NCBI GenBank assembly: GCA_018660825.1
Contig: JABJJO010000089.1
Coordinates: 62,001-126,000, forward strand
Length of the DNA: 64,000 nt
Direction of reading: 5' to 3'
Source: Planctomycetaceae bacterium
GTDB taxonomy: Bacteria; Planctomycetota; Planctomycetia; Pirellulales; Pirellulaceae
In this document: piece by piece, positions 1-64,000 of the stretch
How positions within the stretch are numbered: position 1 is the stretch's first letter
Layout: the number at the start of each line of letters is the position of its first letter
The notes under the pieces: model-generated
The model's database searches: none
Told to the model about the DNA's origin: nothing
Seen by the model: the letters and a program-made list of their open reading frames with translations, nothing else
Position numbers and translations under genes: made by a program

Positions 1-326
1 TCAAGTATTTGAAAATATCGATCCGCCGTAGTCGCTGTATCTTCGAGTTGATCTAATTCATCAATAACAGCTTCAAAACTCTCAAGATGTAATTGTATTG
101 TTTGGATGCCCTCGCTAGATTCACTCGAACTCCACTCGCCTAGCACATCGCGCCAAAACAGGCGCCCTTTTCGCGTTTTGTCATTCGCCTCAGGTGGTGC
201 ATGCAGAACCAGCAACAATTGTTCGTCCGCAACCATTAATCGTTGTCGACCAATTTCCGTACCTAATCGCTGTCTAAAGCTAGCAGGTACGTCCCAATCG
301 TTAGGTATCAGTGTTTGTTCAGACAT
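1..326 (-). CDS. Hypothetical protein, C-terminus cut by window edge
   Basis: An open frame on the minus strand starts at an ATG at 324-326 and runs off the left edge without a stop, giving 108 visible codons. The N-terminus begins MSEQTLIPNDWDVPASFR and continues into a charged region with the segment RKGRLFWRDVLGEW and an acidic stretch near the edge. There is no signal peptide or membrane segment in the visible part, so a soluble cytoplasmic protein is likely. The start lies 15 bases downstream of the stop of the nitrilase-like gene on the same strand, so the two may be co-transcribed. I do not recognise a named family; it resembles uncharacterised planctomycete proteins and no function is offered. 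Confidence 0.6.
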   Translation of the reverse strand, partial: MSEQTLIPNDWDVPASFRQRLGTEIGRQRLMVADEQLLLVLHAPPEANDKTRKGRLFWRDVLGEWSSSESSEGIQTIQLHLESFEAVIDELDQLEDTATTADRYFQIL

Positions 327-340
327 TTTCGATCCTAGCG

Positions 341-1690
341 TTATCTTCCATTAACGACTGGGCGATGGCTATTTAGCTGAGCCTTAAAGTCACCCAAGCT
401 TGTCCAATGCAACGGTCGATTTAAATCTACTTCCGTGATGACAACCTCACCGAATTTTTTAGCGCTTGTTAATACTTGACCATCTCGACCATAAACTGCC
501 GTGATCATCCAATTACGCTCCACATCGGTGTAGGTACTACTAATAACAAATACGTGATTTTCGCAAGCGCGCGCAGCGCCCAGCATTGGATTACAACCCC
601 AAACTGGCCAACAAATAACCTCGGCACCATTATTGCTTAACTCACGGGCAACCTCAGGAAAAAACCCGTCATAGCAAATCATCATGCCAACTTTGCCAAA
701 CCTAGTTTCAAACACAGGGTATTCATCTCCGGGAGTAATCCCGCCTTCAATTTCACCTCGAGGCAATGTTACTTTCCGATATTTACCCGTCATTTTACCT
801 TCAGGACTGATCAATGTTGCCACGTTGTAAATCAGTCGACCATCTCGCTCAAGCAGCCCAGCCACAATATAGAGATCATATTTTTTGGCGAGTGCACCAA
901 AATAGTCCGTCGACTCACCAGGAATGGATTCAGCACAATCAGCATATTTCAAACCTCTGTGATAGTACGTCAACGTCTCGGGTAACACGATGATGTCTGC
1001 ACCTTGCTTCGCCGCCGAGGCAATCAACGGTTCAAACAATTGACACTTCTCAAGATTCGTCTTACCCTCAATTGGTTTGAAATGCACCGTCGCCAATTTT
1101 ACCGTCCGTGGGTCTGGTGCAGTGCTTGGTTCAAGCAGCACATCGCACCACTCGACTTTGCCTCGTGCTTCCCATCGATAATACAACTCGACAATCCCAT
1201 GGGTCGCCTTATCAGGCACTCGATAGATTCCGGCAACTTCCCTCCAGCCATTTGGCAAATCCCGCACAATGGCAGGGTATTCTGGTTCGGCTGGTGGCAG
1301 AGTTCCGGTGGCATACGAAGCCGGCGTGGGCTCGTTGTGCTGCACCTTATTTCCGTTAGCGTCACGCCATAGGATTCTCACAACAGCCGTGCGACGAGGC
1401 AATTTCACTCCTCGCGTACGCTGTAATACCGAAAATCGATAATACTGCCCACCTTTGATTTCAAATGTTTTTTCAAACCAACCAAATAGCCCCTCTTGGT
1501 TATCAGCAGAAATCGTCAAACTGCCTTGGCCGCTTAGTCCGCCTTTTGCAATATAAGCAAACTCGGGAGCAATCTCTGCTCGAGGTGTTTTGGTTGTCCA
1601 ACCAGCGGGCAAAACTGTTTCAGAAGGTTGCCGAGCGTCCGCTGCACCTACAAACGAGAATGCCATCAAACCCAATAACAGATATTTCAT
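341..1690 (-). CDS. Secreted nitrilase-superfamily (carbon-nitrogen hydrolase) protein
   Basis: A 449-residue protein with an N-terminal signal peptide (about residues 1-19). Residues 25-190 form a beta-rich, Trp/Tyr-rich region resembling a carbohydrate-binding or jelly-roll module. Residues 197-445 form a nitrilase-superfamily domain with a complete Glu-Lys-Cys triad: Glu238 in VLPETL, Lys306 in GKYRK and Cys339 in MMICYDG. Members hydrolyse nitriles, amides or carbamoyl groups; the substrate cannot be told from sequence. Most family members are cytoplasmic single-domain proteins of about 270-300 residues, so export and the added N-terminal module are notable. It lies downstream of the CBM9-like gene on the same strand, separated by 145 bases that contain a strong inverted repeat. 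The superfamily assignment is firm, the substrate unknown. Confidence 0.88.
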   Translation of the reverse strand: MKYLLLGLMAFSFVGAADARQPSETVLPAGWTTKTPRAEIAPEFAYIAKGGLSGQGSLTISADNQEGLFGWFEKTFEIKGGQYYRFSVLQRTRGVKLPRRTAVVRILWRDANGNKVQHNEPTPASYATGTLPPAEPEYPAIVRDLPNGWREVAGIYRVPDKATHGIVELYYRWEARGKVEWCDVLLEPSTAPDPRTVKLATVHFKPIEGKTNLEKCQLFEPLIASAAKQGADIIVLPETLTYYHRGLKYADCAESIPGESTDYFGALAKKYDLYIVAGLLERDGRLIYNVATLISPEGKMTGKYRKVTLPRGEIEGGITPGDEYPVFETRFGKVGMMICYDGFFPEVARELSNNGAEVICWPVWGCNPMLGAARACENHVFVISSTYTDVERNWMITAVYGRDGQVLTSAKKFGEVVITEVDLNRPLHWTSLGDFKAQLNSHRPVVNGR

Positions 1691-1746
1691 TTTATCACCC
1701 CAAAACAGTTTTCAATTATTGAACGCATCGCATTCAATTCACATCT

Positions 1747-1802
1747 AGTGTCCCACGTTTTACAGCGAAATACAAATGTTTTCAAACTCAGCCGTGGACA
1801 CT
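1747..1802. repeat. Inverted repeat between CBM9-like and nitrilase-like genes
   Basis: AGTGTCCCACG at 1747-1757 pairs with CGTGGACACT at 1793-1802, giving ten base pairs with a single bulged C and a 35-nt loop. On the plus strand it is followed by a T run (1804-1809), but no plus-strand gene ends here. On the minus strand, the direction of the flanking genes, it has no trailing T run, so it is not a standard terminator there. It may be an operator or an RNA structure in the leader of the nitrilase-like gene. Confidence 0.4.
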
Positions 1803-1835
1803 GTTTTTTAGATCGGAGCCATCAAATCTTCACCG

Positions 1836-2960
1836 CTACTTGATCCACAGTCGTGAATCCTGTGTGACACAGGCGGTCCGTCCAGTTGGCAGAGCAATCT
1901 TTGCGAGATAACCAGCATCTGTTTGCTCAATAACCACACCGGCAGCTTTAGCAGAACCAATTCCGAGTTGCTCTAGCGTCGTCCACCACTCACCCGTTTT
2001 GCGATGATTTGATTTTTGTTTGTGGTAAATCTCCATCAGCATCTTCCGCGCGTTCTCCGTCACATCAGGATTCAATCCCACAATACTCTCGTGTTGTTTT
2101 GAGAATTGCACAATACCCCATTTCTCGGGACGATGCATATCGATAATACCCTGCGGAGACCAAACCCAATTATCTTCACGCACATCAGGTACCTTTTTAT
2201 ATTTTCCATCCGCCACGATCGTCTGCCACTGCACCCGCGAGAAGTTGATTCGCCATTGGTCGCCAACAGACGGTGGGTAGCGACGATGGGAATGCCGACT
2301 CAACGCTTTCCAAGGAATAGCAATTTCCACTGACCAATATTGATCAATATCGGACGGGTCGTTAAGTGTTCCTTCAATGTGAATCGCCGTTTTGAGTCCA
2401 GGGATTTCCCAGCCGTTATCAGCCTGGCCTCCATCTTTATATGGTTTGTCAAGAAAAAGGTCCCACCCCGTATTGAGTGCATTGATTTCAAATTCGTAGT
2501 ACTCATGATTATCCGCATCCGGGTCGATGAAGACTTCAAAATCATTATCATGGAAAATCACACTGTCGTGCTCGGTTAGCGTTCCCCAAATATGCGGATC
2601 CGGAAGAAAAGCTCCAATATAGAGATACTTACGATCCCACAACATCTTTACATGGGTGTCAAATCGAGGTCGCGGTTTTACTTTGCCTTCGATATCTTGA
2701 AAGCGATCGGACCACAAGGCCCCTCGCCAAGCAGTGTCATCTAACCGGCCATCAATTTCAATTCGAGATTCCGCTCGATTGGCAACATATTCGCTGCGAG
2801 GAATATCTCGCATCCGTTGCCAATCTTCATACGTGTCCGCCTGCAAAAACGCGACACCCAAGATCCCTAACACAAACAATGCGAAACCTGCGATGGCAAC
2901 AGAACGCCGTCCACGCGGGCAAATTTCAAAAAACACGTTTTCCACTAACGTCACACCCAT
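1836..2960 (-). CDS. CBM9-like (DOMON-type) protein with N-terminal membrane anchor
   Basis: A 374-residue protein with a hydrophobic segment at about residues 19-41 preceded by arginines, so a signal anchor or signal peptide. The rest resembles carbohydrate-binding family 9-like proteins: the opening IEIDGRLDDTAW is the characteristic start, and KMLWDRKYLYIGA and DNDFEVFIDPDADNHEYYEFEI match later strands of the fold. Proteins of this kind bind sugars or other ligands outside the cytoplasm; no catalytic motif is visible. The annotated ATG abuts an AGGGGG sequence with no spacing, while an in-frame GTG two codons later has better spacing, so the start may be 6 bases downstream. The gene follows the STAS gene by only 4 bases, implying shared transcription. 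Confidence 0.78.
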   Translation of the reverse strand: MGVTLVENVFFEICPRGRRSVAIAGFALFVLGILGVAFLQADTYEDWQRMRDIPRSEYVANRAESRIEIDGRLDDTAWRGALWSDRFQDIEGKVKPRPRFDTHVKMLWDRKYLYIGAFLPDPHIWGTLTEHDSVIFHDNDFEVFIDPDADNHEYYEFEINALNTGWDLFLDKPYKDGGQADNGWEIPGLKTAIHIEGTLNDPSDIDQYWSVEIAIPWKALSRHSHRRYPPSVGDQWRINFSRVQWQTIVADGKYKKVPDVREDNWVWSPQGIIDMHRPEKWGIVQFSKQHESIVGLNPDVTENARKMLMEIYHKQKSNHRKTGEWWTTLEQLGIGSAKAAGVVIEQTDAGYLAKIALPTGRTACVTQDSRLWIK

Positions 2961-2964
2961 CCCC

Positions 2965-3306
2965 CTAAAACGAGGTTAAAGCAGAAGGGACATCTGGGTG
3001 GATTTTAAACAGGGTATTGAGTCTAGTGATCGTGAAAATCTTGTCAATTTCCGATGTTAAACCGGCCAATCGTAATGCACCACCAACATCCTTGAACTTC
3101 TTGTTCAACATGATCAAACGGTTCAGCGCTGCACTCGATAGAAATTCAACGGTCGACATATCCAGCACAACTTGTGTCGCACCAGCCGCGACAATTTGGA
3201 ACAACTCGTCACCCATCTGTTGAATATCTTCACTCGCTAGGTATTTATTGCGTTTGAATTGAACGACAGTAATTTCCCCGTTCTTATTTACTTCGATTTG
3301 TTCCAT
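2965..3306 (-). CDS. STAS-domain protein (anti-anti-sigma factor type)
   Basis: A 113-residue, single-domain soluble protein with the fold and length of SpoIIAA/RsbV-type anti-sigma-factor antagonists. The diagnostic segment is VVLDMSTVEFLSSAALNRL at about residues 47-65; Ser57/Ser58 occupy the position of the serine phosphorylated in SpoIIAA. Such proteins are switched by a kinase and phosphatase and release a sigma factor or other partner by binding the kinase. No partner kinase or sigma gene is adjacent; the next gene on the same strand encodes a membrane-anchored CBM9-like protein starting 4 bases after this stop. The domain call is firm and the pathway unknown. Confidence 0.9.
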   Translation of the reverse strand: MEQIEVNKNGEITVVQFKRNKYLASEDIQQMGDELFQIVAAGATQVVLDMSTVEFLSSAALNRLIMLNKKFKDVGGALRLAGLTSEIDKIFTITRLNTLFKIHPDVPSALTSF

Positions 3307-3350
3307 AACTCGTTTTAATCCAATCCATTCACGCCAATGGTTGTAAAGCA

Positions 3351-3379
3351 GTAATATTCATTACGCCAGCTGCAATCAA
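3351..3379 (-). promoter_or_regulatory. Candidate sigma-70-type promoter for the STAS/CBM9-like pair
   Basis: On the minus strand, TTGATT (complement of 3374-3379) and TATTAC (complement of 3351-3356) are separated by 17 bases. They lie about 45-73 bases upstream of the STAS start codon. Both hexamers match the bacterial consensus at four of six positions, so this is a weak candidate read by eye. Confidence 0.3.
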
Positions 3380-3488
3380 GCAATCCACTTTACTTCATGA
3401 TAAAATGAATATAGCCCATGTCAACCTGTGTACCAAATCCGGTCCGTTCCATCGAAAAGACCACGCTATCAGTATAAGTTAAATCGTT

Positions 3489-4838
3489 ATGAAATATCTA
3501 TGCACATTATTAATTGTTACAATCTCTTGCGTGCTCGATGCCACCGAGTTCCGTTTGGCCACATTCTCAGCCGATGTCACAATTCCTTTAAACCACCGAT
3601 GTATGGGAGTTATTCCAACCAAAAGTAAACGTGTTGCCGACCCATTATTGGCCCATGGATTTGTACTCTCTGATGGCAAACAAACCGTCGTTCTTTGTGC
3701 ACTCGATTGGTGCGAAGTTCGCAATGGCGCCTTTGACCAATGGCGTGAAGCACTTGCCAAAGCCGCCGGTACCGTAAGGGAAAACGTGCTCGTTACGGCA
3801 CTGCACCAACATGATGCGCCGGTGATTGACCGCGATGCCGCGACAATTCTAGCCGCCGCTGGGCTAACAGATGAGCTTTACCATGTCGCTTGGCATGACA
3901 AAACATTGGCCCGAGTATCTCAAGCGGTACGCGATAGCCTGGAACTTGCCACACCGGTCACCCATTTTGGAATCAGCGAAACACCAGTCTTGCAAATTGC
4001 GTCCAACCGCCGTGTTGTATTGGAAAATGGAACTGTTTCCTACGGCCGAGGCAGCCGCAGCGGTGGCAACAAATATTTCGCCGCCGCTCCAGAAGGTGAC
4101 ATTGATTCGATGCTAAAAACTATCACGTTCTTTAATAATGACAAACCGCTGCTACAAATGCATCACTATGCGACCCACCCGATGAGCTATTATGGCCAAG
4201 GAGTCGTCTCCGCGGATTTTGTGGGCCTGGCCCGCGCCCGTTTACAACGACAGGACCAATCAATACGCCAAATATTTGTGCCCGGATGTGCTGGGGATAT
4301 TACTGCCGGAAAATTTAACAATGGGTCAGAAGGTCACCGTCAAGAATTGATTGATCGGTTGTACCAAGCGATGGCTAAAGCAGCCGACAACACGAAACGC
4401 TACCAGCTCCAACAGTTAAACATCCGCAACACAAAACTGCAATTACCTTTTCACCCCGGCGACCATCTCACCGTAAAACGCTTGGAAGCAGATATCGCGA
4501 ACGAGAAACTTTCTGTCGAGAAGAGAATTTTGGCTGCTATGGGACTGGCGAGTCGCAGACGAGTCGCCAGCGGGCAAGCGATTGACTTTCCCTGTGTCGA
4601 TTTGGGCGCGGCCCAAATTCTGTTGTTTCCCGGCGAGTCATTTATCGGCTATCAGTTAATGGCCCAAGCCGCCGCAAAAAATAAGTTCGTGATGTGCCTT
4701 GCTTATGGAGAATCATGGCCCGGGTACATTCCAACCGCAGCCATCTTTGCCGAGAACTTCAAAGATTCTTGGCTGTGGGTTGGCCCCGGTTCCGAGAAAG
4801 CAATTCGACAAGCCATCGCTGACGTGCTTCGCAAATAG
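3489..4838 (+). CDS. Secreted neutral-ceramidase-like protein (N-terminal domain only)
   Basis: A 449-residue protein with a signal peptide (about residues 1-18). It resembles the N-terminal domain of neutral/alkaline non-lysosomal ceramidases, as also found in many uncharacterised planctomycete proteins. Zinc-site-like motifs are present: TALHQHDAP (His106, His108) and MHHYATHP (His225-His230). The ceramidase catalytic loop, normally GDVSPN with a nucleophilic serine, reads GDITAG here, with Thr272 at the serine position. True ceramidases are around 650-750 residues and carry an Ig-like C-terminal domain that is missing. I therefore call a metal-dependent hydrolase of unknown substrate rather than a ceramidase. 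The sulfatase gene follows on the same strand. Confidence 0.75.
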   Translation: MKYLCTLLIVTISCVLDATEFRLATFSADVTIPLNHRCMGVIPTKSKRVADPLLAHGFVLSDGKQTVVLCALDWCEVRNGAFDQWREALAKAAGTVRENVLVTALHQHDAPVIDRDAATILAAAGLTDELYHVAWHDKTLARVSQAVRDSLELATPVTHFGISETPVLQIASNRRVVLENGTVSYGRGSRSGGNKYFAAAPEGDIDSMLKTITFFNNDKPLLQMHHYATHPMSYYGQGVVSADFVGLARARLQRQDQSIRQIFVPGCAGDITAGKFNNGSEGHRQELIDRLYQAMAKAADNTKRYQLQQLNIRNTKLQLPFHPGDHLTVKRLEADIANEKLSVEKRILAAMGLASRRRVASGQAIDFPCVDLGAAQILLFPGESFIGYQLMAQAAAKNKFVMCLAYGESWPGYIPTAAIFAENFKDSWLWVGPGSEKAIRQAIADVLRK

Positions 4839-4958
4839 AACCACTTCCAGCATTCATTGAAGAACATATTTAACTATACTGGAAATATATTTTTCAAAAT
4901 GACACTAACAACTTCAAACACTCCAATATTCACTAACAAAAAATTATACGGTCTATCC

Positions 4959-6515
4959 ATGAAATTCATCTTCTCGTTGCTACTTCTTGCTTTACCAACC
5001 TGTGCTATCGCTGTCGCAGCAGAACAGCGAAATTTCGTATTCATTCTTGTTGACGATCTTGGCAAAATGGATATGAGCGGCGAAGGCAGTAAGTTTCATG
5101 AGACGCCCAACATTGATGCGATTGCCAATAGCGGAATGCAGTTTTCCAATGGCTATTCGACGTGCCAAGTTTGCAGTCCTTCGCGCGCAAGTATTCTGCT
5201 CGGCACTTACCCAGCACGTAACGGCATCACTGACTATATCGGCGCGGCGAGCGGCACTGCTTGGAAGCGTAATGACCGCGTATTGCCGTCAGCGTACAAT
5301 CATTCGCTGCCACTAGCGGACACTACGCTAGCCGAAGCAATGCGTGAGGGAGGCTACAAAACTTTCTTTGCTGGCAAATGGCACCTTGGCGATAAAGGAT
5401 CTTTCCCAGAGGATCACGGGTTCGACATTAATATTGGCGGGCACCATCGCGGTAGCCCACCGGGTGGATTTTTTGCTCCCTACAACAACCCCAAGATGGA
5501 CAACGGGCCACCAGGAGAATCATTGCCGATTAGACTTGCCCATGAAACGGCTGCCTTTATCGAAGCGAATAAAGATGAAAAGTTCTTCGCCTATCTTTCA
5601 TTTTACTCAGTACACGCGCCCATACAAACACGCCAAGAGCTGTGGAAAAAATACCAACAGAAAGCAATCGATCACGGTTTAGTTACAGATCGGTTCAAAT
5701 TTGATCGCACCAAGGCAGTTCGCCAAGTACAAGATAATCCAATTTATGCCGGCATGATGGAATCTCTGGATACCGCCGTAGGAATCGTGATACAACAATT
5801 GACCGACCTTGGGCTAGAGGAAAACACAGTCGTTATTTTCACCTCGGATAATGGTGGAGTATCCTCTGGTGATGCCTTTGCAACTTCCTGTTTACCATTG
5901 CGTGGTGGCAAGGGTCGCCAATGGGAAGGCGGCATTTTACAACCTTATTACATCCATGTGCCCCACGTAACCAAAGCCGGTTCGACCAACCCAACACCTG
6001 TCACGGGTACCGATTTCTATCCAACAATTTTAGAGCTTGCCGGCCTACCGCTGAAACCTAAACAACATATCGATGGGGTCAGTTTGCTGTCTCTGTTAAA
6101 TGGTGGCGACATTGCCGACCGTGACTTATTTTGGCATTATCCGCATTATGGCAATCAAGGCGGAGAACCGTCGTCCATTATTCGCTCGGGAAACATGAAG
6201 CTTATTCACTATTACGAAGACGGTCGTGACGAGCTATACAACTTGGTTGATGACGTGGGTGAGCAAACAGATCTGGCTGCCTCGCAAGTGAAAATTACTG
6301 AGAGCTTACGCAAGAAACTCGACCAATGGCTTGCCCAGACCAATGCGAAAATCCCCGTTGCTGACAGTCGCTTTAATGCGACTGCCAAAGAATCTCAACT
6401 CAAAAGCAGCAGTACCGGCCAGTTAAAAGGCTTAGAGAGTCGACACGCTAACTACCTAAAGCCCGAGTTTAAGCCGAACGCTACTTGGTGGAATAGTCTC
6501 ATTCCGAAAGATTGA
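4959..6515 (+). CDS. Secreted sulfatase (arylsulfatase family, FGly type)
   Basis: A 518-residue sulfatase using the ATG at 4959, because it opens directly with a signal peptide (MKFIFSLLLLALPTCAIAVA); an upstream ATG at 4857 would put 34 polar residues before it. The formylglycine site is CSPSRASILLGTYPARNG, with Cys72 converted by a formylglycine-generating enzyme. Metal ligands are seen in VDDLG (Asp32/Asp33) and TSDNGG, and KWHLG is the usual lysine/histidine motif. It hydrolyses sulfate esters, probably of sulfated polysaccharides outside the cytoplasm; the exact substrate is not readable. It probably shares a transcript with the ceramidase-like gene about 120 bases upstream. Abundant sulfatases are typical of planctomycetes. 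Confidence 0.92.
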   Translation: MKFIFSLLLLALPTCAIAVAAEQRNFVFILVDDLGKMDMSGEGSKFHETPNIDAIANSGMQFSNGYSTCQVCSPSRASILLGTYPARNGITDYIGAASGTAWKRNDRVLPSAYNHSLPLADTTLAEAMREGGYKTFFAGKWHLGDKGSFPEDHGFDINIGGHHRGSPPGGFFAPYNNPKMDNGPPGESLPIRLAHETAAFIEANKDEKFFAYLSFYSVHAPIQTRQELWKKYQQKAIDHGLVTDRFKFDRTKAVRQVQDNPIYAGMMESLDTAVGIVIQQLTDLGLEENTVVIFTSDNGGVSSGDAFATSCLPLRGGKGRQWEGGILQPYYIHVPHVTKAGSTNPTPVTGTDFYPTILELAGLPLKPKQHIDGVSLLSLLNGGDIADRDLFWHYPHYGNQGGEPSSIIRSGNMKLIHYYEDGRDELYNLVDDVGEQTDLAASQVKITESLRKKLDQWLAQTNAKIPVADSRFNATAKESQLKSSSTGQLKGLESRHANYLKPEFKPNATWWNSLIPKD

Positions 6516-6524
6516 TGTGTTTGT

Positions 6525-7931
6525 TTATTCGCGCCCTTGGGAATGCAGAAACGGCGCAGGAACTGCATTGAGACGATAACGCTGGCACGCCATTTTGATT
6601 GCCTCAACTCCCCGTAATGTTTCTCGCTGGCGACTACCGTTCAGGCGAGCGGACATGCTCAGTAGGTCAACCTCAATCGCACGGCCAAGATTATATTTCT
6701 GAGCCACAGCTAACGCCACACCTAACTGGTATCGTTGTTGAGGGTAAATCGGAACCCCTAATGTCTCGAGGGACCAACGACTTAGGTCCAACACACGAAA
6801 CGGTGCATCGCCTGATTGAGACTGAAAGAACTCCTCTATCTCATCCGTTTTTGTACCCGCCGATAAATTTACCCGCACTATAACACGGCTATTGTGCGGC
6901 GAATACAATCCCCAACTCGGCCAATGATCCACCACTCCAAACGGCTCCAACACGGGCATAACCAAGACAGTTGTAATAATCACCTGGCCGATCCACTGGG
7001 CCCGAGGTTTAGCGGAGCTATCAACTGTGTGGCCAGATAATTCAACTTCAGTAGCTATTGCAACTGCGGTAGCTGGTTTGAATTTCAACCTACACTTGGA
7101 AACACCAGCCAACAACGTCGTGCCAAAGAGCATGTCGTTTTGGAAAATGAAAAACACGTTCCACACCACCACTCCCCATTCATGATTTAATCCCAATGGA
7201 CTGAATAACACTGCCAAACAAATATGCATAATTGTCGCACTAAGGACAGCTAGCTTTCGTGTGCGGCGATGACACAACATTATGCCGATCAGTAATTCTC
7301 CCAATGGTAACAGCAGCGATAATTTCGACACCAACGTCGAGTCCCACGTCTTCATATCCACACCTATCAGCCCAGCCAGTCCTGTCAATAATTGTGGTCC
7401 CACACTGTGCATAAACTGGTAGTCGAATTTTCCCAGCGCTGAATAAATATATATGCTAATAGCAAGCATCCGTAGCAGCGCCACGCCTCGCTGTGGTTGA
7501 CAGGTTATAAAGACTAAGGCTCCCACCACTAAATGCACTGCCCAAGGCTGAATACGATGTTGATCGGTAAGCCACAACAGTACGATGGCGTCGACTAATA
7601 TACCCCACGACAAAAAACGGATTTTCATCGATCTAGGCGTCGAATCGCAGGCGAACTTACCCACTAGAATCGATAACAAGGCGATAAAAACCACTGCCAT
7701 CGCACCATAGGCAATTTCACTTGGGAAGCCATTAAACAGCTCAATCAACGCAACCTGCGGAAACAGCGTCTGGGGCACCCATAATCCGCTGGTCACAACA
7801 AAGAGAGCGATGGCAAACAAGCTCCAAAACTTCTGCAAAGCGAACCAGCTAACGTCGCTATCTGAATCGCGTTCAAAATACTTAAACAAAACCAGATCAC
7901 TTTCGACTGTTGGGCTGCTTGAAGATGGCAC
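6525..7931 (-). CDS. Polytopic membrane protein, HTTM/DoxX-like
   Basis: A 468-residue membrane protein with about nine or ten hydrophobic segments between residues 25 and 350, followed by a soluble C-terminal tail of about 110 residues. The arrangement, with motifs such as YSALGKFDYQFMHSVGPQLL and LLLPLGELLIG, recalls HTTM (vitamin-K-dependent carboxylase-like) and DoxX/MauE-type proteins, but I cannot identify catalytic residues. It converges with the sulfatase gene (9 bases apart) and diverges from the epimerase gene across about 83 bases. The family assignment is tentative; that it is an integral membrane protein is clear. Confidence 0.6.
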   Translation of the reverse strand: MPSSSSPTVESDLVLFKYFERDSDSDVSWFALQKFWSLFAIALFVVTSGLWVPQTLFPQVALIELFNGFPSEIAYGAMAVVFIALLSILVGKFACDSTPRSMKIRFLSWGILVDAIVLLWLTDQHRIQPWAVHLVVGALVFITCQPQRGVALLRMLAISIYIYSALGKFDYQFMHSVGPQLLTGLAGLIGVDMKTWDSTLVSKLSLLLPLGELLIGIMLCHRRTRKLAVLSATIMHICLAVLFSPLGLNHEWGVVVWNVFFIFQNDMLFGTTLLAGVSKCRLKFKPATAVAIATEVELSGHTVDSSAKPRAQWIGQVIITTVLVMPVLEPFGVVDHWPSWGLYSPHNSRVIVRVNLSAGTKTDEIEEFFQSQSGDAPFRVLDLSRWSLETLGVPIYPQQRYQLGVALAVAQKYNLGRAIEVDLLSMSARLNGSRQRETLRGVEAIKMACQRYRLNAVPAPFLHSQGRE

Positions 7932-8014
7932 TTAAAATGTGCCATAATAAAAGGATATTCACCCCCATCATTGTACAACACAGTCTTCGTAGCACACCCT
8001 GTAGGATTCTAAAT

Positions 8015-8962
8015 ATGACAATCGCTTTTGTAAGTGGCCCAACGGGATGTATTGGAGCAGCAACGGTAGCTTACTTGCTCGACAACGGCGCAGATAAAGT
8101 CGTTGGGTTTTGCCGCAGTGGCGACCTGTCACGGATTGATGCCAAGTACCACGAACGACTGAAAATAATCACCGGTGATATCACTGACCGCCAAGCAGTC
8201 GTGGCTGCCGTGACCCAAGCTCAACCCAACGTCATCATTCATCTCGCCGCCTTCCAAACGCCGGCCTGCGAAGCCACTCCGCTGCTCGGAATGGACGTCA
8301 ACGTCGGCGGTACAGCCAACATGTTCTACGCCGCTCGGCAATTAGGCTCAACACTCCAACGATTTGTCTTTGCTAGCTCCTCGGCAGTCTACGGACCACG
8401 GGATATGTACGCCGGGCCAGTTGTCAAAACCCCGATGCCATATCAACCTGCTAACATCTATGGCTTTTGGAAAGTTGCTGGTGAGGGAATGGCCATCGCT
8501 TTTCACAAGGAAACAAGCATCCCCACGGTTAGTGTCCGCTTATCAACGACCTATGGTCCTGGCCGCGATCAAGGGCTCACGTCTGCTCCCACCACCGCGT
8601 TGAAGAAAGCCGCGGCTGGTCTACCGTTTGAAATTCCCTACCGCGGGCGGGAACATTATCATTTCGTAGCGGACGTCGGCGCCGGCTTTGCTCAAGCCGC
8701 TCTCGAACCGTTGGATGGTTACGCTGTGATTAACCTCCGCGGGATTTCTGTGGATGAAGGTGAATTCATCCGTTTAATTAGCGCGGTGGCACCCCAAGTC
8801 GGTATCACGTCGGACATCGACATCCACTATGCTGCTGACGCACCGGTCATGCCATTCGTCTGTGATCTAGATGACGAATTAACACTAGAAGTATTTCCCA
8901 ACATGCCACTAACATCACTCCAAGACGGCATCCGCCAATCACTGCAAGCGTTTTTAGCTTAA
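8015..8962 (+). CDS. NAD-dependent epimerase/dehydratase (extended SDR)
   Basis: A 315-residue extended short-chain dehydrogenase/reductase. The ATG at 8015 is chosen because it places the Rossmann motif GPTGCIGAA at residues 8-16, as usual; the longer reading from 7910 adds 35 residues without family character. The catalytic Ser/Tyr/Lys set is visible as ASSSAVYG (about 120-127) and Tyr149-x3-Lys153 in IYGFWKVAGE. Enzymes of this group act on nucleotide-sugars or related hydroxy-acids and ketones; the substrate is not evident. It is followed after 41 bases by the converging M20 gene. Confidence 0.85.
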   Translation: MTIAFVSGPTGCIGAATVAYLLDNGADKVVGFCRSGDLSRIDAKYHERLKIITGDITDRQAVVAAVTQAQPNVIIHLAAFQTPACEATPLLGMDVNVGGTANMFYAARQLGSTLQRFVFASSSAVYGPRDMYAGPVVKTPMPYQPANIYGFWKVAGEGMAIAFHKETSIPTVSVRLSTTYGPGRDQGLTSAPTTALKKAAAGLPFEIPYRGREHYHFVADVGAGFAQAALEPLDGYAVINLRGISVDEGEFIRLISAVAPQVGITSDIDIHYAADAPVMPFVCDLDDELTLEVFPNMPLTSLQDGIRQSLQAFLA

Positions 8963-9003
8963 CCACAACTATCTCAAACTGGGCCAATCTAATTCCTGAA
9001 ATA

Positions 9004-10194
9004 CTAGGATGATAACTCATCCAATGCCATCAGCGCGCAATTCACATGAATCGCTGAACCAAAGGGCAATGCCGCTTCATCTACTTTAAATTGCGGGTGG
9101 TGTACGCCATAAGTCGCACCAATTTCTTCGTTGCCCACTCCCAAAAAAGAAAAACAACCGGGGACTTGCTCGGTGTAATAAGCAAAATCTTCACCACCCA
9201 TGACTGGTTCCATCTCCATTATTTTTCCGTCACCTAAGATCTCCACAACGGCTCGCTGAGCCATTTCCCAACAACCTTCATCATTCACTGTTGGTGGATA
9301 ATCGTGCCCAGGGAAAGAAACCTCCGCTTCACATCGATTGACCTGTGCAATACCTTTTGCAATTTCCGCAACTCGCGATTGCAAGTGCTGCAACCCGTCT
9401 AAGGTCAGCGAGCGTATCGTACCCGCGATTTGGATCTCTGGTGGAATCACGTTGTACGCCGATCCGGCATGTATCATCGTGATGCTGATCACGCCAGCAT
9501 CCAAGGGATCTAGCTCCCGTGATAAAATCGTCTGCAGTTCCACAATAATTTTAGACCCAGTCACAATGGGGTCAATCGTATCTTGTGGACGAGCGGCGTG
9601 ACCACCCTTGCCCTTCACCGTAATGCTCAATTGCCCAGCAGCTGCGAGTAATGTGCCTGCTCGAGCGGCTAACATTCCAGTGGGTAGCGTCGGCGCGACA
9701 TGCAATCCAAATATTCGATCCACTGCCGGATTTTCTAATACTCCCTCGCTACGCATCCGCTCGCCACCAGCACCGCCCTCTTCAGCCGGTTGGAATATTA
9801 ACTTCACTGTTCCATTGATCAAATCTTCGTGGTTTTTTAATAACTTTGCTGCCCCTAATAACATCGAAGTGTGACAATCATGCCCACATGCGTGCATCTT
9901 GCCATCAACTTCACTCTTAAAATCAACATCCGCTTCTTCATGAATTGGCAAAGCATCCATATCTGCTCGTAAGGCGACACAGGGACCTGCACCGTTGCCT
10001 AGCGTTGCAACGACGCCAGTGATCGCAATGTCGCTTTCAAAAGGGATTCCTAACTCCGTCAAATTAGCTTGCACCAATTTACTGGTTTCAAATTCTTCAT
10101 ACATCAACTCGGGGTGGCGATGTAACTGACGACGGATGTCTACAATCCATGACTGCATTGTTTTTGCTTCGTCGAGAATCTCTTGAGCTTGCAT
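9004..10194 (-). CDS. M20-family amidohydrolase (hippurate/IAA-amino-acid hydrolase type)
   Basis: A 396-residue metallopeptidase-like amidohydrolase, starting at the ATG at 10194; the open frame continues 24 codons upstream but the family N-terminus (QSWIVDIRRQLHRHPEL) fits this start. Metal-binding motifs are HACGHDCHTS (His101, Cys103, His105), FQPAEEGG (Glu138/Glu139) and a late HHPQF. The cysteine in HACGHD marks the hippurate-hydrolase/IAA-conjugate branch. It cleaves N-acyl amino acids or similar amides, probably in the cytoplasm because no signal peptide is present. It is divergent from the CehA-type gene across about 304 bases. Confidence 0.9.
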   Translation of the reverse strand: MQAQEILDEAKTMQSWIVDIRRQLHRHPELMYEEFETSKLVQANLTELGIPFESDIAITGVVATLGNGAGPCVALRADMDALPIHEEADVDFKSEVDGKMHACGHDCHTSMLLGAAKLLKNHEDLINGTVKLIFQPAEEGGAGGERMRSEGVLENPAVDRIFGLHVAPTLPTGMLAARAGTLLAAAGQLSITVKGKGGHAARPQDTIDPIVTGSKIIVELQTILSRELDPLDAGVISITMIHAGSAYNVIPPEIQIAGTIRSLTLDGLQHLQSRVAEIAKGIAQVNRCEAEVSFPGHDYPPTVNDEGCWEMAQRAVVEILGDGKIMEMEPVMGGEDFAYYTEQVPGCFSFLGVGNEEIGATYGVHHPQFKVDEAALPFGSAIHVNCALMALDELSS

Positions 10195-10498
10195 TCTATA
10201 AATCCCGAAAGTGGTTAACGTTTCTATTAAGTAAAAATCCAATAAAACAATAGTACATAAAATCAACGTTCAAATGTTGTTCGTTCTTTTACCAATGTAA
10301 AACATGCTCTGTGTCCATCAACCAACGGTACGACGCGCAGGGGGTTGCTATTGGCACAATTTGTCGAACCCACTCCCCGGCGAAGTCTATCCACCGAATC
10401 CTCACTATTGGCCACCTCATGTTCCACGTGTTAAAAAGGGTTACAATAAACGGCTAACCAATATTGCTCTACCTTTCCGCGCGTATTAGGACTTGATC
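10195..10498. other. Divergent intergenic region, with a possible 61-codon ORF
   Basis: About 304 bases separate the divergent M20 and CehA-type genes. I see no convincing terminator or promoter pair. A plus-strand frame at 10304-10489 could encode 61 residues rich in Pro, His and aromatic residues (for example PPNPHYWPPHVPRVKKGY), and its stop falls 9 bases before the ATG of the next gene. It may be a small leader-encoded peptide or chance; it has no recognised homology and no clear ribosome binding site. Confidence 0.3.
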
Positions 10499-12985
10499 AT
10501 GCCACGAACAACAACCGTCACCATTGCTAGACTATTGCTTTTTTCCTTGGCGTTCACCTCTGTCGGAAATGCGACGGAAGTTACCAAGCTCACCCCTAGA
10601 AACTGGGACAAATATGTTCCTCAAGGTAAAGAAGTCGATGCCATATACGGAGATTATGCCATCCGTAATGACGTGCTAACCGCAATCATTGCTCAACCCA
10701 AACAAGGTCGGAATGCTAACCTTACCGTGCGTAACGTCTATGGTGGTGTGCTCGATTTAACCCGCCATGATGACAACAACGACCAACTCAGTTGTTTCTA
10801 TCCTACCAATCAACGATTTACCTTTACCGACGAAGAAGCAGTAATAATTCAACACACCCAAAACGGAATGGCGACTATCTCTTTTACTAGTCTAAAACGT
10901 GCCGATGCAGTGCAGGCCGTGTTGACATATTCACTGGGAAATGACGACAGCGGTCTGACGATCTCCACTGCGTATCACAACCATTCAGAGGCTGATCAAA
11001 CAATCTCACTGCAAGATGGTATCCGGGCAGATTCTCCTTTTACCTCGGGAGTGCAAGACGGTATGTACTGGACCAATGATAATTGGTTTCGCCAAGCCTA
11101 CGGGATTGTGGCGAACGGATACTCCATCACTCGTACCGGTGGCGGCGGACGAATTCTCAAATACGAACAAGACCAGTCCAGCGACCTAATCATCGCGCCA
11201 AATGCAACGACTCAACTCTCGCGAACTCTAATCCCTAGTGGCAGTCTATTGGGCGTTCAAGCAGAGTTTGCACAGCGCACCGAGAATAAAACATCCAACG
11301 TTACATTAACCTGCAAGGATAGCGCTGGCCCAATTTACAACGTAAATATTCGCCTTACCAGAGATGGAATCTTTTATGGCGACATCCGCACCAACGGACT
11401 AGGTATTGCCGAATTCGAACTCGCTCATGGAAAATACACCGCTGTTTGTTCTGCCCAAGGACGGCCCACTCAGACTTTTGATATAACTATCGAGTCCGCC
11501 CTCGAAAAAACAATCACTTTTGATCCATGTGGCTACGTTCAAGCGCGAATTACAAATCAACATGGGCGTCCGATTGGCTGCAAAATCACATTTTACGGAA
11601 CCGGCGAGACCCAAGATCCCAACTTTGGCCCTAAACAAGCGGCAGTGCGGGCACTCAATCTTTTCTACGCCTTGCGAGGAACATGCCGCCAAGAGTTAAC
11701 ACCGGGAACGTACGAACTGATATTTAGTCACGGCCCAGAACATGATGTCGTCGTCAAAACCGTAAACATCAAGGCTGGACAAACAACCAACCTTGAGATT
11801 CAACTCGACCATGTTGTCGATACGTCAGGATGGGTTAGCACAGACTACCATACCCACTCTTCTCCCTCTGGCGATAATACTTCCGTCCAAATAGGACGTG
11901 TCATCACACTTATTTGTGAACAAATCGACTATGCACCCTGTACAGAACATCAACGCATTAGCTCTTACACTCCACTACTAAAAGAACTAGGCGTTGAACA
12001 CTTGATGGGGACTTCTACTGGGATGGAACTGACCGGACGCGTATTGCCCGTGAATCATCAAAACGCTTTTCCGCTTAAACATGTACCACGCACCCAAGAC
12101 GGTGGTGGACCAACTATCGAAGATGACCCCGTTCGTCAAATCGCTAAACTTGCTGCTTGGAATGACCATGCCTACAAATTAGTCCAAGAAGACCATCCCA
12201 CACTGATGCAAATCTATCAAGACCGTGATCGTGATGACAAACCAGATGGTGGTTTCCGAGATATGTTTCAATACATGGATGTCATGGAAGTACACCCACT
12301 ACAATCTATATTTGATGTCCCGGAATCACCCAAGCCAACGACTGATCGAACCCCTGTCATGTTCCACTGGATGCAATTGCTCAACTTAGGCTACCGCATT
12401 CCGGGTGTCGTAAATTCCGACTCACATTACAACGAACACGGCGTCGGATACATCCGTAATTATGTCAAATCACCGACTGATAACCCAGGACGTATTCGCA
12501 CCAAGGACATTGTAAAAGCGTCCAAGGCGGGCAACGTCGTTATGACCAACGGCCCGTTTATGGAGGTCAAAATCCACAACGGAATTCGTGGACAGACAGC
12601 TCTTCCAGGCGACAACATACTGGCGAAAAATGCCACCGTCTATGTAAACATCCGCATCCAATGCCCCAACTGGATCGATGTCAATCGCGTGCAGCTCTTG
12701 CTCAACGGGAAAATGACCGACAAATTAAACTTCACTCGTCGCAGCCACGCCAACATGTTCAAAAACGGTACCGTGAAATTCGAAGCGGAAATTGCCGTCG
12801 AGCTTACCGAAGACACGCATATCATCGTTGCTACTGCTGGTGAAAACCTTAAGATTGGTCGAGTGCAGGGACCACGTTTTGGTGAGTTGATGCCAGCAGC
12901 CGTTGCTAACCCTATTTATGTTGACCTCGATGGCGATGGTTTTGGGCCTAACCGTGATAATCTCGGATTTGAACTTAACCATTAA
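10499..12985 (+). CDS. CehA/McbA-type PHP-domain metallohydrolase, secreted
   Basis: An 828-residue protein starting at the ATG at 10499; a TTG two codons earlier is also in frame. A signal peptide covers about residues 1-25. Residues 30-260 form a beta-rich domain, residues 265-440 two carboxypeptidase-regulatory-like modules, and from about 445 a PHP domain opens with DYHTH (Asp449, His451, His453) and continues with ICEQIDYAPCTEHQ and NSDSHYNEHG. This architecture matches CehA/McbA-type metallohydrolases, named after carbaryl hydrolase, but most planctomycete members have unknown substrates. The C-terminus has an Asp-rich loop DLDGDGFGPNRD, as in calcium-binding loops. The SDR gene follows after 62 bases on the same strand. 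Confidence 0.78.
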   Translation: MPRTTTVTIARLLLFSLAFTSVGNATEVTKLTPRNWDKYVPQGKEVDAIYGDYAIRNDVLTAIIAQPKQGRNANLTVRNVYGGVLDLTRHDDNNDQLSCFYPTNQRFTFTDEEAVIIQHTQNGMATISFTSLKRADAVQAVLTYSLGNDDSGLTISTAYHNHSEADQTISLQDGIRADSPFTSGVQDGMYWTNDNWFRQAYGIVANGYSITRTGGGGRILKYEQDQSSDLIIAPNATTQLSRTLIPSGSLLGVQAEFAQRTENKTSNVTLTCKDSAGPIYNVNIRLTRDGIFYGDIRTNGLGIAEFELAHGKYTAVCSAQGRPTQTFDITIESALEKTITFDPCGYVQARITNQHGRPIGCKITFYGTGETQDPNFGPKQAAVRALNLFYALRGTCRQELTPGTYELIFSHGPEHDVVVKTVNIKAGQTTNLEIQLDHVVDTSGWVSTDYHTHSSPSGDNTSVQIGRVITLICEQIDYAPCTEHQRISSYTPLLKELGVEHLMGTSTGMELTGRVLPVNHQNAFPLKHVPRTQDGGGPTIEDDPVRQIAKLAAWNDHAYKLVQEDHPTLMQIYQDRDRDDKPDGGFRDMFQYMDVMEVHPLQSIFDVPESPKPTTDRTPVMFHWMQLLNLGYRIPGVVNSDSHYNEHGVGYIRNYVKSPTDNPGRIRTKDIVKASKAGNVVMTNGPFMEVKIHNGIRGQTALPGDNILAKNATVYVNIRIQCPNWIDVNRVQLLLNGKMTDKLNFTRRSHANMFKNGTVKFEAEIAVELTEDTHIIVATAGENLKIGRVQGPRFGELMPAAVANPIYVDLDGDGFGPNRDNLGFELNH

Positions 12986-13047
12986 ATGATCTCTTCTATA
13001 TATTATTCGATTACAGTTCACTTAGTTTATACGGCTATCGCATTGCT

Positions 13048-13857
13048 ATGGATCTAGATTTAACAGACAAAGTTGCCCTCGTTACCGGTGGGTCCAAGGG
13101 CATTGGCGCGGCAATCGTTCGCGAATTTATCGCTGAAGGTGCACATGTCATTAACGTCAATCGTTCCACAGACGAAGGCGAAGCTTTACAGGCTGAATAT
13201 GCCGAACAGGGAAAACAATGTTTGTTCATTCAAGGTGATTTAAGCCAAACAGATGCCTGTCAACGGGCGGTCCAGTTCGCTCTCGAACAATTCGGCCGCC
13301 TCGACGTGTTGGTGAACAATGCTGGAGTGAACGATGGAGTGACGCTTGAAGATGGTCCGGCAGCTTTCAACGAATCACTACAACGTAATTTAGTCCACTA
13401 TTACAGTATGTTACATTTCGCACTCGATGCCCTCAAAAAATCCCAAGGTACAGTCATCAACATTGGTAGCAAGGTGGCCACAACCGGGCAGGGCGGAACA
13501 TCCGGTTATGCCGCAGCCAAAGGCGGAATCAATGGACTAACAAGAGAATGGGCTGTCGACCTGGCACCACACAGTATTCGCGTGAACACTGTATTGCCTG
13601 CTGAAACTTGGACTCCACTATATGCCGAGTTGATTGAGCAAGCTGACGATTCTACGGCAGCCAAACAATCGGTCGAACAACTGATCCCACTACAACAACG
13701 TTTCACGACTGCTCAAGAAATTGCGGACACAGTCGTCTTTTTGGCATCGCCACGGTCGAGCCATACCACTGGCCAAATCATCTACGTCGACGGGGGATAT
13801 ACGCATCTAGACCGCAAGTGCACCTCCAGTTCCAACTCTATCGACCTCACTCGATAA
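13048..13857 (+). CDS. Short-chain dehydrogenase/reductase
   Basis: A 269-residue classical SDR. The cofactor motif TGGSKGIG is at residues 13-20, NNAGVN at 90-95, and the catalytic Ser141, Tyr154 and Lys158 are in place (NIGSK, then SGYAAAKGG). It interconverts an alcohol and a ketone using NAD(P)H in the cytoplasm. The general look is close to L-fucose- or glucose-dehydrogenase-like SDRs, but substrate cannot be read from the sequence. It follows the CehA-type gene and may be co-expressed with it. Confidence 0.9.
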   Translation: MDLDLTDKVALVTGGSKGIGAAIVREFIAEGAHVINVNRSTDEGEALQAEYAEQGKQCLFIQGDLSQTDACQRAVQFALEQFGRLDVLVNNAGVNDGVTLEDGPAAFNESLQRNLVHYYSMLHFALDALKKSQGTVINIGSKVATTGQGGTSGYAAAKGGINGLTREWAVDLAPHSIRVNTVLPAETWTPLYAELIEQADDSTAAKQSVEQLIPLQQRFTTAQEIADTVVFLASPRSSHTTGQIIYVDGGYTHLDRKCTSSSNSIDLTR

Positions 13858-13960
13858 ACCTATACCCTTGCTTTTCATCGGCACTTCTAGGTCCAAATCA
13901 ACATCGCCTGGTTTAGCCTCGATTGCATTAGCTAATACTACAATCAAGAAACGCGCGCGT

Positions 13961-14278
13961 TCATGCATCCAAGAACGAAACAACAAACCGCGTTAAACCA
14001 ATACGCAGTGTATCTCCAGACGTCAATACAACTTCTTGGATACGTGATTCATTCACAAATGTGCCATGACGCGAGTCGAGATCCCGTACGGTAACCACAC
14101 CGTCTCCGCAATCAAACTGACAATGGCAGCGACTGAGAAACCGATCTTCAATTTGATAATCAACTTCGTCGCCTCGTCCCAGAACTACTGGATATCGGTC
14201 TAAACTCAATGAACTCATCGCTTCCGGATCAGCCGGAATTAGTTGCATCGCGATAGAGTGAGAAATAGCTGAAGGCAT
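13961..14278 (-). CDS. Stand-alone FHA-domain protein
   Basis: A 105-residue protein that consists almost entirely of one forkhead-associated domain. The phosphothreonine-binding positions are present: GRG at 34-36, SRCHC at 49-53 and SRHGTFVN at 69-76. FHA domains bind phosphothreonine on partner proteins and usually work with Ser/Thr kinases, but no kinase is adjacent; the nearest one in this window is at 45.7-47.3 kb. It has no membrane segment. A good promoter candidate lies about 100 bases upstream, so it is likely transcribed on its own. Confidence 0.88.
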   Translation of the reverse strand: MPSAISHSIAMQLIPADPEAMSSLSLDRYPVVLGRGDEVDYQIEDRFLSRCHCQFDCGDGVVTVRDLDSRHGTFVNESRIQEVVLTSGDTLRIGLTRFVVSFLDA

Positions 14279-14377
14279 AATGGGGTTGATTTGTAGTAAT
14301 GGGGCAGGAGCAAGTGGCGGGATTTTTTTGGGGAGGGCTGAGAAACGTTAGGTAGGCTTCCGTTAAGAAGTACCTTC

Positions 14378-14406
14378 AAGATAAGTTGCTTAGAGTGTAC
14401 CGTCAA
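14378..14406 (-). promoter_or_regulatory. Candidate sigma-70-type promoter for the FHA gene
   Basis: On the minus strand, TTGACG (complement of 14401-14406) and TATCTT (complement of 14378-14383) are 17 bases apart. An A-rich tract (complement of about 14409-14422) lies just upstream, where an UP element would be. Transcription would begin about 90-95 bases before the FHA start codon at 14278. Confidence 0.5.
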
Positions 14407-14482
14407 CACTTTTTTTGTTTTTTAACGATGCTTACAAAAGCGCTAAATCGCGTCTGACAATGTAATTTCTCTACAATCCTAG

Positions 14483-15934
14483 TTAAGCTAACAAAGCTTG
14501 CACAGGATTACCGGATATATCGGTTAGTCGGAAATCACGTCCCTGAAATGAAACCGTCATTTTTTCATGATCAATCCCTAACACGTGCATCATCGTAGCG
14601 TGGAGGTCATGTACAGAAACGACATCTTCAACAGCATTATACCCGAGGTCGTCTGTTGAACCGTGAGTGACACCACCTTGGATTCCACCGCCAGCTAGCC
14701 ATACAGAGAATCCCTTGATGTGATGGTCGCGCCCGTTGCCCTGAGCCATCGGAGTACGTCCAAATTCGCTGGCAAAGACCAGCAAAGTATCTTTCAACAT
14801 ATCACGCTGCTTGAGATCTTTGAGCAAAGCGGTGACGCCTTGGTCAATCAACTTCGCAGTAACAGCACTCGCATTCTTAATGCCACCATGATGATCCCAA
14901 CCTCGATGATACAACTGAATAAATCGAGTGCCACGTTCGGCTAGGCGCCGAGCAAGTAAGCAATTTGATGCGAAGCTACCATCACCACCTTTCGTACCAT
15001 ACATATCTAAAGTCGCTTGGGACTCCTGACTGATATCCACTAAGTCTGGAACACTCGCTTGCATTCGAAATGCCATTTCGTACTGGCTTATCCGAGTGGC
15101 AATCTCGGTATCATTGATGGAGGCCGATCGTAACCGATTTATTTTTTGAACCGCTTTCACAATATCACGTTGCTGAGCTCGAGACACACCTGGTGGATTA
15201 TTCACATACAACACGGGGTCACCTTGGCCGTGAAAATGCACGCCTTGAAATCGACTAGGTAAAAATCCGCTATGCCACTGTCGCGATGCGATGGGTTGAT
15301 CTTGACCGCCACCGGAGGATGTTAGCACAACAAACCCTGGCAGATTTTCGGTCTCAGCACCCAAGCCATAGGTAAACCAAGACCCCATCGATGGTCGTCC
15401 ACTTATCGTTGTGCCAGTATTCATAAATGTATGAGCAGGATCATGGTTGATCGCGTCTGTGGTGAGAGACCGTACAATTGCCAAATCATCCACCACCGTT
15501 GCTAAATGCGGGAATATATTGGAAAGCTCAATCCCTGACTCACCATGTTTGGCAAATGTGTGTTGGGGCGCGAGACATTTCAATGGTTTGTTTTGGAGTT
15601 GCGCGATGGGTTGTCCCTTGGTATAGGACTCCGGCATCGGTTTTCCATCCATTTCCGTCAATTTAGGCCGGTGGTCGAACGTCTCTAAATGCGACATCCC
15701 GCCAGCCATGGTGAGAAATATAACTCGTTTAGCTTTCGCTTCATGATGCAACTTGCCATTCAAGATTCCCGGCCAACGAGGCACTTGCACGTCGGTTTCC
15801 TTCGCTTGAGTTAACGACTGTTGTAAAAGTGCAGCCAACCCTAGAGTGCCAACTCCTTGGACACCTTTGCCTAAAAAACAGCGTCGATTTACGGCAGCCG
15901 AAAGCTTGTCGTCCGTTGAAATTAATTTTTTCAT
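14483..15934 (-). CDS. DUF1501-domain protein, Tat-exported
   Basis: A 483-residue DUF1501 (sulfatase-like fold) protein. The N-terminus has a twin-arginine signal with NRRCFLG at residues 16-22 and a hydrophobic stretch after it, so export in folded form is likely. Internal motifs are those of the family: MAGGMSHLETFDHRPKL and LLVFASEFGRTPMAQ, plus GRDHHIKGFSVWLAGGG. DUF1501 proteins are nearly always encoded next to DUF1549/DUF1553 cytochrome proteins in planctomycetes, as here (27-base gap, same strand). The biochemical role is unknown; breakdown of complex organic material outside the cytoplasm is a common proposal. Confidence 0.93.
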   Translation of the reverse strand: MKKLISTDDKLSAAVNRRCFLGKGVQGVGTLGLAALLQQSLTQAKETDVQVPRWPGILNGKLHHEAKAKRVIFLTMAGGMSHLETFDHRPKLTEMDGKPMPESYTKGQPIAQLQNKPLKCLAPQHTFAKHGESGIELSNIFPHLATVVDDLAIVRSLTTDAINHDPAHTFMNTGTTISGRPSMGSWFTYGLGAETENLPGFVVLTSSGGGQDQPIASRQWHSGFLPSRFQGVHFHGQGDPVLYVNNPPGVSRAQQRDIVKAVQKINRLRSASINDTEIATRISQYEMAFRMQASVPDLVDISQESQATLDMYGTKGGDGSFASNCLLARRLAERGTRFIQLYHRGWDHHGGIKNASAVTAKLIDQGVTALLKDLKQRDMLKDTLLVFASEFGRTPMAQGNGRDHHIKGFSVWLAGGGIQGGVTHGSTDDLGYNAVEDVVSVHDLHATMMHVLGIDHEKMTVSFQGRDFRLTDISGNPVQALLA

Positions 15935-15961
15935 GGTCTGTCTACTAAAAAACTGAAGTGT

Positions 15962-18898
15962 TTAGTTACGAGTTATAGATTCGTGCAAATTGAAGATAAT
16001 TCGAGCTATCGACGTCCATGCCGCGTGCTCGGCAACATCCACCTGCGTCGGATTGGTAGCATTACCAACAGCCACTAACGATTTAGCCGATTCGGTGTCC
16101 GCCAGAAACATAACTAGATGTTTCGCATAAACATCCAGCAACACGTTGGATTCCTGTTTAGCAACTCGCCGAGACAACGCCGTTTCAAATGCCCAATTCA
16201 AACGTTGCTCCAAGTCCGTTCCACCTTCGTTGATAATACGTAGTGCAAACACTCGAGCAGCTTCCACGTAAGTCGGATCGTTCAATAAAACTAATGCTTG
16301 CTGTGGCGTGTTAGAACGCGGTCGCTCGACCGTACACTCTTCACGACTCGGAGCGTCAAACGCTAACAGTGACGGGTGCAAGAACATACGTTGCCAGTGC
16401 GTGTACAGACCGCGACGATACGCATTGTCACCGCTCGACGGTGTCCACTTGCGCTTCGGAAAGTTCATATGCTTCCAGTACCCCACAGGTTGGTAAGGCT
16501 TAACACTCACACCACCAATATCTCGAGTCAACAATCCGCTAACAGCCAGTGCATTATCCCGTACCATCTCGGCATCTAAGCGGAATTGTGATTGTCGTGC
16601 TAACAGATGGTTGTAAGGATCACGAGCAAGCAATGCCGCCGAACCGTTGGATGATTGTTGATATGTTGCCGATGCAACTAATAGTTTCACCACATGTTTT
16701 ACATCCCAACCGCTTTCCATAAACTCGATAGCAAGCCAATCTAACACTTCGAGATGTGTCGGTCGTGATCCCTGACTGCCAATATCATCCAGTGGTTGTG
16801 CCAGACCGTTGCCAAACAGTATTTTCCAGAGTCGGTTTACGAAAACGCGAGCGGTCAATGGGTTATTTGTGTCTATCATCCAATCGGCCAAATCAAGTCG
16901 ATTGGCACGGCGACCATCCACGTCTAAAGGCTGCATGAATTCGGGCACCGCAGGTTGAACTTCTTCGCCGGAATCATCTTGCCAATTTCCGCGATGTAAA
17001 ATTCGTGTCATCCGCGGCGCAGCAACCTTCGTCATGAGCGTTTTGGGGGCCGAGTCGGTAAGTTGCTTTAGTATTTTTTCGCTATTATCAATCAATTCCC
17101 GCGGTGCTGCTAAATCAGGGTGGGTGTCGCGAAAATAACTCCCTAGTGTCTTTTGATCTTTTTCACTGCGTTCACTTTCGGCAATTAAAAGGATGCGATA
17201 AATATCTGCAGGAAGATCTGACGAGCCGTAATTGAAATAAAATCCACAACCACCACCACCTTGTGATATTTTAATCAACAGTTGATTCTCACCTTGTTCT
17301 AAATCTACAGTGACCTGCTCTTGGTTCGCCACGACTCCGCGAGCAATCTTCTTGTTTAGTTTTTCGTTTCCGTTAACCCACACTCGAATTCCATCGTCAC
17401 TACCAAGTTGTAAAACTAGCTTCATGCCCTGCGGTGCTGTTAATGTGCGAAATAAATAATGGGCAATATTCTCCTGCGCGGGTAACGCATGTATTTTGCC
17501 ATCAACGAATTCATCACGCTGTTTCCAAGCAACATCAGCAACAGGCGTTGCCAAATCAACTGGAACCGTTTCATCAAAAAACGACTTGTCGTGAGCAAGG
17601 TCAAAACTCTCGGCAGATAGCGATGCCAAAAATTGCCATGGGGTTAAACGAATATTTGATCGTGCTTTCTCGACGAGGCTTGCCTCCCATGCTACCCGTT
17701 GTTGAACCATTTTCTCTGCCGCTAATGCCAATACAACTTGAGCATCAGCCAGTGCCTTGGTCGCTTGAACAATCGCTGCTTGGCGTTTTGCATCGATAAC
17801 TGGAAAAGCAGGCGCATTGCCAACTCCGACTTCCGAGATATCAGCAAAAAAAGAAGCAAATTGGTAAAAATCCTTGGTCGTAAACGGATCGTATTTGTGA
17901 TCATGACACTGGGCACAACCAAACGTGACTCCCATAAATGCCGACGCCGTATTGCGCACTCGGTCTGCTGCGTATTTGGCCAAATACTCTTTAGCTTGAG
18001 CCCCACCTTCATCGGTCGTTTGCAGCAACATATTAAAGGCAGATGCCACTTGCTGTTCGATGGTGGCGTTGGGTATTAGATCGCCCGCAATTTGCTCACG
18101 AACGAACTCGTCGTAAGGCTTGTTAGAGTTAAATGCCTCGATTACATAATCTCGGTAGGGTGAGACTTGGCGAGTTTTGTCTGCATGATAGCCATTGCTA
18201 TCAGCATAACGCACTACATCTAACCAATACATTGCCATCCGTTCACCGAACTGTGGTTGTGCTAGCAATTGCGTGACGAGATCTTGATATGCAGAGGAAC
18301 TCGTGTTCTCGACAAATGCTTGTACTTGATCAGTTGTCGGCGGGAGACCGGTCAAATCGAAATAGAGGCGACGAATCAAGGTTACGCGATCCGCACGCTT
18401 ACTCGGCTTGACATTTTCGTCCTTCAGTTTTGCCAACACAAATCGATCAATATCATTGTTAATAAATGAATGTTTCAGCACTGGAATACGAGGGCGTTGT
18501 GGCGCGGTCCAAGCCCAATGATCTTTCCATTGCGCGCCTTGCTTAACCCAACGCTGTAGTAACAAAATTTGATCAACTGACAAAGGTTTGAGAAAGTCTG
18601 CCGGTGGCATCTGTTCCGCATCGTCTTTGCTAGTAATACGATGAATTAATTGGCTGTTCTTTACGTCACCAGGTGTAATCAAGGGTTCATCACGCACAGC
18701 AAAAAGGCTTGCTTGGACGTCTAAGCGCAAGTCCGCTTCGCGCGTCTCCGCATCCGGTCCATGGCACGCGTAGCAATGATTCGAAAGAATTGGACGAATG
18801 TCGCGATCGAAATCAACGGTCTGCGCAACTAACGATTCGGTATGCACCAAAACTGACATCGATAATAACAGTAGTTGTATATTTACAAATCGAAACAA
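15962..18898 (-). CDS. Planctomycete cytochrome c / DUF1549 / DUF1553 protein
   Basis: A 978-residue exported protein with a signal peptide (residues 1-25). A planctomycete-type cytochrome c motif, CYACH, lies at residues 42-46. DUF1549 spans about 145-350 and includes a second CxxCH, CAQCH at 328-332. A middle region of about 480-600 looks like a PA14-like beta module (VLQLGSDDGIRVWVNG). DUF1553 covers about 665-920. These large periplasmic proteins are a hallmark of planctomycetes and probably take part in electron transfer coupled to polymer degradation, but no reaction has been established. It is directly followed by the DUF1501 gene, forming the usual two-gene unit. Confidence 0.93.
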   Translation of the reverse strand: MFRFVNIQLLLLSMSVLVHTESLVAQTVDFDRDIRPILSNHCYACHGPDAETREADLRLDVQASLFAVRDEPLITPGDVKNSQLIHRITSKDDAEQMPPADFLKPLSVDQILLLQRWVKQGAQWKDHWAWTAPQRPRIPVLKHSFINNDIDRFVLAKLKDENVKPSKRADRVTLIRRLYFDLTGLPPTTDQVQAFVENTSSSAYQDLVTQLLAQPQFGERMAMYWLDVVRYADSNGYHADKTRQVSPYRDYVIEAFNSNKPYDEFVREQIAGDLIPNATIEQQVASAFNMLLQTTDEGGAQAKEYLAKYAADRVRNTASAFMGVTFGCAQCHDHKYDPFTTKDFYQFASFFADISEVGVGNAPAFPVIDAKRQAAIVQATKALADAQVVLALAAEKMVQQRVAWEASLVEKARSNIRLTPWQFLASLSAESFDLAHDKSFFDETVPVDLATPVADVAWKQRDEFVDGKIHALPAQENIAHYLFRTLTAPQGMKLVLQLGSDDGIRVWVNGNEKLNKKIARGVVANQEQVTVDLEQGENQLLIKISQGGGGCGFYFNYGSSDLPADIYRILLIAESERSEKDQKTLGSYFRDTHPDLAAPRELIDNSEKILKQLTDSAPKTLMTKVAAPRMTRILHRGNWQDDSGEEVQPAVPEFMQPLDVDGRRANRLDLADWMIDTNNPLTARVFVNRLWKILFGNGLAQPLDDIGSQGSRPTHLEVLDWLAIEFMESGWDVKHVVKLLVASATYQQSSNGSAALLARDPYNHLLARQSQFRLDAEMVRDNALAVSGLLTRDIGGVSVKPYQPVGYWKHMNFPKRKWTPSSGDNAYRRGLYTHWQRMFLHPSLLAFDAPSREECTVERPRSNTPQQALVLLNDPTYVEAARVFALRIINEGGTDLEQRLNWAFETALSRRVAKQESNVLLDVYAKHLVMFLADTESAKSLVAVGNATNPTQVDVAEHAAWTSIARIIFNLHESITRN

Positions 18899-18961
18899 CT
18901 TGTGACTCCTTCAAAATGGTGGTCTATCGTACTTGATCTATTGTAAAGGAATTTTCATTCA

Positions 18962-19957
18962 TTAGCCGTTCACATTATTTGCGGATGCCGGAAAATCAAG
19001 GAACACTTTAAGTGCCTTGTCTTGCCGCGTACTAAACAGATCGAAGGCTTCTTGAATTTGGGCCAATTGCATATGGTGCGTAATAATAGGTGCGACGTTG
19101 ACTCGTCCTTCGGCTATCCACCGCATCGCCAACGGAAAATCTTTGGTGAAATCTGGTCCAACGCTAGTGACAAGCGTTTGGTTTTTGAAGAACATTTTGT
19201 GTAAATCAAAGTTTTCGACATGCTTGGGTGGAACACCAAAGAAGAATACCGTTCCCGCTTTACGACAAATCTCAAAACATAAGTTTGCCCGCTGTTCACG
19301 ATGACCAACACATTCGATAACGAGATCGGGAGACTCGCCTCCAAGAATCGATCGCACGCCGGCAGCGATGTCCTCCGCATTTTTCTCAAGTGACACCTGC
19401 AAAGTATCAGTCGCTCCCATCTCGGGACTCACTTTTAAGCGATCCGCATTGAGGTCTAGACCAATGACTCGACGAGCGCCAAGTTGACTTAATGCACAAT
19501 TCCAAAGTTGCCCCATCGGACCTTGACCAACAACCACAACATTTTGATCCACAATATTTGGCAGTCGTCTGAGGGCAAACAACACGGTACCCAAGGGTTG
19601 AGCCAGTAATGCTTCGCGTTCGTCTGGTCGAGGATCTACGTAAATCGCTTGATTTTCAGTTACAACAAACCGTTCTTGCAGACCTTCTTGATTTACAGGG
19701 ACACATAATACGCGATCACCGATTTTGAATTTCTCACCGTTCGTGTCGACCACGGTACCAATCAATTCATGCAGTGAATGTCCAACAACAGGTTCATAGC
19801 TCTCGTTGTCCGCTTCAAAATAAAGCAAGTCAGATCCGCACAAACACGCCAATTCTGGTTGAAAAATAATATCACCGCCCGCACTGTTGACCAGTGTAGG
19901 TTCTTCAACATCAATCATGCGAATTTGACGGGGAGCGTATATTTCAGCAGCGAGCAC
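18962..19957 (-). CDS. Zinc-type MDR alcohol/polyol dehydrogenase
   Basis: A 331-residue medium-chain dehydrogenase. Catalytic zinc ligands appear as Cys40 in CLCGSD and His63/Glu64 in SLHELIG, corresponding to the usual GHE motif. The four-cysteine structural zinc lobe normally found around residues 90-115 is absent. The cofactor fold starts VVVGQGPMGQL. It oxidises or reduces an alcohol, polyol or similar substrate with NAD(P). The gene diverges from the second M20 gene across 131 bases that contain a perfect 8-bp inverted repeat. Confidence 0.87.
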   Translation of the reverse strand: MLAAEIYAPRQIRMIDVEEPTLVNSAGGDIIFQPELACLCGSDLLYFEADNESYEPVVGHSLHELIGTVVDTNGEKFKIGDRVLCVPVNQEGLQERFVVTENQAIYVDPRPDEREALLAQPLGTVLFALRRLPNIVDQNVVVVGQGPMGQLWNCALSQLGARRVIGLDLNADRLKVSPEMGATDTLQVSLEKNAEDIAAGVRSILGGESPDLVIECVGHREQRANLCFEICRKAGTVFFFGVPPKHVENFDLHKMFFKNQTLVTSVGPDFTKDFPLAMRWIAEGRVNVAPIITHHMQLAQIQEAFDLFSTRQDKALKVFLDFPASANNVNG

Positions 19958-19971
19958 GTTTTGGGTTCCCT

Positions 19972-20013
19972 ATGGGTTACACTACAGTGGACTTGCTATT
20001 CCTTATAACCCAT
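19972..20013. promoter_or_regulatory. 8-bp inverted repeat in a divergent promoter region
   Basis: ATGGGTTA at 19972-19979 and TAACCCAT at 20006-20013 are perfect reverse complements separated by 26 bases, in the short space between the divergent dehydrogenase and M20 genes. A weak plus-strand TATAAC (20004-20009) overlaps the right arm. The placement suits an operator for both genes, but no regulator gene is adjacent. Confidence 0.35.
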
Positions 20014-20088
20014 CGATTATGCACTAACAAGAACCAGCATAAATCGACATTCCCTATTTCACACTGACCCTCACGGAATTCATTAACG

Positions 20089-21561
20089 ATGGCTCACCGA
20101 TCTAACCACCCAATCATGACTATGGCCTTGCTAATTTCCCTATCTTGGTCCGTCGGAATAACGACACTCACCGCGCAAGATGTTCAAAGAAATGAAATGT
20201 TGGAGACCATTAATGCTCGACAACAAACAAGTTGGAAAACTGCTAAACAAATTTGGAATTGGGCCGAACCCGGCTATCAAGAAACCAAGAGCAGCGCCTT
20301 GCTGATAAAAATATTGCGTGCACAAGGATTTCACATCGAGTCCGAAGTCGCGGGAATACCGACGGCATTTACTGCGACTTTTGGCAAAGGCAAACCCATC
20401 ATCGGAATGCTCGGCGAGTACGATGCCTTGCCAGGGTTATCTCAACAAGCAACACCGCAGCGTGCTCAACCAGAGGATAAAAGCAATGGTTATGGACATG
20501 GCTGCGGGCACCATTTATTGGGCGTCGCATCTATGGAAGGCGCTATTGCAATTGCACAACAAATCAAAGCCGGAAATATACAAGGTACTATTCGATATTA
20601 TGGTTGTCCGGCCGAAGAAGGAGGCAGTGCAAAAGTGTTCATGGTTAATGCAGGGCTGTTTAAAGATTGCGATGCGGTGCTGCATTGGCATCCAAGTAGT
20701 CGCAACTCAGCAGGGGACCGCAGCACCTTAGCACGCAATGCAGTCAAATTTCGATTTCATGGTAAGGCGGCACATGCCGCTGGAGCACCAGAGCAGGGAC
20801 GCAGTGCACTAGATGCCGTGGAACTTACGAACTTTGCAACACAACTACTACGGGAACATACGCCGGATGGCACTCGAATCCATCATGTGATTACCGCCGG
20901 GGGAGGTGCACCTAATGTAGTTCCAGAATTTGCGGAGGTTTATTATTACATTCGACATCCAAAATCCAATGTTGTTCGCGAGTTGTATAAGCGACTTGTT
21001 AAATGTGCAGAAGCTGGCGCACTTGCCACGGAAACAAAATTGGAAATTAATTTTCAAGGCGGGATCTTGGAAATCCTGCCTAACAATATACTCGCTCAAG
21101 TAACCATGAAAAATCTTCGTCAACTCAATGACCTTGAATACGATGAGGCTAATGTGAAATTTGCCGTTCGTATTCAACAATCCATCGATAACCAAGTTCC
21201 GCTTTCGTCTATTAATGAGGTCATTGATACCAGTGGAACTGTAGGAATGGGCTCCACGGATGTCGGCGATGTATCGTGGGTCGTGCCCACTACTGGATTT
21301 AATACGGCTTGTTTTACCCCTGGCGTGCCTGGGCATAGCTGGCAAGCAGTTGCATCGGGCGGTACAGATGCTGCTGGGAAAGGGCTGAACTTAGCGTCTC
21401 GTGTCATTGCAGCTACCGCTTGGGATCTCTACCGTAGCCCCGAAATCCTTGCCGCCGCCAAATCCGAATTACAGCAACGACTCGGCAGTCAGCCCTATAA
21501 ATCACTGATGATTCCCGGCCAAAAACCACCGCTGGACTATCGAAAACCTGCGGTCAAATAG
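20089..21561 (+). CDS. M20-family amidohydrolase, AbgB-like, exported
   Basis: A 490-residue M20 amidohydrolase with a hydrophobic signal sequence at about residues 10-30, so probably exported. Family motifs are GMLGEYDALPGLSQQ, YGHGCGHHLLG and CPAEEGGSAKVF; the layout is closest to the AbgB/p-aminobenzoyl-glutamate hydrolase branch. It cleaves an N-acyl or aryl-amide bond using bound divalent metal. It is a different subfamily from the M20 gene at 9.0-10.2 kb. A good intrinsic terminator begins inside its stop codon. Confidence 0.88.
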   Translation: MAHRSNHPIMTMALLISLSWSVGITTLTAQDVQRNEMLETINARQQTSWKTAKQIWNWAEPGYQETKSSALLIKILRAQGFHIESEVAGIPTAFTATFGKGKPIIGMLGEYDALPGLSQQATPQRAQPEDKSNGYGHGCGHHLLGVASMEGAIAIAQQIKAGNIQGTIRYYGCPAEEGGSAKVFMVNAGLFKDCDAVLHWHPSSRNSAGDRSTLARNAVKFRFHGKAAHAAGAPEQGRSALDAVELTNFATQLLREHTPDGTRIHHVITAGGGAPNVVPEFAEVYYYIRHPKSNVVRELYKRLVKCAEAGALATETKLEINFQGGILEILPNNILAQVTMKNLRQLNDLEYDEANVKFAVRIQQSIDNQVPLSSINEVIDTSGTVGMGSTDVGDVSWVVPTTGFNTACFTPGVPGHSWQAVASGGTDAAGKGLNLASRVIAATAWDLYRSPEILAAAKSELQQRLGSQPYKSLMIPGQKPPLDYRKPAVK

Positions 21562-21591
21562 ATCAATGAAATTGATCTCGAAGGCTTTTTT
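21560..21591 (+). terminator. Intrinsic terminator after the AbgB-like gene
   Basis: AGATCAAT (21560-21567) and ATTGATCT (21571-21578) form a perfect 8-bp stem with a 3-nt loop, followed by a run of six T at 21586-21591. The 5' arm includes the last bases of the stop codon. The stem is AT-rich, so efficiency may be moderate. Confidence 0.6.
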
Positions 21592-22001
21592 GTCGATAGC
21601 ATCAGTTCTAATATTAGATTGTTTTATATTAGCGGGCGTGGCTATTCTTTCCCACCCCGTTGACATGCACAAAACACCTAGTATTATAGTGTTTGGGGAT
21701 TAATCTACTAAGGGTTTATTAATAATATTAATCTAACTTGATTTTAGTATTACTAATATTTCTCGATGTCCTATTTTAAGGCCCCCAGTTTGCTCTTCAT
21801 TATTGTGTAGGCCAAAGTGAACCGATTTTGGCTAATCGCTAAACAAGATGCCCAAGTGCACAGCAACATCTGCATTGAGAATAAACGAAACGTGCTGTTT
21901 GAGTGATTCGTGCTGTATGGCGCGCAAACAATGGAACTACCAGAAACTTATGGCCTGCTTGGCTTTCAACAGTCGACTTAATTAAATTAAAAGAAATTGA
22001 C
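21562..22001 (+). other. Long leader/intergenic region upstream of the lysR-gltBD operon
   Basis: A 440-base AT-rich stretch without a convincing gene. It holds, in order: the terminator of the preceding gene, a strong promoter candidate (21660-21687) with an overlapping dyad, a 9-base direct repeat ATTAATCTA at 21699-21707 and 21727-21735, and a small hairpin CGATT-TTGGCT-AATCG near 21822-21837. If the promoter is used, the leader before the LysR start codon is about 305 nt, long enough for an RNA regulatory element. I could not match it to a known riboswitch by eye. Confidence 0.5.
21660..21694 (+). promoter_or_regulatory. Promoter with overlapping dyad operator upstream of lysR-gltBD
   Basis: TTGACA (21660-21665) and TATTAT (21682-21687) are separated by 16 bases. 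AAACAC (21672-21677) and GTGTTT (21689-21694) form a perfect 6-bp dyad with an 11-base spacer that overlaps the spacer and the -10 element. A protein bound there would block RNA polymerase. The LysR protein encoded downstream is the obvious candidate, although the dyad does not show the textbook T-N11-A core at its ends. Confidence 0.55.
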
Positions 22002-22976
22002 ATGAAATTACGCTCGATGAAAGTATTTTGTGATGTTGTAACACGACGCAGTTTCTCACGAGCTGCAAAAGACAACCAAATCACTCAATCCGCTACGAGT
22101 CAAATCATCAATCAACTCGAAAAACGTCTCGGCGTCAAACTGCTCGACCGATCCAAACGTCCGTTTATCGTGACGGACGAAGGCCGCCAATATTTTGAAG
22201 GTTGTCATCGCTTAGTGCGGCAAATTGAAGAACTAGAATCAGGCATTCGCCACCTATCAGATGCCACTGAAAATACTATTCGTGTTGCATCAATTTACTC
22301 GGTTGGACTCAGTACCATGAGACATTTTGTCCAAAATTTTCACGAAAACAATCCCAATATCCATGTCCAGCTTGAGTATCATCACCCGCAAAAAGTCTAT
22401 GAATTAGTCACGACTGGCCACGCTCATCTGGGACTGCTTAGTTATGCTGAATCCACCAAGTCGATTGCCGCTATTGCTTGGCGGGCGGAACCAATGGTTA
22501 TCGTATTTTCCAACGAACACCCACTTGCCCATCGTCAAGAACTTTCATTGCATGCCTTACATGGACTAGAAATGGTCGCTTTTAGTCGCGACTTGCGGAT
22601 TAGCCAAGAAATCCGTCGCGTGCTAACCAACCACGAAGTGTGTCCAAACATCGTGATGGAATTTGACAATATTGAAACGCTCAAGCGAGCCATTGAAATC
22701 AACACGGGTTTCAGCATTCTCCCCAAAGCACATGTCCACCGCGAACTCACCTCCGGTTCGCTGTGTACCGCGGACATCACAGGCCCCACACTTATTCGTC
22801 CCGTCAGTATTATCCATCGTGACAATATTCCACTCGGAACCGACATCGAAAACTTCATCGAGATGTTGATTGATGACGAGAATATCTTCCCCGTTTCCGC
22901 AACGGAAACAACCGCGACAGCCTTATTAAATTTATCAACTAGTAACAGTCCTTTATTGGCAGACAGGCAAGAATGA
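22002..22976 (+). CDS. LysR-type transcriptional regulator
   Basis: A 324-residue LysR regulator. The ATG at 22002 is chosen because it starts the winged helix-turn-helix directly (MKLRSMKVFCDVVTRRSFS, then QITQSATSQIINQLEKRLG); a GTG at 21903 would add 33 residues not seen in the family. The effector-binding domain covers about residues 90-295. Its stop overlaps the gltB start by four bases (ATGA), so the two genes are translationally coupled. By analogy with GltC next to gltAB in Bacillus, it may control glutamate synthase in response to nitrogen or carbon status; the effector is unknown. Confidence 0.9.
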   Translation: MKLRSMKVFCDVVTRRSFSRAAKDNQITQSATSQIINQLEKRLGVKLLDRSKRPFIVTDEGRQYFEGCHRLVRQIEELESGIRHLSDATENTIRVASIYSVGLSTMRHFVQNFHENNPNIHVQLEYHHPQKVYELVTTGHAHLGLLSYAESTKSIAAIAWRAEPMVIVFSNEHPLAHRQELSLHALHGLEMVAFSRDLRISQEIRRVLTNHEVCPNIVMEFDNIETLKRAIEINTGFSILPKAHVHRELTSGSLCTADITGPTLIRPVSIIHRDNIPLGTDIENFIEMLIDDENIFPVSATETTATALLNLSTSNSPLLADRQE

Positions 22977-25900
22977 CGCAACAATTCGGGTACCCAGAGA
23001 AACAAGGATTATACGACCCAGCATTTGAGAAAGATGCGTGTGGTGTAGGGTTTGTTGCGCACATTAAAGGCGATCGAAGCCATCAAATCGTCCTTGATGC
23101 CAATGAAATCATGATGGCTATGGAGCATCGGGGCGCCTGTGGATGCGAGGCCAATACGGGTGACGGTGCTGGGATGCTTACCGGCTTTCCACACGAATTT
23201 TTATGCCAAGTGATCAAAGAAGAGCAAGGGATTGAATTGCCCGCAGAAGGCAAATACGGCGCTGGACTCGTATTCCTGCCAACCGACAAAGAACAACGAA
23301 ATCAGTGCAAAGCAACCGTCGAACAAATTATTGTTGATCATGGTCAACAATTTATCGGCTGGCGTCCAGTTCCCACAAATCCCACCGACGCTGACGTTGG
23401 CCCCACTGCATTGTCCGCAATGCCTCATTTTGAACAACTCCTCATCGCAGCCGCTGACGATCTTTCCGGAGATGATTTTGAACGACAACTTTACATCATC
23501 CGCAAACGAGCCAGCCACCAATTACGCTCGTCGCAATCGCTGTCCCAGGCCAAGCTCTTTTATATCTGCTCGCTGTCTTGGAAAGTCATGATTTATAAAG
23601 GGATGCTTACGACCTATCAAGTCGTCCCGTTCTTCCCCGACCTTTCTAATCCTGCGTACATCACACACCTAGCGATGGTTCACTCACGCTTCTCAACCAA
23701 TACTTTTCCAAGTTGGGACCGTGCCCAACCAAATCGCTTCATGGCGCACAACGGTGAAATCAATACCCTGCGCGGCAACATGAATTCCATGTCCGCTCGC
23801 GAAGGCGTTATGACAAGCACCAAATTCGGTGATGATTTGAGCCACTTGTTCCCCATCAGCGAACCCGACTGCTCCGACTCGGGAACTTTTGATAACGTGC
23901 TCGAATTCCTCTACATGACTGGCCGCACATTACAAGAGTCAGTCATGATGATGGTGCCCGAAGCTTGGCAAAAGCATGACACCATGCCAGAAAACAAACG
24001 ATCTTTCTATGAATACCATAGCGCTTTAATGGAACCATGGGATGGCCCCGCTTCAATCGTCTACACGGACGGAAAATACATCGGCGCCGTTCTCGACCGC
24101 AATGGCCTTAGACCTAGCCGCTATTATCTAACCCACGATGACAAGGTTGTCATGGCGAGCGAAGTCGGCGTACTCCAAGTCGCCCCAACTAACGTTAAAT
24201 ACAAAGGTCGCCTACAACCCGGACGTATGTTCCTTGTCGATTTCCAACAAGGTCGGTTAATACCCGATGATGAACTCAAGAACGAATTTGCAGATCGCAA
24301 TCCCTACGCTCAGTGGTTGCTCGATAATCGCATCGAGCTAGCCGAACTTCCAACGACCAGCACTGTGCCAAGCTTTGAATCCGCTGAATTACTACAACAA
24401 TTACAGGCCTTTGGATATACCAGTGAAACGCTACAGTTTATGCTGTTGCCATTGCTACAACAACAACGCGACCCCGTAGGATCCATGGGTAACGATGCCG
24501 CTTTAGCGTGCTTAAGCGACAAGCCACGGATGATCTACGACTATTTCAAACAACTGTTTGCACAAGTTACCAATCCTGCGATCGACTCCATTCGCGAAGG
24601 CGTTATCATGTCGCTCGAGTGTTACATTGGCCCCGAAGGGAACTTGCTTGACACGACGCCGGCACAAGCCAATCGACTCTTGATTCCTCACCCTATTCTC
24701 ACCAACAGCGAACTCGCTGCTATAAAAGAGATGGACCAAAACGGTTGGAAAACAAAAACCGTCGATATTACTTACAGTGTATCTGCAGGCACAAACGGTC
24801 TCTCAACCGCTCTGTCACGCATTTGCGATGAAACCCTACAGGCGATTGCCGATGGATACAGCCTAGTGGTCTTGTCAGACCGAGCAACTTCGGCCGAGCG
24901 AGTGCCCATTAGTTCATTACTAGCTACAGGTGCGGTCCACCACCATCTGATCAAACAAGCCAAACGAACTCAAATCGGACTCGTCCTAGAATCCGGCGAA
25001 GCGCGAGAAGTCCATCACCATTGCCTCTTGACCGGTTTCGGTATCGATGCGATCAACCCCTACCTAGCATATGAATCACTGTGGCAAGCACGCCTCGATG
25101 GACTGTGCCCAGACGACATCACGGACAATGACAAAATTGTCGCGATCTACAAAAAAGCGGTCGCCAAAGGCATGCTCAAAGTCATGGGAAAAATGGGGAT
25201 CTCGACTCTACAATCCTACAAAGGCGCTCAAATATTTGAAGCAATCGGGTTACAAGATGTCGTGATTGATCGTTGTTTTGTCGGTACTGCCAGTCGTGTT
25301 CAAGGTGTTGATTTTGATGTTCTAGCTACCGAATCACTCCGCCGCCACACGTTGGGATTCCCACCTCAACAAGACGATGCCGCTCAAGCACTGCCAAACC
25401 CTGGTCAATATCACTGGCGTTCCGCTGGTGAACGCCATGGTTGGGATCCCACAGCGATTTCAAATATCCAACACGCCGCTCGCAACAACGATGCGGATAC
25501 CTATCAACAATTTGCGGACCATATCAACCATGACGAACAAGTACGGTGTTCGTTGCGCGGTCTATTATCCTTTAAGTCGGGTTCTAACGACGGGCCAATC
25601 GATATCAGTCAGGTCGAACCAGCGGCTGATATCGTAAAACGATTTGTTACGGGGGCCATGAGTTTTGGATCGATTTCCGCCGAATCTCATGAAACATTAG
25701 CCATTGCAATGAATCGCCTAGGGGGCAAAAGCAATACCGGTGAAGGTGGCGAAGATCCCGAAAGGTTCTCACTGCTGGCAAACGGCGATTCAAAACGATC
25801 CGCCATCAAACAGGTAGCCTCGGGACGTTTCGGCGTCACCATCTGGTATTTAGCCAACGCTGATGAAATTCAAATTAAAATTTCACAAGGTGCGAAACCG

Positions 25901-27535
25901 GGTGAAGGCGGAGAGTTACCAGGCCGCAAGGTTAATGACACCATTGCCCGGATTCGTTACTCAACTCCGGGTGTCGGACTAATTAGCCCTCCTCCACACC
26001 ACGATATTTATTCCATCGAAGATCTCGCGCAGCTCATCCACGACCTAAAAAACGCCAACCCCAGTGCTCGTATCAGCGTAAAATTGGTATCCGAAGTTGG
26101 TGTGGGCACGGTGGCGGCTGGCGTGTCTAAAGCACATGCCGATCATATCCTGATTTCCGGCCACAACGGCGGGACGGGAGCTTCACCGCTTACCAGTATC
26201 AAACATGCTGGCTTGCCGTGGGAGTTAGGGATTGCCGAAACGCATCAAACCTTGGTCATGAACGACCTGCGCAGTCGTACCGTCTTACAAACAGATGGAG
26301 GACTTAAAACAGGACGAGATGTCGCCATCGCCGCCTTACTAGGAGCCGAAGAGTTCGGTTTCTCAACGGCACCCCTGATCACTTTGGGCTGTATCATGAT
26401 GCGTAAGTGTCACCTCAATACATGCCCCGTAGGAATTGCCACACAAGATCCCGAACTGCGAGCACGATTTGCTGGGAAACCAGAACACGTCGTAAATTAT
26501 TTGTTCATGGTGGCCGAAGAATGCCGTCAATACATGGCAGAAATGGGATTTAAATCGATCCTTGACATGGTCGGCCGTGTCGACTGCTTGGAAACTCAGG
26601 CGGCCATCAACCACTGGAAAGCGGATGGCCTCGACCTAACAGCGCTACTCACACCAGCTAACAAACCGTCACCCGACACAGAAGTCACTTGTACCATCAA
26701 GCAAGACCATGGACTGGAACACGCACTCGACAATCAACTTTTGGAACTTGCTAAACCAGCCATCCAAAACGGGGAACGCGTTGAATTTGAACTACCCATC
26801 GTTAACACCAACCGTACCGTTGGTACGATCCTCAGCCATCATGTCGTCAAAAGCATTGGTGGGAACCACCTCCCAGAAGACACCATTCAGATACACTTCA
26901 CAGGTTCGGCTGGGCAAAGCTTCGGCGCTTTCTTGGCTCAAGGAATTTCGATGGACATCGAGGGAGATGCTAACGACTATGTTGGCAAAGGACTCTCCGG
27001 TGGGCGTATATCGGTTTACCCTCCACGGGAAAGTAGTTTCACGGCCGAAGACAACTTCATCGCGGGCAACGTTTGTCTGTATGGAGCAACGGGCGGCGAA
27101 GCGTTTTTCCGAGGGCAAGTTGCCGAGCGATTTTGTGTTCGCAACAGTGGTGCCAATGCCGTCGTTGAAGGTGTCGGCGATCATGGTTGTGAATACATGA
27201 CCGGTGGGCGGACTGTAATCCTCGGCCCCACAGGTCGTAATTTTGCCGCCGGAATGTCCGGTGGTGTGGCCTATGTTTGGGACAAAGCAGGTGATTTCAA
27301 TCTTCGCTGTAATCTTGAACTTGTCGAATTAGAGCAAATCGTCGACGGTGATGATATTGCCGAACTAAAAGAACTTATCGCACGTCACCACAAATTTACA
27401 GGCTCCGCTGTTGCCGAACAAATCCTCGCAGAATGGGACCAAATGTTGGGTCAATTCATCAAAGTAATGCCGACCGATTATAAGCGTGTACTGGAAGAAC
27501 AAAAGGCAAAAGTAACTGCTGAGGCTTCGTCATAA
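22973..27535 (+). CDS. gltB: Glutamate synthase large subunit
   Basis: A 1520-residue glutamate synthase alpha subunit of normal length. The glutamine amidotransferase domain starts at Cys23 in DACGVGF, so the first 22 residues are a propeptide to be removed. The FMN-binding synthase domain lies at about 800-1190 and contains the 3Fe-4S ligands Cys1140, Cys1146 and Cys1151. The C-terminal GXGXG beta-helix domain lies at about 1260-1490. With GltD it makes two glutamates from glutamine and 2-oxoglutarate. It overlaps the LysR gene by 4 bases and is followed by gltD after a 63-base gap with a small hairpin. Confidence 0.97.
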   Translation: MTQQFGYPEKQGLYDPAFEKDACGVGFVAHIKGDRSHQIVLDANEIMMAMEHRGACGCEANTGDGAGMLTGFPHEFLCQVIKEEQGIELPAEGKYGAGLVFLPTDKEQRNQCKATVEQIIVDHGQQFIGWRPVPTNPTDADVGPTALSAMPHFEQLLIAAADDLSGDDFERQLYIIRKRASHQLRSSQSLSQAKLFYICSLSWKVMIYKGMLTTYQVVPFFPDLSNPAYITHLAMVHSRFSTNTFPSWDRAQPNRFMAHNGEINTLRGNMNSMSAREGVMTSTKFGDDLSHLFPISEPDCSDSGTFDNVLEFLYMTGRTLQESVMMMVPEAWQKHDTMPENKRSFYEYHSALMEPWDGPASIVYTDGKYIGAVLDRNGLRPSRYYLTHDDKVVMASEVGVLQVAPTNVKYKGRLQPGRMFLVDFQQGRLIPDDELKNEFADRNPYAQWLLDNRIELAELPTTSTVPSFESAELLQQLQAFGYTSETLQFMLLPLLQQQRDPVGSMGNDAALACLSDKPRMIYDYFKQLFAQVTNPAIDSIREGVIMSLECYIGPEGNLLDTTPAQANRLLIPHPILTNSELAAIKEMDQNGWKTKTVDITYSVSAGTNGLSTALSRICDETLQAIADGYSLVVLSDRATSAERVPISSLLATGAVHHHLIKQAKRTQIGLVLESGEAREVHHHCLLTGFGIDAINPYLAYESLWQARLDGLCPDDITDNDKIVAIYKKAVAKGMLKVMGKMGISTLQSYKGAQIFEAIGLQDVVIDRCFVGTASRVQGVDFDVLATESLRRHTLGFPPQQDDAAQALPNPGQYHWRSAGERHGWDPTAISNIQHAARNNDADTYQQFADHINHDEQVRCSLRGLLSFKSGSNDGPIDISQVEPAADIVKRFVTGAMSFGSISAESHETLAIAMNRLGGKSNTGEGGEDPERFSLLANGDSKRSAIKQVASGRFGVTIWYLANADEIQIKISQGAKPGEGGELPGRKVNDTIARIRYSTPGVGLISPPPHHDIYSIEDLAQLIHDLKNANPSARISVKLVSEVGVGTVAAGVSKAHADHILISGHNGGTGASPLTSIKHAGLPWELGIAETHQTLVMNDLRSRTVLQTDGGLKTGRDVAIAALLGAEEFGFSTAPLITLGCIMMRKCHLNTCPVGIATQDPELRARFAGKPEHVVNYLFMVAEECRQYMAEMGFKSILDMVGRVDCLETQAAINHWKADGLDLTALLTPANKPSPDTEVTCTIKQDHGLEHALDNQLLELAKPAIQNGERVEFELPIVNTNRTVGTILSHHVVKSIGGNHLPEDTIQIHFTGSAGQSFGAFLAQGISMDIEGDANDYVGKGLSGGRISVYPPRESSFTAEDNFIAGNVCLYGATGGEAFFRGQVAERFCVRNSGANAVVEGVGDHGCEYMTGGRTVILGPTGRNFAAGMSGGVAYVWDKAGDFNLRCNLELVELEQIVDGDDIAELKELIARHHKFTGSAVAEQILAEWDQMLGQFIKVMPTDYKRVLEEQKAKVTAEASS

Positions 27536-27550
27536 ACGAATTAAAGTTAG

Positions 27551-27567
27551 CTGTTGTATTCCAACAG
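27551..27567 (+). repeat. Intercistronic hairpin between gltB and gltD
   Basis: CTGTTG (27551-27556) and CAACAG (27562-27567) form a perfect 6-bp stem with a 5-nt loop, midway in the 63-base gap. No T run follows, so it is not a terminator; it could affect mRNA stability or the ratio of the two subunits. Confidence 0.4.
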
Positions 27568-27598
27568 AACAAATATCGATTACGAATAGAAAAGATTA

Positions 27599-29107
27599 AT
27601 GGGAAAACCAACTGGATTTAAAGAGTTTCAACGAGTGACGATTCCTTATCGTCTACCGCTAGTACGTATTGATGACTATCAAGAAATCTACACCACCCCA
27701 GATGTAGATCATCTCACTACACAAGGCGCACGTTGCATGGATTGTGGTGTGCCTTTTTGTCAATCAACTTCCGGTTGTCCGATCGACAACCTCATCCCCG
27801 AATGGAATGATTTAATTTACCGCGGCCGCTGGGAAGATGCGCTGCGACGACTCGAAAAAACCAACAACTTCCCCGAATTCACTGGTCGCGTTTGTCCCGC
27901 ACCTTGCGAAGGCTCTTGTGTGTTGGGTATTACCGATCCACCGGTGACTATCAAAAACATTGAAAGCACCATAGTCAATCGAGGCTTTGAAGAGGGATGG
28001 ATCACTGCTCAACCACCGGAACAACGCACCGAAAAAACGATTGCCATCGTGGGGTCTGGCCCCGCAGGCCTGGCAGCCGCTGATCAACTCAATCAAGCTG
28101 GTCACACAATTACTGTTTTCGAACGAGCGGATCGTATTGGTGGATTATTGATGTACGGCATCCCCAACATGAAATTGGACAAGCAGGACGTGTTACGCCG
28201 AGTGCAATTATTGCAAGACGAAGGAATTACGTTCAAAACTGGGGTCGATGTCGGCAAAGATATCTCGCCCCAACAGCTCGTCAATGATTTCGATGCCTTG
28301 CTATTGGCAACCGGTGCCACGCAACCGCGCGACCTTCCTATCCCAGGGCGTGAACTAAACGGCATCCATTTTGCGATGGATTTTCTCACCGCGAACACCC
28401 AGAGCTTCCTCGACAGCGAACATGCAGACGGAAACTTCATCAGTGCCAAAGATAAAAAAGTCGTGGTCATCGGTGGTGGTGACACGGGTACCGACTGTAT
28501 AGCCACGTCATTACGCCATGGTGCCACGAGTATTGTGAACTTGGAAATCATTGCTCAACCACCCGCAGATCGAGCGGATAATAACCCTTGGCCTCAATGG
28601 CCTCGAATTTATCGCATTGATTATGGGCATGAGGAAGTGGCCGCAAAATGGGGCGAAGATCCACGGGATTATGCAATTGAATCCGTACAATTTAATGACG
28701 ACGGCAACGGCAATTTGAAATCAGTTACTGTCACTCAGGTTGACTGGTCCAAACCAGTAGAGAACGGGCCTCCATTCTCTCGCGTCGCAGGTAGTGAGAA
28801 GACGATTGAAGCAGATCTAGTGCTGCTCGCGATGGGTTTCTTGGGTCCTGAACATTATGTTGTTGAAGCACTAAAAGATGAAATACAACTAGACCCTCGT
28901 AGCAACTACCAAGCAACCCATGGAGAGTTCACGACGAGTATTCCTGGTGTCTTTGCCGCTGGGGATTGTCGACGAGGACAATCGCTTGTCGTCTGGGCGA
29001 TCAATGAAGGCCGCGGTGCCGCGCGGGCCATCGACCTACATTTAATGGGCAGCACCACTCTTCCCGCACCCGGCATCACTATGGGCAGCCCACTCGAACC
29101 CGCCTAA
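27599..29107 (+). CDS. gltD: Glutamate synthase small subunit (NADPH)
   Basis: A 502-residue beta subunit. N-terminal iron-sulfur cysteines are Cys46, Cys49, Cys54 and Cys60 (CMDCGVPFC then GCPIDN), with a second set in [13 protein letters not shown] binding is shown by [14 protein letters not shown] and NADPH binding by [10 protein letters not shown]. It passes electrons from NADPH through FAD and Fe-S clusters to GltB in the cytoplasm. It lies in the same operon as lysR and gltB and ends 27 bases from the converging ABC permease gene. Confidence 0.97.
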
Positions 29108-29134
29108 GATCGCGAACGACACGCACGTTTTTTC

Positions 29135-29926
29135 CTAAATGGCTTCGCCCATTCGGTATTCTTTGTTCACTAACAGCGTAGCAGCGGTTACTAAACAACC
29201 GACATTGATGGCTGCTAGAAAAAACAGATCAAGGGGAGTGTTGCTCTCAAGGCTAAAGATATTCGGGTCACTCAATATGGGTAAATCAAAAACTTTCCAA
29301 TCCATCCAGCGAATCAACATGGATCGCAAATAATAGTGAATCGTAATTTTATTAACGACGGCCGGTAAAATCGAAATCACACCCTCAAAAGCTACCATAT
29401 AAATGACCGCCATGATCAACGGTTTCTTGTGCATGATCACGCCTAGTAGACAAAACAAGGAGCAATAGGAAACACTGCTCAACGCGATTAACGCGGCAGT
29501 CACACCCACTAGCAATCTAAAATCCGTCTCCAGCGCATGCGATGTTAAGGGCATCATTAACATCAAAGCGAACAGGCCAGCTGCCATACTGCGAGTCACC
29601 GCAACAAGGTATTTGCCGAACATCATGGCAACTTTGCCTTGAGATCGCACTGCCACATACGGCCAAGTGTTACCTTCCAATTCAATGTGCAGAAATGATG
29701 ACATCGACATCAAGGCGTTGAGTAAACATACGGCTCCAGGAATCAACACAACCACCAGCATGCCAGCATCTTCAATCGCGACACTGCCAGCACCGCCTAG
29801 ACGCAAGTTTATCAAAAACTGTAATGCCGAAGGAAAAAGAATAATCAACAACCAAATGATTGTTGGTCCAATACCGAAGGATTGTTTTAGTTCGTATCGA
29901 AAAACTGCTAATATTTTACCAATCAT
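29135..29926 (-). CDS. ABC-2-type transporter permease
   Basis: A 263-residue integral membrane protein with about six hydrophobic segments and a short cytoplasmic N-terminus (KILAVFRYELKQSFG), typical of ABC-2 permeases. It is the last gene of a five-gene minus-strand unit and probably pairs with the ATPase gene 35 bases upstream. Direction of transport for this family is usually export; substrate is unknown. Confidence 0.8.
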   Translation of the reverse strand: MIGKILAVFRYELKQSFGIGPTIIWLLIILFPSALQFLINLRLGGAGSVAIEDAGMLVVVLIPGAVCLLNALMSMSSFLHIELEGNTWPYVAVRSQGKVAMMFGKYLVAVTRSMAAGLFALMLMMPLTSHALETDFRLLVGVTAALIALSSVSYCSLFCLLGVIMHKKPLIMAVIYMVAFEGVISILPAVVNKITIHYYLRSMLIRWMDWKVFDLPILSDPNIFSLESNTPLDLFFLAAINVGCLVTAATLLVNKEYRMGEAI

Positions 29927-29961
29927 CTACTCGTCCCTCCTTTCACGCTCATAAGCGATTG

Positions 29962-30897
29962 TTAGGCTTCACCACGATGTATCCGCATCAGCATCTCAAA
30001 CACAGAATCCAGTGAATCGTCTTCACTGTGCAATTCCGTTACCTCAATTCCATTGTCCAATATCATCGCTGCAAAGTTCTGACCAAACAAAACGGCATCA
30101 AAGGTCGTAACCTCCAACCCTTCACCGTCATCATGGAACGAAATCGAATCCACCGTACCAGATGCTTGTAAGGCAATCGCTAAATCCGTCGAGCGTTCTG
30201 CACGAATCCACACCTTACGTGGCACATCTGACAACATCGATTGAATATCGGAAACATTTCCGTCCGCTAATAATCGGCCGTTCATCATCAACAAGAAATT
30301 TTCGCAAATCGTTTCCACTTCATGCAAAATATGACTCGATACGATGAGTCCTCGACCCTCTTGAACCCAGTTGGTTAACATCGACGTCAGTTCGTATCGT
30401 GCAATTGGATCCAATCCGGCAAATGGTTCATCCAACAGCAACAAGTCCGGCTCATGGGCAATCGCCTGAGCAACCTTACAACGCTGCTTCATCCCTCGCG
30501 AATATTGATCTAATCCCCGTACTCGATCCGCACGTGACAACCCGACACGATCCAAGGCTGTGTGTGCCATATCCAAGGCAATAGCATGTCGGTAGCCCAA
30601 CATTTCGGTGTATAGTGTTACCCATTCAAGCCCACTACGTTTGGTCTGCAAGATATCTAGAGCACAGCAAAAACCAATTTTTTCAAGCAGCCTGTTATTT
30701 TTCCAAGGTGTTTCGCCGGCGACATACAGAGACCCCACGGTCGGTTTCAACTGACCTGTCATCAGATTAAGCAGCGTCGTTTTTCCTGAACCATTAGGAC
30801 CTAACAATCCGTAGGAACCCTGTCCGACATCAACGGAGAAGTCGTTCACGCCGACAACAATGCCATAGAGCTTTGTGAGTCTATCTGCCGTAAACAT
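29962..30897 (-). CDS. ABC transporter ATP-binding protein
   Basis: A 311-residue nucleotide-binding subunit. Walker A is GPNGSGKTT, the signature is YSRGMKQRCK (a variant of LSGGQ common in ABC-2 exporters), Walker B is LLLLDEPFAGLDP and the switch histidine lies in SSHILHEVE. A C-terminal domain of about 90 residues follows. It sits between the EF-hand permease gene (98 bases upstream) and the small permease gene (35 bases downstream) and probably powers the latter. Confidence 0.93.
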   Translation of the reverse strand: MFTADRLTKLYGIVVGVNDFSVDVGQGSYGLLGPNGSGKTTLLNLMTGQLKPTVGSLYVAGETPWKNNRLLEKIGFCCALDILQTKRSGLEWVTLYTEMLGYRHAIALDMAHTALDRVGLSRADRVRGLDQYSRGMKQRCKVAQAIAHEPDLLLLDEPFAGLDPIARYELTSMLTNWVQEGRGLIVSSHILHEVETICENFLLMMNGRLLADGNVSDIQSMLSDVPRKVWIRAERSTDLAIALQASGTVDSISFHDDGEGLEVTTFDAVLFGQNFAAMILDNGIEVTELHSEDDSLDSVFEMLMRIHRGEA

Positions 30898-30995
30898 GAT
30901 GCCTTGTTTCCTGTAATTTCCTGTAGTTTACTGAGGCTTGGTTATTGTCCGCTAATGGTGCCCGTTAATTATCAATATTTCCTAACGACGGCTGA

Positions 30996-32390
30996 TTAAA
31001 CTCGAATAGGTGCCACGATGCGACGTCGTAGAATTATCAAACAAATGACGCAAACCAGACTAACCAACGCAAACGCTAAACCGATACTGCCTGTTTCCTG
31101 GTCCATTCCAAACACCCACGACTGTAGATTTTCAAGTGTTTGCAGCGGGGACAACCATGACCAATTTCCTTCTAATCCCGACTCAACGAACCCCACAAAG
31201 TTAGGTTGATCCACATTATTATTCATACGCACCACGCCTTCCACAACGGTCATTATGCCATAAGCAATCGATCCCATTATCCAAACTGCAAACCAACCAA
31301 AACTAGCAAAAATACTTTCACGTGTCAGCGACGACAAAGTTAATGCAAATAAAGTTGTCGGAACACACAAGACAACGCTGGCAATAATAATTCGTAACGG
31401 TAAATCCCAAGTGACCAGCAAGACGGACATACTCGGTGACAACGCCACTCCCATGCAATACAACATCAAGGCTGGTAGCGTTGTCAAACCTGCCAGAAAA
31501 ACCCATACGATGCCACATTTTCCCAGTAGATACTGCCACGGCTTAATGGGTCGCGAATAATACAACAGAAACGCGCGGTTCTTCATGTCGCGACTGATCA
31601 GTTTGGGCGCTACCATCCCAATGACAATGACAACTGAGAAGGCCTGTGGAATAATAAAAAAAGTGAATAGTATCTGAGCCCATAATGTGGGTCGCAAATA
31701 ATCAACAAGTTCACGAAACTCTATCACTCCACTACCATCTAAATCATATCCCAACAAATCTCTGGCAACCTCTTGAGACCGTTGCAGTTTATGCTTGGAT
31801 TGTTTAAACAAAGCTGACGGCCCTTGTCCAGCTTGCCCTCGACGGCGACCTCCAATTCCTCCCATCATACGAGATGTCGTCTGGCCAAACATCATCTCGA
31901 GCATCTCCGGCGACATATCCGCAACAAACTTCAGATCCTCAACATCAAAACTTATCTCCCCACCAAAAATACCACCCTGCTGCCTCGCATCGCCTTGATC
32001 CGGATTGTCCGCGTCTTTATCCACGTCTATTCCCAGCGAGCCGAAGACACCCTGAGTCAGTTGTGAGGCTACTTTATCAAATTGTTTTTTGATCGACGTG
32101 ATCATCACAATGTTAGATATTTCCGGACGTTGCATGATAATAATACTGACAACCGGACGTCCCAAGTTCATTGGGAACTCATCCGAATCAACATCTTGAA
32201 TCGACTGCTCCAATATAAACAAGGCCACTCCCATTACTAAGATAGGGAGCCACGCTAGCAGGAAAATGCGACGGAGCCAACTACTCCGCCAGGCGACACG
32301 AACGCCAAAACTTGTAATCGTTGTCCACTGGTGACTGCCAATCTTCGGAGTCAATTCCCATTTGCGATATCCCAGGTTATTAATGCCCAT
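30996..32390 (-). CDS. ABC-2-type permease with EF-hand-like extracytoplasmic loop
   Basis: A 464-residue permease starting at the ATG at 32390, overlapping the end of the upstream ATPase gene by 11 bases; a longer frame to 32483 lies inside that gene and is rejected. TM1 is at about residues 40-60 with arginines before it, so the N-terminus is inside. A soluble segment of about 180 residues follows, placed outside the cytoplasm, and carries an EF-hand-type loop DLDGSGVIEFRE at residues 216-227. About five further membrane segments occupy residues 240-460. Soluble insertions after TM1 occur in some ABC-2 permeases, but a calcium-binding-type loop is unusual. Confidence 0.82.
   Translation of the reverse strand: MGINNLGYRKWELTPKIGSHQWTTITSFGVRVAWRSSWLRRIFLLAWLPILVMGVALFILEQSIQDVDSDEFPMNLGRPVVSIIIMQRPEISNIVMITSIKKQFDKVASQLTQGVFGSLGIDVDKDADNPDQGDARQQGGIFGGEISFDVEDLKFVADMSPEMLEMMFGQTTSRMMGGIGGRRRGQAGQGPSALFKQSKHKLQRSQEVARDLLGYDLDGSGVIEFRELVDYLRPTLWAQILFTFFIIPQAFSVVIVIGMVAPKLISRDMKNRAFLLYYSRPIKPWQYLLGKCGIVWVFLAGLTTLPALMLYCMGVALSPSMSVLLVTWDLPLRIIIASVVLCVPTTLFALTLSSLTRESIFASFGWFAVWIMGSIAYGIMTVVEGVVRMNNNVDQPNFVGFVESGLEGNWSWLSPLQTLENLQSWVFGMDQETGSIGLAFALVSLVCVICLIILRRRIVAPIRV
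31710..31745 (-). other. EF-hand-type loop coding segment within ABC permease
   Basis: These 36 bases encode twelve residues that fit the canonical EF-hand loop: Asp1, Asp3, Ser5, Gly6, Ile8, Glu9 and Glu12. Flanking residues (VARDLLGY before, LVDYLRPTL after) could form the two helices. It is the only such loop in this protein. Confidence 0.65.
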
Positions 32391-33312
32391 TGGTTGCCTC
32401 CTGGACCACCTGCATAAAGACTTGCTCCATACTGATCTTGGCGGGCACCACACTCTGGACACTAATTTGCACGGCTTTTGCACATTCCCAAATCAACCGA
32501 TCGCCGCGGGCATCAATGTTGGATACCGTTATCACGTTATGGTTTCCCAATACCGCCATTGCCCCACGCTGAACCACTTCCGCTATAAACAGTTGAGGAT
32601 CTCCCAGAACACGTACTTGAAAGGACGGTGTTGCCGGTTTACGCAGCTTTTCGACTGTCTGCAACAGCGGCACTCGACCATCAACCATCACGGCCGCGTA
32701 TTCACAAATGTCTTGTACATCTTTCAATATATGTGTGCAGATCATTACTGACATAGAAGATTCACTACCTAGTAGTTTAATCCGGTTAAGCATCGCCGTC
32801 CGCTCTTCTGGATCAAGTCCGCTGGTCGGTTCATCCAAAATTAGTAATTTGGGCGAGTGCACGATCGCTTGAGCAAACTTCAGCTTCTGTCGCATACCGG
32901 TCGAATACGTTTCGACTTGTCGGTAACGTTCTTGGCCTGTACCACAAAAATCCAATACCTCGTGAGCACGCTGCAACGAAGGCAATTGCGGATAGCCGGT
33001 AAGCTGGGCCGCAAATTGAACCATCTCGACACCGGCGATCCCCTCGATAAAGCAATCATCCTCAGGCATATAACCTACTTGCGACCGAATCTCTTGGAAA
33101 TTCCATGGAACCACTTGGTGTCCTAGAATCTCACCCCGACCATCTGTCAGTTTTACTAAACCCAGCAGAACTTTGATCAACGTACTTTTACCAGCGCCAT
33201 TTGGCCCTAGTAAACCAATAATGCCCGGGGGAATCTCAACAGACACATCATCTAAGGCAAGAAATCTGCCATAGCGTTTCGTGACATTTTGTAGAGATAT
33301 GATCGATTCCAT
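32380..33312 (-). CDS. ABC transporter ATP-binding protein
   Basis: A 310-residue ABC ATPase. Walker A GPNGAGKST, signature YSTGMRQKLK, Walker B LLILDEPTSGLDP and switch region CTHIL are all present, so it should be active. The ATG at 33312 starts MESIISLQNVTKRYG; a further ATG 15 bases upstream is also possible. Its stop overlaps the start of the EF-hand permease gene by 11 bases, so these two are surely partners. The GYF-domain gene lies about 150 bases upstream on the same strand. Confidence 0.92.
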   Translation of the reverse strand: MESIISLQNVTKRYGRFLALDDVSVEIPPGIIGLLGPNGAGKSTLIKVLLGLVKLTDGRGEILGHQVVPWNFQEIRSQVGYMPEDDCFIEGIAGVEMVQFAAQLTGYPQLPSLQRAHEVLDFCGTGQERYRQVETYSTGMRQKLKFAQAIVHSPKLLILDEPTSGLDPEERTAMLNRIKLLGSESSMSVMICTHILKDVQDICEYAAVMVDGRVPLLQTVEKLRKPATPSFQVRVLGDPQLFIAEVVQRGAMAVLGNHNVITVSNIDARGDRLIWECAKAVQISVQSVVPAKISMEQVFMQVVQEATNGH

Positions 33313-33465
33313 GCAGCGGACACTCACTAGATGCTCTTAAAATAAACAAATCGATGGACAACGATTTTGCGTTGTCGTTGTTTCAGTTCTATACGGTGGA
33401 GTGGACACATTAGTGCATATATTAGATAGAAATATTCCACAAATATTTTTGACAACAACTTCACG

Positions 33466-34035
33466 TTAAACGGATTCTGACGGTTTCCTTTTACCACGAA
33501 TGAACGACCACACCGAAGATATTAACAACAACCCAACAATCGCTGTGGAAAGCAACGCCGACGTTTGCGAACCACTCTGAACAGCCACAAATAACCCTGC
33601 AATCGCTGGAAACAGCAATGCAGTTGCAATTGCAAACAGCACAATAAACACCCGCTCCGATTCGCCTTCAATTTCAATATCCTGATTGAGCTTTTCAATT
33701 TCACTCAATCGGTCGATCACCGTCTGCCTATTCGGAGTGGATTTTTGTTCACTTACTTTAGTCCGCACCGAAACAGTAACATCTCGATTGCATTTTGGAC
33801 AACGACATGGCACCTGCAGAACAGGCGCCGAACAATATGGGCAAACGGTCTTGGCAACTTCGGCTTCTAATGCCTCAAACAATCCACCAACCGCAGATGC
33901 ATTGACCCACTGAGCGTCGTCTTTACGAATACGTGTTTCCGGTTTGATCACACCTTGTTCAACAAGTTGCAATAAATCGAAATTTGATATCGGACCAACT
34001 TCGTCCTTACCAAGCTGATAAAACCAGTTTGTCAT
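33466..34035 (-). CDS. GYF-domain / zinc-ribbon membrane protein
   Basis: A 189-residue protein in three parts. Residues 3-55 form a GYF_2-type domain (NWFYQLGKDEVGPISNFDLL, ending near AVGGLFE). Residues 67-88 form a zinc ribbon with cysteines in CPYCSAP and CRCPKCNRD. Residues 128-185 hold two membrane segments separated by a short loop. GYF_2 domains usually bind proline-rich partners and are common in planctomycete and other bacterial membrane proteins. It is first in the five-gene ABC unit and may act as an accessory or sensor; its role is inferred from position only. Confidence 0.8.
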   Translation of the reverse strand: MTNWFYQLGKDEVGPISNFDLLQLVEQGVIKPETRIRKDDAQWVNASAVGGLFEALEAEVAKTVCPYCSAPVLQVPCRCPKCNRDVTVSVRTKVSEQKSTPNRQTVIDRLSEIEKLNQDIEIEGESERVFIVLFAIATALLFPAIAGLFVAVQSGSQTSALLSTAIVGLLLISSVWSFIRGKRKPSESV

Positions 34036-34103
34036 TATCTCATCTTTATCTTACGCCACAATTTTGTTCCTGAACGACGATTGTCGCTCATGAATACTGT
34101 CTC

Positions 34104-34133
34104 TGTAAAGTGCTGTCCCTTAGACACTTTACA
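34104..34133. promoter_or_regulatory. 9-bp perfect inverted repeat, divergent GYF/sigma region
   Basis: TGTAAAGTG (34104-34112) and CACTTTACA (34125-34133) are exact reverse complements with a 12-base spacer, in the 240-base gap between the divergent GYF and sigma-factor genes. A weak plus-strand promoter (TTGCAT 34139-34144, TTAATT 34162-34167, 17-base spacer) begins just after it. An operator for a dimeric regulator is a reasonable reading. Confidence 0.45.
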
Positions 34134-34189
34134 ATTACTTGCATATTTGCGTGCGTTTGGGTTAATTATCTGGGGATCGTGTCATCCAA

Positions 34190-34228
34190 GTGCCAAATAA
34201 AAACAACCCTATTCGTTGGCACGTTTTT
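34190..34228 (+). terminator. Terminator- or attenuator-like hairpin before the sigma gene
   Basis: GTGCCAA (34190-34196) pairs with TTGGCAC (34216-34222), spacer 19 nt, and is followed by five T at 34224-34228. No plus-strand gene ends upstream, so it is not an ordinary terminator; it may attenuate the sigma-factor transcript, or it may have no role. Confidence 0.35.
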
Positions 34229-34274
34229 GTATTCGTGTTAACAAAACAAAGATGTGTGCCACAAATATTTTGCT

Positions 34275-34907
34275 ATGGCGTTTCCAACATCGTACAACCA
34301 TTTGGAGTTGGCACTAACAAAGAACGGAAAGTTTTCTAGGAGGCCTTGTCTTATTGTGGAAACCAATTGCCAACAGCTTGAACTATGTTCGCTCACGGAG
34401 TCATTTTGCGAAAAAGTTTCAAGCCATTTAAAATACGTCGCAAGCAAACGATTGCACACATTAGTGCGCCCTTACCTCGACTCGATTGATGTAACTCAGA
34501 TGGTATGGAAATCATTCCTGCAACATGATCAAACTCGTTTCACCGACTGGGATAAAAAACGTTTACGTGGTTATTTAGAACAAGTGCTCGATAACAAACT
34601 AAAAGAGATCCATCGTCGATACCTATCCTATCAAATCCGCAACGTACGGCGCAATGAGAAGGAAACGGAAGAAATACTTGAGAACCACACAGCTCCTGAA
34701 GAACCGCCAAAGCAACAGTTGACCGACACCGACAACTGGCGGCGGATGTGTGCGGCGCTCACGCACATCGAACGCCGCGTATTATTGCTTCGCATTCAAG
34801 GTCGAACATTGAATCAGATATCAGACGAACTTGAATTGCATAGACGCTCAGTCCAAAAAATAATGCTACGAGTACGTAAGAAATTTGTTGAAGCGAGTGG
34901 GGATTAG
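34275..34907 (+). CDS. ECF-type RNA polymerase sigma factor
   Basis: A sigma-70-family protein of the small ECF type. Region 2 is represented by DSIDVTQMVWKSFLQ and region 4 by RVLLLRIQGRTLNQISDELELHRRSV cut here into RVLLLRIQGRTLNQI and LELHRRSVQKIM, the latter being the recognition helix. The start is uncertain: ATG 34275 gives 210 residues, GTG 34254 gives 217, and an in-frame GTG at 34356 lies 12 bases after a perfect AGGAGG (34338-34343) and gives 183 residues, closer to the usual ECF length. No anti-sigma gene is adjacent. A beta-CASP hydrolase gene follows on the same strand. Confidence 0.8.
   Translation: MAFPTSYNHLELALTKNGKFSRRPCLIVETNCQQLELCSLTESFCEKVSSHLKYVASKRLHTLVRPYLDSIDVTQMVWKSFLQHDQTRFTDWDKKRLRGYLEQVLDNKLKEIHRRYLSYQIRNVRRNEKETEEILENHTAPEEPPKQQLTDTDNWRRMCAALTHIERRVLLLRIQGRTLNQISDELELHRRSVQKIMLRVRKKFVEASGD
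34338..34343 (+). promoter_or_regulatory. Strong Shine-Dalgarno inside the annotated sigma ORF
   Basis: AGGAGG occurs 12 bases before an in-frame GTG at 34356. No comparable site precedes the upstream start codons, so translation may begin at 34356. The spacing is longer than the usual 5-9 bases, which leaves the choice open. Confidence 0.4.
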
Positions 34908-34978
34908 TAGAATAGGTGGTACTGCCAGACGGTACTATTTTCTCATCCATATTTAATCACAGGACGCTGCCACAATTT

Positions 34979-36391
34979 ATGAAAATTCACTTCTTAGGTG
35001 CTAATCAACAAGTCACCGGTTCATGTTACTGTGTTGAAGTAGCGGGACATCGCTTACTCATTGATTGCGGGTTATATCAAGAACGTCCATACGTGTCTCG
35101 CAACTGGGAAGATCTGCCAATCGAACCCGCGTCAATCGATGCTATGGTTCTTACACACGTGCATATTGATCACATTGGCCTGCTACCCCGGCGAGTTGCT
35201 GAAGGACTCGACGTCCCCATCTACATGACCCAGCCTTCTGCTTCATTAGCTGAAATCATGCTCCGCGACTCCGCTAAAATTCAAGAAGAAGACGTCGCTC
35301 AAAAACTTAAGCGTCATAAAAGAGACAACCACAAATCACGCTTTGACGTAAAACCTTTATACACGGAGGAAGATGTCGAACGAACGCTGCCGATGATCCG
35401 CAGTGTTACCTATAACAAGACCACATCCTTGTGCGACGGCGTCTTTCAAGTCACCTTTAAAGAAGCCGGACATATTCTTGGTTCTGCGATGCTTGAAATC
35501 GTCGTCCGTGAAAACAATAAAACTCAAACCATTGTGTTCTCAGGCGATATCGGACAATGCGACAAACCGATTATTCGCGACCCCGCCACATTTGAACACG
35601 CTGATTATGTGGTCATGGAATCTACTTATGGCGATCGCAACCATGCCTCACACGGCGATGGCGAACAACAACTAGGCGATATCATCAAACAGACAGTGCT
35701 GCGCGGTGGGAATGTAATCATCCCGACATTCGCCGTCGAACGTTCCCAAGAGTTAATCTATTATTTAAGTCGACTCGTCCAATCAGGCAGCATCCCTCAG
35801 GTTCCGGTGTTTCTCGATAGCCCGATGGCAGTGGATGTAACACGAGTGTTTCAAAAACACCGCGATTGTTTTGATCAAGATGCGTGGAATATGATTATCG
35901 AAGGCAAATCAATTTTGGATTTTCCGGGCATGCACCTTTGCCGGTCACGCGAAGAATCTATGCAAATTAACACCTTTAAAGAACCTTGCGTTATTATGTC
36001 AACCTCAGGAATGTGTACCGCGGGGCGCATTAAATTTCATTTACGCCAGAATATTTCCGACGAAAAGGCCGCCATTGTTTTTGTTGGATATCAAGCCTAT
36101 GGCACCCTCGGCCGGCAAATTTCCCAAGGCGACAAGTCCGTGCGAATCCACGGCCGCCATTATGATGTGCGAGCGGAAGTAGTCCGTCTTTCGGGGTTTT
36201 CCGGACATACGGATCAAAACGGCCTGCTCGACTGGATCAGCCACTTCGGTGACAGTCCCCAGCAGGTTTTCTTGACCCATGGCGATTTGGATGCAGCGGA
36301 AACTTTGTCCAAACTAATAACAGAACAATGCGGTCTCGGCGTGACCATCCCCGAATTCCACCAAACCGTCGACTTGGACCAGCAATATTAA
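34979..36391 (+). CDS. Beta-CASP metallo-beta-lactamase-fold RNase-like hydrolase
   Basis: A 470-residue protein starting at the ATG at 34979, where the family N-terminus KIHFLGANQQVTGS begins; the frame extends 21 codons upstream without family character. The MBL zinc motif is LTHVHIDHIG (His60, His62, Asp64, His65). Beta-CASP features include MESTYGDRNH, FAVERSQELIYYL and STSGMCTAGRIKFHL, and the last part has SGHTDQNGLL with a metal-binding histidine. Relatives such as CPSF73-like and bacterial YSH1-type proteins are RNases, so RNA processing in the cytoplasm is likely. Confidence 0.92.
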   Translation: MKIHFLGANQQVTGSCYCVEVAGHRLLIDCGLYQERPYVSRNWEDLPIEPASIDAMVLTHVHIDHIGLLPRRVAEGLDVPIYMTQPSASLAEIMLRDSAKIQEEDVAQKLKRHKRDNHKSRFDVKPLYTEEDVERTLPMIRSVTYNKTTSLCDGVFQVTFKEAGHILGSAMLEIVVRENNKTQTIVFSGDIGQCDKPIIRDPATFEHADYVVMESTYGDRNHASHGDGEQQLGDIIKQTVLRGGNVIIPTFAVERSQELIYYLSRLVQSGSIPQVPVFLDSPMAVDVTRVFQKHRDCFDQDAWNMIIEGKSILDFPGMHLCRSREESMQINTFKEPCVIMSTSGMCTAGRIKFHLRQNISDEKAAIVFVGYQAYGTLGRQISQGDKSVRIHGRHYDVRAEVVRLSGFSGHTDQNGLLDWISHFGDSPQQVFLTHGDLDAAETLSKLITEQCGLGVTIPEFHQTVDLDQQY

Positions 36392-36422
36392 TTTTAAGTG
36401 AATCAATTTGTATTTCAAACTA

Positions 36423-36431
36423 TGCTATAAT
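36423..36431 (+). promoter_or_regulatory. Extended -10 promoter candidate for the cytochrome/WD40 unit
   Basis: TGCTATAAT is a perfect extended -10 element 51 bases before the start codon at 36482. No good -35 hexamer sits at the usual distance, as is common for extended -10 promoters. It follows the beta-CASP gene by about 30 bases. Confidence 0.45.
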
Positions 36432-36481
36432 TGGTTCCAATCAAGTCGATCTTAATCCGCATAATATCCCACCCCAAAACC

Positions 36482-37924
36482 ATGAGCCGACTACACCTAT
36501 TTCGATTTTCCGTCTTCAATTGGATTTGCTCTTTAACACTGCTGCTTGGCGTAATGACGATCACCGCACAAGCCGTTGATGAAACGGAGAAAGCAGCGCC
36601 CACCGCTCGCAAAATCAGCTACTACAAAGACATTCGTCCAATTTTCCAGACTCACTGTCAAGGCTGCCATCAACCTGCGAAAAAAGGTGGTGATTATGTC
36701 ATGACCGATTTTCCACTATTACTCAAAGGGGGAGAATCTGAAGAAACGGCAATCGTTGCCAATAAACCCGATGAAAGCTATCTCATAAGCCTTATCAGCA
36801 AGATCGATGGCGCTGCCGAAATGCCGCAAAACAAAAATCCATTGGCTGATTCTGAAGTTGATTTAATTCGAAAATGGATCACCCAAGGCGCTGAAAATGA
36901 CTCACCCGCATCAACACGCCTGCGCTACTCGCCAGAAAATCCACCAGTCTATGTTGCCGCGCCGATCATTACATCCGTCGACTTCTCCAGCGATGGAAAG
37001 TATTTAGCCATCTCTGGATTTCACGAAGTGTTGCTATACCGTGCCGATGGCAGTGAATTAGTCGCCAGATTAATTGGGCTTTCCGAGCGGATTGAATCCG
37101 CTCGATTCTCTCCCGATGGGTCAATGCTCGCTGTCGCCGGCGGCTCGCCCGGACGCATGGGTGAACTACAAGTGTGGAAAGTCGAAGGTGCGGAGTTGCT
37201 GCTAGCACTCACCGCTGGCTACGACACAATCTATGGAGCCAACTGGTCTCCCGATTCTAAATTGGTATCCTACGGATGCCCAGATGCAACAATCCACGCG
37301 GTCAAAATTGATGATGCAACGGAAGTACTCTTTAGCGGCGCACACAGCGACTGGGTCTTAGACACTGTCTTCAGCAAAGAAGGTGATCACCTTGTCACCG
37401 TCAGTCGTGATCGCAGCATGAAGTTGATCAATGTTAAGACGTCACAATTTATCGACAACATCACCAGTATCACTCCCGGAGCACTAAAGGGCGGGTTGCA
37501 CGCGGTGGACAGACATCCAGATAAAGATGAGCTACTGGCCGGAGGCGTTGATGGAGTACCCAAGGTCTACAAAATGGTGCGTGACAAAGCTCGTAAGATC
37601 GGCGATGACTATAATTTGATTCGCGCATTCCCGAAACTCAACGGCCGTATTTTTAGTACTCGCTTCAGTCATGACGGAAGTCAAATTGTCGCCGGCAGCA
37701 GTTTTAACGGTGCCGGACAGATCAAAATCGCGAACTATGACGATGGAAAAGAAATTGCTTCCGTTGATATCGACGCTGGTATTTTTACCGTTGCATTTCA
37801 TCCTGATGGTAAAACGATCGCCGCCGGCGGTTTCGATGGCAACATCTACTTGATAGATGCTGCCACAGGAACAATCGCAAAACAGTTCATTCCCGTTGAA
37901 ATCCAAACCAATCTAAATAATTAA
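36482..37924 (+). CDS. Exported planctomycete cytochrome c / WD40-like repeat protein
   Basis: A 480-residue protein from the ATG at 36482; a TTG 51 bases upstream is also in frame but lies in the promoter. A signal peptide covers about residues 1-32. A planctomycete-type cytochrome c domain carries CQGCH at 59-63. From about residue 155 to the end, repeated segments such as VDFSSDGKYLAISG and VAFHPDGKTIAAGG form a WD40-type beta-propeller. It may use heme for electron transfer and the propeller for partner binding. The DUF1549/DUF1553 gene follows after 13 bases, so they form one operon. Confidence 0.9.
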   Translation: MSRLHLFRFSVFNWICSLTLLLGVMTITAQAVDETEKAAPTARKISYYKDIRPIFQTHCQGCHQPAKKGGDYVMTDFPLLLKGGESEETAIVANKPDESYLISLISKIDGAAEMPQNKNPLADSEVDLIRKWITQGAENDSPASTRLRYSPENPPVYVAAPIITSVDFSSDGKYLAISGFHEVLLYRADGSELVARLIGLSERIESARFSPDGSMLAVAGGSPGRMGELQVWKVEGAELLLALTAGYDTIYGANWSPDSKLVSYGCPDATIHAVKIDDATEVLFSGAHSDWVLDTVFSKEGDHLVTVSRDRSMKLINVKTSQFIDNITSITPGALKGGLHAVDRHPDKDELLAGGVDGVPKVYKMVRDKARKIGDDYNLIRAFPKLNGRIFSTRFSHDGSQIVAGSSFNGAGQIKIANYDDGKEIASVDIDAGIFTVAFHPDGKTIAAGGFDGNIYLIDAATGTIAKQFIPVEIQTNLNN

Positions 37925-37937
37925 CTGCGACAAAAGT

Positions 37938-40900
37938 ATGACCCTGAAATTCTACAAACACATAATTCTGTCGTCGCTGCTAGCCTGCATCAGTGTATTT
38001 TGCAACACTCCATTAGCCGGTCAAGAAACGACAACTACCGAAACACTACCAGAGGGATTGCGCATTAATTCCATCACGGTCGAACCCGCTGCGATAGAAT
38101 TCAACACTGGACGCGATTACCGTCAGTTATTAGTTACGGGACAACTCAAAAGCGGACAGATCGCTGACCTGACCCGCATGCTTTCCATCAAGGAAACACC
38201 TCAGCACGTGCAAATCAGCGCAGACGGGATTGTCGCGCCCATCAGCATTGGTCAAGAGACCGTTACCCTGCAATTCGGTGAGTTCTCGGTAACGCTCGCA
38301 ATCAACGTCAAATCTCTAGACATGCCAACCTCGAGTTTTGTACAAGACGTCCAACCCATACTCGCCAAAATGAGTTGCAACGCAGGGACGTGTCACGGCT
38401 CTAAAGATGGCAAAAACGGATTTAAACTTTCGCTACGTGGTTACGATCCATTGTACGACCATCGCGCACTGACGGACGACATCGGTGCACGCCGATTTAA
38501 CCGTGCGGCTCCGGACCAAAGTTTGTTGTTGCTCAAAGCAGTCGGAGCTATACCTCACGTTGGCGGAGTACGAACGACAATTGATTCGCGATACTACGGA
38601 ATCATTCGCGACTGGATAACCCAAGGTGGCCAACTCGACTTAGAAAATCCCAAAGCATCATCCATCGAAATATTCCCCAAGAATCCAATCATTCCTCGCG
38701 CCGGCATGAAACAACAGATTTCGGTGCTCGCAACATTCCCGGATGGCAGTGTGCGAGATGTTACACGCGAAGCGTTCATTGAAAGCGGCAACATTGAAGT
38801 CATCGACGCAGACCAGCGCGGCGTTTTGACACTCATTCGTCGGGGCGAAGGCCCTGTTCTCGTTCGATACGAAGGCAACTATGCCGCCACGACACTAACG
38901 GTCATGGGCGACCGCACAGGTTTCCAATGGGAAAAGCCAATAACTCAAAATTACATCGATGATTTTGTTTATGACAAACTAGAACGAGTTAAAATACTGC
39001 CCGCAGAGATATGCTCCGATGAAGATTTTGTTAGACGTGTTTATATCGACATTACGGGATTACCACCGACGGTTGCACAAGTTCGCCAGTTCTTAGAAAG
39101 CGAACAACCCTCTAAACAACGACGTGATGAACTGATTGACCAACTCGTGGGTAGCAAAGAATACATTGAGCATTGGACAAACCGCTGGGCCGATTTGCTA
39201 CAAGTGAATCGAAAGTTTCTCGGCGAAGAAGGCGCCGTTGCTCTACGCAACTGGATTAAACATTCCGTCGCAACCAACAAACCCTACAACCAGTTCGCTC
39301 ATGAAATCTTAACCGCCAATGGTTCCACAATCGAAAATCCGCCCGCGGCTTACTACAAGATCATCCGCGACCCTGCAACTTTGATGGAAAACACGACACA
39401 CCTTTTTCTAGCGGTACGCTTTAACTGTAATAAATGCCACGACCACCCCTTCGAACGCTGGACACAAGATCAATATTACAGCCTAGCCGCTTTCTTTTCT
39501 CAAATTGGCCGCAAAGAAGACGCTCGATTCCTAGGAAAGAAAATTGGAGGGTCAGCCGTTGAAGGTGCAAAACCGTTGGTCGAAGTCATCTTCAATTCCG
39601 GCGCTGGCGAAGTTACTCATCTCCGCACAAGCGAAGTTGCCGCTCCATCATTTCCTTATGAGCATGAAGATACAATCGGCGAAGAAGTACCGCGACTTGA
39701 AAAACTTGCCCATTGGATCACATCCTCAGATAACCAATATTTTGCTTCTAGTTACGCAAATCGGCTGTGGGGGTACATGTTCGGTGTCGGAATCATCGAA
39801 CCGATCGACGATATCCGTGCTGGAAACCCACCGACCAACCCCGCATTGCTAAACGCCCTTACCAACGACTTTGTGAAGAGTGGGTTTGACGTGCAACATA
39901 TGCTGCGGACGATCTGTAAATCTCGAGTGTATCAACACACGGTGGCTACCAATCAATGGAATGCCGGGGATGAAATCAACTATTCCCACGCCATCGCTCG
40001 TCGCTTACCCGCTGAAGTTTTGTTTGATGCCATTCATGTTGCCACGGGATCTACACAGGGGATTCCGGGCGTTCCGAAGGGATTCCGAGCAGCCGAGTTG
40101 CCCGACGTCGGAGTCAAGGTACCGTTTCTAGATGACTTTGGCAGGCCTGTTCGGGAAAGCGCTTGCGAATGTGAACGCTCCACCGGACTCGTGCTTGGCC
40201 CCATTATGAAGCTCGTCAACGGGCCAACGATCGCCAACGCCTTGACAGATCCCAGCAATGCCCTGCTCCGCATGGATCGGGAATTCAAGGACGATGAAAA
40301 GTTGATTGAAGAGATATTCCTGCGGTTCCTCGCACGATATCCCACAGATCAGGAAATTCAAATTGGTAAACTAGCACTCACCGAAGGCGGAGCGGACTAC
40401 CTCGAATTACGATCCGAACTTGACGAAATGGAAAAAGATCTCCCCCGTCGCCAGCAAGAATGGGAAGCTGGACTGAACCGAGTAAACAAGTGGGTTCCCA
40501 CGGAATTTGTTGCTGGCCAAACGGATCAGGAAACAAAACTGGAACTGCGAGATGACGGCATCATCTGGGCAACTGGGAAAAACCAAAAAAGCACCTATAC
40601 CATTCAGTTAAAAACGGATCTGGCTAACGTGACCGCCATCCGACTGGAGGCATTGTCTGACGACTCCCTGCCTGGTAAAGGCCCAGGCCGATCTGACAAG
40701 AATGGGAATTTTGTCGTCAGCGAATTCAGTATAGGTATCCAGCCGATCAATGGCGAAGGAGAAGTCCAAGCGGTCAAATTAACGGATCCATCGGCTACAT
40801 TTAGTCAGGCCGGTTATGACGTTGCGATGGCCATCGATGGTAATCCAGATACAGGTTGGGCCATTGCTCCTCAACAGGGGAAAAACCACACGGCTGTTTT

Positions 40901-41267
40901 CCAGACCTCTGGAGACGTCGGCTTTGAGGGTGGTTGCCTGATCACCCTCAAAATCGTCAACAACTTTACCGACAACATGCATCAGCTTGGAAAATTCCGG
41001 ATTTCCGCTTCGGATTCGAATCGTCCGGTTACCCTAAATACCTTGCCAGCTGATCTGGCGGCACTATTGAGTGTTCCTGCAGCTGATCGAAACGAAAAGC
41101 AGCAAACGGATCTCCGCACAAAGTACCTTGCCACAGATAAACAGTATCAAGCACTGTCCGCATCGGTGGCAGCGGTAAAAATACAATATGACAACAAGAG
41201 ACTGACGGGACTACAGGATTTGGCATGGGCATTGATCAACAACCCAGCATTTTTATTCAACCGCTAA
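37938..41267 (+). CDS. Large DUF1549/DUF1553 protein with Ig-like N-terminal domain
   Basis: A 1109-residue exported protein (signal peptide about 1-28). Residues 35-125 resemble a BIG2-type Ig-like domain. A cytochrome-like motif with unusual spacing, C-N-A-G-T-C-H, spans residues 147-153. A second Ig-like stretch lies near 235-310. DUF1549 spans about 330-530 and includes CNKCH near 497. DUF1553 spans about 590-800, and a C-terminal region near 850-1010 looks beta-rich. It belongs to the planctomycete family of large periplasmic cytochrome-like proteins whose reaction is unknown. The upstream cytochrome/WD40 gene is its probable operon partner. Confidence 0.92.
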   Translation: MTLKFYKHIILSSLLACISVFCNTPLAGQETTTTETLPEGLRINSITVEPAAIEFNTGRDYRQLLVTGQLKSGQIADLTRMLSIKETPQHVQISADGIVAPISIGQETVTLQFGEFSVTLAINVKSLDMPTSSFVQDVQPILAKMSCNAGTCHGSKDGKNGFKLSLRGYDPLYDHRALTDDIGARRFNRAAPDQSLLLLKAVGAIPHVGGVRTTIDSRYYGIIRDWITQGGQLDLENPKASSIEIFPKNPIIPRAGMKQQISVLATFPDGSVRDVTREAFIESGNIEVIDADQRGVLTLIRRGEGPVLVRYEGNYAATTLTVMGDRTGFQWEKPITQNYIDDFVYDKLERVKILPAEICSDEDFVRRVYIDITGLPPTVAQVRQFLESEQPSKQRRDELIDQLVGSKEYIEHWTNRWADLLQVNRKFLGEEGAVALRNWIKHSVATNKPYNQFAHEILTANGSTIENPPAAYYKIIRDPATLMENTTHLFLAVRFNCNKCHDHPFERWTQDQYYSLAAFFSQIGRKEDARFLGKKIGGSAVEGAKPLVEVIFNSGAGEVTHLRTSEVAAPSFPYEHEDTIGEEVPRLEKLAHWITSSDNQYFASSYANRLWGYMFGVGIIEPIDDIRAGNPPTNPALLNALTNDFVKSGFDVQHMLRTICKSRVYQHTVATNQWNAGDEINYSHAIARRLPAEVLFDAIHVATGSTQGIPGVPKGFRAAELPDVGVKVPFLDDFGRPVRESACECERSTGLVLGPIMKLVNGPTIANALTDPSNALLRMDREFKDDEKLIEEIFLRFLARYPTDQEIQIGKLALTEGGADYLELRSELDEMEKDLPRRQQEWEAGLNRVNKWVPTEFVAGQTDQETKLELRDDGIIWATGKNQKSTYTIQLKTDLANVTAIRLEALSDDSLPGKGPGRSDKNGNFVVSEFSIGIQPINGEGEVQAVKLTDPSATFSQAGYDVAMAIDGNPDTGWAIAPQQGKNHTAVFQTSGDVGFEGGCLITLKIVNNFTDNMHQLGKFRISASDSNRPVTLNTLPADLAALLSVPAADRNEKQQTDLRTKYLATDKQYQALSASVAAVKIQYDNKRLTGLQDLAWALINNPAFLFNR

Positions 41268-41329
41268 AGCCGGTTTAGGAATCCGCCAAATTCACCACCA
41301 TATTTCCACTGCGTAGAAAGACATGCTAC

Positions 41330-42241
41330 ATGCCGTTTGTGGAGACGCAAAATCTGTCAAAACATTTTGGCGCCATTACAGCGTTAAATGACTGTTCGAT
41401 TGAAATCCCACAGGGAACCATCTTTGGCCTATTAGGACCCAATGGTGCCGGCAAGAGCACTTTTATCCGTTTGTTGATGGGGATGATGAAACCCACGTCT
41501 GGCACGGCCACCATTGCTGGACTAAATTGTCACCGTGAATCATTACAAGTACGCGAGAAAATATCCTATTTACCTGGCGATGTCCGTCTGGATCGACATT
41601 ACAAAGGCCGCGATTTGTTGCGTGTCATGACCTCCATTCGCAAAGATGGCTCATTTCAACAAGCAACCGACATTGCCGATTTCTTGGCACTCGACCTCTC
41701 CCGACGCGTCCGATCGATGTCTACTGGAATGCGACAGAAACTAGCGCTAACTCTTGCGCTTGCCAATCAGGCCCCGTTGATTATTCTCGACGAGCCCACT
41801 TCCAATTTGGATCCCACAGTTCGACAACAGGTCATCGAGTTGTTGCAACGGCGGAAACAAACTGGACAGACGATTCTATTCTCCTCACACATCCTCGACG
41901 AAGTCGAATCCGTTTGTGACCAAGTTGCTATTCTTAAAGACGGTCAACTAGCAATGACGGAAAAAGTTTCCAACATCCGACTGACGCATCGCTTGCATGC
42001 TCGAACCCCACAACGACTGCCACCGCCACCCAAGAATCTCGAAAAACAAATCCGCGTTTCGTATTCCAAACTTGACAGCAACGATGACCAAGAACAGATC
42101 ATTATTGAAATCAAAGGTGACCTGCAACCAGCCTTCGAGTGGCTCAGTCGCGTCACCCTCAAGAATGTATCCATCGAACCTATTCGTTTGCGCAGCCTCT
42201 ACGAACAGATCCATTCCAATCATGAGATATCCAGCTCATGA
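41330..42241 (+). CDS. ABC transporter ATP-binding protein
   Basis: A 303-residue ABC-2-type ATPase. Walker A is GPNGAGKST, the signature MSTGMRQKL, Walker B LIILDEPTSNLDP and the switch histidine lies in SSHILDEVE. A C-terminal domain of about 85 residues follows. Its stop overlaps the permease start (ATGA at 42238-42241), so the two are translationally coupled. It exports an unknown substrate together with that permease. Confidence 0.93.
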   Translation: MPFVETQNLSKHFGAITALNDCSIEIPQGTIFGLLGPNGAGKSTFIRLLMGMMKPTSGTATIAGLNCHRESLQVREKISYLPGDVRLDRHYKGRDLLRVMTSIRKDGSFQQATDIADFLALDLSRRVRSMSTGMRQKLALTLALANQAPLIILDEPTSNLDPTVRQQVIELLQRRKQTGQTILFSSHILDEVESVCDQVAILKDGQLAMTEKVSNIRLTHRLHARTPQRLPPPPKNLEKQIRVSYSKLDSNDDQEQIIIEIKGDLQPAFEWLSRVTLKNVSIEPIRLRSLYEQIHSNHEISSS

Positions 42242-43200
42242 TTCATTTAGTACGACATTATCTACTCAAATCACAGATACTATGCATCGCCTGCAGTCTG
42301 GCTATTCTGTTTTTCATCTATATACGTATCTGGGCAATCACGTTTTTTGATGCCGCACGATTTAGACAGGTCATTGAGTTTTTTAAAGATTTTGAAAAAT
42401 TTTCAGCAGTGCCCTTTGCACAATTAATGACGTACACGGGTCGCGTCGCCCAAGCATTCAATGAACCCGTTGTTATTACCATCATTGTCATTTGGACTAT
42501 CTCGCGAGGATCTGATTGCGTCGCAGGACAACTCAATCGCGGGACACTCGAAATGCTTTTAGGGAACCCTATTTCGCGACGACGAATCTATTGGGTACAA
42601 GTCCTCGTAACCACAACCGGAACTTGTCTACTCGCGATCCTCGCCTGGACTGCCATGACGCTCAGTGTTTATACCCATACGGTTACCGAAACCATCGCGC
42701 CGCCCTCGTTGGACATTCCCGGGATGCCGTTTTCTATTCCACTCTCATTCGCTGAGCCTGAAACGATTGAAAGACCGATGTCCGAGTTTGTTGAAATAAA
42801 TCAGTTTTGGCCGGCGATCACTATCTTATTTGCAATGGGTTTTTTTGTGGCTGGTTTTGCGATGATGATTTCTAGTTTGGATCGCTACCGCTGGAGAACA
42901 ATTGGAATCTGTATCGCGTTTGTGGTGGTTCAACAAATGATGCGGGTCTTGGCGATGGCAAAACCCGAGTATGATTTTTTGTTAAATTACACATTTTTCA
43001 ATCCGTTTGACCCCGAAGGATTGGTGCACATTTACGTAAACCAACCCGAACGATACTGGGATTTTTGGTTATATCGGGGCGATGAAATCTATCGACTTAG
43101 TGGCCTCGGTTGTCATCTGGTCTTAATAGGATTAGGTTTGTTGATGTACATCATTGGTGATCAAGTGTTCACTCGGCGCGATTTACCGGCACCCGTATAA
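42238..43200 (+). CDS. ABC-2-type permease
   Basis: A 320-residue membrane protein with about six hydrophobic segments. The stretch RGSDCVAGQLNRGTLEMLLGNPISR is represented by LNRGTLEMLLGNPISRRR, the cytoplasmic coupling motif typical of ABC-2 (NatB-like) permeases. About 90 residues after the third segment form an extracytoplasmic loop. It partners with the ATPase encoded immediately upstream. A stable hairpin follows the stop codon. Confidence 0.85.
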   Translation: MIHLVRHYLLKSQILCIACSLAILFFIYIRIWAITFFDAARFRQVIEFFKDFEKFSAVPFAQLMTYTGRVAQAFNEPVVITIIVIWTISRGSDCVAGQLNRGTLEMLLGNPISRRRIYWVQVLVTTTGTCLLAILAWTAMTLSVYTHTVTETIAPPSLDIPGMPFSIPLSFAEPETIERPMSEFVEINQFWPAITILFAMGFFVAGFAMMISSLDRYRWRTIGICIAFVVVQQMMRVLAMAKPEYDFLLNYTFFNPFDPEGLVHIYVNQPERYWDFWLYRGDEIYRLSGLGCHLVLIGLGLLMYIIGDQVFTRRDLPAPV

Positions 43201-43203
43201 GCC

Positions 43204-43234
43204 CTAACAAGCAGGCCTGAGACCTGCGTGTTGG
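43204..43234 (+). terminator. Stable hairpin after the ABC permease gene
   Basis: Positions 43204-43215 pair with 43223-43234 (12 positions, one A-G mismatch, one T-G wobble) around a 7-nt loop. No T run follows, so it would act as a rho-dependent or mRNA-stabilising end structure rather than a classical intrinsic terminator. Confidence 0.4.
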
Positions 43235-43346
43235 TTGGACATCTATATTGTATTATGCGACGATGTTACCTCAAGGAAAGACCTTACGGTTAACCCCATA
43301 GAACAACCCGTTCATTTTTAGCTTCAACAGATTGTGTCTGTAGCCT

Positions 43347-43967
43347 ATGTTTTATTTCGGAAAAAAACCCACAGACGATGCTATTCGTAGTTACCTCAAT
43401 CAATGTCAAGACATCGATTTCAACTACGCCTACGTCGGCTGCACTGCAGATTTGATTGATCGCGGCAACGCTCCACCCGGTTTTCGGCTCGATCGTTACA
43501 GTATTGTCCTAGGCGAAGGGGAAGACATTTTCCAGCTAGGTTCACAATCTATTTGCAAATGGGAAATGTTTAACCACACAATGGCCACATTGAAATGGCA
43601 CGACACTCCAATTCAAAGCGGTAACATGGTCGCCGTTCTATTTAAAGTCCTAACACAATGGTCTGCAAACCCGGCACGCATCGTATATACGTTAAACGCT
43701 GAACGCGACGGCGGAAGATATCGACAATTTGGTTTCGCTTACGGTACGGTTCCTGGGCATATCGAAAAAGGAGAAGAGTGTTTTCAGGTTGACTGGGATC
43801 AAGAGTCGGATATTGTGCGATTTCGCATTACCGTTATTTCTCGTCCCGGATCATTGTTATCACTACTGGGGAAACCAATTGTAAATTTTCAACAGAAACG
43901 CTTTCGGAAATTAGCGGGCCAAGCAATGGTGGCGACTGTAACCGCAACAAGTTCAGAAACTATATAG
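43347..43967 (+). CDS. DUF1990-family protein
   Basis: A 206-residue soluble protein matching DUF1990: the start MFYFGKKPTDDAIRSYL, the RYSIVLGEGEDIF-type segment, and the closing GYGT-like FAYGTVPGHIEKGEE. Proteins of this family resemble START-like or SRPBCC lipid-binding folds in length and layout, but function is unknown. The YndJ-like membrane protein gene follows on the same strand, as is also recalled for Bacillus. Confidence 0.8.
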   Translation: MFYFGKKPTDDAIRSYLNQCQDIDFNYAYVGCTADLIDRGNAPPGFRLDRYSIVLGEGEDIFQLGSQSICKWEMFNHTMATLKWHDTPIQSGNMVAVLFKVLTQWSANPARIVYTLNAERDGGRYRQFGFAYGTVPGHIEKGEECFQVDWDQESDIVRFRITVISRPGSLLSLLGKPIVNFQQKRFRKLAGQAMVATVTATSSETI

Positions 43968-44020
43968 TCACTATGAGGCCGCCACCCAATTTTGGATAAT
44001 GGCTAAAATTGACAACCACT

Positions 44021-44947
44021 ATGATCACACCGCTGCCACTAATGATTCTCATGCTAGCCATATTGCTAGTCGTTCCTTTAGGCATTCATGTCAGTTTTCG
44101 TGCGGAATTGTTGACTGTAAATCAACGTATTCGACACATTACCTGGAGGCTTTGGATTTGCTGTTCCCTACCCGCTGTTATTGCCACCAGCAGCATGCTT
44201 TTATTTTACCCGGTAAATAAAGAGGCCCTTGGATACCGCGCGGTGTCCTGGATAGGTGGAGTTTCGTGGTTTGTGTTCACATTGTGGATGTTCGTTATTG
44301 GGGGAACGTCTCTCTGGCACTTTATCACAACCCTCGTCAAAAACAGAACCACTACGCAAAGGATTCCGTGGGAGCATTTGCCCGCTGCCGGCGGATGGTT
44401 GTTCATCGCGGTCGGTGGACTGTGGTTCACTAGCTTGATCGTCGGAAAACCACTAGGGGTCTATGATATGGAATTCACCATGTTGACTGCACTGCATTTT
44501 CATTTTGCTGGATTTGCTTTACCAGTCCTGACCGGTCAACTGATTCATTTTTCCACAAAAAACAAACGGGCATTAATAAACGTACTCATCATCACGTGCC
44601 CGATTATGTTAGTCAGTATTCCTGCTGTCGGAATCGGTATTGCCTGTTCACCAACCATTGAGGTCGTCGCTTCGATTTCGCTGTTAACATGTTGTATCCT
44701 GATGGCGGTTTGCCAGATCTATTGTGCCGGATTCATAAAATCGCATGGCGGATGGTTGCTCTCAATATCTGCAACGGCGTTGATTGCTAGTTCCATCATG
44801 GCGGTTATCTACTCAACGGGAGAATATACTGGCAATCAATCGCTCTCAATTCCAATCATGATTGTGTCTCATGGTGCGCTCAATTCCCTAGGTTTCTCGC
44901 TATTGGGGCTCGTCGGTTGGACAATTTGTCAGAAAAAGTCAAAATAA
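44021..44947 (+). CDS. YndJ-like polytopic membrane protein
   Basis: A 308-residue membrane protein (ATG at 44021; a TTG four codons upstream is in frame) with about eight or nine hydrophobic segments. The motif LTALHFHFAGFALPVLTGQLIHF, quoted here as HFHFAGFALPVLTG, is characteristic of YndJ-family proteins. The role is unknown. Position next to DUF1990 supports the assignment. Confidence 0.7.
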   Translation: MITPLPLMILMLAILLVVPLGIHVSFRAELLTVNQRIRHITWRLWICCSLPAVIATSSMLLFYPVNKEALGYRAVSWIGGVSWFVFTLWMFVIGGTSLWHFITTLVKNRTTTQRIPWEHLPAAGGWLFIAVGGLWFTSLIVGKPLGVYDMEFTMLTALHFHFAGFALPVLTGQLIHFSTKNKRALINVLIITCPIMLVSIPAVGIGIACSPTIEVVASISLLTCCILMAVCQIYCAGFIKSHGGWLLSISATALIASSIMAVIYSTGEYTGNQSLSIPIMIVSHGALNSLGFSLLGLVGWTICQKKSK

Positions 44948-45023
44948 TATGTTATCAAGGCTGCAGCGTTTACAGTTATAGGTACCAAGTATTTGTTTTA
45001 GCTTTGGTATCCGGAGTTCAACG

Positions 45024-45686
45024 ATGTGGCCAACTACTGAAAAAACGATAGCGCTATTAGCCCAAAAGCAAGCAGGCGACGATGATGCTTGGAATCAACT
45101 ACTTGACCGTCATCGAAAATCGCTGCATCGCATGATACAGCTACGACTCGACCGACGTATCCGACAGCGAGTCGATGTCAGCGATGTGCTACAAGATGTG
45201 CTGATCGAGGCGAACCGCCGTATCGATCGCTATCTAGATAACCCCATCATGGATTTTCATCTGTGGATTCGACAGATTGCTAAAGACCGAATTATTGATG
45301 CGCATCGGCGTCATCGAGTTACCAAGCGTCGTAGCGTGGACCGTGAGCAAGCACCTGTCGTTCGGGGGCGCATCGACCATTCCACCGTAAACCTTGCCGC
45401 GCAACTTCCGGATTTAGATATCACGCCTGCAGCCCAAGCCATTCGTCATGAAATGGCTCTGCAAACAGAAGCGGCTTTGGAATTGCTGCCAGAAATTGAT
45501 AAGAATATCATCTTGATGCGGCACCATGAACAGTTGTCTAATGGAGAAGCTGCGGTGGCGTTGGATGTCTCCGAAGCCGCTGCGAGCATGCGGTATTTAC
45601 GCGCACTAAAAAAACTACGTAGTCTGATGATCCCTGAAGAAGATTATCAAGAAAGACGCTTAGACAACTGTGACTTCAGATCCTGA
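45024..45686 (+). CDS. Planctomycete-type ECF-like sigma factor
   Basis: A 220-residue sigma factor. Region 2 contains QRVDVSDVLQDVLIEANRR and the following Trp-containing LWIRQIAKDRIIDAHRRHR, and region 4 contains NIILMRHHEQLSNGEAAVAL, with the recognition helix in VSEAAASMRYLRALKKL. A GGAG ribosome-binding site at 45013-45016 has good spacing. Its stop lies inside the start of the Ser/Thr kinase gene (17-base overlap). ECF groups of this kind are encoded with Ser/Thr kinases in planctomycetes, and kinase control instead of an anti-sigma factor is the usual idea. Confidence 0.88.
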   Translation: MWPTTEKTIALLAQKQAGDDDAWNQLLDRHRKSLHRMIQLRLDRRIRQRVDVSDVLQDVLIEANRRIDRYLDNPIMDFHLWIRQIAKDRIIDAHRRHRVTKRRSVDREQAPVVRGRIDHSTVNLAAQLPDLDITPAAQAIRHEMALQTEAALELLPEIDKNIILMRHHEQLSNGEAAVALDVSEAAASMRYLRALKKLRSLMIPEEDYQERRLDNCDFRS

Positions 45687-47346
45687 AAATCCGGGCGATC
45701 CTATTCAATCTTCTGATATTGATCTACGCTTAGCCACACTGGTCGAAGAACTTCAACAGAGGCTCCGGCAAGGAGACATTCAACACGTTGAAGCATTGTG
45801 CCATGACCATCCTGAACTTGAAACCGATTTACGAGAACTATGGGCTGCCATGGTCGCTGCCACGGTTGCCGGTGATCAATTTCGGATGCAGGATGGAAAT
45901 TTAGAGCAACACCTATCTCCCGGTAATTCGGCAGCCACACTGTCCTGGGAGTTCAATTTGCCGGTGATACAAGGTGACTTCGAATTAACCGAGGAACTTG
46001 GACGAGGAGGCATGGGCGTCGTTTATCGGGCGCACCAAATCAGCTTAGACCGAGAAGTTGCTCTGAAGATGATTCTGCCAGGACGACTCAGCGAGCCCGA
46101 ACATGTCGAACGGTTCCAACAAGAAGCCGAAGCAGCTGCACAACTAGATCACCCAGGTATTATTTCCGTCTATGAGGTCGGGAAGTTTGAGGAGCACCCT
46201 TTTTTCTGCATGCAACTCGTGACCGGCCAGACGATCGGCGAAATGGGGCAAAAGCAACCCTTTGAGCAGCGACAATCGGCAGCCATGCTATTAGAGATCA
46301 GCGAAGCAATACAATATGCTCATCGACGTGGGATTTTACATCGTGATCTCAAACCATCGAATATTATGGTCGACAAGAACGGCAAAACACACGTTACAGA
46401 TTTCGGGCTTGCGAAACGCTTTACGCTCGATCATGACATTACTCAAACTGGTGCCATACTAGGTACACCAGCATACATGGCACCAGAACAGGCCAGCGGG
46501 GGCCGAGGATCTATGGGAGTGCACACCGATATTTATGCATTAGGTGCTATCCTCTATTTCATGGTAACTGGGCGGCCACCATTTTCAGCCGCAACACCGG
46601 TAGATACCGTTTTGCTTGTTTTAGACCAAGAGGTTACTCCACCACGTGTGCTCAATGCTCGAATCGATCGTGATTTGGAGATGATCATTCTTAAATGCTT
46701 GCAAAAACCCATAGACTTGCGATATCGATCGGCACAGCAATTAGCCGATGACCTACGTGCTTACCTCAACAATGAACCGGTCAGCGCAAACAAAGGGCGA
46801 TTCTCGAGTATCATCGCTGGCTGGTTCAGCGAAACACAACATGCTGTCGTATTACAAAAATGGGGAATGCTGTGGATGTGGCACAGCGTTGTGTTGCTCG
46901 TCGCCTGTGTTGTGACAAATGTAATGTTTCTTAATGGATTTGATAATCGCCTGTACTATTCAATGACTTGGACATTGGGGTTAGGGACATGGGCTGTCGT
47001 TTTCTGGAGAATCAGACACCTACGAGGATCCGTACTATTCGTCGAACGTCAAATAGCTCATGCTTGGGCCGCCAGTATGATCGCGATTGCGTTGTTATTT
47101 CCGATTGAATCACTATTGGGGCTGAAAACTCTACAAGCCGCTCCGGTACTCGGACTTATCAGCGGGATGGTCTTCTTATTCAAAGCGGGGATTTTGACCG
47201 GGAAATTCTATCTGCAAGCAACTGCGCTGTTTATCACGTCCCTCATCATGGCCGCTTTTCCCAAATATGCCCTGACTCTATTTGGCTGCGTTTCCGCGTT
47301 GTGCTTCTTCATTCCAGGTTGGCACTATCATCGCCGTAAAAACTAG
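45670..47346 (+). CDS. Membrane-bound Ser/Thr protein kinase (Hanks type)
   Basis: A 558-residue kinase with a GTG start at 45670, overlapping the sigma gene. Residues 1-100 form an acidic N-terminal region. The kinase domain runs from about 105 to 370: ELGRGGMGVVY (glycine loop), Lys133 in VALKM, HRDLKPSN (224-231, catalytic Asp226), DFG at 244-246 and GTPAYMAPEQ. Residues 395-550 contain about six membrane segments instead of the usual single one with an external sensor. It probably phosphorylates the co-encoded sigma factor or a partner. Confidence 0.93.
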   Translation: MTSDPENPGDPIQSSDIDLRLATLVEELQQRLRQGDIQHVEALCHDHPELETDLRELWAAMVAATVAGDQFRMQDGNLEQHLSPGNSAATLSWEFNLPVIQGDFELTEELGRGGMGVVYRAHQISLDREVALKMILPGRLSEPEHVERFQQEAEAAAQLDHPGIISVYEVGKFEEHPFFCMQLVTGQTIGEMGQKQPFEQRQSAAMLLEISEAIQYAHRRGILHRDLKPSNIMVDKNGKTHVTDFGLAKRFTLDHDITQTGAILGTPAYMAPEQASGGRGSMGVHTDIYALGAILYFMVTGRPPFSAATPVDTVLLVLDQEVTPPRVLNARIDRDLEMIILKCLQKPIDLRYRSAQQLADDLRAYLNNEPVSANKGRFSSIIAGWFSETQHAVVLQKWGMLWMWHSVVLLVACVVTNVMFLNGFDNRLYYSMTWTLGLGTWAVVFWRIRHLRGSVLFVERQIAHAWAASMIAIALLFPIESLLGLKTLQAAPVLGLISGMVFLFKAGILTGKFYLQATALFITSLIMAAFPKYALTLFGCVSALCFFIPGWHYHRRKN

Positions 47347-47560
47347 AATTCCTGCTATCAAATCTCATTCATTCGTCGTTGGATTTTTTCATTTATCGTT
47401 CTCTCCAATAGCAATACACCTATTTGTCATCTAAAATATGGATTGTGGTATATCTGTGGTTCACCCTCATAACACACGCTACCCAAAAAACAACACATTC
47501 AATCACTTCCCAATCACCCATAGAATCAAATTAATTTATCCCGAAAGGATGACCTATATT

Positions 47561-48259
47561 ATGCGTTTCGCAAAACACTTTTTCATCATGGCGCTCATTG
47601 GCACCACCATCAGTGCCAATGCTCAAGACACACCCAATAATGAACTTAAAACAGAATCTGTTGCCACACGAGGCAGTTATGCTTTTGGAGTTTCCTTCAT
47701 GAAAAACATGAAGGCTGACAAAGTTCCACTAGATCTCAATGCGTTTTTAAAGGGTATGCAGGACTTCTCTGCTGACAAAGTGACGATGAGCGACGAGCAA
47801 TTGCAAGCCGCATTTATGGCATTTCAACAAGTTATACAACAAGCTGCACAAAAGGAGGCATCAATGGCCGGCGAAATAAATTTGAAAGCAGGCACAGAAT
47901 TTCTGGCTGCAAACGCGAAGAAAGAAGGCGTGAAGACCACCAAGAGTGGACTGCAATATAAAGTCTTGAAAGCAGGGAATGGTAAAACGCCTGGACCAAC
48001 ATCTCAAGTCACAACGCACTATGAAGGCAAGTTAATCGACGGCACTATTTTTGATAGTTCAGTCAAACGCAAAATGCCCGCTTCCTTTGGTGTAAACCAA
48101 GTCATCAAAGGCTGGACAGAAGCGTTGCAACTGATGAAAGAAGGCGATGAATGGGAACTTTACATTCCCTCAACTTTGGCGTACGGAGCCCAGGGACCAC
48201 CAAGCATCGGCCCAAATTCAACACTTATCTTCTACATCCAATTGATCAAAGTCGACTAA
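47561..48259 (+). CDS. Secreted FKBP-type peptidyl-prolyl isomerase
   Basis: A 232-residue protein starting at the ATG at 47561, preceded by GAAAGGA and opening directly with a signal peptide (about residues 1-21). Residues 25-110 form the helical FkpA-like N-terminal dimerisation domain, and residues 125-232 the FKBP domain, with VTTHYEGKLIDGTIFDSS, FGVNQVIKGW and the closing LIFYIQLIKV. It catalyses prolyl isomerisation and chaperones exported proteins. A terminator follows the stop. Confidence 0.92.
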   Translation: MRFAKHFFIMALIGTTISANAQDTPNNELKTESVATRGSYAFGVSFMKNMKADKVPLDLNAFLKGMQDFSADKVTMSDEQLQAAFMAFQQVIQQAAQKEASMAGEINLKAGTEFLAANAKKEGVKTTKSGLQYKVLKAGNGKTPGPTSQVTTHYEGKLIDGTIFDSSVKRKMPASFGVNQVIKGWTEALQLMKEGDEWELYIPSTLAYGAQGPPSIGPNSTLIFYIQLIKVD

Positions 48260-48295
48260 CACAGTAATCGTTTAGATCGATGCGCTCAATTCCAC

Positions 48296-48338
48296 AACTG
48301 GCCTGCGAGCACTCACTGTTCACCGGCCAGTTTTATTT
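48296..48338 (+). terminator. Intrinsic terminator after the FKBP gene
   Basis: AACTGGCC (48296-48303) and GGCCAGTT (48325-48332) form a perfect 8-bp stem with a 21-nt loop, followed by the T-rich tail TTTTATTT (48331-48338). It lies between the FKBP stop and the sugar dehydrogenase start. Confidence 0.6.
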
Positions 48339-48354
48339 AGACGAACTTTCTGAG

Positions 48355-49551
48355 ATGAAAACAATGAAAAATTTAGTCCTTCTGCTTTCCTGTTTGTTGC
48401 TAACAACCACTACGCAATTATTACCGGCTCAGAGCCTTAATGTTGGAATTGAACCCGCTTTTCCAAATCTGCGAATCGCCCGGCCTATTGTGGTCACGCA
48501 CGCAGGTGATCAATCCGGAAGAATCTTCGTGGCTTCGCAACTCGGGACGATATACACATTTGACAATTCTAGTGATGTGGAAGAAGCAACCGTCTTTTTT
48601 GATCACTCTGCTAAAGTTATGTACAAAGACAAAGAGAACGAAGAAGGGTTGCTAGGCTTTGCTTTTCACCCACATTACGCCAAAACAGGCGAGTTCTTTT
48701 TGTTTTATACAGCCAAAGAAGATGATCACGTTTCAGTAATTAGTCGATTCCGAGTCAGTAAGGATGATGCTGGCAAGGCCGATGTAACGTTTGAGGAAGA
48801 GTTGCTACGGGTGCCTCAACCGTTCTGGAATCACAATGGAGGAACTATCGAGTTTGGCCCTGATGGATATCTATACATTGCCCTCGGTGACGGTGGCAAG
48901 GGTGGAGATCCTTTTAAGAACGGGCAAAATCTCGCCACGCTTAACGGGACGATATTACGAATTGATGTTGATAACCGTAGCGGAGACAGAAACTATGCTG
49001 TCCCGCAGGATAACCCCTTCATCGACGTTGCTAAAGCTCGACCCGAAATCTACGCTTACGGTTTTCGTAATGTTTGGAGATTCAGTTTCGATCGCAAAAC
49101 TGGAACACTATACGCTGCTGACGTGGGGCAGAAACTGTGGGAGGAGATCAATATCGTCACCAAGGGTGGCAACTATGGCTGGAATCTTCGGGAAGGAAAG
49201 CATGCCTATGAAGACGGTTCTGGACCCAAACCAGAGCTTATCGAACCTATTTTCGAATACCACCATGACATTGGAAAATCGATCACGGGCGGTGTTATTT
49301 ATCGAGGTAAATCGGTGCCGGCTTTGAATGGCATGTATGTCTACGCTGACTATGTAAGTGGCAACATTTGGGCATTAGAACACAAAGCAACAGGGAAAGT
49401 GATTGCCAACCACTCGATATCCAACCTCAACGACTCAGGCGAAAACCTACCGATCATTACTTTCGGTGAGGATGAGGATGGCGAAGTTTATCTCACAACA
49501 CAGATGGGTGGCGGACAAATCTTTAAGTTCAAATCAGGCGCGGAAAAATAA
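48355..49551 (+). CDS. PQQ-type sugar (glucose/sorbosone) dehydrogenase, secreted
   Basis: A 398-residue protein starting at the ATG at 48355; a second ATG at 48364 is equally possible, and an upstream one at 48280 lies before the terminator and is rejected. A signal peptide covers about residues 1-25. The rest is a GSDH-type beta-propeller: EGLLGFAFHPHYAKTG, WNHNGGTIEFGPDGYLYIALGDGG and EIYAYGFRNVWRFSFD are typical PQQ/calcium-site motifs. It oxidises aldoses outside the cytoplasm using PQQ. No PQQ biosynthesis gene is in the window. Confidence 0.9.
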   Translation: MKTMKNLVLLLSCLLLTTTTQLLPAQSLNVGIEPAFPNLRIARPIVVTHAGDQSGRIFVASQLGTIYTFDNSSDVEEATVFFDHSAKVMYKDKENEEGLLGFAFHPHYAKTGEFFLFYTAKEDDHVSVISRFRVSKDDAGKADVTFEEELLRVPQPFWNHNGGTIEFGPDGYLYIALGDGGKGGDPFKNGQNLATLNGTILRIDVDNRSGDRNYAVPQDNPFIDVAKARPEIYAYGFRNVWRFSFDRKTGTLYAADVGQKLWEEINIVTKGGNYGWNLREGKHAYEDGSGPKPELIEPIFEYHHDIGKSITGGVIYRGKSVPALNGMYVYADYVSGNIWALEHKATGKVIANHSISNLNDSGENLPIITFGEDEDGEVYLTTQMGGGQIFKFKSGAEK

Positions 49552-49556
49552 TTCGC

Positions 49557-51032
49557 TCACTCGTCGTCCAGAGCATCAATTACAGCACAGCCGCACGAAT
49601 CGCTCCATACATTCACGCTCGTGCGGCACATGTCTAAGATTCGATCTACGGCGATGATCAAGCCCTGCTTTTCGACCGGCAAGTCAACCGCTTGCAACAC
49701 AATCACCATCATGACTAACCCAGCATGCGGAATACCAGCCGCGCCGATGCTGGCCAACAATGCTGTCAGCGCCACCACCACTTGATCGCCAAGCGTTAAA
49801 TCTATACCGACAAGCTGAGCAATAAACAGTACAGCCACAACTTCATATAACGCCGTTCCGTCCATGTTGATCGTCGCCCCCAGTGGCAATACAAACGAAC
49901 TTGTTTGGTTACGTACTCCCGCTCGCTGTTCGATACTAGCCATCGTTAACGGTAACGTACCGTTACTCGATGCTGAACTAAATGCCGTAAGTAACGCAGG
50001 ACTCATCGCCTTGGCAAACTCCCACGGGTTTCGCCCTGCTACGAATTTTAAGATCAACGGCAACGTGACACAGGCATGCACAACCAATGCTAAGAATACA
50101 GCCAACATATACCAAGCCAGCGAGCTGAATACGGCACTACCGTGTGTCGCAGTCACATATAGCATTAACAGCATTACACCCAACGGGGCTAGTGCAATAA
50201 CGGCCATCGTCATTTTCATCATGACATCAAACCCTGCTTGCGCTAGGTTCAAGATTGTTTCGGCGGTTTTACCACCTAGAATCAATGCAAAAATCGCGAA
50301 CGCAATTGTAAAACTAATGATCGATAAAAAATCACCCTCAGCCAAAGAGCGGATGGGATTCGTGGGGATCAATGTTTCCAATTGGCCCAGCAGCACTTGC
50401 GGCAGTGAACTAGACGCGGCTTCATAGGTTGTTGGACTTTGAGTCGTTAAATCTGTTCCCGCGCCGGGTTGAATTACGTTGACCATGATCAGCCCAGTCA
50501 CAATTGCCAAGAAGCTGGTGCAAATATAATACAACATCGTACGGCGAAACATGCGGCCCAAACGTTCGGCTTTCCCGAGCCCCATCACGCCAACGGTTAG
50601 CGACGTCACAATTAATGGCACCGCGACCATTTGCAACATCCGTAAAAAAAGACCGCCTAATCGTTTGCACAAGTTTCCAATCTGTCGTGCCCAGCTTTGC
50701 CCGTGACTCTCGAAGACGGCATGCAGACTCGGTTGGTCAATTTTAAAACTCTTTAAGTCCGCATACTTCGCATCGAGTTTCCCACCGATTTCGTAGACGG
50801 TTTCGACATTATCGTGAGTCAATGTCGTTATCGTAATGGTGTTTGTACTATCGCGCAACTCAACCTTCGACAAGTGTGTCGGAATATCTTCGCTGCGGGC
50901 CACATCGGTGGTGCTGAGACTAAGGTTGAGCAGCAAGCCAACAGCAGCTCCGGCAATCATACCAATCAGTATTTGCCAATGCAGTGCAAGTCGCGGAGGT
51001 GATTCTGCGGATGGGGATTGTTGTTCATTCAT
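49557..51032 (-). CDS. Dicarboxylate/amino acid:cation symporter
   Basis: A 491-residue DAACS-family transporter starting at the ATG at 51032; the frame extends 14 codons further without benefit. TM1 is at about residues 14-36, followed by an extended loop of about 80 residues, then the conserved core: NMDGTALYEVVAVLFIAQ and the serine-rich TAFSSASSNGTLPLTM. It imports dicarboxylates, glutamate or aspartate with Na+ or H+. The family is clear; substrate is not. Confidence 0.92.
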   Translation of the reverse strand: MNEQQSPSAESPPRLALHWQILIGMIAGAAVGLLLNLSLSTTDVARSEDIPTHLSKVELRDSTNTITITTLTHDNVETVYEIGGKLDAKYADLKSFKIDQPSLHAVFESHGQSWARQIGNLCKRLGGLFLRMLQMVAVPLIVTSLTVGVMGLGKAERLGRMFRRTMLYYICTSFLAIVTGLIMVNVIQPGAGTDLTTQSPTTYEAASSSLPQVLLGQLETLIPTNPIRSLAEGDFLSIISFTIAFAIFALILGGKTAETILNLAQAGFDVMMKMTMAVIALAPLGVMLLMLYVTATHGSAVFSSLAWYMLAVFLALVVHACVTLPLILKFVAGRNPWEFAKAMSPALLTAFSSASSNGTLPLTMASIEQRAGVRNQTSSFVLPLGATINMDGTALYEVVAVLFIAQLVGIDLTLGDQVVVALTALLASIGAAGIPHAGLVMMVIVLQAVDLPVEKQGLIIAVDRILDMCRTSVNVWSDSCGCAVIDALDDE

Positions 51033-51158
51033 AAATGTGTTTATACCAAAAAACCGTGCTGTAGTGGCGCCCACCGCAGAAGGAGGATGGCCGTCTGCGA
51101 TTTAAACAAAAACAAAACGCCCGCTATCAGACATCCCACAAATCGACCCTTTGGGGGT

Positions 51159-52928
51159 CTATTCTGTGATTACGTTTTCTACACTGCCGCCAGAAGGAAT
51201 CATCGGCAATACATGCGATTGATAGGGCACTTGAACGTCGAGTAGATAGGGACCATCGTAGGCAATCATTTTTTGAATTGCTGCGGCTAAATCAGCCTTC
51301 GCTTTGACCGTTGCTGCACCACATCCATAACCTTTAGCAATTTGGACGAAATCTGGATATCGCTCATCGACAAATGGACCATTACCTTGCCCTAGGGCTT
51401 CATCGTCGCCGATCGGTCCTAAGTATGTATGTGCGCGGCGACCATCCATAAATCGATCTTCCCATTGCACTACCATCCCTAAATGCTGATTATTGAGCAG
51501 CAGAATTTTCACTGGAAGGTTTTCACACTTACACGTTGCCAGTTCTTGGATATTCATCTGAAAGCTGCCATCGCCATCAATGTCGATCACAAGCTTATCT
51601 GGATTCGCGGCTTGTACGCCCATCGCTGCCGGCAAACCAAAACCCATTGTGCCTAACCCCGAACTTGATAACCAGCGACGAGGTTTTTGAAATTGAAAGA
51701 ACTGAGCGGACCACATTTGATGCTGGCCTACTCCAACAGTAATAAATGGATCCAAGTCCGACGTTAAACGCGACAACTCGGCTATCGCATGTTGCTGCAG
51801 AATCCCGTCAAATTCCTGATCGTATGTCAGCGGATTCTCTTGTTTCCACTGCTGACACTGGGTCCGCCAAGTATCAATTTCGTCTTTATATTCCAACAGC
51901 GGCAATAACTGCTGTAATGCATCTTTAACATCACACACGACCGGAATATGCGCTGTCTTGTTTTTATTGATCTCTGAAGGATCAATATCGATGTGTATAA
52001 TTTTCGCATCTGGGGCAAACCGCTCAAGGTTACCGGTCACTCGATCATCAAAACGAACGCCCAAGGCAATCAATAAATCACATCCACTTACCGCCTTGTT
52101 GGCATACACGGTGCCGTGCATCCCCAACATATCCATACATAAGTCGTTACTCGGAGGAAGAACCCCGAGGCCCATCAACGTTAGAGTTGTCGGGATACCG
52201 GTCGTGGCAACGAGCTCCCGCAGTTCCTCAGTTGCTTCACCATTTACAATTCCACCGCCAGCATAAATTAATGGGCGACGAGCATGTTTAATCGCTGCGG
52301 CAACTTGTTTGATTTGTTCCACGGGTGATTCAGGATTAACAGTCGCTCGATACCCCGGTAAATTCATCTTTTCGTCCCAATCGACCGCACATTGATCGAT
52401 CTGAACATCCTTAGGGATGTCAATTAACACGGGGCCTGGACGACCCGTAGTGGCAACGTGAAATGCCTCTCTCACAACTCGAGCTAACTCTTCGACACGA
52501 GTCACTAAATAATGATGTTTGGTAATCCCACGGCAAATCTCTACCATCGGCGTCTCTTGAAAAGCATCCGTTCCGATGACAGCCGTTGGTACTTGTGCAG
52601 TCAAAGCAACCATTGGAATACTATCAAGCTTGGCATCGGCAATTGCAGTTACTAGATTTGTAGCACCTGGGCCACTGGTGGCTATACAGACTCCCGCGCG
52701 ACCGGTTGTACGGGCAACACCTTGGGCAGCAAAGCCTCCGCCCTGTTCGTGACGAGGCAAAATCGTGCGCAAGACATCTTTCTTTGCCAACAGCGCTTGA
52801 TGCAATGGCATACTACAGCCACCAGGATAGGCAAACACGACCTGCGTACCATTTCTAATGAGAGCTTCGACAATAATGCTCGCACCGGTCATGATTTCAG
52901 TATTGGTCGTTTTATCGGCTGTTGCCAT
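51159..52928 (-). CDS. ilvB: Acetolactate synthase large subunit
   Basis: A 589-residue ThDP-dependent enzyme. The catalytic Glu61 is in [13 protein letters not shown], ThDP/Mg binding is in [11 protein letters not shown] near residue 440, and the FAD-binding middle domain is intact. It joins two pyruvates, or pyruvate and 2-oxobutyrate, in branched-chain amino-acid synthesis. A good ribosome site (AGGAG) precedes the ATG. No small regulatory subunit gene is adjacent. The C-terminal end ([12 protein letters not shown] and [17 protein letters not shown]) is of plant/cyanobacterial type. Confidence 0.93.
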
Positions 52929-52944
52929 CGTATCTTTCTCCTGT

Positions 52945-52964
52945 CACTAATGAATCCACTAATG
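52945..52964. repeat. Two 8-bp direct repeats in the ilvB leader
   Basis: CACTAATG occurs at 52945-52952 and 52957-52964, 12 bases apart, immediately upstream of the ilvB ribosome-binding site (complement of about 52935-52942). A minus-strand -10-like TATAAT (complement of 53076-53081) would give a leader of about 140 nt. No T-box or clear leader peptide was recognised. Confidence 0.3.
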
Positions 52965-53095
52965 ACGTCTCAAATCAAATATTCCTACTATATATAGGTA
53001 ATTATGAGCTAAGATCCGCGTGCGGCGTTAGGTTTTTGCAGAATAATTGCATAAGAATCGACTTGTTTACCGCAGATTATACTAACTGTAACACC

Positions 53096-53116
53096 AAAAA
53101 AGCTCATCGTAGCTTT
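53096..53116 (-). terminator. Weak intrinsic terminator after crcB
   Basis: On the minus strand AAAGCT and AGCTTT form a perfect 6-bp stem with a 6-nt loop and end in a run of six T (complement of 53096-53101). It lies 61 bases beyond the crcB stop and would separate uvrA-crcB from ilvB. The stem is short. Confidence 0.4.
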
Positions 53117-53176
53117 CAGGCTATGGCAGCCAGTCATTTTCGACAAGCGGGTCAGAGTCTATTAGTGGTCACGAGT

Positions 53177-53584
53177 CTAGGAGACTACTTCTGGAGCAAA
53201 ATATTGTCCTACCAAATAGCCACCGTAAACTGCAACTAGGCCGACAACGACGTTGAGCCCGATGCTAACTAATGCAACGCCTACTTTGCCGTTTTGCATT
53301 AATTCCAGCGACTCCCACCCGAACGTAGAAAAAGTGGTCAACGCTCCTAGCAATCCTGTAATCAGCAGTAATCTAGTAGTCGAGTTTGATAATTCAGGTA
53401 CTCCCCAGCCGCCCAAAATACCGATTACTAGGCAGCCGACGACATTGACTAACAGAGTTCCATATGGAAATCCGCCCTCACTAAGGTGATGACCAAACAT
53501 CCGCTCAGTCGCTTCGGACAATAAATATCGAGCGACCGCACCTACAACCGCACCAAGAGAAACGAGCATTATTGATTTGAGCAT
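53177..53584 (-). CDS. crcB: Fluoride ion exporter CrcB/Fluc
   Basis: A 135-residue membrane protein of normal Fluc length with four hydrophobic segments. The conserved motifs GTLLVNVVGCLVIG (with the Asn of the pore) and GLLGALTTFSTF (phenylalanine track and Na+ site) are present. It functions as a dual-topology dimer to export fluoride. It starts 17 bases after the uvrA stop, so it is probably co-transcribed; there is no room for a fluoride riboswitch directly upstream. Confidence 0.93.
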   Translation of the reverse strand: MLKSIMLVSLGAVVGAVARYLLSEATERMFGHHLSEGGFPYGTLLVNVVGCLVIGILGGWGVPELSNSTTRLLLITGLLGALTTFSTFGWESLELMQNGKVGVALVSIGLNVVVGLVAVYGGYLVGQYFAPEVVS

Positions 53585-53601
53585 AATAGATAGACCAAGT
53601 T

Positions 53602-56463
53602 CTAGTTGTTTTCTGTTAGTAAAGGCCGCAAACTAATCCCAGTAAAACTCGCTTCACACTGGGCCACCATTTCAGGCGTTCCTGCAGAAATAACCTCACC
53701 ACCAAACTGTCCACCCTCAGGCCCTAAGTCTATTAACCAATCAGCTGATTTTGCGACATCAAGGTTATGTTCGATCACCACTACTGTATTACCTCGATCA
53801 ACTAAACGCCCCAGTACATCGAGTAATTTTCGGATATCATCAGAATGCAAACCTGTAGTCGGTTCGTCAAGCAGGTACAGAGTTTTCCCTGTATCGACTT
53901 TGGCCAAATGTGTTGCTAACTTCACCCGCTGCGCTTCACCACCTGATAATGTCGTCGATGGTTGTCCAAGTTTTAGATAACCTAACCCTACATCATTCAG
54001 GCAAGTCAGAGTTCGGTGAATGACTGGAAAATTCTCGAAGAAATCTAACGCCTCACGCACAGACAATGCTAACACATCAGCAATATTCAATCCTTTGTAA
54101 CGAACTTGTAACGTTGTCCGGTTGAACCGAGCACCGTGACAATGATCGCACATTACTAGTATGTCGGGTAAGAAGTTCATTTCGATTTTCTGTACCCCTT
54201 GTCCGTCACAATGACTGCACCGACCTACTTTCACATTAAAACTAAATCGATTGGCGCGATATCCTCGTTGTCGTGCATCACGAGTATTCGCAAATGCTTT
54301 GCGGATTTCATCAAACACACCAGAGTACGTTGCGGCATTGCTGCGAGGAGTGCGTCCGATTGGCGACTGCGTAATGCGGACGATTTTGTCTATTTTCTCA
54401 GCACCGTTTAGCGATTTGTGCGGCCCCGGTTTCGGTGCCACTTGCCCTAACTGCCTAGTAACTGCGGGGGCCAGAGTTTCATTAATTAGTGAACTTTTTC
54501 CGGATCCGGACACGCCAGTAATGCAAACAAAAACGCCAAGTGGGATTTCGACATTCACCTCTTTTAAGTTATTTGTCGAAACACCTCTCAATTTCAATTG
54601 GTTTGTTTTGTATATACGGCGCCGCTGCGATGGAATTGGGATACCTTGTACCCCCGACAGGTACTGACCTGTTAACGAGGATTCTTGTAATTCAACCTCA
54701 TGTGGACTGCCGATTGCTACGATTTCGCCGCCCTGTTCACCGGCTAGAGGTCCCATATCAATCAGTAAGTCTGCTTCACGCATCATCATTTCATCATGTT
54801 CAACAACAATGACCGAATTACCTAATTGCTGCAAATCACGCAACGAATCGATCAACCGTTGGTTATCACGTTGATGCAGTCCAATCGAGGGTTCGTCCAA
54901 CACATAACAAACACCAACAAGACCGGACCCAATGCTGCTGGCCAATCGCACCCGTTGCATTTCACCACCACTGAGTGTGTCAGCTGACCGATCTAATGTT
55001 AAATAATCTAACCCCACTTTTGACAAGAACTCTAATCGCAAGATTAACTCGTCAATAATCGGTTTTGCTACCAACATATCACGCTCGCTGATTTCCAATT
55101 TTGAAAACCATTCCTCCGCCTCGCTGATCGACATTTTCACAAATTGATGAACATTTAAATCCTGATAGGAAACACTCAGCGCTTCTTTTCGCAATCGCGA
55201 ACCGTCACACTGCGCGCAAATAACGATATCACGATAAGATGCCAGTTGTTCAAGTCGTCTTTTGCTAGTGGTGGTCGCATACTCTTTCTCAAGCAGATTC
55301 AAAATACCAACAAACTTTTTTTTAAAGCCGCGAAAGAATTGTTTGCGTTCTAGAGCCGACCATTTTTCAAGCGGTACATCCCATGCCAATTTTTTAGTGT
55401 CGAGGAATGCCGTAATTTCGTCACGATACATTTCTTTACGCTTAGCGGTAACTCCCTCGAGCACGACTAATGCACCCGCGTCGAGACTGACCGACAAATC
55501 AGGGCAAATCAGTTCACAATCAAATTGCTGAGATTGCCCAAGTCCAGTACAGTCCGTGCACGCACCGTAGGGACTATTAAAGCTGAAAGTTCGCGGCTCT
55601 ATTTCTTCGTAGCTAACACCGCAACTGGGACAGGCATAAAGTGAACTGAAGAGCGTGTCTATCCATTCACCTTCAGATTCATCTGCGCCCGCAGGAATGT
55701 GGCGACTACACAATGTCAGTAATCCGTCACCATGTTGTAATGCCAGTTTGACCGACTCACCGATGCGAGATTGAACACTTGGTCGAATAATCACGCGATC
55801 AACAATCGCATCGATTTGATGGATTTTCCTCGGTTCCAACTCCGGAAAAGACTCCACGTCAAACACACGGCCATTAATTCGAGCCCGCACGAAACCAAGC
55901 TTACGGATTTTATCCAATACCTCGCGATGTTGTCCTCGCTTTCCTCGTACCATAGGCGCCATGATCATCGCCTTGGTACCTTCGGGCATTCTCATTAATG
56001 CCTCCTGAATTTCCTCTTTAGATTGCTGACGAATTGCCTCACCACACGCAAAACACATCGGCGTACCCAACCGTGCTAAGAGTAGTCGTAAGTGATCGTA
56101 GATTTCGGTGACGGTCGCCACGGTACTACGAGGGTTCTGAATTCCAACTCGCTGGTCAATGCAGATTGTAGGCTGCAAACCGGAAATAGTATCGACATCC
56201 GGACGGGGCATTTGATGAAGAAATTGCCTTGCATAAACGGATAGACTCTCGATGTACTGCCGCTGCCCTTCGGCATACAACGTATCAAAGGCCAGCGAAC
56301 TTTTCCCAGAACCACTCGGCCCAGTAATGACAACAAGTTGCCCACGTGGAATTACGACATGCACGTCTTTAAGATTATGAACTCGCGCACCTTCAATGCA
56401 AATACTGTTGGGGTCACCAGTACTCAGCGGGGTCGCAGATTGAAGATTGTCGATCGTCGCCAT
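53602..56463 (-). CDS. uvrA: Excinuclease ABC subunit UvrA
   Basis: A 953-residue UvrA of normal length. Two Walker A motifs (GPSGSGKSS near 48 and GVSGSGKSS near 650), two signature motifs (LSGGEMQRV and LSGGEAQRV), and zinc-finger cysteines in CPSCGVSY, CTDCTG and CSHCDGQG, CDHCHG are visible. It recognises DNA damage with UvrB in nucleotide excision repair. The PIN-TRAM gene ends 24 bases upstream on the same strand and crcB follows. Confidence 0.97.
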   Translation of the reverse strand: MATIDNLQSATPLSTGDPNSICIEGARVHNLKDVHVVIPRGQLVVITGPSGSGKSSLAFDTLYAEGQRQYIESLSVYARQFLHQMPRPDVDTISGLQPTICIDQRVGIQNPRSTVATVTEIYDHLRLLLARLGTPMCFACGEAIRQQSKEEIQEALMRMPEGTKAMIMAPMVRGKRGQHREVLDKIRKLGFVRARINGRVFDVESFPELEPRKIHQIDAIVDRVIIRPSVQSRIGESVKLALQHGDGLLTLCSRHIPAGADESEGEWIDTLFSSLYACPSCGVSYEEIEPRTFSFNSPYGACTDCTGLGQSQQFDCELICPDLSVSLDAGALVVLEGVTAKRKEMYRDEITAFLDTKKLAWDVPLEKWSALERKQFFRGFKKKFVGILNLLEKEYATTTSKRRLEQLASYRDIVICAQCDGSRLRKEALSVSYQDLNVHQFVKMSISEAEEWFSKLEISERDMLVAKPIIDELILRLEFLSKVGLDYLTLDRSADTLSGGEMQRVRLASSIGSGLVGVCYVLDEPSIGLHQRDNQRLIDSLRDLQQLGNSVIVVEHDEMMMREADLLIDMGPLAGEQGGEIVAIGSPHEVELQESSLTGQYLSGVQGIPIPSQRRRIYKTNQLKLRGVSTNNLKEVNVEIPLGVFVCITGVSGSGKSSLINETLAPAVTRQLGQVAPKPGPHKSLNGAEKIDKIVRITQSPIGRTPRSNAATYSGVFDEIRKAFANTRDARQRGYRANRFSFNVKVGRCSHCDGQGVQKIEMNFLPDILVMCDHCHGARFNRTTLQVRYKGLNIADVLALSVREALDFFENFPVIHRTLTCLNDVGLGYLKLGQPSTTLSGGEAQRVKLATHLAKVDTGKTLYLLDEPTTGLHSDDIRKLLDVLGRLVDRGNTVVVIEHNLDVAKSADWLIDLGPEGGQFGGEVISAGTPEMVAQCEASFTGISLRPLLTENN

Positions 56464-56487
56464 AGCAATATTTATGCAGCTGAGAAG

Positions 56488-57507
56488 TTATGCTTGCTCT
56501 ACATCTTCACAAGTTGTAAAAATTAATCGTCCGGCACTTGTTTGCAAAACACTTGTCACCGCAACCGTTACCGTCTCGTTCACGTGCCGTCGTCCACCTT
56601 CAACAACTATCATCGTACCGTCGTCTAAATAACCGACGCCTTGAGAATCGCTTTCACCCTCTTTAACAATTTTGATATTGAATTGTTCACCCGGAAGAAA
56701 CACGGGCTTTAATGCATTCACTACATCGTTGAGATTAATGACGGTAACATCTTGGAGCGTGGCGACTTTGTTTAAGTTGTAATCACCCGTGACGAGTTTA
56801 CCGTTTAGTTCTTGTGCCAACAGTACTAATTTCATATCAACTGGTTGCCCACGCATGTTTTCCGATTCCGACTCATGAATTATCATTTCAATATCCGGAT
56901 TCGATTGCAATTCTTTGAGGACATCTAAACCACGGCGACCGCGTGTCCGCCGCATCTTGTCGTTGCTGTCGGCGATGTTTTGTAGCTCCTGCAACGCAAA
57001 ACGGGGCAAAACAAGCTTGCTATCAAATATATTGGTCGTGATTAAGTCCATGATACGGCCATCGATGATCACACTTGTATCGAGCACTAGTGGTTGTAGC
57101 CCTTTGTAATCTTTTGCGAATTCAACATAGGGAATGATGAACCGAAAATCGTGATTTGTTTGTAGCAACACGGATATGCAGATGTAGCACAGAGGAATCG
57201 CGATCGCAAGCCGCAATATTCCTCGAAATTGTTCGTTGTTAGAGAATGTCAAAATTGGGTCAATCGCTGTACCAATGATATAGGTCAAAAAGAGTCCAAC
57301 GATAAGTCCAAAATAGGTACACGAAATGATTTCGACTGGTTTGCGGCGAACCAAGATGTCCAAAACCACAATGACCGTAGCAATCACGATCAACAACGTA
57401 CCCAACAGCATATACTCCTGCTGGTTTTCAGCCACATTGGAAACAATAGAAATACCAGCCCCGAATGCAATCGCGAGAAAAACGCCGCGCAAGAACCATA
57501 AAGCCAT
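56488..57507 (-). CDS. PIN-TRAM domain membrane protein (YacL-like)
   Basis: A 339-residue protein. Four membrane segments occupy about residues 5-125. A PIN domain follows (LDTSVIIDGRIMDL near 142, VTGDYNLNK near 240, with acidic residues for metal binding), and a TRAM-type domain lies at about 270-335 (EGESDSQGVGYLDDGTMIVV cut here to QGVGYLDDGTMIVVEGG). It resembles Bacillus YacL; PIN domains are often RNases and TRAM binds RNA. Confidence 0.9.
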   Translation of the reverse strand: MALWFLRGVFLAIAFGAGISIVSNVAENQQEYMLLGTLLIVIATVIVVLDILVRRKPVEIISCTYFGLIVGLFLTYIIGTAIDPILTFSNNEQFRGILRLAIAIPLCYICISVLLQTNHDFRFIIPYVEFAKDYKGLQPLVLDTSVIIDGRIMDLITTNIFDSKLVLPRFALQELQNIADSNDKMRRTRGRRGLDVLKELQSNPDIEMIIHESESENMRGQPVDMKLVLLAQELNGKLVTGDYNLNKVATLQDVTVINLNDVVNALKPVFLPGEQFNIKIVKEGESDSQGVGYLDDGTMIVVEGGRRHVNETVTVAVTSVLQTSAGRLIFTTCEDVEQA

Positions 57508-57755
57508 AATAAAACCCCTAATGAAATAAATGTGAATAATAATAGGTGCAGTGAACTACACAATCGTGCGTCACTGCGGAAATAATATAAATATAATCGC
57601 GACGGACTAAGCTTGGTTAATAATGCCGTCAACAATAAAAACCCGTCGCTTTTTTCATTTTAAACGCACCAAATCCGGATTGCTACCAAAAAATCGAATC
57701 AAACACAAAAGCATGCCAAAATATATGCAAGTGCTATTTATAGTTCAAAACATGG
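57508..57755. other. Intergenic region between dgt and the PIN-TRAM gene
   Basis: A 248-base AT-rich gap on the path from dgt to the PIN-TRAM gene. I see no open frame with gene character. A minus-strand TTGACG near 57610-57616 is -35-like, but no good -10 lies at 17 bases. No clear terminator was found. Confidence 0.3.
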
Positions 57756-58874
57756 CTACCGGCTAACATGAGCCAAAAATTGTTGCTCAAAAAAGCGATC
57801 TGTCATACCCGCAATATAATGCCCCACACTACGAGGCAAACCAACTTGCTCGCCATGTTCAACAAACCTTATCGGCATGATCTCGGGATTTTTGACTAAT
57901 ACAGCAAATAATTGCTGGATTTGACGTTGAGCAAGCTCACGAGTTTTTACGATCGCCACATGACGATAAACACGTTCATACAAAAATGCCTCAAGCTGTT
58001 TCTTTGCCTTGGCAATTTCTCCAACAGTTCCAATGCGAAAATCCGATTGACGCGCTGCACTAGCCGAATCCCACTGAAAATTCGCTAGTGCGGTGCTGGT
58101 ATGTTCTAGGACATTCGTCACTTGGCAATCTAACAAAGTGTGGATAATCGCGCGTTGATATTCTCGCTCTCCCAACTCATCAACTCGCGACGCAATCTGC
58201 TGCTGGCAAATTTTTATCAGATCCAGCTGTTCTAATTCAGCAAACTTAACGAGTCCCAATTTTAAGGCGTCATCAGTATCGTGAGCGTCATAGGTCATGG
58301 AATCCGCGGCCTCAACCGCCTGTACTTCCAGTAATGGAGATATCTCTGGGGCACTCTTATCAACGCGAGTCGCTTGCCCCGCAAGTACTTCTTGAGTGAG
58401 ATTTAATCCCGGAAAATGCTGATGCCTCGTTTCCAACTGCTCGGCAATCGTCAAGGCGTATTGATTGTGAGAAAACCCACCCTCTGTTTCAAGACATTTC
58501 GCTAACGCATCTTCACCAGCATGACCAAATGGTGGATGTCCAATGTCATGAAATAATGCTAACGCTTCTACCAAATCTTCATTCAATCGCAAGGCTCGGG
58601 CTAAGGTACGGGCGATTGATGAAACTTCATGAGTATGCGTGAGCCGAGTACGATGGTAATCGCCCATATCGCCCGTAAACACTTGCATCTTACCACTCAA
58701 CCGCCGATATGCAGCGCTGTGTACAATACGATCGCGGTCGCGTTGGAACGGCCCTCGATAAGACTGTTGCTGCTCGTCATAACACCGACCTAATGTGTCA
58801 CTACTGTGCATCGCATAGGGTGCCAAAATACTTGCCTCACGCTCAGCAATCGTCTGTAAATTGTTGTGCGCCAT
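57756..58874 (-). CDS. dgt: dGTP triphosphohydrolase-like HD-domain protein
   Basis: A 372-residue HD-domain phosphohydrolase of the dGTPase family. Motifs RLTHTHEVSSIARTLAR and ALFHDIGHPPFGHAGE carry the metal-binding histidines and aspartate, and the N-terminus RDRDRIVHSAAYRRL is typical. It hydrolyses dNTPs to nucleosides and triphosphate. It starts 52 bases after argS, across a small hairpin, and is probably co-transcribed. Confidence 0.9.
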   Translation of the reverse strand: MAHNNLQTIAEREASILAPYAMHSSDTLGRCYDEQQQSYRGPFQRDRDRIVHSAAYRRLSGKMQVFTGDMGDYHRTRLTHTHEVSSIARTLARALRLNEDLVEALALFHDIGHPPFGHAGEDALAKCLETEGGFSHNQYALTIAEQLETRHQHFPGLNLTQEVLAGQATRVDKSAPEISPLLEVQAVEAADSMTYDAHDTDDALKLGLVKFAELEQLDLIKICQQQIASRVDELGEREYQRAIIHTLLDCQVTNVLEHTSTALANFQWDSASAARQSDFRIGTVGEIAKAKKQLEAFLYERVYRHVAIVKTRELAQRQIQQLFAVLVKNPEIMPIRFVEHGEQVGLPRSVGHYIAGMTDRFFEQQFLAHVSR

Positions 58875-58902
58875 TACCTAAAGCCCCTCAGCTTGCAGGA
58901 AC

Positions 58903-58920
58903 CCCTGATTCAAATCAGGG
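58903..58920. repeat. Perfect hairpin between argS and dgt
   Basis: CCCTGAT (58903-58909) and ATCAGGG (58914-58920) form a 7-bp stem with a 4-nt loop in the 52-base gap. No T run follows on the minus strand, so it is more likely an mRNA-structural element than a terminator. Confidence 0.4.
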
Positions 58921-58926
58921 CGAAAC

Positions 58927-60906
58927 CTACATCTGTTGTACAACACCAATACCTAACAAGTCTAAACCGTGAGCGATAGTGCGTGCGGTTAAATCACAAA
59001 GCCGCAAGCGACTCAACTTAATCGCATCGTCCTCCGCTTGTAGAACAGGACACTGCTCAAAGAAAGATGAAAAACGTTTCGCTAGGTCAAACAAATAACT
59101 GGTTAGTTGATTAGGTCGATAGTCTTCTAACACTTCATCTAATGCTTCGGCATAACGTGCTAGCGTCAGCGCTAACAATCGTTCGGCCGAATGATCCAAA
59201 TTGACGCTATCGGCCGTTACTCGAATCTGCTCTAAGTCGACCTCTCCTTTGCGAAATATACTCTGGACTCGAGCATAGCAATACTGCATATAGGTTGCCG
59301 TGTTACCCTCTAAAGCCATCATCTTGTCATAGCTAAACACATAGTCACTTGTCCTATTATGGGCCAGATCTGCATATTTAATCGCGCCATGACCAACGGC
59401 ATTAGCGACCTCTGCGCATTGCTGAGTCGTCAACGCATACTCACTATTTCCATCGCCGGAATCAGCAGAGACAATCTCTAGAGCCTTAGCCACAGCTTCA
59501 TCAAGCAACCCCTCGAGTCCCACGGCCGAACCGGATCGCGTCTTATAAGGACGCCCATGTTCGTCTAGGACTGTTCCAAAACTGATGTGCCGCAACTGCA
59601 CGCTGTCTGCTATCCATGACTGTGCCACTGCAAATAGCTTTTGAAAATGCTCGCTCTGGCGATGATCTACAACATATAGAATCTCATCTGGTTGCCACTG
59701 AGCAACTCTATATTGGATCGTTGCTAAATCCGTAGTTGAGTAGAGAAATGCTCCGTCACTCTTTTGCACGATCATCGGCGTATCAAAATCTTCAAGAAAA
59801 ACACATACGGCACCTTTACTGTCGGTAGCCAAATCTTGGTCGCGAAGTTTTTGCACGACCCCTGAGAGCATTTCATGGTAGAAGCTCTCGCCGTATTCCA
59901 CGTCAAACTCGATATCCAAACGGCCATAGATCTTCTGGATATCAGCCCGGCACTTGGGCAAGAAGTCCTTCCAGAGCTTGACGTTTTCCTCATCGCCAGC
60001 GTGCAAGGCTGCCGTTTCAAGCAGGACACTCTTAGCAATGTCGGGATGTGCCAAAACCAACTGACTCAACGTAGCGTCGTTATCGATGGCCGATAACTTC
60101 TGATCAACCGCTTCATAATTCGATTTGGCTTGATCCAATTGAGTCGCGGCTCGTTGCCGCGACTTTTTTAGTTTTTTATCTTGGGATTCATCGCCTGTTA
60201 GATCCAGAGCAGACAATTCTTCAATTTTCTCTTGGCGAATCTTAATTTGTTCCAGCAACAAATCTAGTTGCAATTTGCTTTTATAGTAATCAACCAATTG
60301 ATTGACTAAGCGATATAAACGGCTTAGCTCTGCCACGGGGTTAACCGCATATGCATCTAGATCCACAAAATGCTTGTAGCCATAAATAATCATTCCAAAC
60401 TGAGTGCCCCAATCACCTAGGTGATTATCTCGGATGACCTGATGCCCTAAAAATTTTAGTGTGCGTGCTAGACTGTCGCCGATTACCGTTGAACGTATAT
60501 GACCAACGTGCATTGGCTTGGCGACGTTGGGTGAAGAATAGTCAATAACATAAGTTCGCTCCGTAGTAACAGCAGGCACTCCTAACCGATCATCGGCTAA
60601 TGCTTGCACGACTTGCTGTGCCAAATAGTCATCTCGGATCGTCAAGTTGATAAATCCGGGCCCAGCAATTTCTACGTTATCACATAAATCATCTAATTGG
60701 ACTTTTTCCACAATCTCTGCGGCGATATCGCGCGGTGCGCGTGACAGACGTTTCCCGAGCGACATCGCACAATTAGCTTGGTAGTCGCCAAAACGCGAAT
60801 CCTGAGCGGGCTTGATCATTGCGAGTAATGACTCAACATTATTCGATTCAGCGTATGATCCTAAGACACCTGCAAATCGCTGTTTAATTTCCGCTAGAAC
60901 ATTCAT
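58927..60906 (-). CDS. argS: Arginyl-tRNA synthetase
   Basis: A 659-residue class I synthetase starting at the ATG at 60906 (the frame extends 8 codons upstream). The HIGH-type motif is HVGH at residues 133-136, followed by IRSTVIGDSLAR. The anticodon-binding C-terminal domain contains MALEGNTATYMQYCYAR. Between roughly residues 205 and 290 there is a lysine- and glutamate-rich, coiled-coil-like insertion not seen in common bacterial ArgS. It charges tRNA-Arg. It lies between rsfS and dgt in one transcription unit. Confidence 0.95.
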   Translation of the reverse strand: MNVLAEIKQRFAGVLGSYAESNNVESLLAMIKPAQDSRFGDYQANCAMSLGKRLSRAPRDIAAEIVEKVQLDDLCDNVEIAGPGFINLTIRDDYLAQQVVQALADDRLGVPAVTTERTYVIDYSSPNVAKPMHVGHIRSTVIGDSLARTLKFLGHQVIRDNHLGDWGTQFGMIIYGYKHFVDLDAYAVNPVAELSRLYRLVNQLVDYYKSKLQLDLLLEQIKIRQEKIEELSALDLTGDESQDKKLKKSRQRAATQLDQAKSNYEAVDQKLSAIDNDATLSQLVLAHPDIAKSVLLETAALHAGDEENVKLWKDFLPKCRADIQKIYGRLDIEFDVEYGESFYHEMLSGVVQKLRDQDLATDSKGAVCVFLEDFDTPMIVQKSDGAFLYSTTDLATIQYRVAQWQPDEILYVVDHRQSEHFQKLFAVAQSWIADSVQLRHISFGTVLDEHGRPYKTRSGSAVGLEGLLDEAVAKALEIVSADSGDGNSEYALTTQQCAEVANAVGHGAIKYADLAHNRTSDYVFSYDKMMALEGNTATYMQYCYARVQSIFRKGEVDLEQIRVTADSVNLDHSAERLLALTLARYAEALDEVLEDYRPNQLTSYLFDLAKRFSSFFEQCPVLQAEDDAIKLSRLRLCDLTARTIAHGLDLLGIGVVQQM

Positions 60907-60979
60907 AAATTTCAACCATTCGACCGCCAAGCAATATCACTTATAGCAGAGACCGTCGCGTGAAGTATTGTTATTAGCC

Positions 60980-61474
60980 TTAACTTTGATTACGAATATC
61001 TTCCGCCGCGACCGCTGAAAGAAGGTCGGAGATATCTACTTGTGTCGCATCGGCCCACAAAGACTCCAAACTATAGTATTCACGGGTTTCATCGTCAAAT
61101 AAGTGAATCACCACACTGCCATAGTCCAGCAGGATCCAGCGACTCTCACTATAACCTTCGATGCCGATTCGCCGATCTTCTAAATCATCTTCTAATGTAT
61201 GATCGATTTCCTCGCTAATCGCATGTAGTTGGCGACGACTTGACCCAGTGGCGAGCACAAAGAAATCAAACATGGACGATTGTAACCGCAGATCGAGCAC
61301 AACGATGTCGCGGCCATTATTTTCCGCAGCCGTTCGAGCAGCCGCTTTGGCGAGTTCTAGCGACCGCGCAATTCGAGCTTCTTCATTAGGAACTTCTCCT
61401 CGACGTAGACGATCCGATTCAGGAATCATATCGGAGATATCAGTAGCATCAGTCGGTTCGGACGATTCAGTCAT
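60980..61474 (-). CDS. rsfS: Ribosomal silencing factor RsfS
   Basis: A 164-residue protein. Residues 1-45 are an acidic extension beyond the usual 105-120 residue RsfS; the core follows with VLDLRLQSSMFDFFVLATGSS, and ESRWILLDYGSVVIHLFD matches the family end. It binds ribosomal protein L14 and blocks subunit joining under starvation. The promoter candidate at 61531-61559 would drive rsfS-argS-dgt. Confidence 0.93.
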   Translation of the reverse strand: MTESSEPTDATDISDMIPESDRLRRGEVPNEEARIARSLELAKAAARTAAENNGRDIVVLDLRLQSSMFDFFVLATGSSRRQLHAISEEIDHTLEDDLEDRRIGIEGYSESRWILLDYGSVVIHLFDDETREYYSLESLWADATQVDISDLLSAVAAEDIRNQS

Positions 61475-61530
61475 GGGTTGTTGAACTTCTAGCTAAAAAC
61501 AGATTGAAAACTTTGTTGCATCTACCAAGA

Positions 61531-61559
61531 ATTTTACTCGGCATCTTAACAACTGTCAC
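61531..61559 (-). promoter_or_regulatory. Promoter for rsfS-argS-dgt
   Basis: On the minus strand GTGACA (complement of 61554-61559) and TAAAAT (complement of 61531-61536) are exactly 17 bases apart, each matching the consensus at five of six positions. They lie about 57-85 bases upstream of the rsfS start codon at 61474. Confidence 0.55.
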
Positions 61560-61640
61560 CATCCAAAGCCTCATTCGTCGATCATTCATACGAGTGGGGC
61601 TGTTCTATTGATTTAGCAAATTAAACCATCGACGCTTGTA

Positions 61641-64000
61641 TTAGAAGATTTCCAGCGCGGTCAAACTATAGCGAACAATCAAGCCAGCAACGACAACACT
61701 AACCATACTCATTAATTTAATGAGTATGTTCAAACTGGGACCGCTCGTATCTTTGAACGGGTCACCCACCGTGTCGCCAACAACCCCTGCTTTGTGAGCA
61801 TCAGATCCTTTGCCACCAAACTTGCCAGTTTCAATGTATTTTTTGGCGTTATCCCAAGCACCACCAGAGTTGGACATGAAGATTGCCAGACAGAAACCAC
61901 AAGTCATCGTTCCAACCAATAGTCCCATCACACCGCCAACACCTAGTATCAATCCAGTAGCTATGGGAGTTAGCAGTCCCAACAGTGACGGTGCAATCAT
62001 TTCTTTTTGGGCCGCCAATGTACTAATTCGCACCGGCGTCGCATAATCTGGCTTAACACTGTAATCCATGATGCCAGGGTTCTCTTTGAATTGCCGCCGG
62101 ACTTCTTCCACCATCCCACCAGCAGCACGGCCAACGGCGTTCATCGTCATCGCACAGAATACAAATGTAGCCATACAACCGATAAACACACCGACTAAGA
62201 TTTTTGGGTTCAACAACGATGCATCGTAATACCGCGCAAAATCAGGTAACGTCGCTATGTCGCGGCGTACAAGCGTTATGGGTCTTGTTTCAGATCCTGC
62301 ATTAAGCGTCATTCGACCCTTCTTGGGAAGATCTGCCTTGACAGAATCGGTGAGCAGAATCGGTTTGTCAACGGGGAGTCCTAATGTAAGTGCTAAATTC
62401 GTAATTGGCGTTTCGGTATTCTTTGGGACATCCCTCCAGTAACGTCCTTTCTTACCGTTCACTTCATCAGGGAACATCAACCATGACGTATTTTCATGTT
62501 CGTTCTTTTCGTTATTTTCGTGAAGAATCAAGAATTGATCGTTAACCTTGTACCAACCATCTTCGTGCTCGGCAACCACAACTTCTTCAGCCCAGCGATC
62601 AAAGCCAACTCGAACTTGTTCCATGTACGCAGCCAGCAGTGCCAAAGCAGTCAATGCGGCCGAGCCAATGGCAAATCCTTTGCCAGTCGCGGCGGTTGTA
62701 TTTCCTAAGCTGTCCAATGCATCTGTGCGATCACGAACAATTGAGTCCAAACCTGCCATTTCAGCGTTACCACCAGCATTATCAGCAATGGGGCCATATG
62801 CATCTGTGGCCAAGGTAATACCAAGCGTACTCAGCATCCCCACAGCAGCAATGCCAACGCCGTACAGACCGAGGGTAAACTTGCCTACGTCCTTGAAATC
62901 AAAACCCGTTGCAAATCCGAATGCCAATAACGTAGCTGCACAAACAATCAACACGGGTAACCAAACCGATTGCATACCATCGGCCAATCCACGAATAATG
63001 ACATTCGCGGGGCCCATTTGCGCAGATTCGGATAACCCTCGAGTCGGTGCAAATTCATCGCTTGTCACATACTCAGTCCACCATCCAATAAACCAACCTG
63101 CTCCCAGACCAACAATTACGCTAAACGCTATCATCCAGTTGTCTTCTGGCATCATCCATCTTGCGAGAAACACGGCGCCGATTGCCACGGCAATCGTCGA
63201 CGCATTAATACCCCGTCCTAATGATTTTAGTAAAGCTGACTGACTGGCATTGTCATCACTCTTAATCAAGTAGATTCCACCAATTGACAAAAAGACACCC
63301 ATCGCTGCGATACACATTGGCAAAAACAAGGCGGCTACCTGATGATCCGTATTACCAGAAAATGCAGCCACGCCTAAGGCGGCTGTTGCCAAGATCGAAC
63401 CGGAATAAGATTCGTACAAATCAGCGCCCATGCCGGCAACGTCACCAACATTGTCTCCCACGTTATCCGCAATCGTCGCTGGGTTTCGTGGATCATCTTC
63501 TGGAATGCCCTGTTCAACTTTTCCCACTAGATCGGCACCCACGTCAGCTGCTTTGGTAAAGATTCCGCCACCGACGCGAGCAAACAAAGCCTGTGAACTC
63601 GCTCCCATACCAAAACACAACATCGTAACGGTAATGGCTTCGAGCCCCAGTCCAACACCCCACGCTAGAATGGCATACCAAATCACGATGTCTAGTAAAG
63701 CAAGGCCAACAACAGTTAAACCCATTACTGCACCACTACGAAATGCTACTTTCAGTCCTTCGTTAAGGCTCTTCTCAGCCCCGGCAGCTGTGCGACTACT
63801 AGCCCACGTTGCCGTCTTCATCCCAAAAAATCCAGCTAATCCCGAGAACATACCACCGGTGACAAATGCAAACGGCACATATTCACTTTGCACTTTGAGC
63901 GCAAATGCTGCTACGCACAAGAATGCAAAGATGACACCAAAAAAAACAATGACAACTTTGTATTGTTGAGCGAGATAAGCGGAGGCACCATCGCGTACGT
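61641..64000 (-). CDS. hppA: Membrane-bound ion-translocating pyrophosphatase, N-terminus cut
   Basis: An open frame from the right edge to a stop at 61641 (about 786 codons visible). The first visible residues VRDGASAYLAQQYK match the conserved N-terminal region, so only a short piece is missing. Core motifs include DVGADLVGKVEQGIPEDDPRN, cut here to DVGADLVGKVEQGIPEDD, and GNTTAATGKG; Ala in GNTTAAT indicates the K+-dependent branch. Whether H+ or Na+ is pumped is not readable. An insertion of about 128 residues (about 62230-62615) follows that motif, in a predicted extracytoplasmic loop. It couples PPi hydrolysis to ion transport across the membrane. Confidence 0.95.
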   Translation of the reverse strand, partial: VRDGASAYLAQQYKVVIVFFGVIFAFLCVAAFALKVQSEYVPFAFVTGGMFSGLAGFFGMKTATWASSRTAAGAEKSLNEGLKVAFRSGAVMGLTVVGLALLDIVIWYAILAWGVGLGLEAITVTMLCFGMGASSQALFARVGGGIFTKAADVGADLVGKVEQGIPEDDPRNPATIADNVGDNVGDVAGMGADLYESYSGSILATAALGVAAFSGNTDHQVAALFLPMCIAAMGVFLSIGGIYLIKSDDNASQSALLKSLGRGINASTIAVAIGAVFLARWMMPEDNWMIAFSVIVGLGAGWFIGWWTEYVTSDEFAPTRGLSESAQMGPANVIIRGLADGMQSVWLPVLIVCAATLLAFGFATGFDFKDVGKFTLGLYGVGIAAVGMLSTLGITLATDAYGPIADNAGGNAEMAGLDSIVRDRTDALDSLGNTTAATGKGFAIGSAALTALALLAAYMEQVRVGFDRWAEEVVVAEHEDGWYKVNDQFLILHENNEKNEHENTSWLMFPDEVNGKKGRYWRDVPKNTETPITNLALTLGLPVDKPILLTDSVKADLPKKGRMTLNAGSETRPITLVRRDIATLPDFARYYDASLLNPKILVGVFIGCMATFVFCAMTMNAVGRAAGGMVEEVRRQFKENPGIMDYSVKPDYATPVRISTLAAQKEMIAPSLLGLLTPIATGLILGVGGVMGLLVGTMTCGFCLAIFMSNSGGAWDNAKKYIETGKFGGKGSDAHKAGVVGDTVGDPFKDTSGPSLNILIKLMSMVSVVVAGLIVRYSLTALEIF

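Follow-up and report, generated by a model that had tools for sequence, protein, structure and literature searches.

A lineage-specific EF-hand-type insertion between the first two membrane helices of a planctomycete ABC-2 permease

Results

An EF-hand loop inside an ABC-2 permease

We identified an EF-hand-type loop inside an ABC-2 permease of a Planctomycetaceae bacterium, in a 64,000-nucleotide stretch of DNA (hereafter the window); judged by its conservation in related sequences, it appears to be a genuine, lineage-specific insertion of an EF-hand into an exporter of a known kind. The loop, DLDGSGVIEFRE, is located at 31710-31745 (minus strand) and, in the minus-strand translation, forms residues 216-227 of the 464-aa permease; a plus-strand reading of 31710-31745 was rejected, having a stop in the same frame. 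Its 12 residues carry D1, D3, S5, G6, I8, E9, and E12, followed by a leucine, so that oxygen ligands are present at positions 1, 3, 5, 9, and 12. The preliminary description of this DNA had reported a loop with the EF-hand pattern at this place in an ABC-2 permease, and translation confirms it, with support from conservation in orthologues and from a profile search.

The loop is the sole match to the PROSITE EF-hand pattern (applied to the window and to the orthologues in the form that we take it to have) among 46 non-overlapping ORFs of the window. Shuffling gave an expectation of 0.06 pattern matches window-wide, with at least one match in 5.6% of 500 shuffles, so a scan of a whole window sometimes yields such a loop, and the motif taken alone, after a look at the whole window, is only suggestive; for a match in the permease alone, the shuffles gave P = 0.0008. 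What sets the loop beyond chance is its conservation in orthologues, the constraint on its codons, and the profile search (see below).

The permease gene and its ABC cassette

The permease gene is located between 30996 and 32390 (minus strand, ATG start), as delimited by its Pfam match and by the starts of its orthologues. Its product matches ABC2_membrane_2 (PF12679) with 51.2 bits, exceeding the curated cut-off of 27.2. We chose the ATG at 32390 over a longer ORF starting with GTG, since the orthologues begin at the same M-x-I-[NH]-[DN]-[LV]-G-Y-R. We also observed that the N-terminus of the permease family (32358-32390, minus strand, in the window) has a kept opening motif, M-x-[IL]-[HN]-[DN]-[VL]-G-Y-R-x-W, whose M, GYR, and W occur in all of the 12 diverse members aligned.

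Three neighboring genes, all on the minus strand, make up the rest of the cassette: a first ABC ATPase (ATPase 1) at 32380-33327 (Pfam ABC_tran, 95 bits), which overlaps the permease start; a second ABC ATPase (ATPase 2) at 29962-30897 (Pfam match); and a second membrane protein at 29135-29926, without a Pfam or NCBIfam match, whose product is presumed to be a fast-changing partner permease. Both ATPases are also neighbors of the permease in relatives. A match to ATPase 1 was found in 230 of 232 loci (all fetched for the permease, some from the same genome), and the order ATPase 1, permease, ATPase 2 is kept in 17 of 18 loci (again some from the same genome), with the EF-hand present or absent; the exception, L008, lies on a contig that ends ahead of ATPase 2. 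The second membrane protein is present in 14 of these 18 loci; three others (L004, L008, and L010) end too early to include it, and it was not found in the L065 locus. Sequence similar to it was observed in 115 of the 232 fetched loci. NCBIfam gave no family name for the permease, and its best names for ATPase 1 are far below their cut-offs (drrA, 192.7 vs 312.45 bits; GldA, 167.4 vs 402.6 bits), so we name no substrate for the exporter.

Further upstream of ATPase 1, at 33466-34035 (minus strand), the window encodes a GYF_2-domain protein with a membrane-like segment. Its position is kept in the closest relative, L031, and in L032 a match with 39% identity lies past the second membrane protein, on the opposite strand. 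In the stretch 34254-36391 (plus strand), an ORF that by eye is sigma-factor-like immediately precedes one that by eye resembles an MBL-fold RNA-processing enzyme.

Topology of the TM1-TM2 segment

Hydropathy places TM1 at residues 37-67 (32190-32282, minus strand) and TM2 at residues 235-269 (31584-31688, minus strand), and hydropathy together with charge counts suggests an extracytoplasmic segment between them, residues 68-234 (31689-32189, minus strand), which ends with the EF-hand. An alignment of 12 diverse family members shows R233, just ahead of TM2, and W237, at the start of TM2, in every one. Lysines and arginines stand against aspartates and glutamates at 7 vs 1 before TM1, 5 vs 1 between TM2 and TM3, and 19 vs 26 between TM1 and TM2. 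These positive-inside counts favor a segment outside the cytoplasm, with a cytoplasmic N-terminus and TM2-TM3 stretch, which agrees with the usual ABC-2 layout; both lines support the earlier proposal that the loop faces away from the cytoplasm. The soluble segment, put at about 180 residues in that proposal, is close to the ∼167-173 residues found here. Between conserved anchors, the TM1-TM2 length is 158-170 residues in the permease's own genus and 149 in a sister genus, as compared to a median of 43.5 (range 24-231) in 162 relatives.

Predicted fold of the segment

AlphaFold models were built from four sequences, for the full-length permease (mean pLDDT 44.8, poor) and for the TM1-TM2 segment alone (61.4, middling). 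Both models predict an entering helix at residues 199-213 (31752-31796, minus strand) and a two-residue bridge at 222-223. The leaving helix is predicted to be continuous with TM2 in the full model (residues 225-264; 31599-31718, minus strand; low confidence past 236), and spans residues 225-245 in the segment model, where the block of residues 201-240 (model residues 131-170) has a pLDDT of 72-81. Flanking helices are thus predicted on both sides of the loop (199-213 and from 225), and the helix-loop-helix for which the preliminary description proposed a structure prediction does appear in these four-sequence models; a fold lacking such helices had been named there as evidence to the contrary.

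An EF-hand usually has a second EF-hand as its partner. Residues 141-157 (31920-31970, minus strand) may hold one: the models have a bridge strand at 148-149 and then a short helix, and F148, D152, and L153 are invariant in 8/8 genus members, a possible trace of a worn-out EF partner. The EF ligand pattern is absent from this unit in the genus alignment, and the genus permeases yielded no further loop with the EF pattern. Counted by eye on the alignment, the spacing of loop starts would be 75 residues in the genus as against about 40 in the sister genus; a three-unit EF array, with the loss of one unit of about 35 residues, is no more than a guess, and the supposed middle unit is without ligands. 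Structure comparisons added little: Foldseek gave no usable match, its best E being 1.7 with the loop model and 1.2 with the full one, and VIA-align gave Z-scores of at most 3.6, with the unrelated PPX/GppA first among 50 rows, many of which are calcineurin B, calmodulin, and troponin C. We give these VIA-align matches no weight, since they reflect no more than a helical arrangement of a common kind.

Conservation in the genus and the sister genus

The permease is present in 8 of the 9 genomes of its genus (the ninth genome is 69% complete); the seven other orthologues share 54-93% identity with the window permease, and the sister-genus proteins about 37% overall. The loop is kept in 8/8 genus members (DLDGSGVIEFRE, DLDDSGVIEFRE, DKDGNEVIDFRE, DKDNNDVVDFRE, DHNGDGLVDFRE, DNDGNEFIDFKE, DLNNSEVIEFAE, and DKDGNEVVDFTE), and the sister genus (2 genomes) has DLDKDGLVTRDE at the equivalent place. 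D1 and E12 are invariant in the eight orthologues and in both sister-genus proteins. Either D or N occupies position 3, and S, N, or D position 5; at position 9 the genus members carry D or E and the sister-genus proteins T. Position 6 is G in 3/8, D in 1/8, and E in 4/8 of the genus members. The full PROSITE pattern is matched by 4/8 genus members and 2/2 sister-genus proteins. Homologues lacking Asp1, Asp3, or Glu12 had been named as counter-evidence to the EF-hand; these residues are kept in the genus (8/8, with D or N at position 3) and in the sister genus (2/2), and it is in the wider family that they are lacking, where the block itself is missing.

The five ligand columns (1, 3, 5, 9, and 12) all hold D, E, N, or S in 8/8 genus members. 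Among the 170 columns of the segment, 22 are D, E, N, S, or T in all eight members, the five ligand columns included (hypergeometric P = 2.4e-5, uncorrected for relatedness), and no other 12-residue window of the segment has that ligand layout in the eight members. Codon comparisons among seven genus sequences (the near-copy L002 was left out) point in the same direction: pN/pS, uncorrected and, with synonymous changes near saturation, to be read as a comparison rather than as a rate, amounts to 0.11 for the five ligand codons, the lowest of the codon sets compared, and 0.575 at the seven other codons of the loop. The variable stretches of the segment have 0.649 (residues 94-147) and 0.564 (161-197), the conserved stretches 0.236 (66-93) and 0.226 (148-159), and the membrane core (236-411) 0.209.

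Profile searches and other EF-hands

Pfam EF-hand_1 matches the window permease with E 0.0052 and 16.7 bits, below the curated cut-off of 25.4; at E <= 1 it matches 8/8 genus members (best 1.6e-4), and an EF-hand pair model is matched by 5/8. A genus profile built from the second half of the segment (8 members) had 201 matches at E <= 10 among PDB sequences, the best being CML18 (E 7.8e-5), and the best 60 of the 201 all carry EF-hand protein names (for example, calmodulin, calcineurin B, polcalcin, troponin C, and calbindin); in these alignments single domains are weak, and the score adds up several EF-hands of the target. The PDB search with the single sequence gave nothing significant (best E 0.24, langerin; caltractin had E 1.8 over residues 204-233).

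The source organism, as far as its sequence indicates, has several other EF-hand proteins. EF-hand_5 matches 68 places of its genome (G000) at E <= 10, nine of them above the cut-off (contigs C62, C153, C56, C42, and C211); the E <= 10 threshold is loose, and matches were found in 12 of 14 control genomes too, above the cut-off in three.

Distribution and origin

The permease was found in 115 of the 199 family genomes drawn, mostly with short TM1-TM2 loops; in 135 of 396 order genomes (with a shorter profile); and in 107 of 392 phylum genomes at E <= 1e-10, the weaker of which may be other ABC-2 permeases. Among the 115 matching family genomes, 109 were read, and then G169 through its order-search locus; G042, G057, G110, G120, and G187 were left out of the reading. 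The EF version occurs in 10 of 241 family genomes (E <= 1e-30) and only 2 of 68 genera, so the EF-hand is a lineage-specific insertion and no general theme among these permeases; of the homologous permeases, those of the genus and the sister genus have this loop, and those of the wider family lack it. Among 205 distinct protein strings from the family, order, and phylum loci (some of them the same gene with different ends), 11 have EF loops; two near-identical relatives contain an unrelated loose match, DIDLDTVLDQPE, which we take as chance. In the family alignment, in which L035 is cut short, the non-EF rows are gapped at the 12-residue block just ahead of TM2, apart from L079, which has residues at that block that deviate from the pattern.

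A FastTree phylogeny computed from 173 rows of the membrane core, with the EF columns removed, places the ten EF-bearing tips in one group with support 90 (read after re-rooting), and these ten together with L057, a relative without the loop, with support 96; long branches meet at the EF group, as the tool warned. The simplest reading of this tree would be a single gain before the two genera split.

Proposed role of the EF-hand

We consider a calcium-stabilized structural clamp to be the best explanation as a whole, with a probability of about 0.55. A planctomycete ABC-2 export permease from a widespread family would have gained a block of ∼105-125 residues between TM1 and TM2, before the split of the window's genus and one sister genus. 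The block ends in the EF-hand, whose leaving helix is predicted to run on into TM2. Outside the cytoplasm, the EF-hand probably binds a single Ca2+; because calcium is usually plentiful there, high and steady, the site is likely to be occupied for most of the time. Once filled, the site would serve as a clamp, stiffening and orienting an outer cap together with the outer end of TM2 as the two ATPases power the presumed export. Position 6 of classical EF-hands is a glycine, and a glutamate there is unfavorable; the loss of Gly6 in 5/8 genus members with the ligands kept mildly fits a structural or weakened site. Weighed against the clamp are the sub-threshold Pfam score, the Glu or Asp at position 6 in those five members, the departure of four of the eight genus members (but of neither sister-genus protein) from the PROSITE pattern, the poor to middling four-sequence models, the lack of a significant Foldseek match and the low VIA-align scores, and the want of a clear partner.

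Several of these same points lend themselves to a calcium-free helix-loop-helix, in which the acidic loop would be a structural turn, a contact surface, or a Mg2+ binder, and an EF-hand relic in most members: the replacement of Gly6 by Glu or Asp, the window permease's own score below the Pfam cut-off, and a possible partner unit that has no EF ligand pattern. We regard this as possible but doubtful: against it stand the invariance of D1 and E12 out to a sister genus at about 37% identity and the pN/pS of the ligand codons, the lowest among the sets compared (0.11 vs 0.575 at the other loop codons).

The preliminary description had proposed an exporter gated by extracytoplasmic calcium. Binding and release of Ca2+ would tilt the helix continuous with TM2 and so switch the exporter by outside calcium, by analogy with SLC25A24. 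Gating is conceivable because the EF helix seems to enter TM2 (in the low-confidence full model) and because EF-hands control some mitochondrial carriers, but we think it unlikely: a clear EF-hand pair is missing, Gly6 is lost in 5/8 genus members, outside calcium is usually high and steady, and the EF-less relatives retain the same neighboring ATPase genes, so this type of pump does not need the EF-hand. The gating claim is not supported; a structural site accounts no less well for the Gly6 loss and the rarity of the insertion, and an ABC-2 exporter in which Ca2+ at a built-in EF-hand moves the outer end of TM2, with export tracking outside calcium, seems improbable to us. If true, calcium gating would be a new way of controlling an ABC exporter; a structural site, if true, would make a neat yet modest case of domain insertion.

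An accidental resemblance of an acidic loop to the pattern, suggested by the matches in 5.6% of the whole-window shuffles and by the unrelated loose match in two near-identical relatives, is very improbable given the conservation in ten orthologues, the codon constraint, the EF-hand profile match, and the predicted flanking helices.

Comparison with known systems

The window permease resembles other PF12679 permeases in its membrane core, its hydropathy-derived TM layout, its positive TM2-TM3 stretch, and its neighboring ATPase gene, and differs in its TM1-TM2 segment of ∼170 residues with a terminal EF-hand, as opposed to the median of 43.5 residues and the absence of the loop in the 162 relatives. 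It shares with the EF-hands of PF00036 (calmodulin, calcineurin B, and CML18) the 12-residue ligand loop, the predicted flanking helices, and the profile match; unlike classical EF-hands, there is one clear loop, it lies between two membrane helices, and Gly6 is not kept in five of eight members.

SLC25A24 and other calcium-regulated mitochondrial carriers have an EF-hand module that lies outside the matrix, in the intermembrane space (PMC5369052), and the permease is similar to SLC25A24 in that an EF-hand module is tied to a transporter (PMC5369052). SLC25A24 has an unrelated membrane domain, four N-terminal EF-hands, and shown regulation, whereas here there is one loop inside the permease. 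Bacterial EF-hands outside the cytoplasm are already known: CaBP of Caulobacter vibrioides is a periplasmic EF-hand protein, one motif of which has a changed position 6 (PMC13171946); it is a free periplasmic protein, whereas here the EF-hand is built into a transporter. Calcium in DxDxDG-type loops can be structural or regulatory (PMC3123361). The passages covered of a review of bacterial calcium proteins (PMC10574481), which refers to a 2006 survey of EF-hand proteins in bacteria, contain no EF-hand ABC-2 permease, and none was recognized among the matches listed, by title and abstract opening, in the open-licence literature; since the coverage was open-licence only, this silence says little for novelty. 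Because some close relatives have the module and others lack it, they offer a natural comparison for asking whether an outer metal site stiffens or controls an ABC exporter.

EF-type loops in a distant family member

We also observed two EF-type loops, DVDNDGLISGSE and DANLDGYVDRLE, in the permease of L065 (genome G029; 1798-2985, minus strand), a distant family member from a third genus. They are 25 residues apart, in the TM1-TM2 segment at a different place from the window EF-hand, and neither fits the full PROSITE pattern; Pfam EF-hand_5 matches this permease with E 6.5e-5 and 22.7 bits (cut-off 25.9). The L065 loops look like a separate gain, and EF-type modules seem to have entered the segment twice, because the tree needs two trait changes; L065 is on a long branch and its place in the tree is unsure. 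A separate gain of such a loop pair would, if true, make a calcium-moved TM2 a repeated solution.
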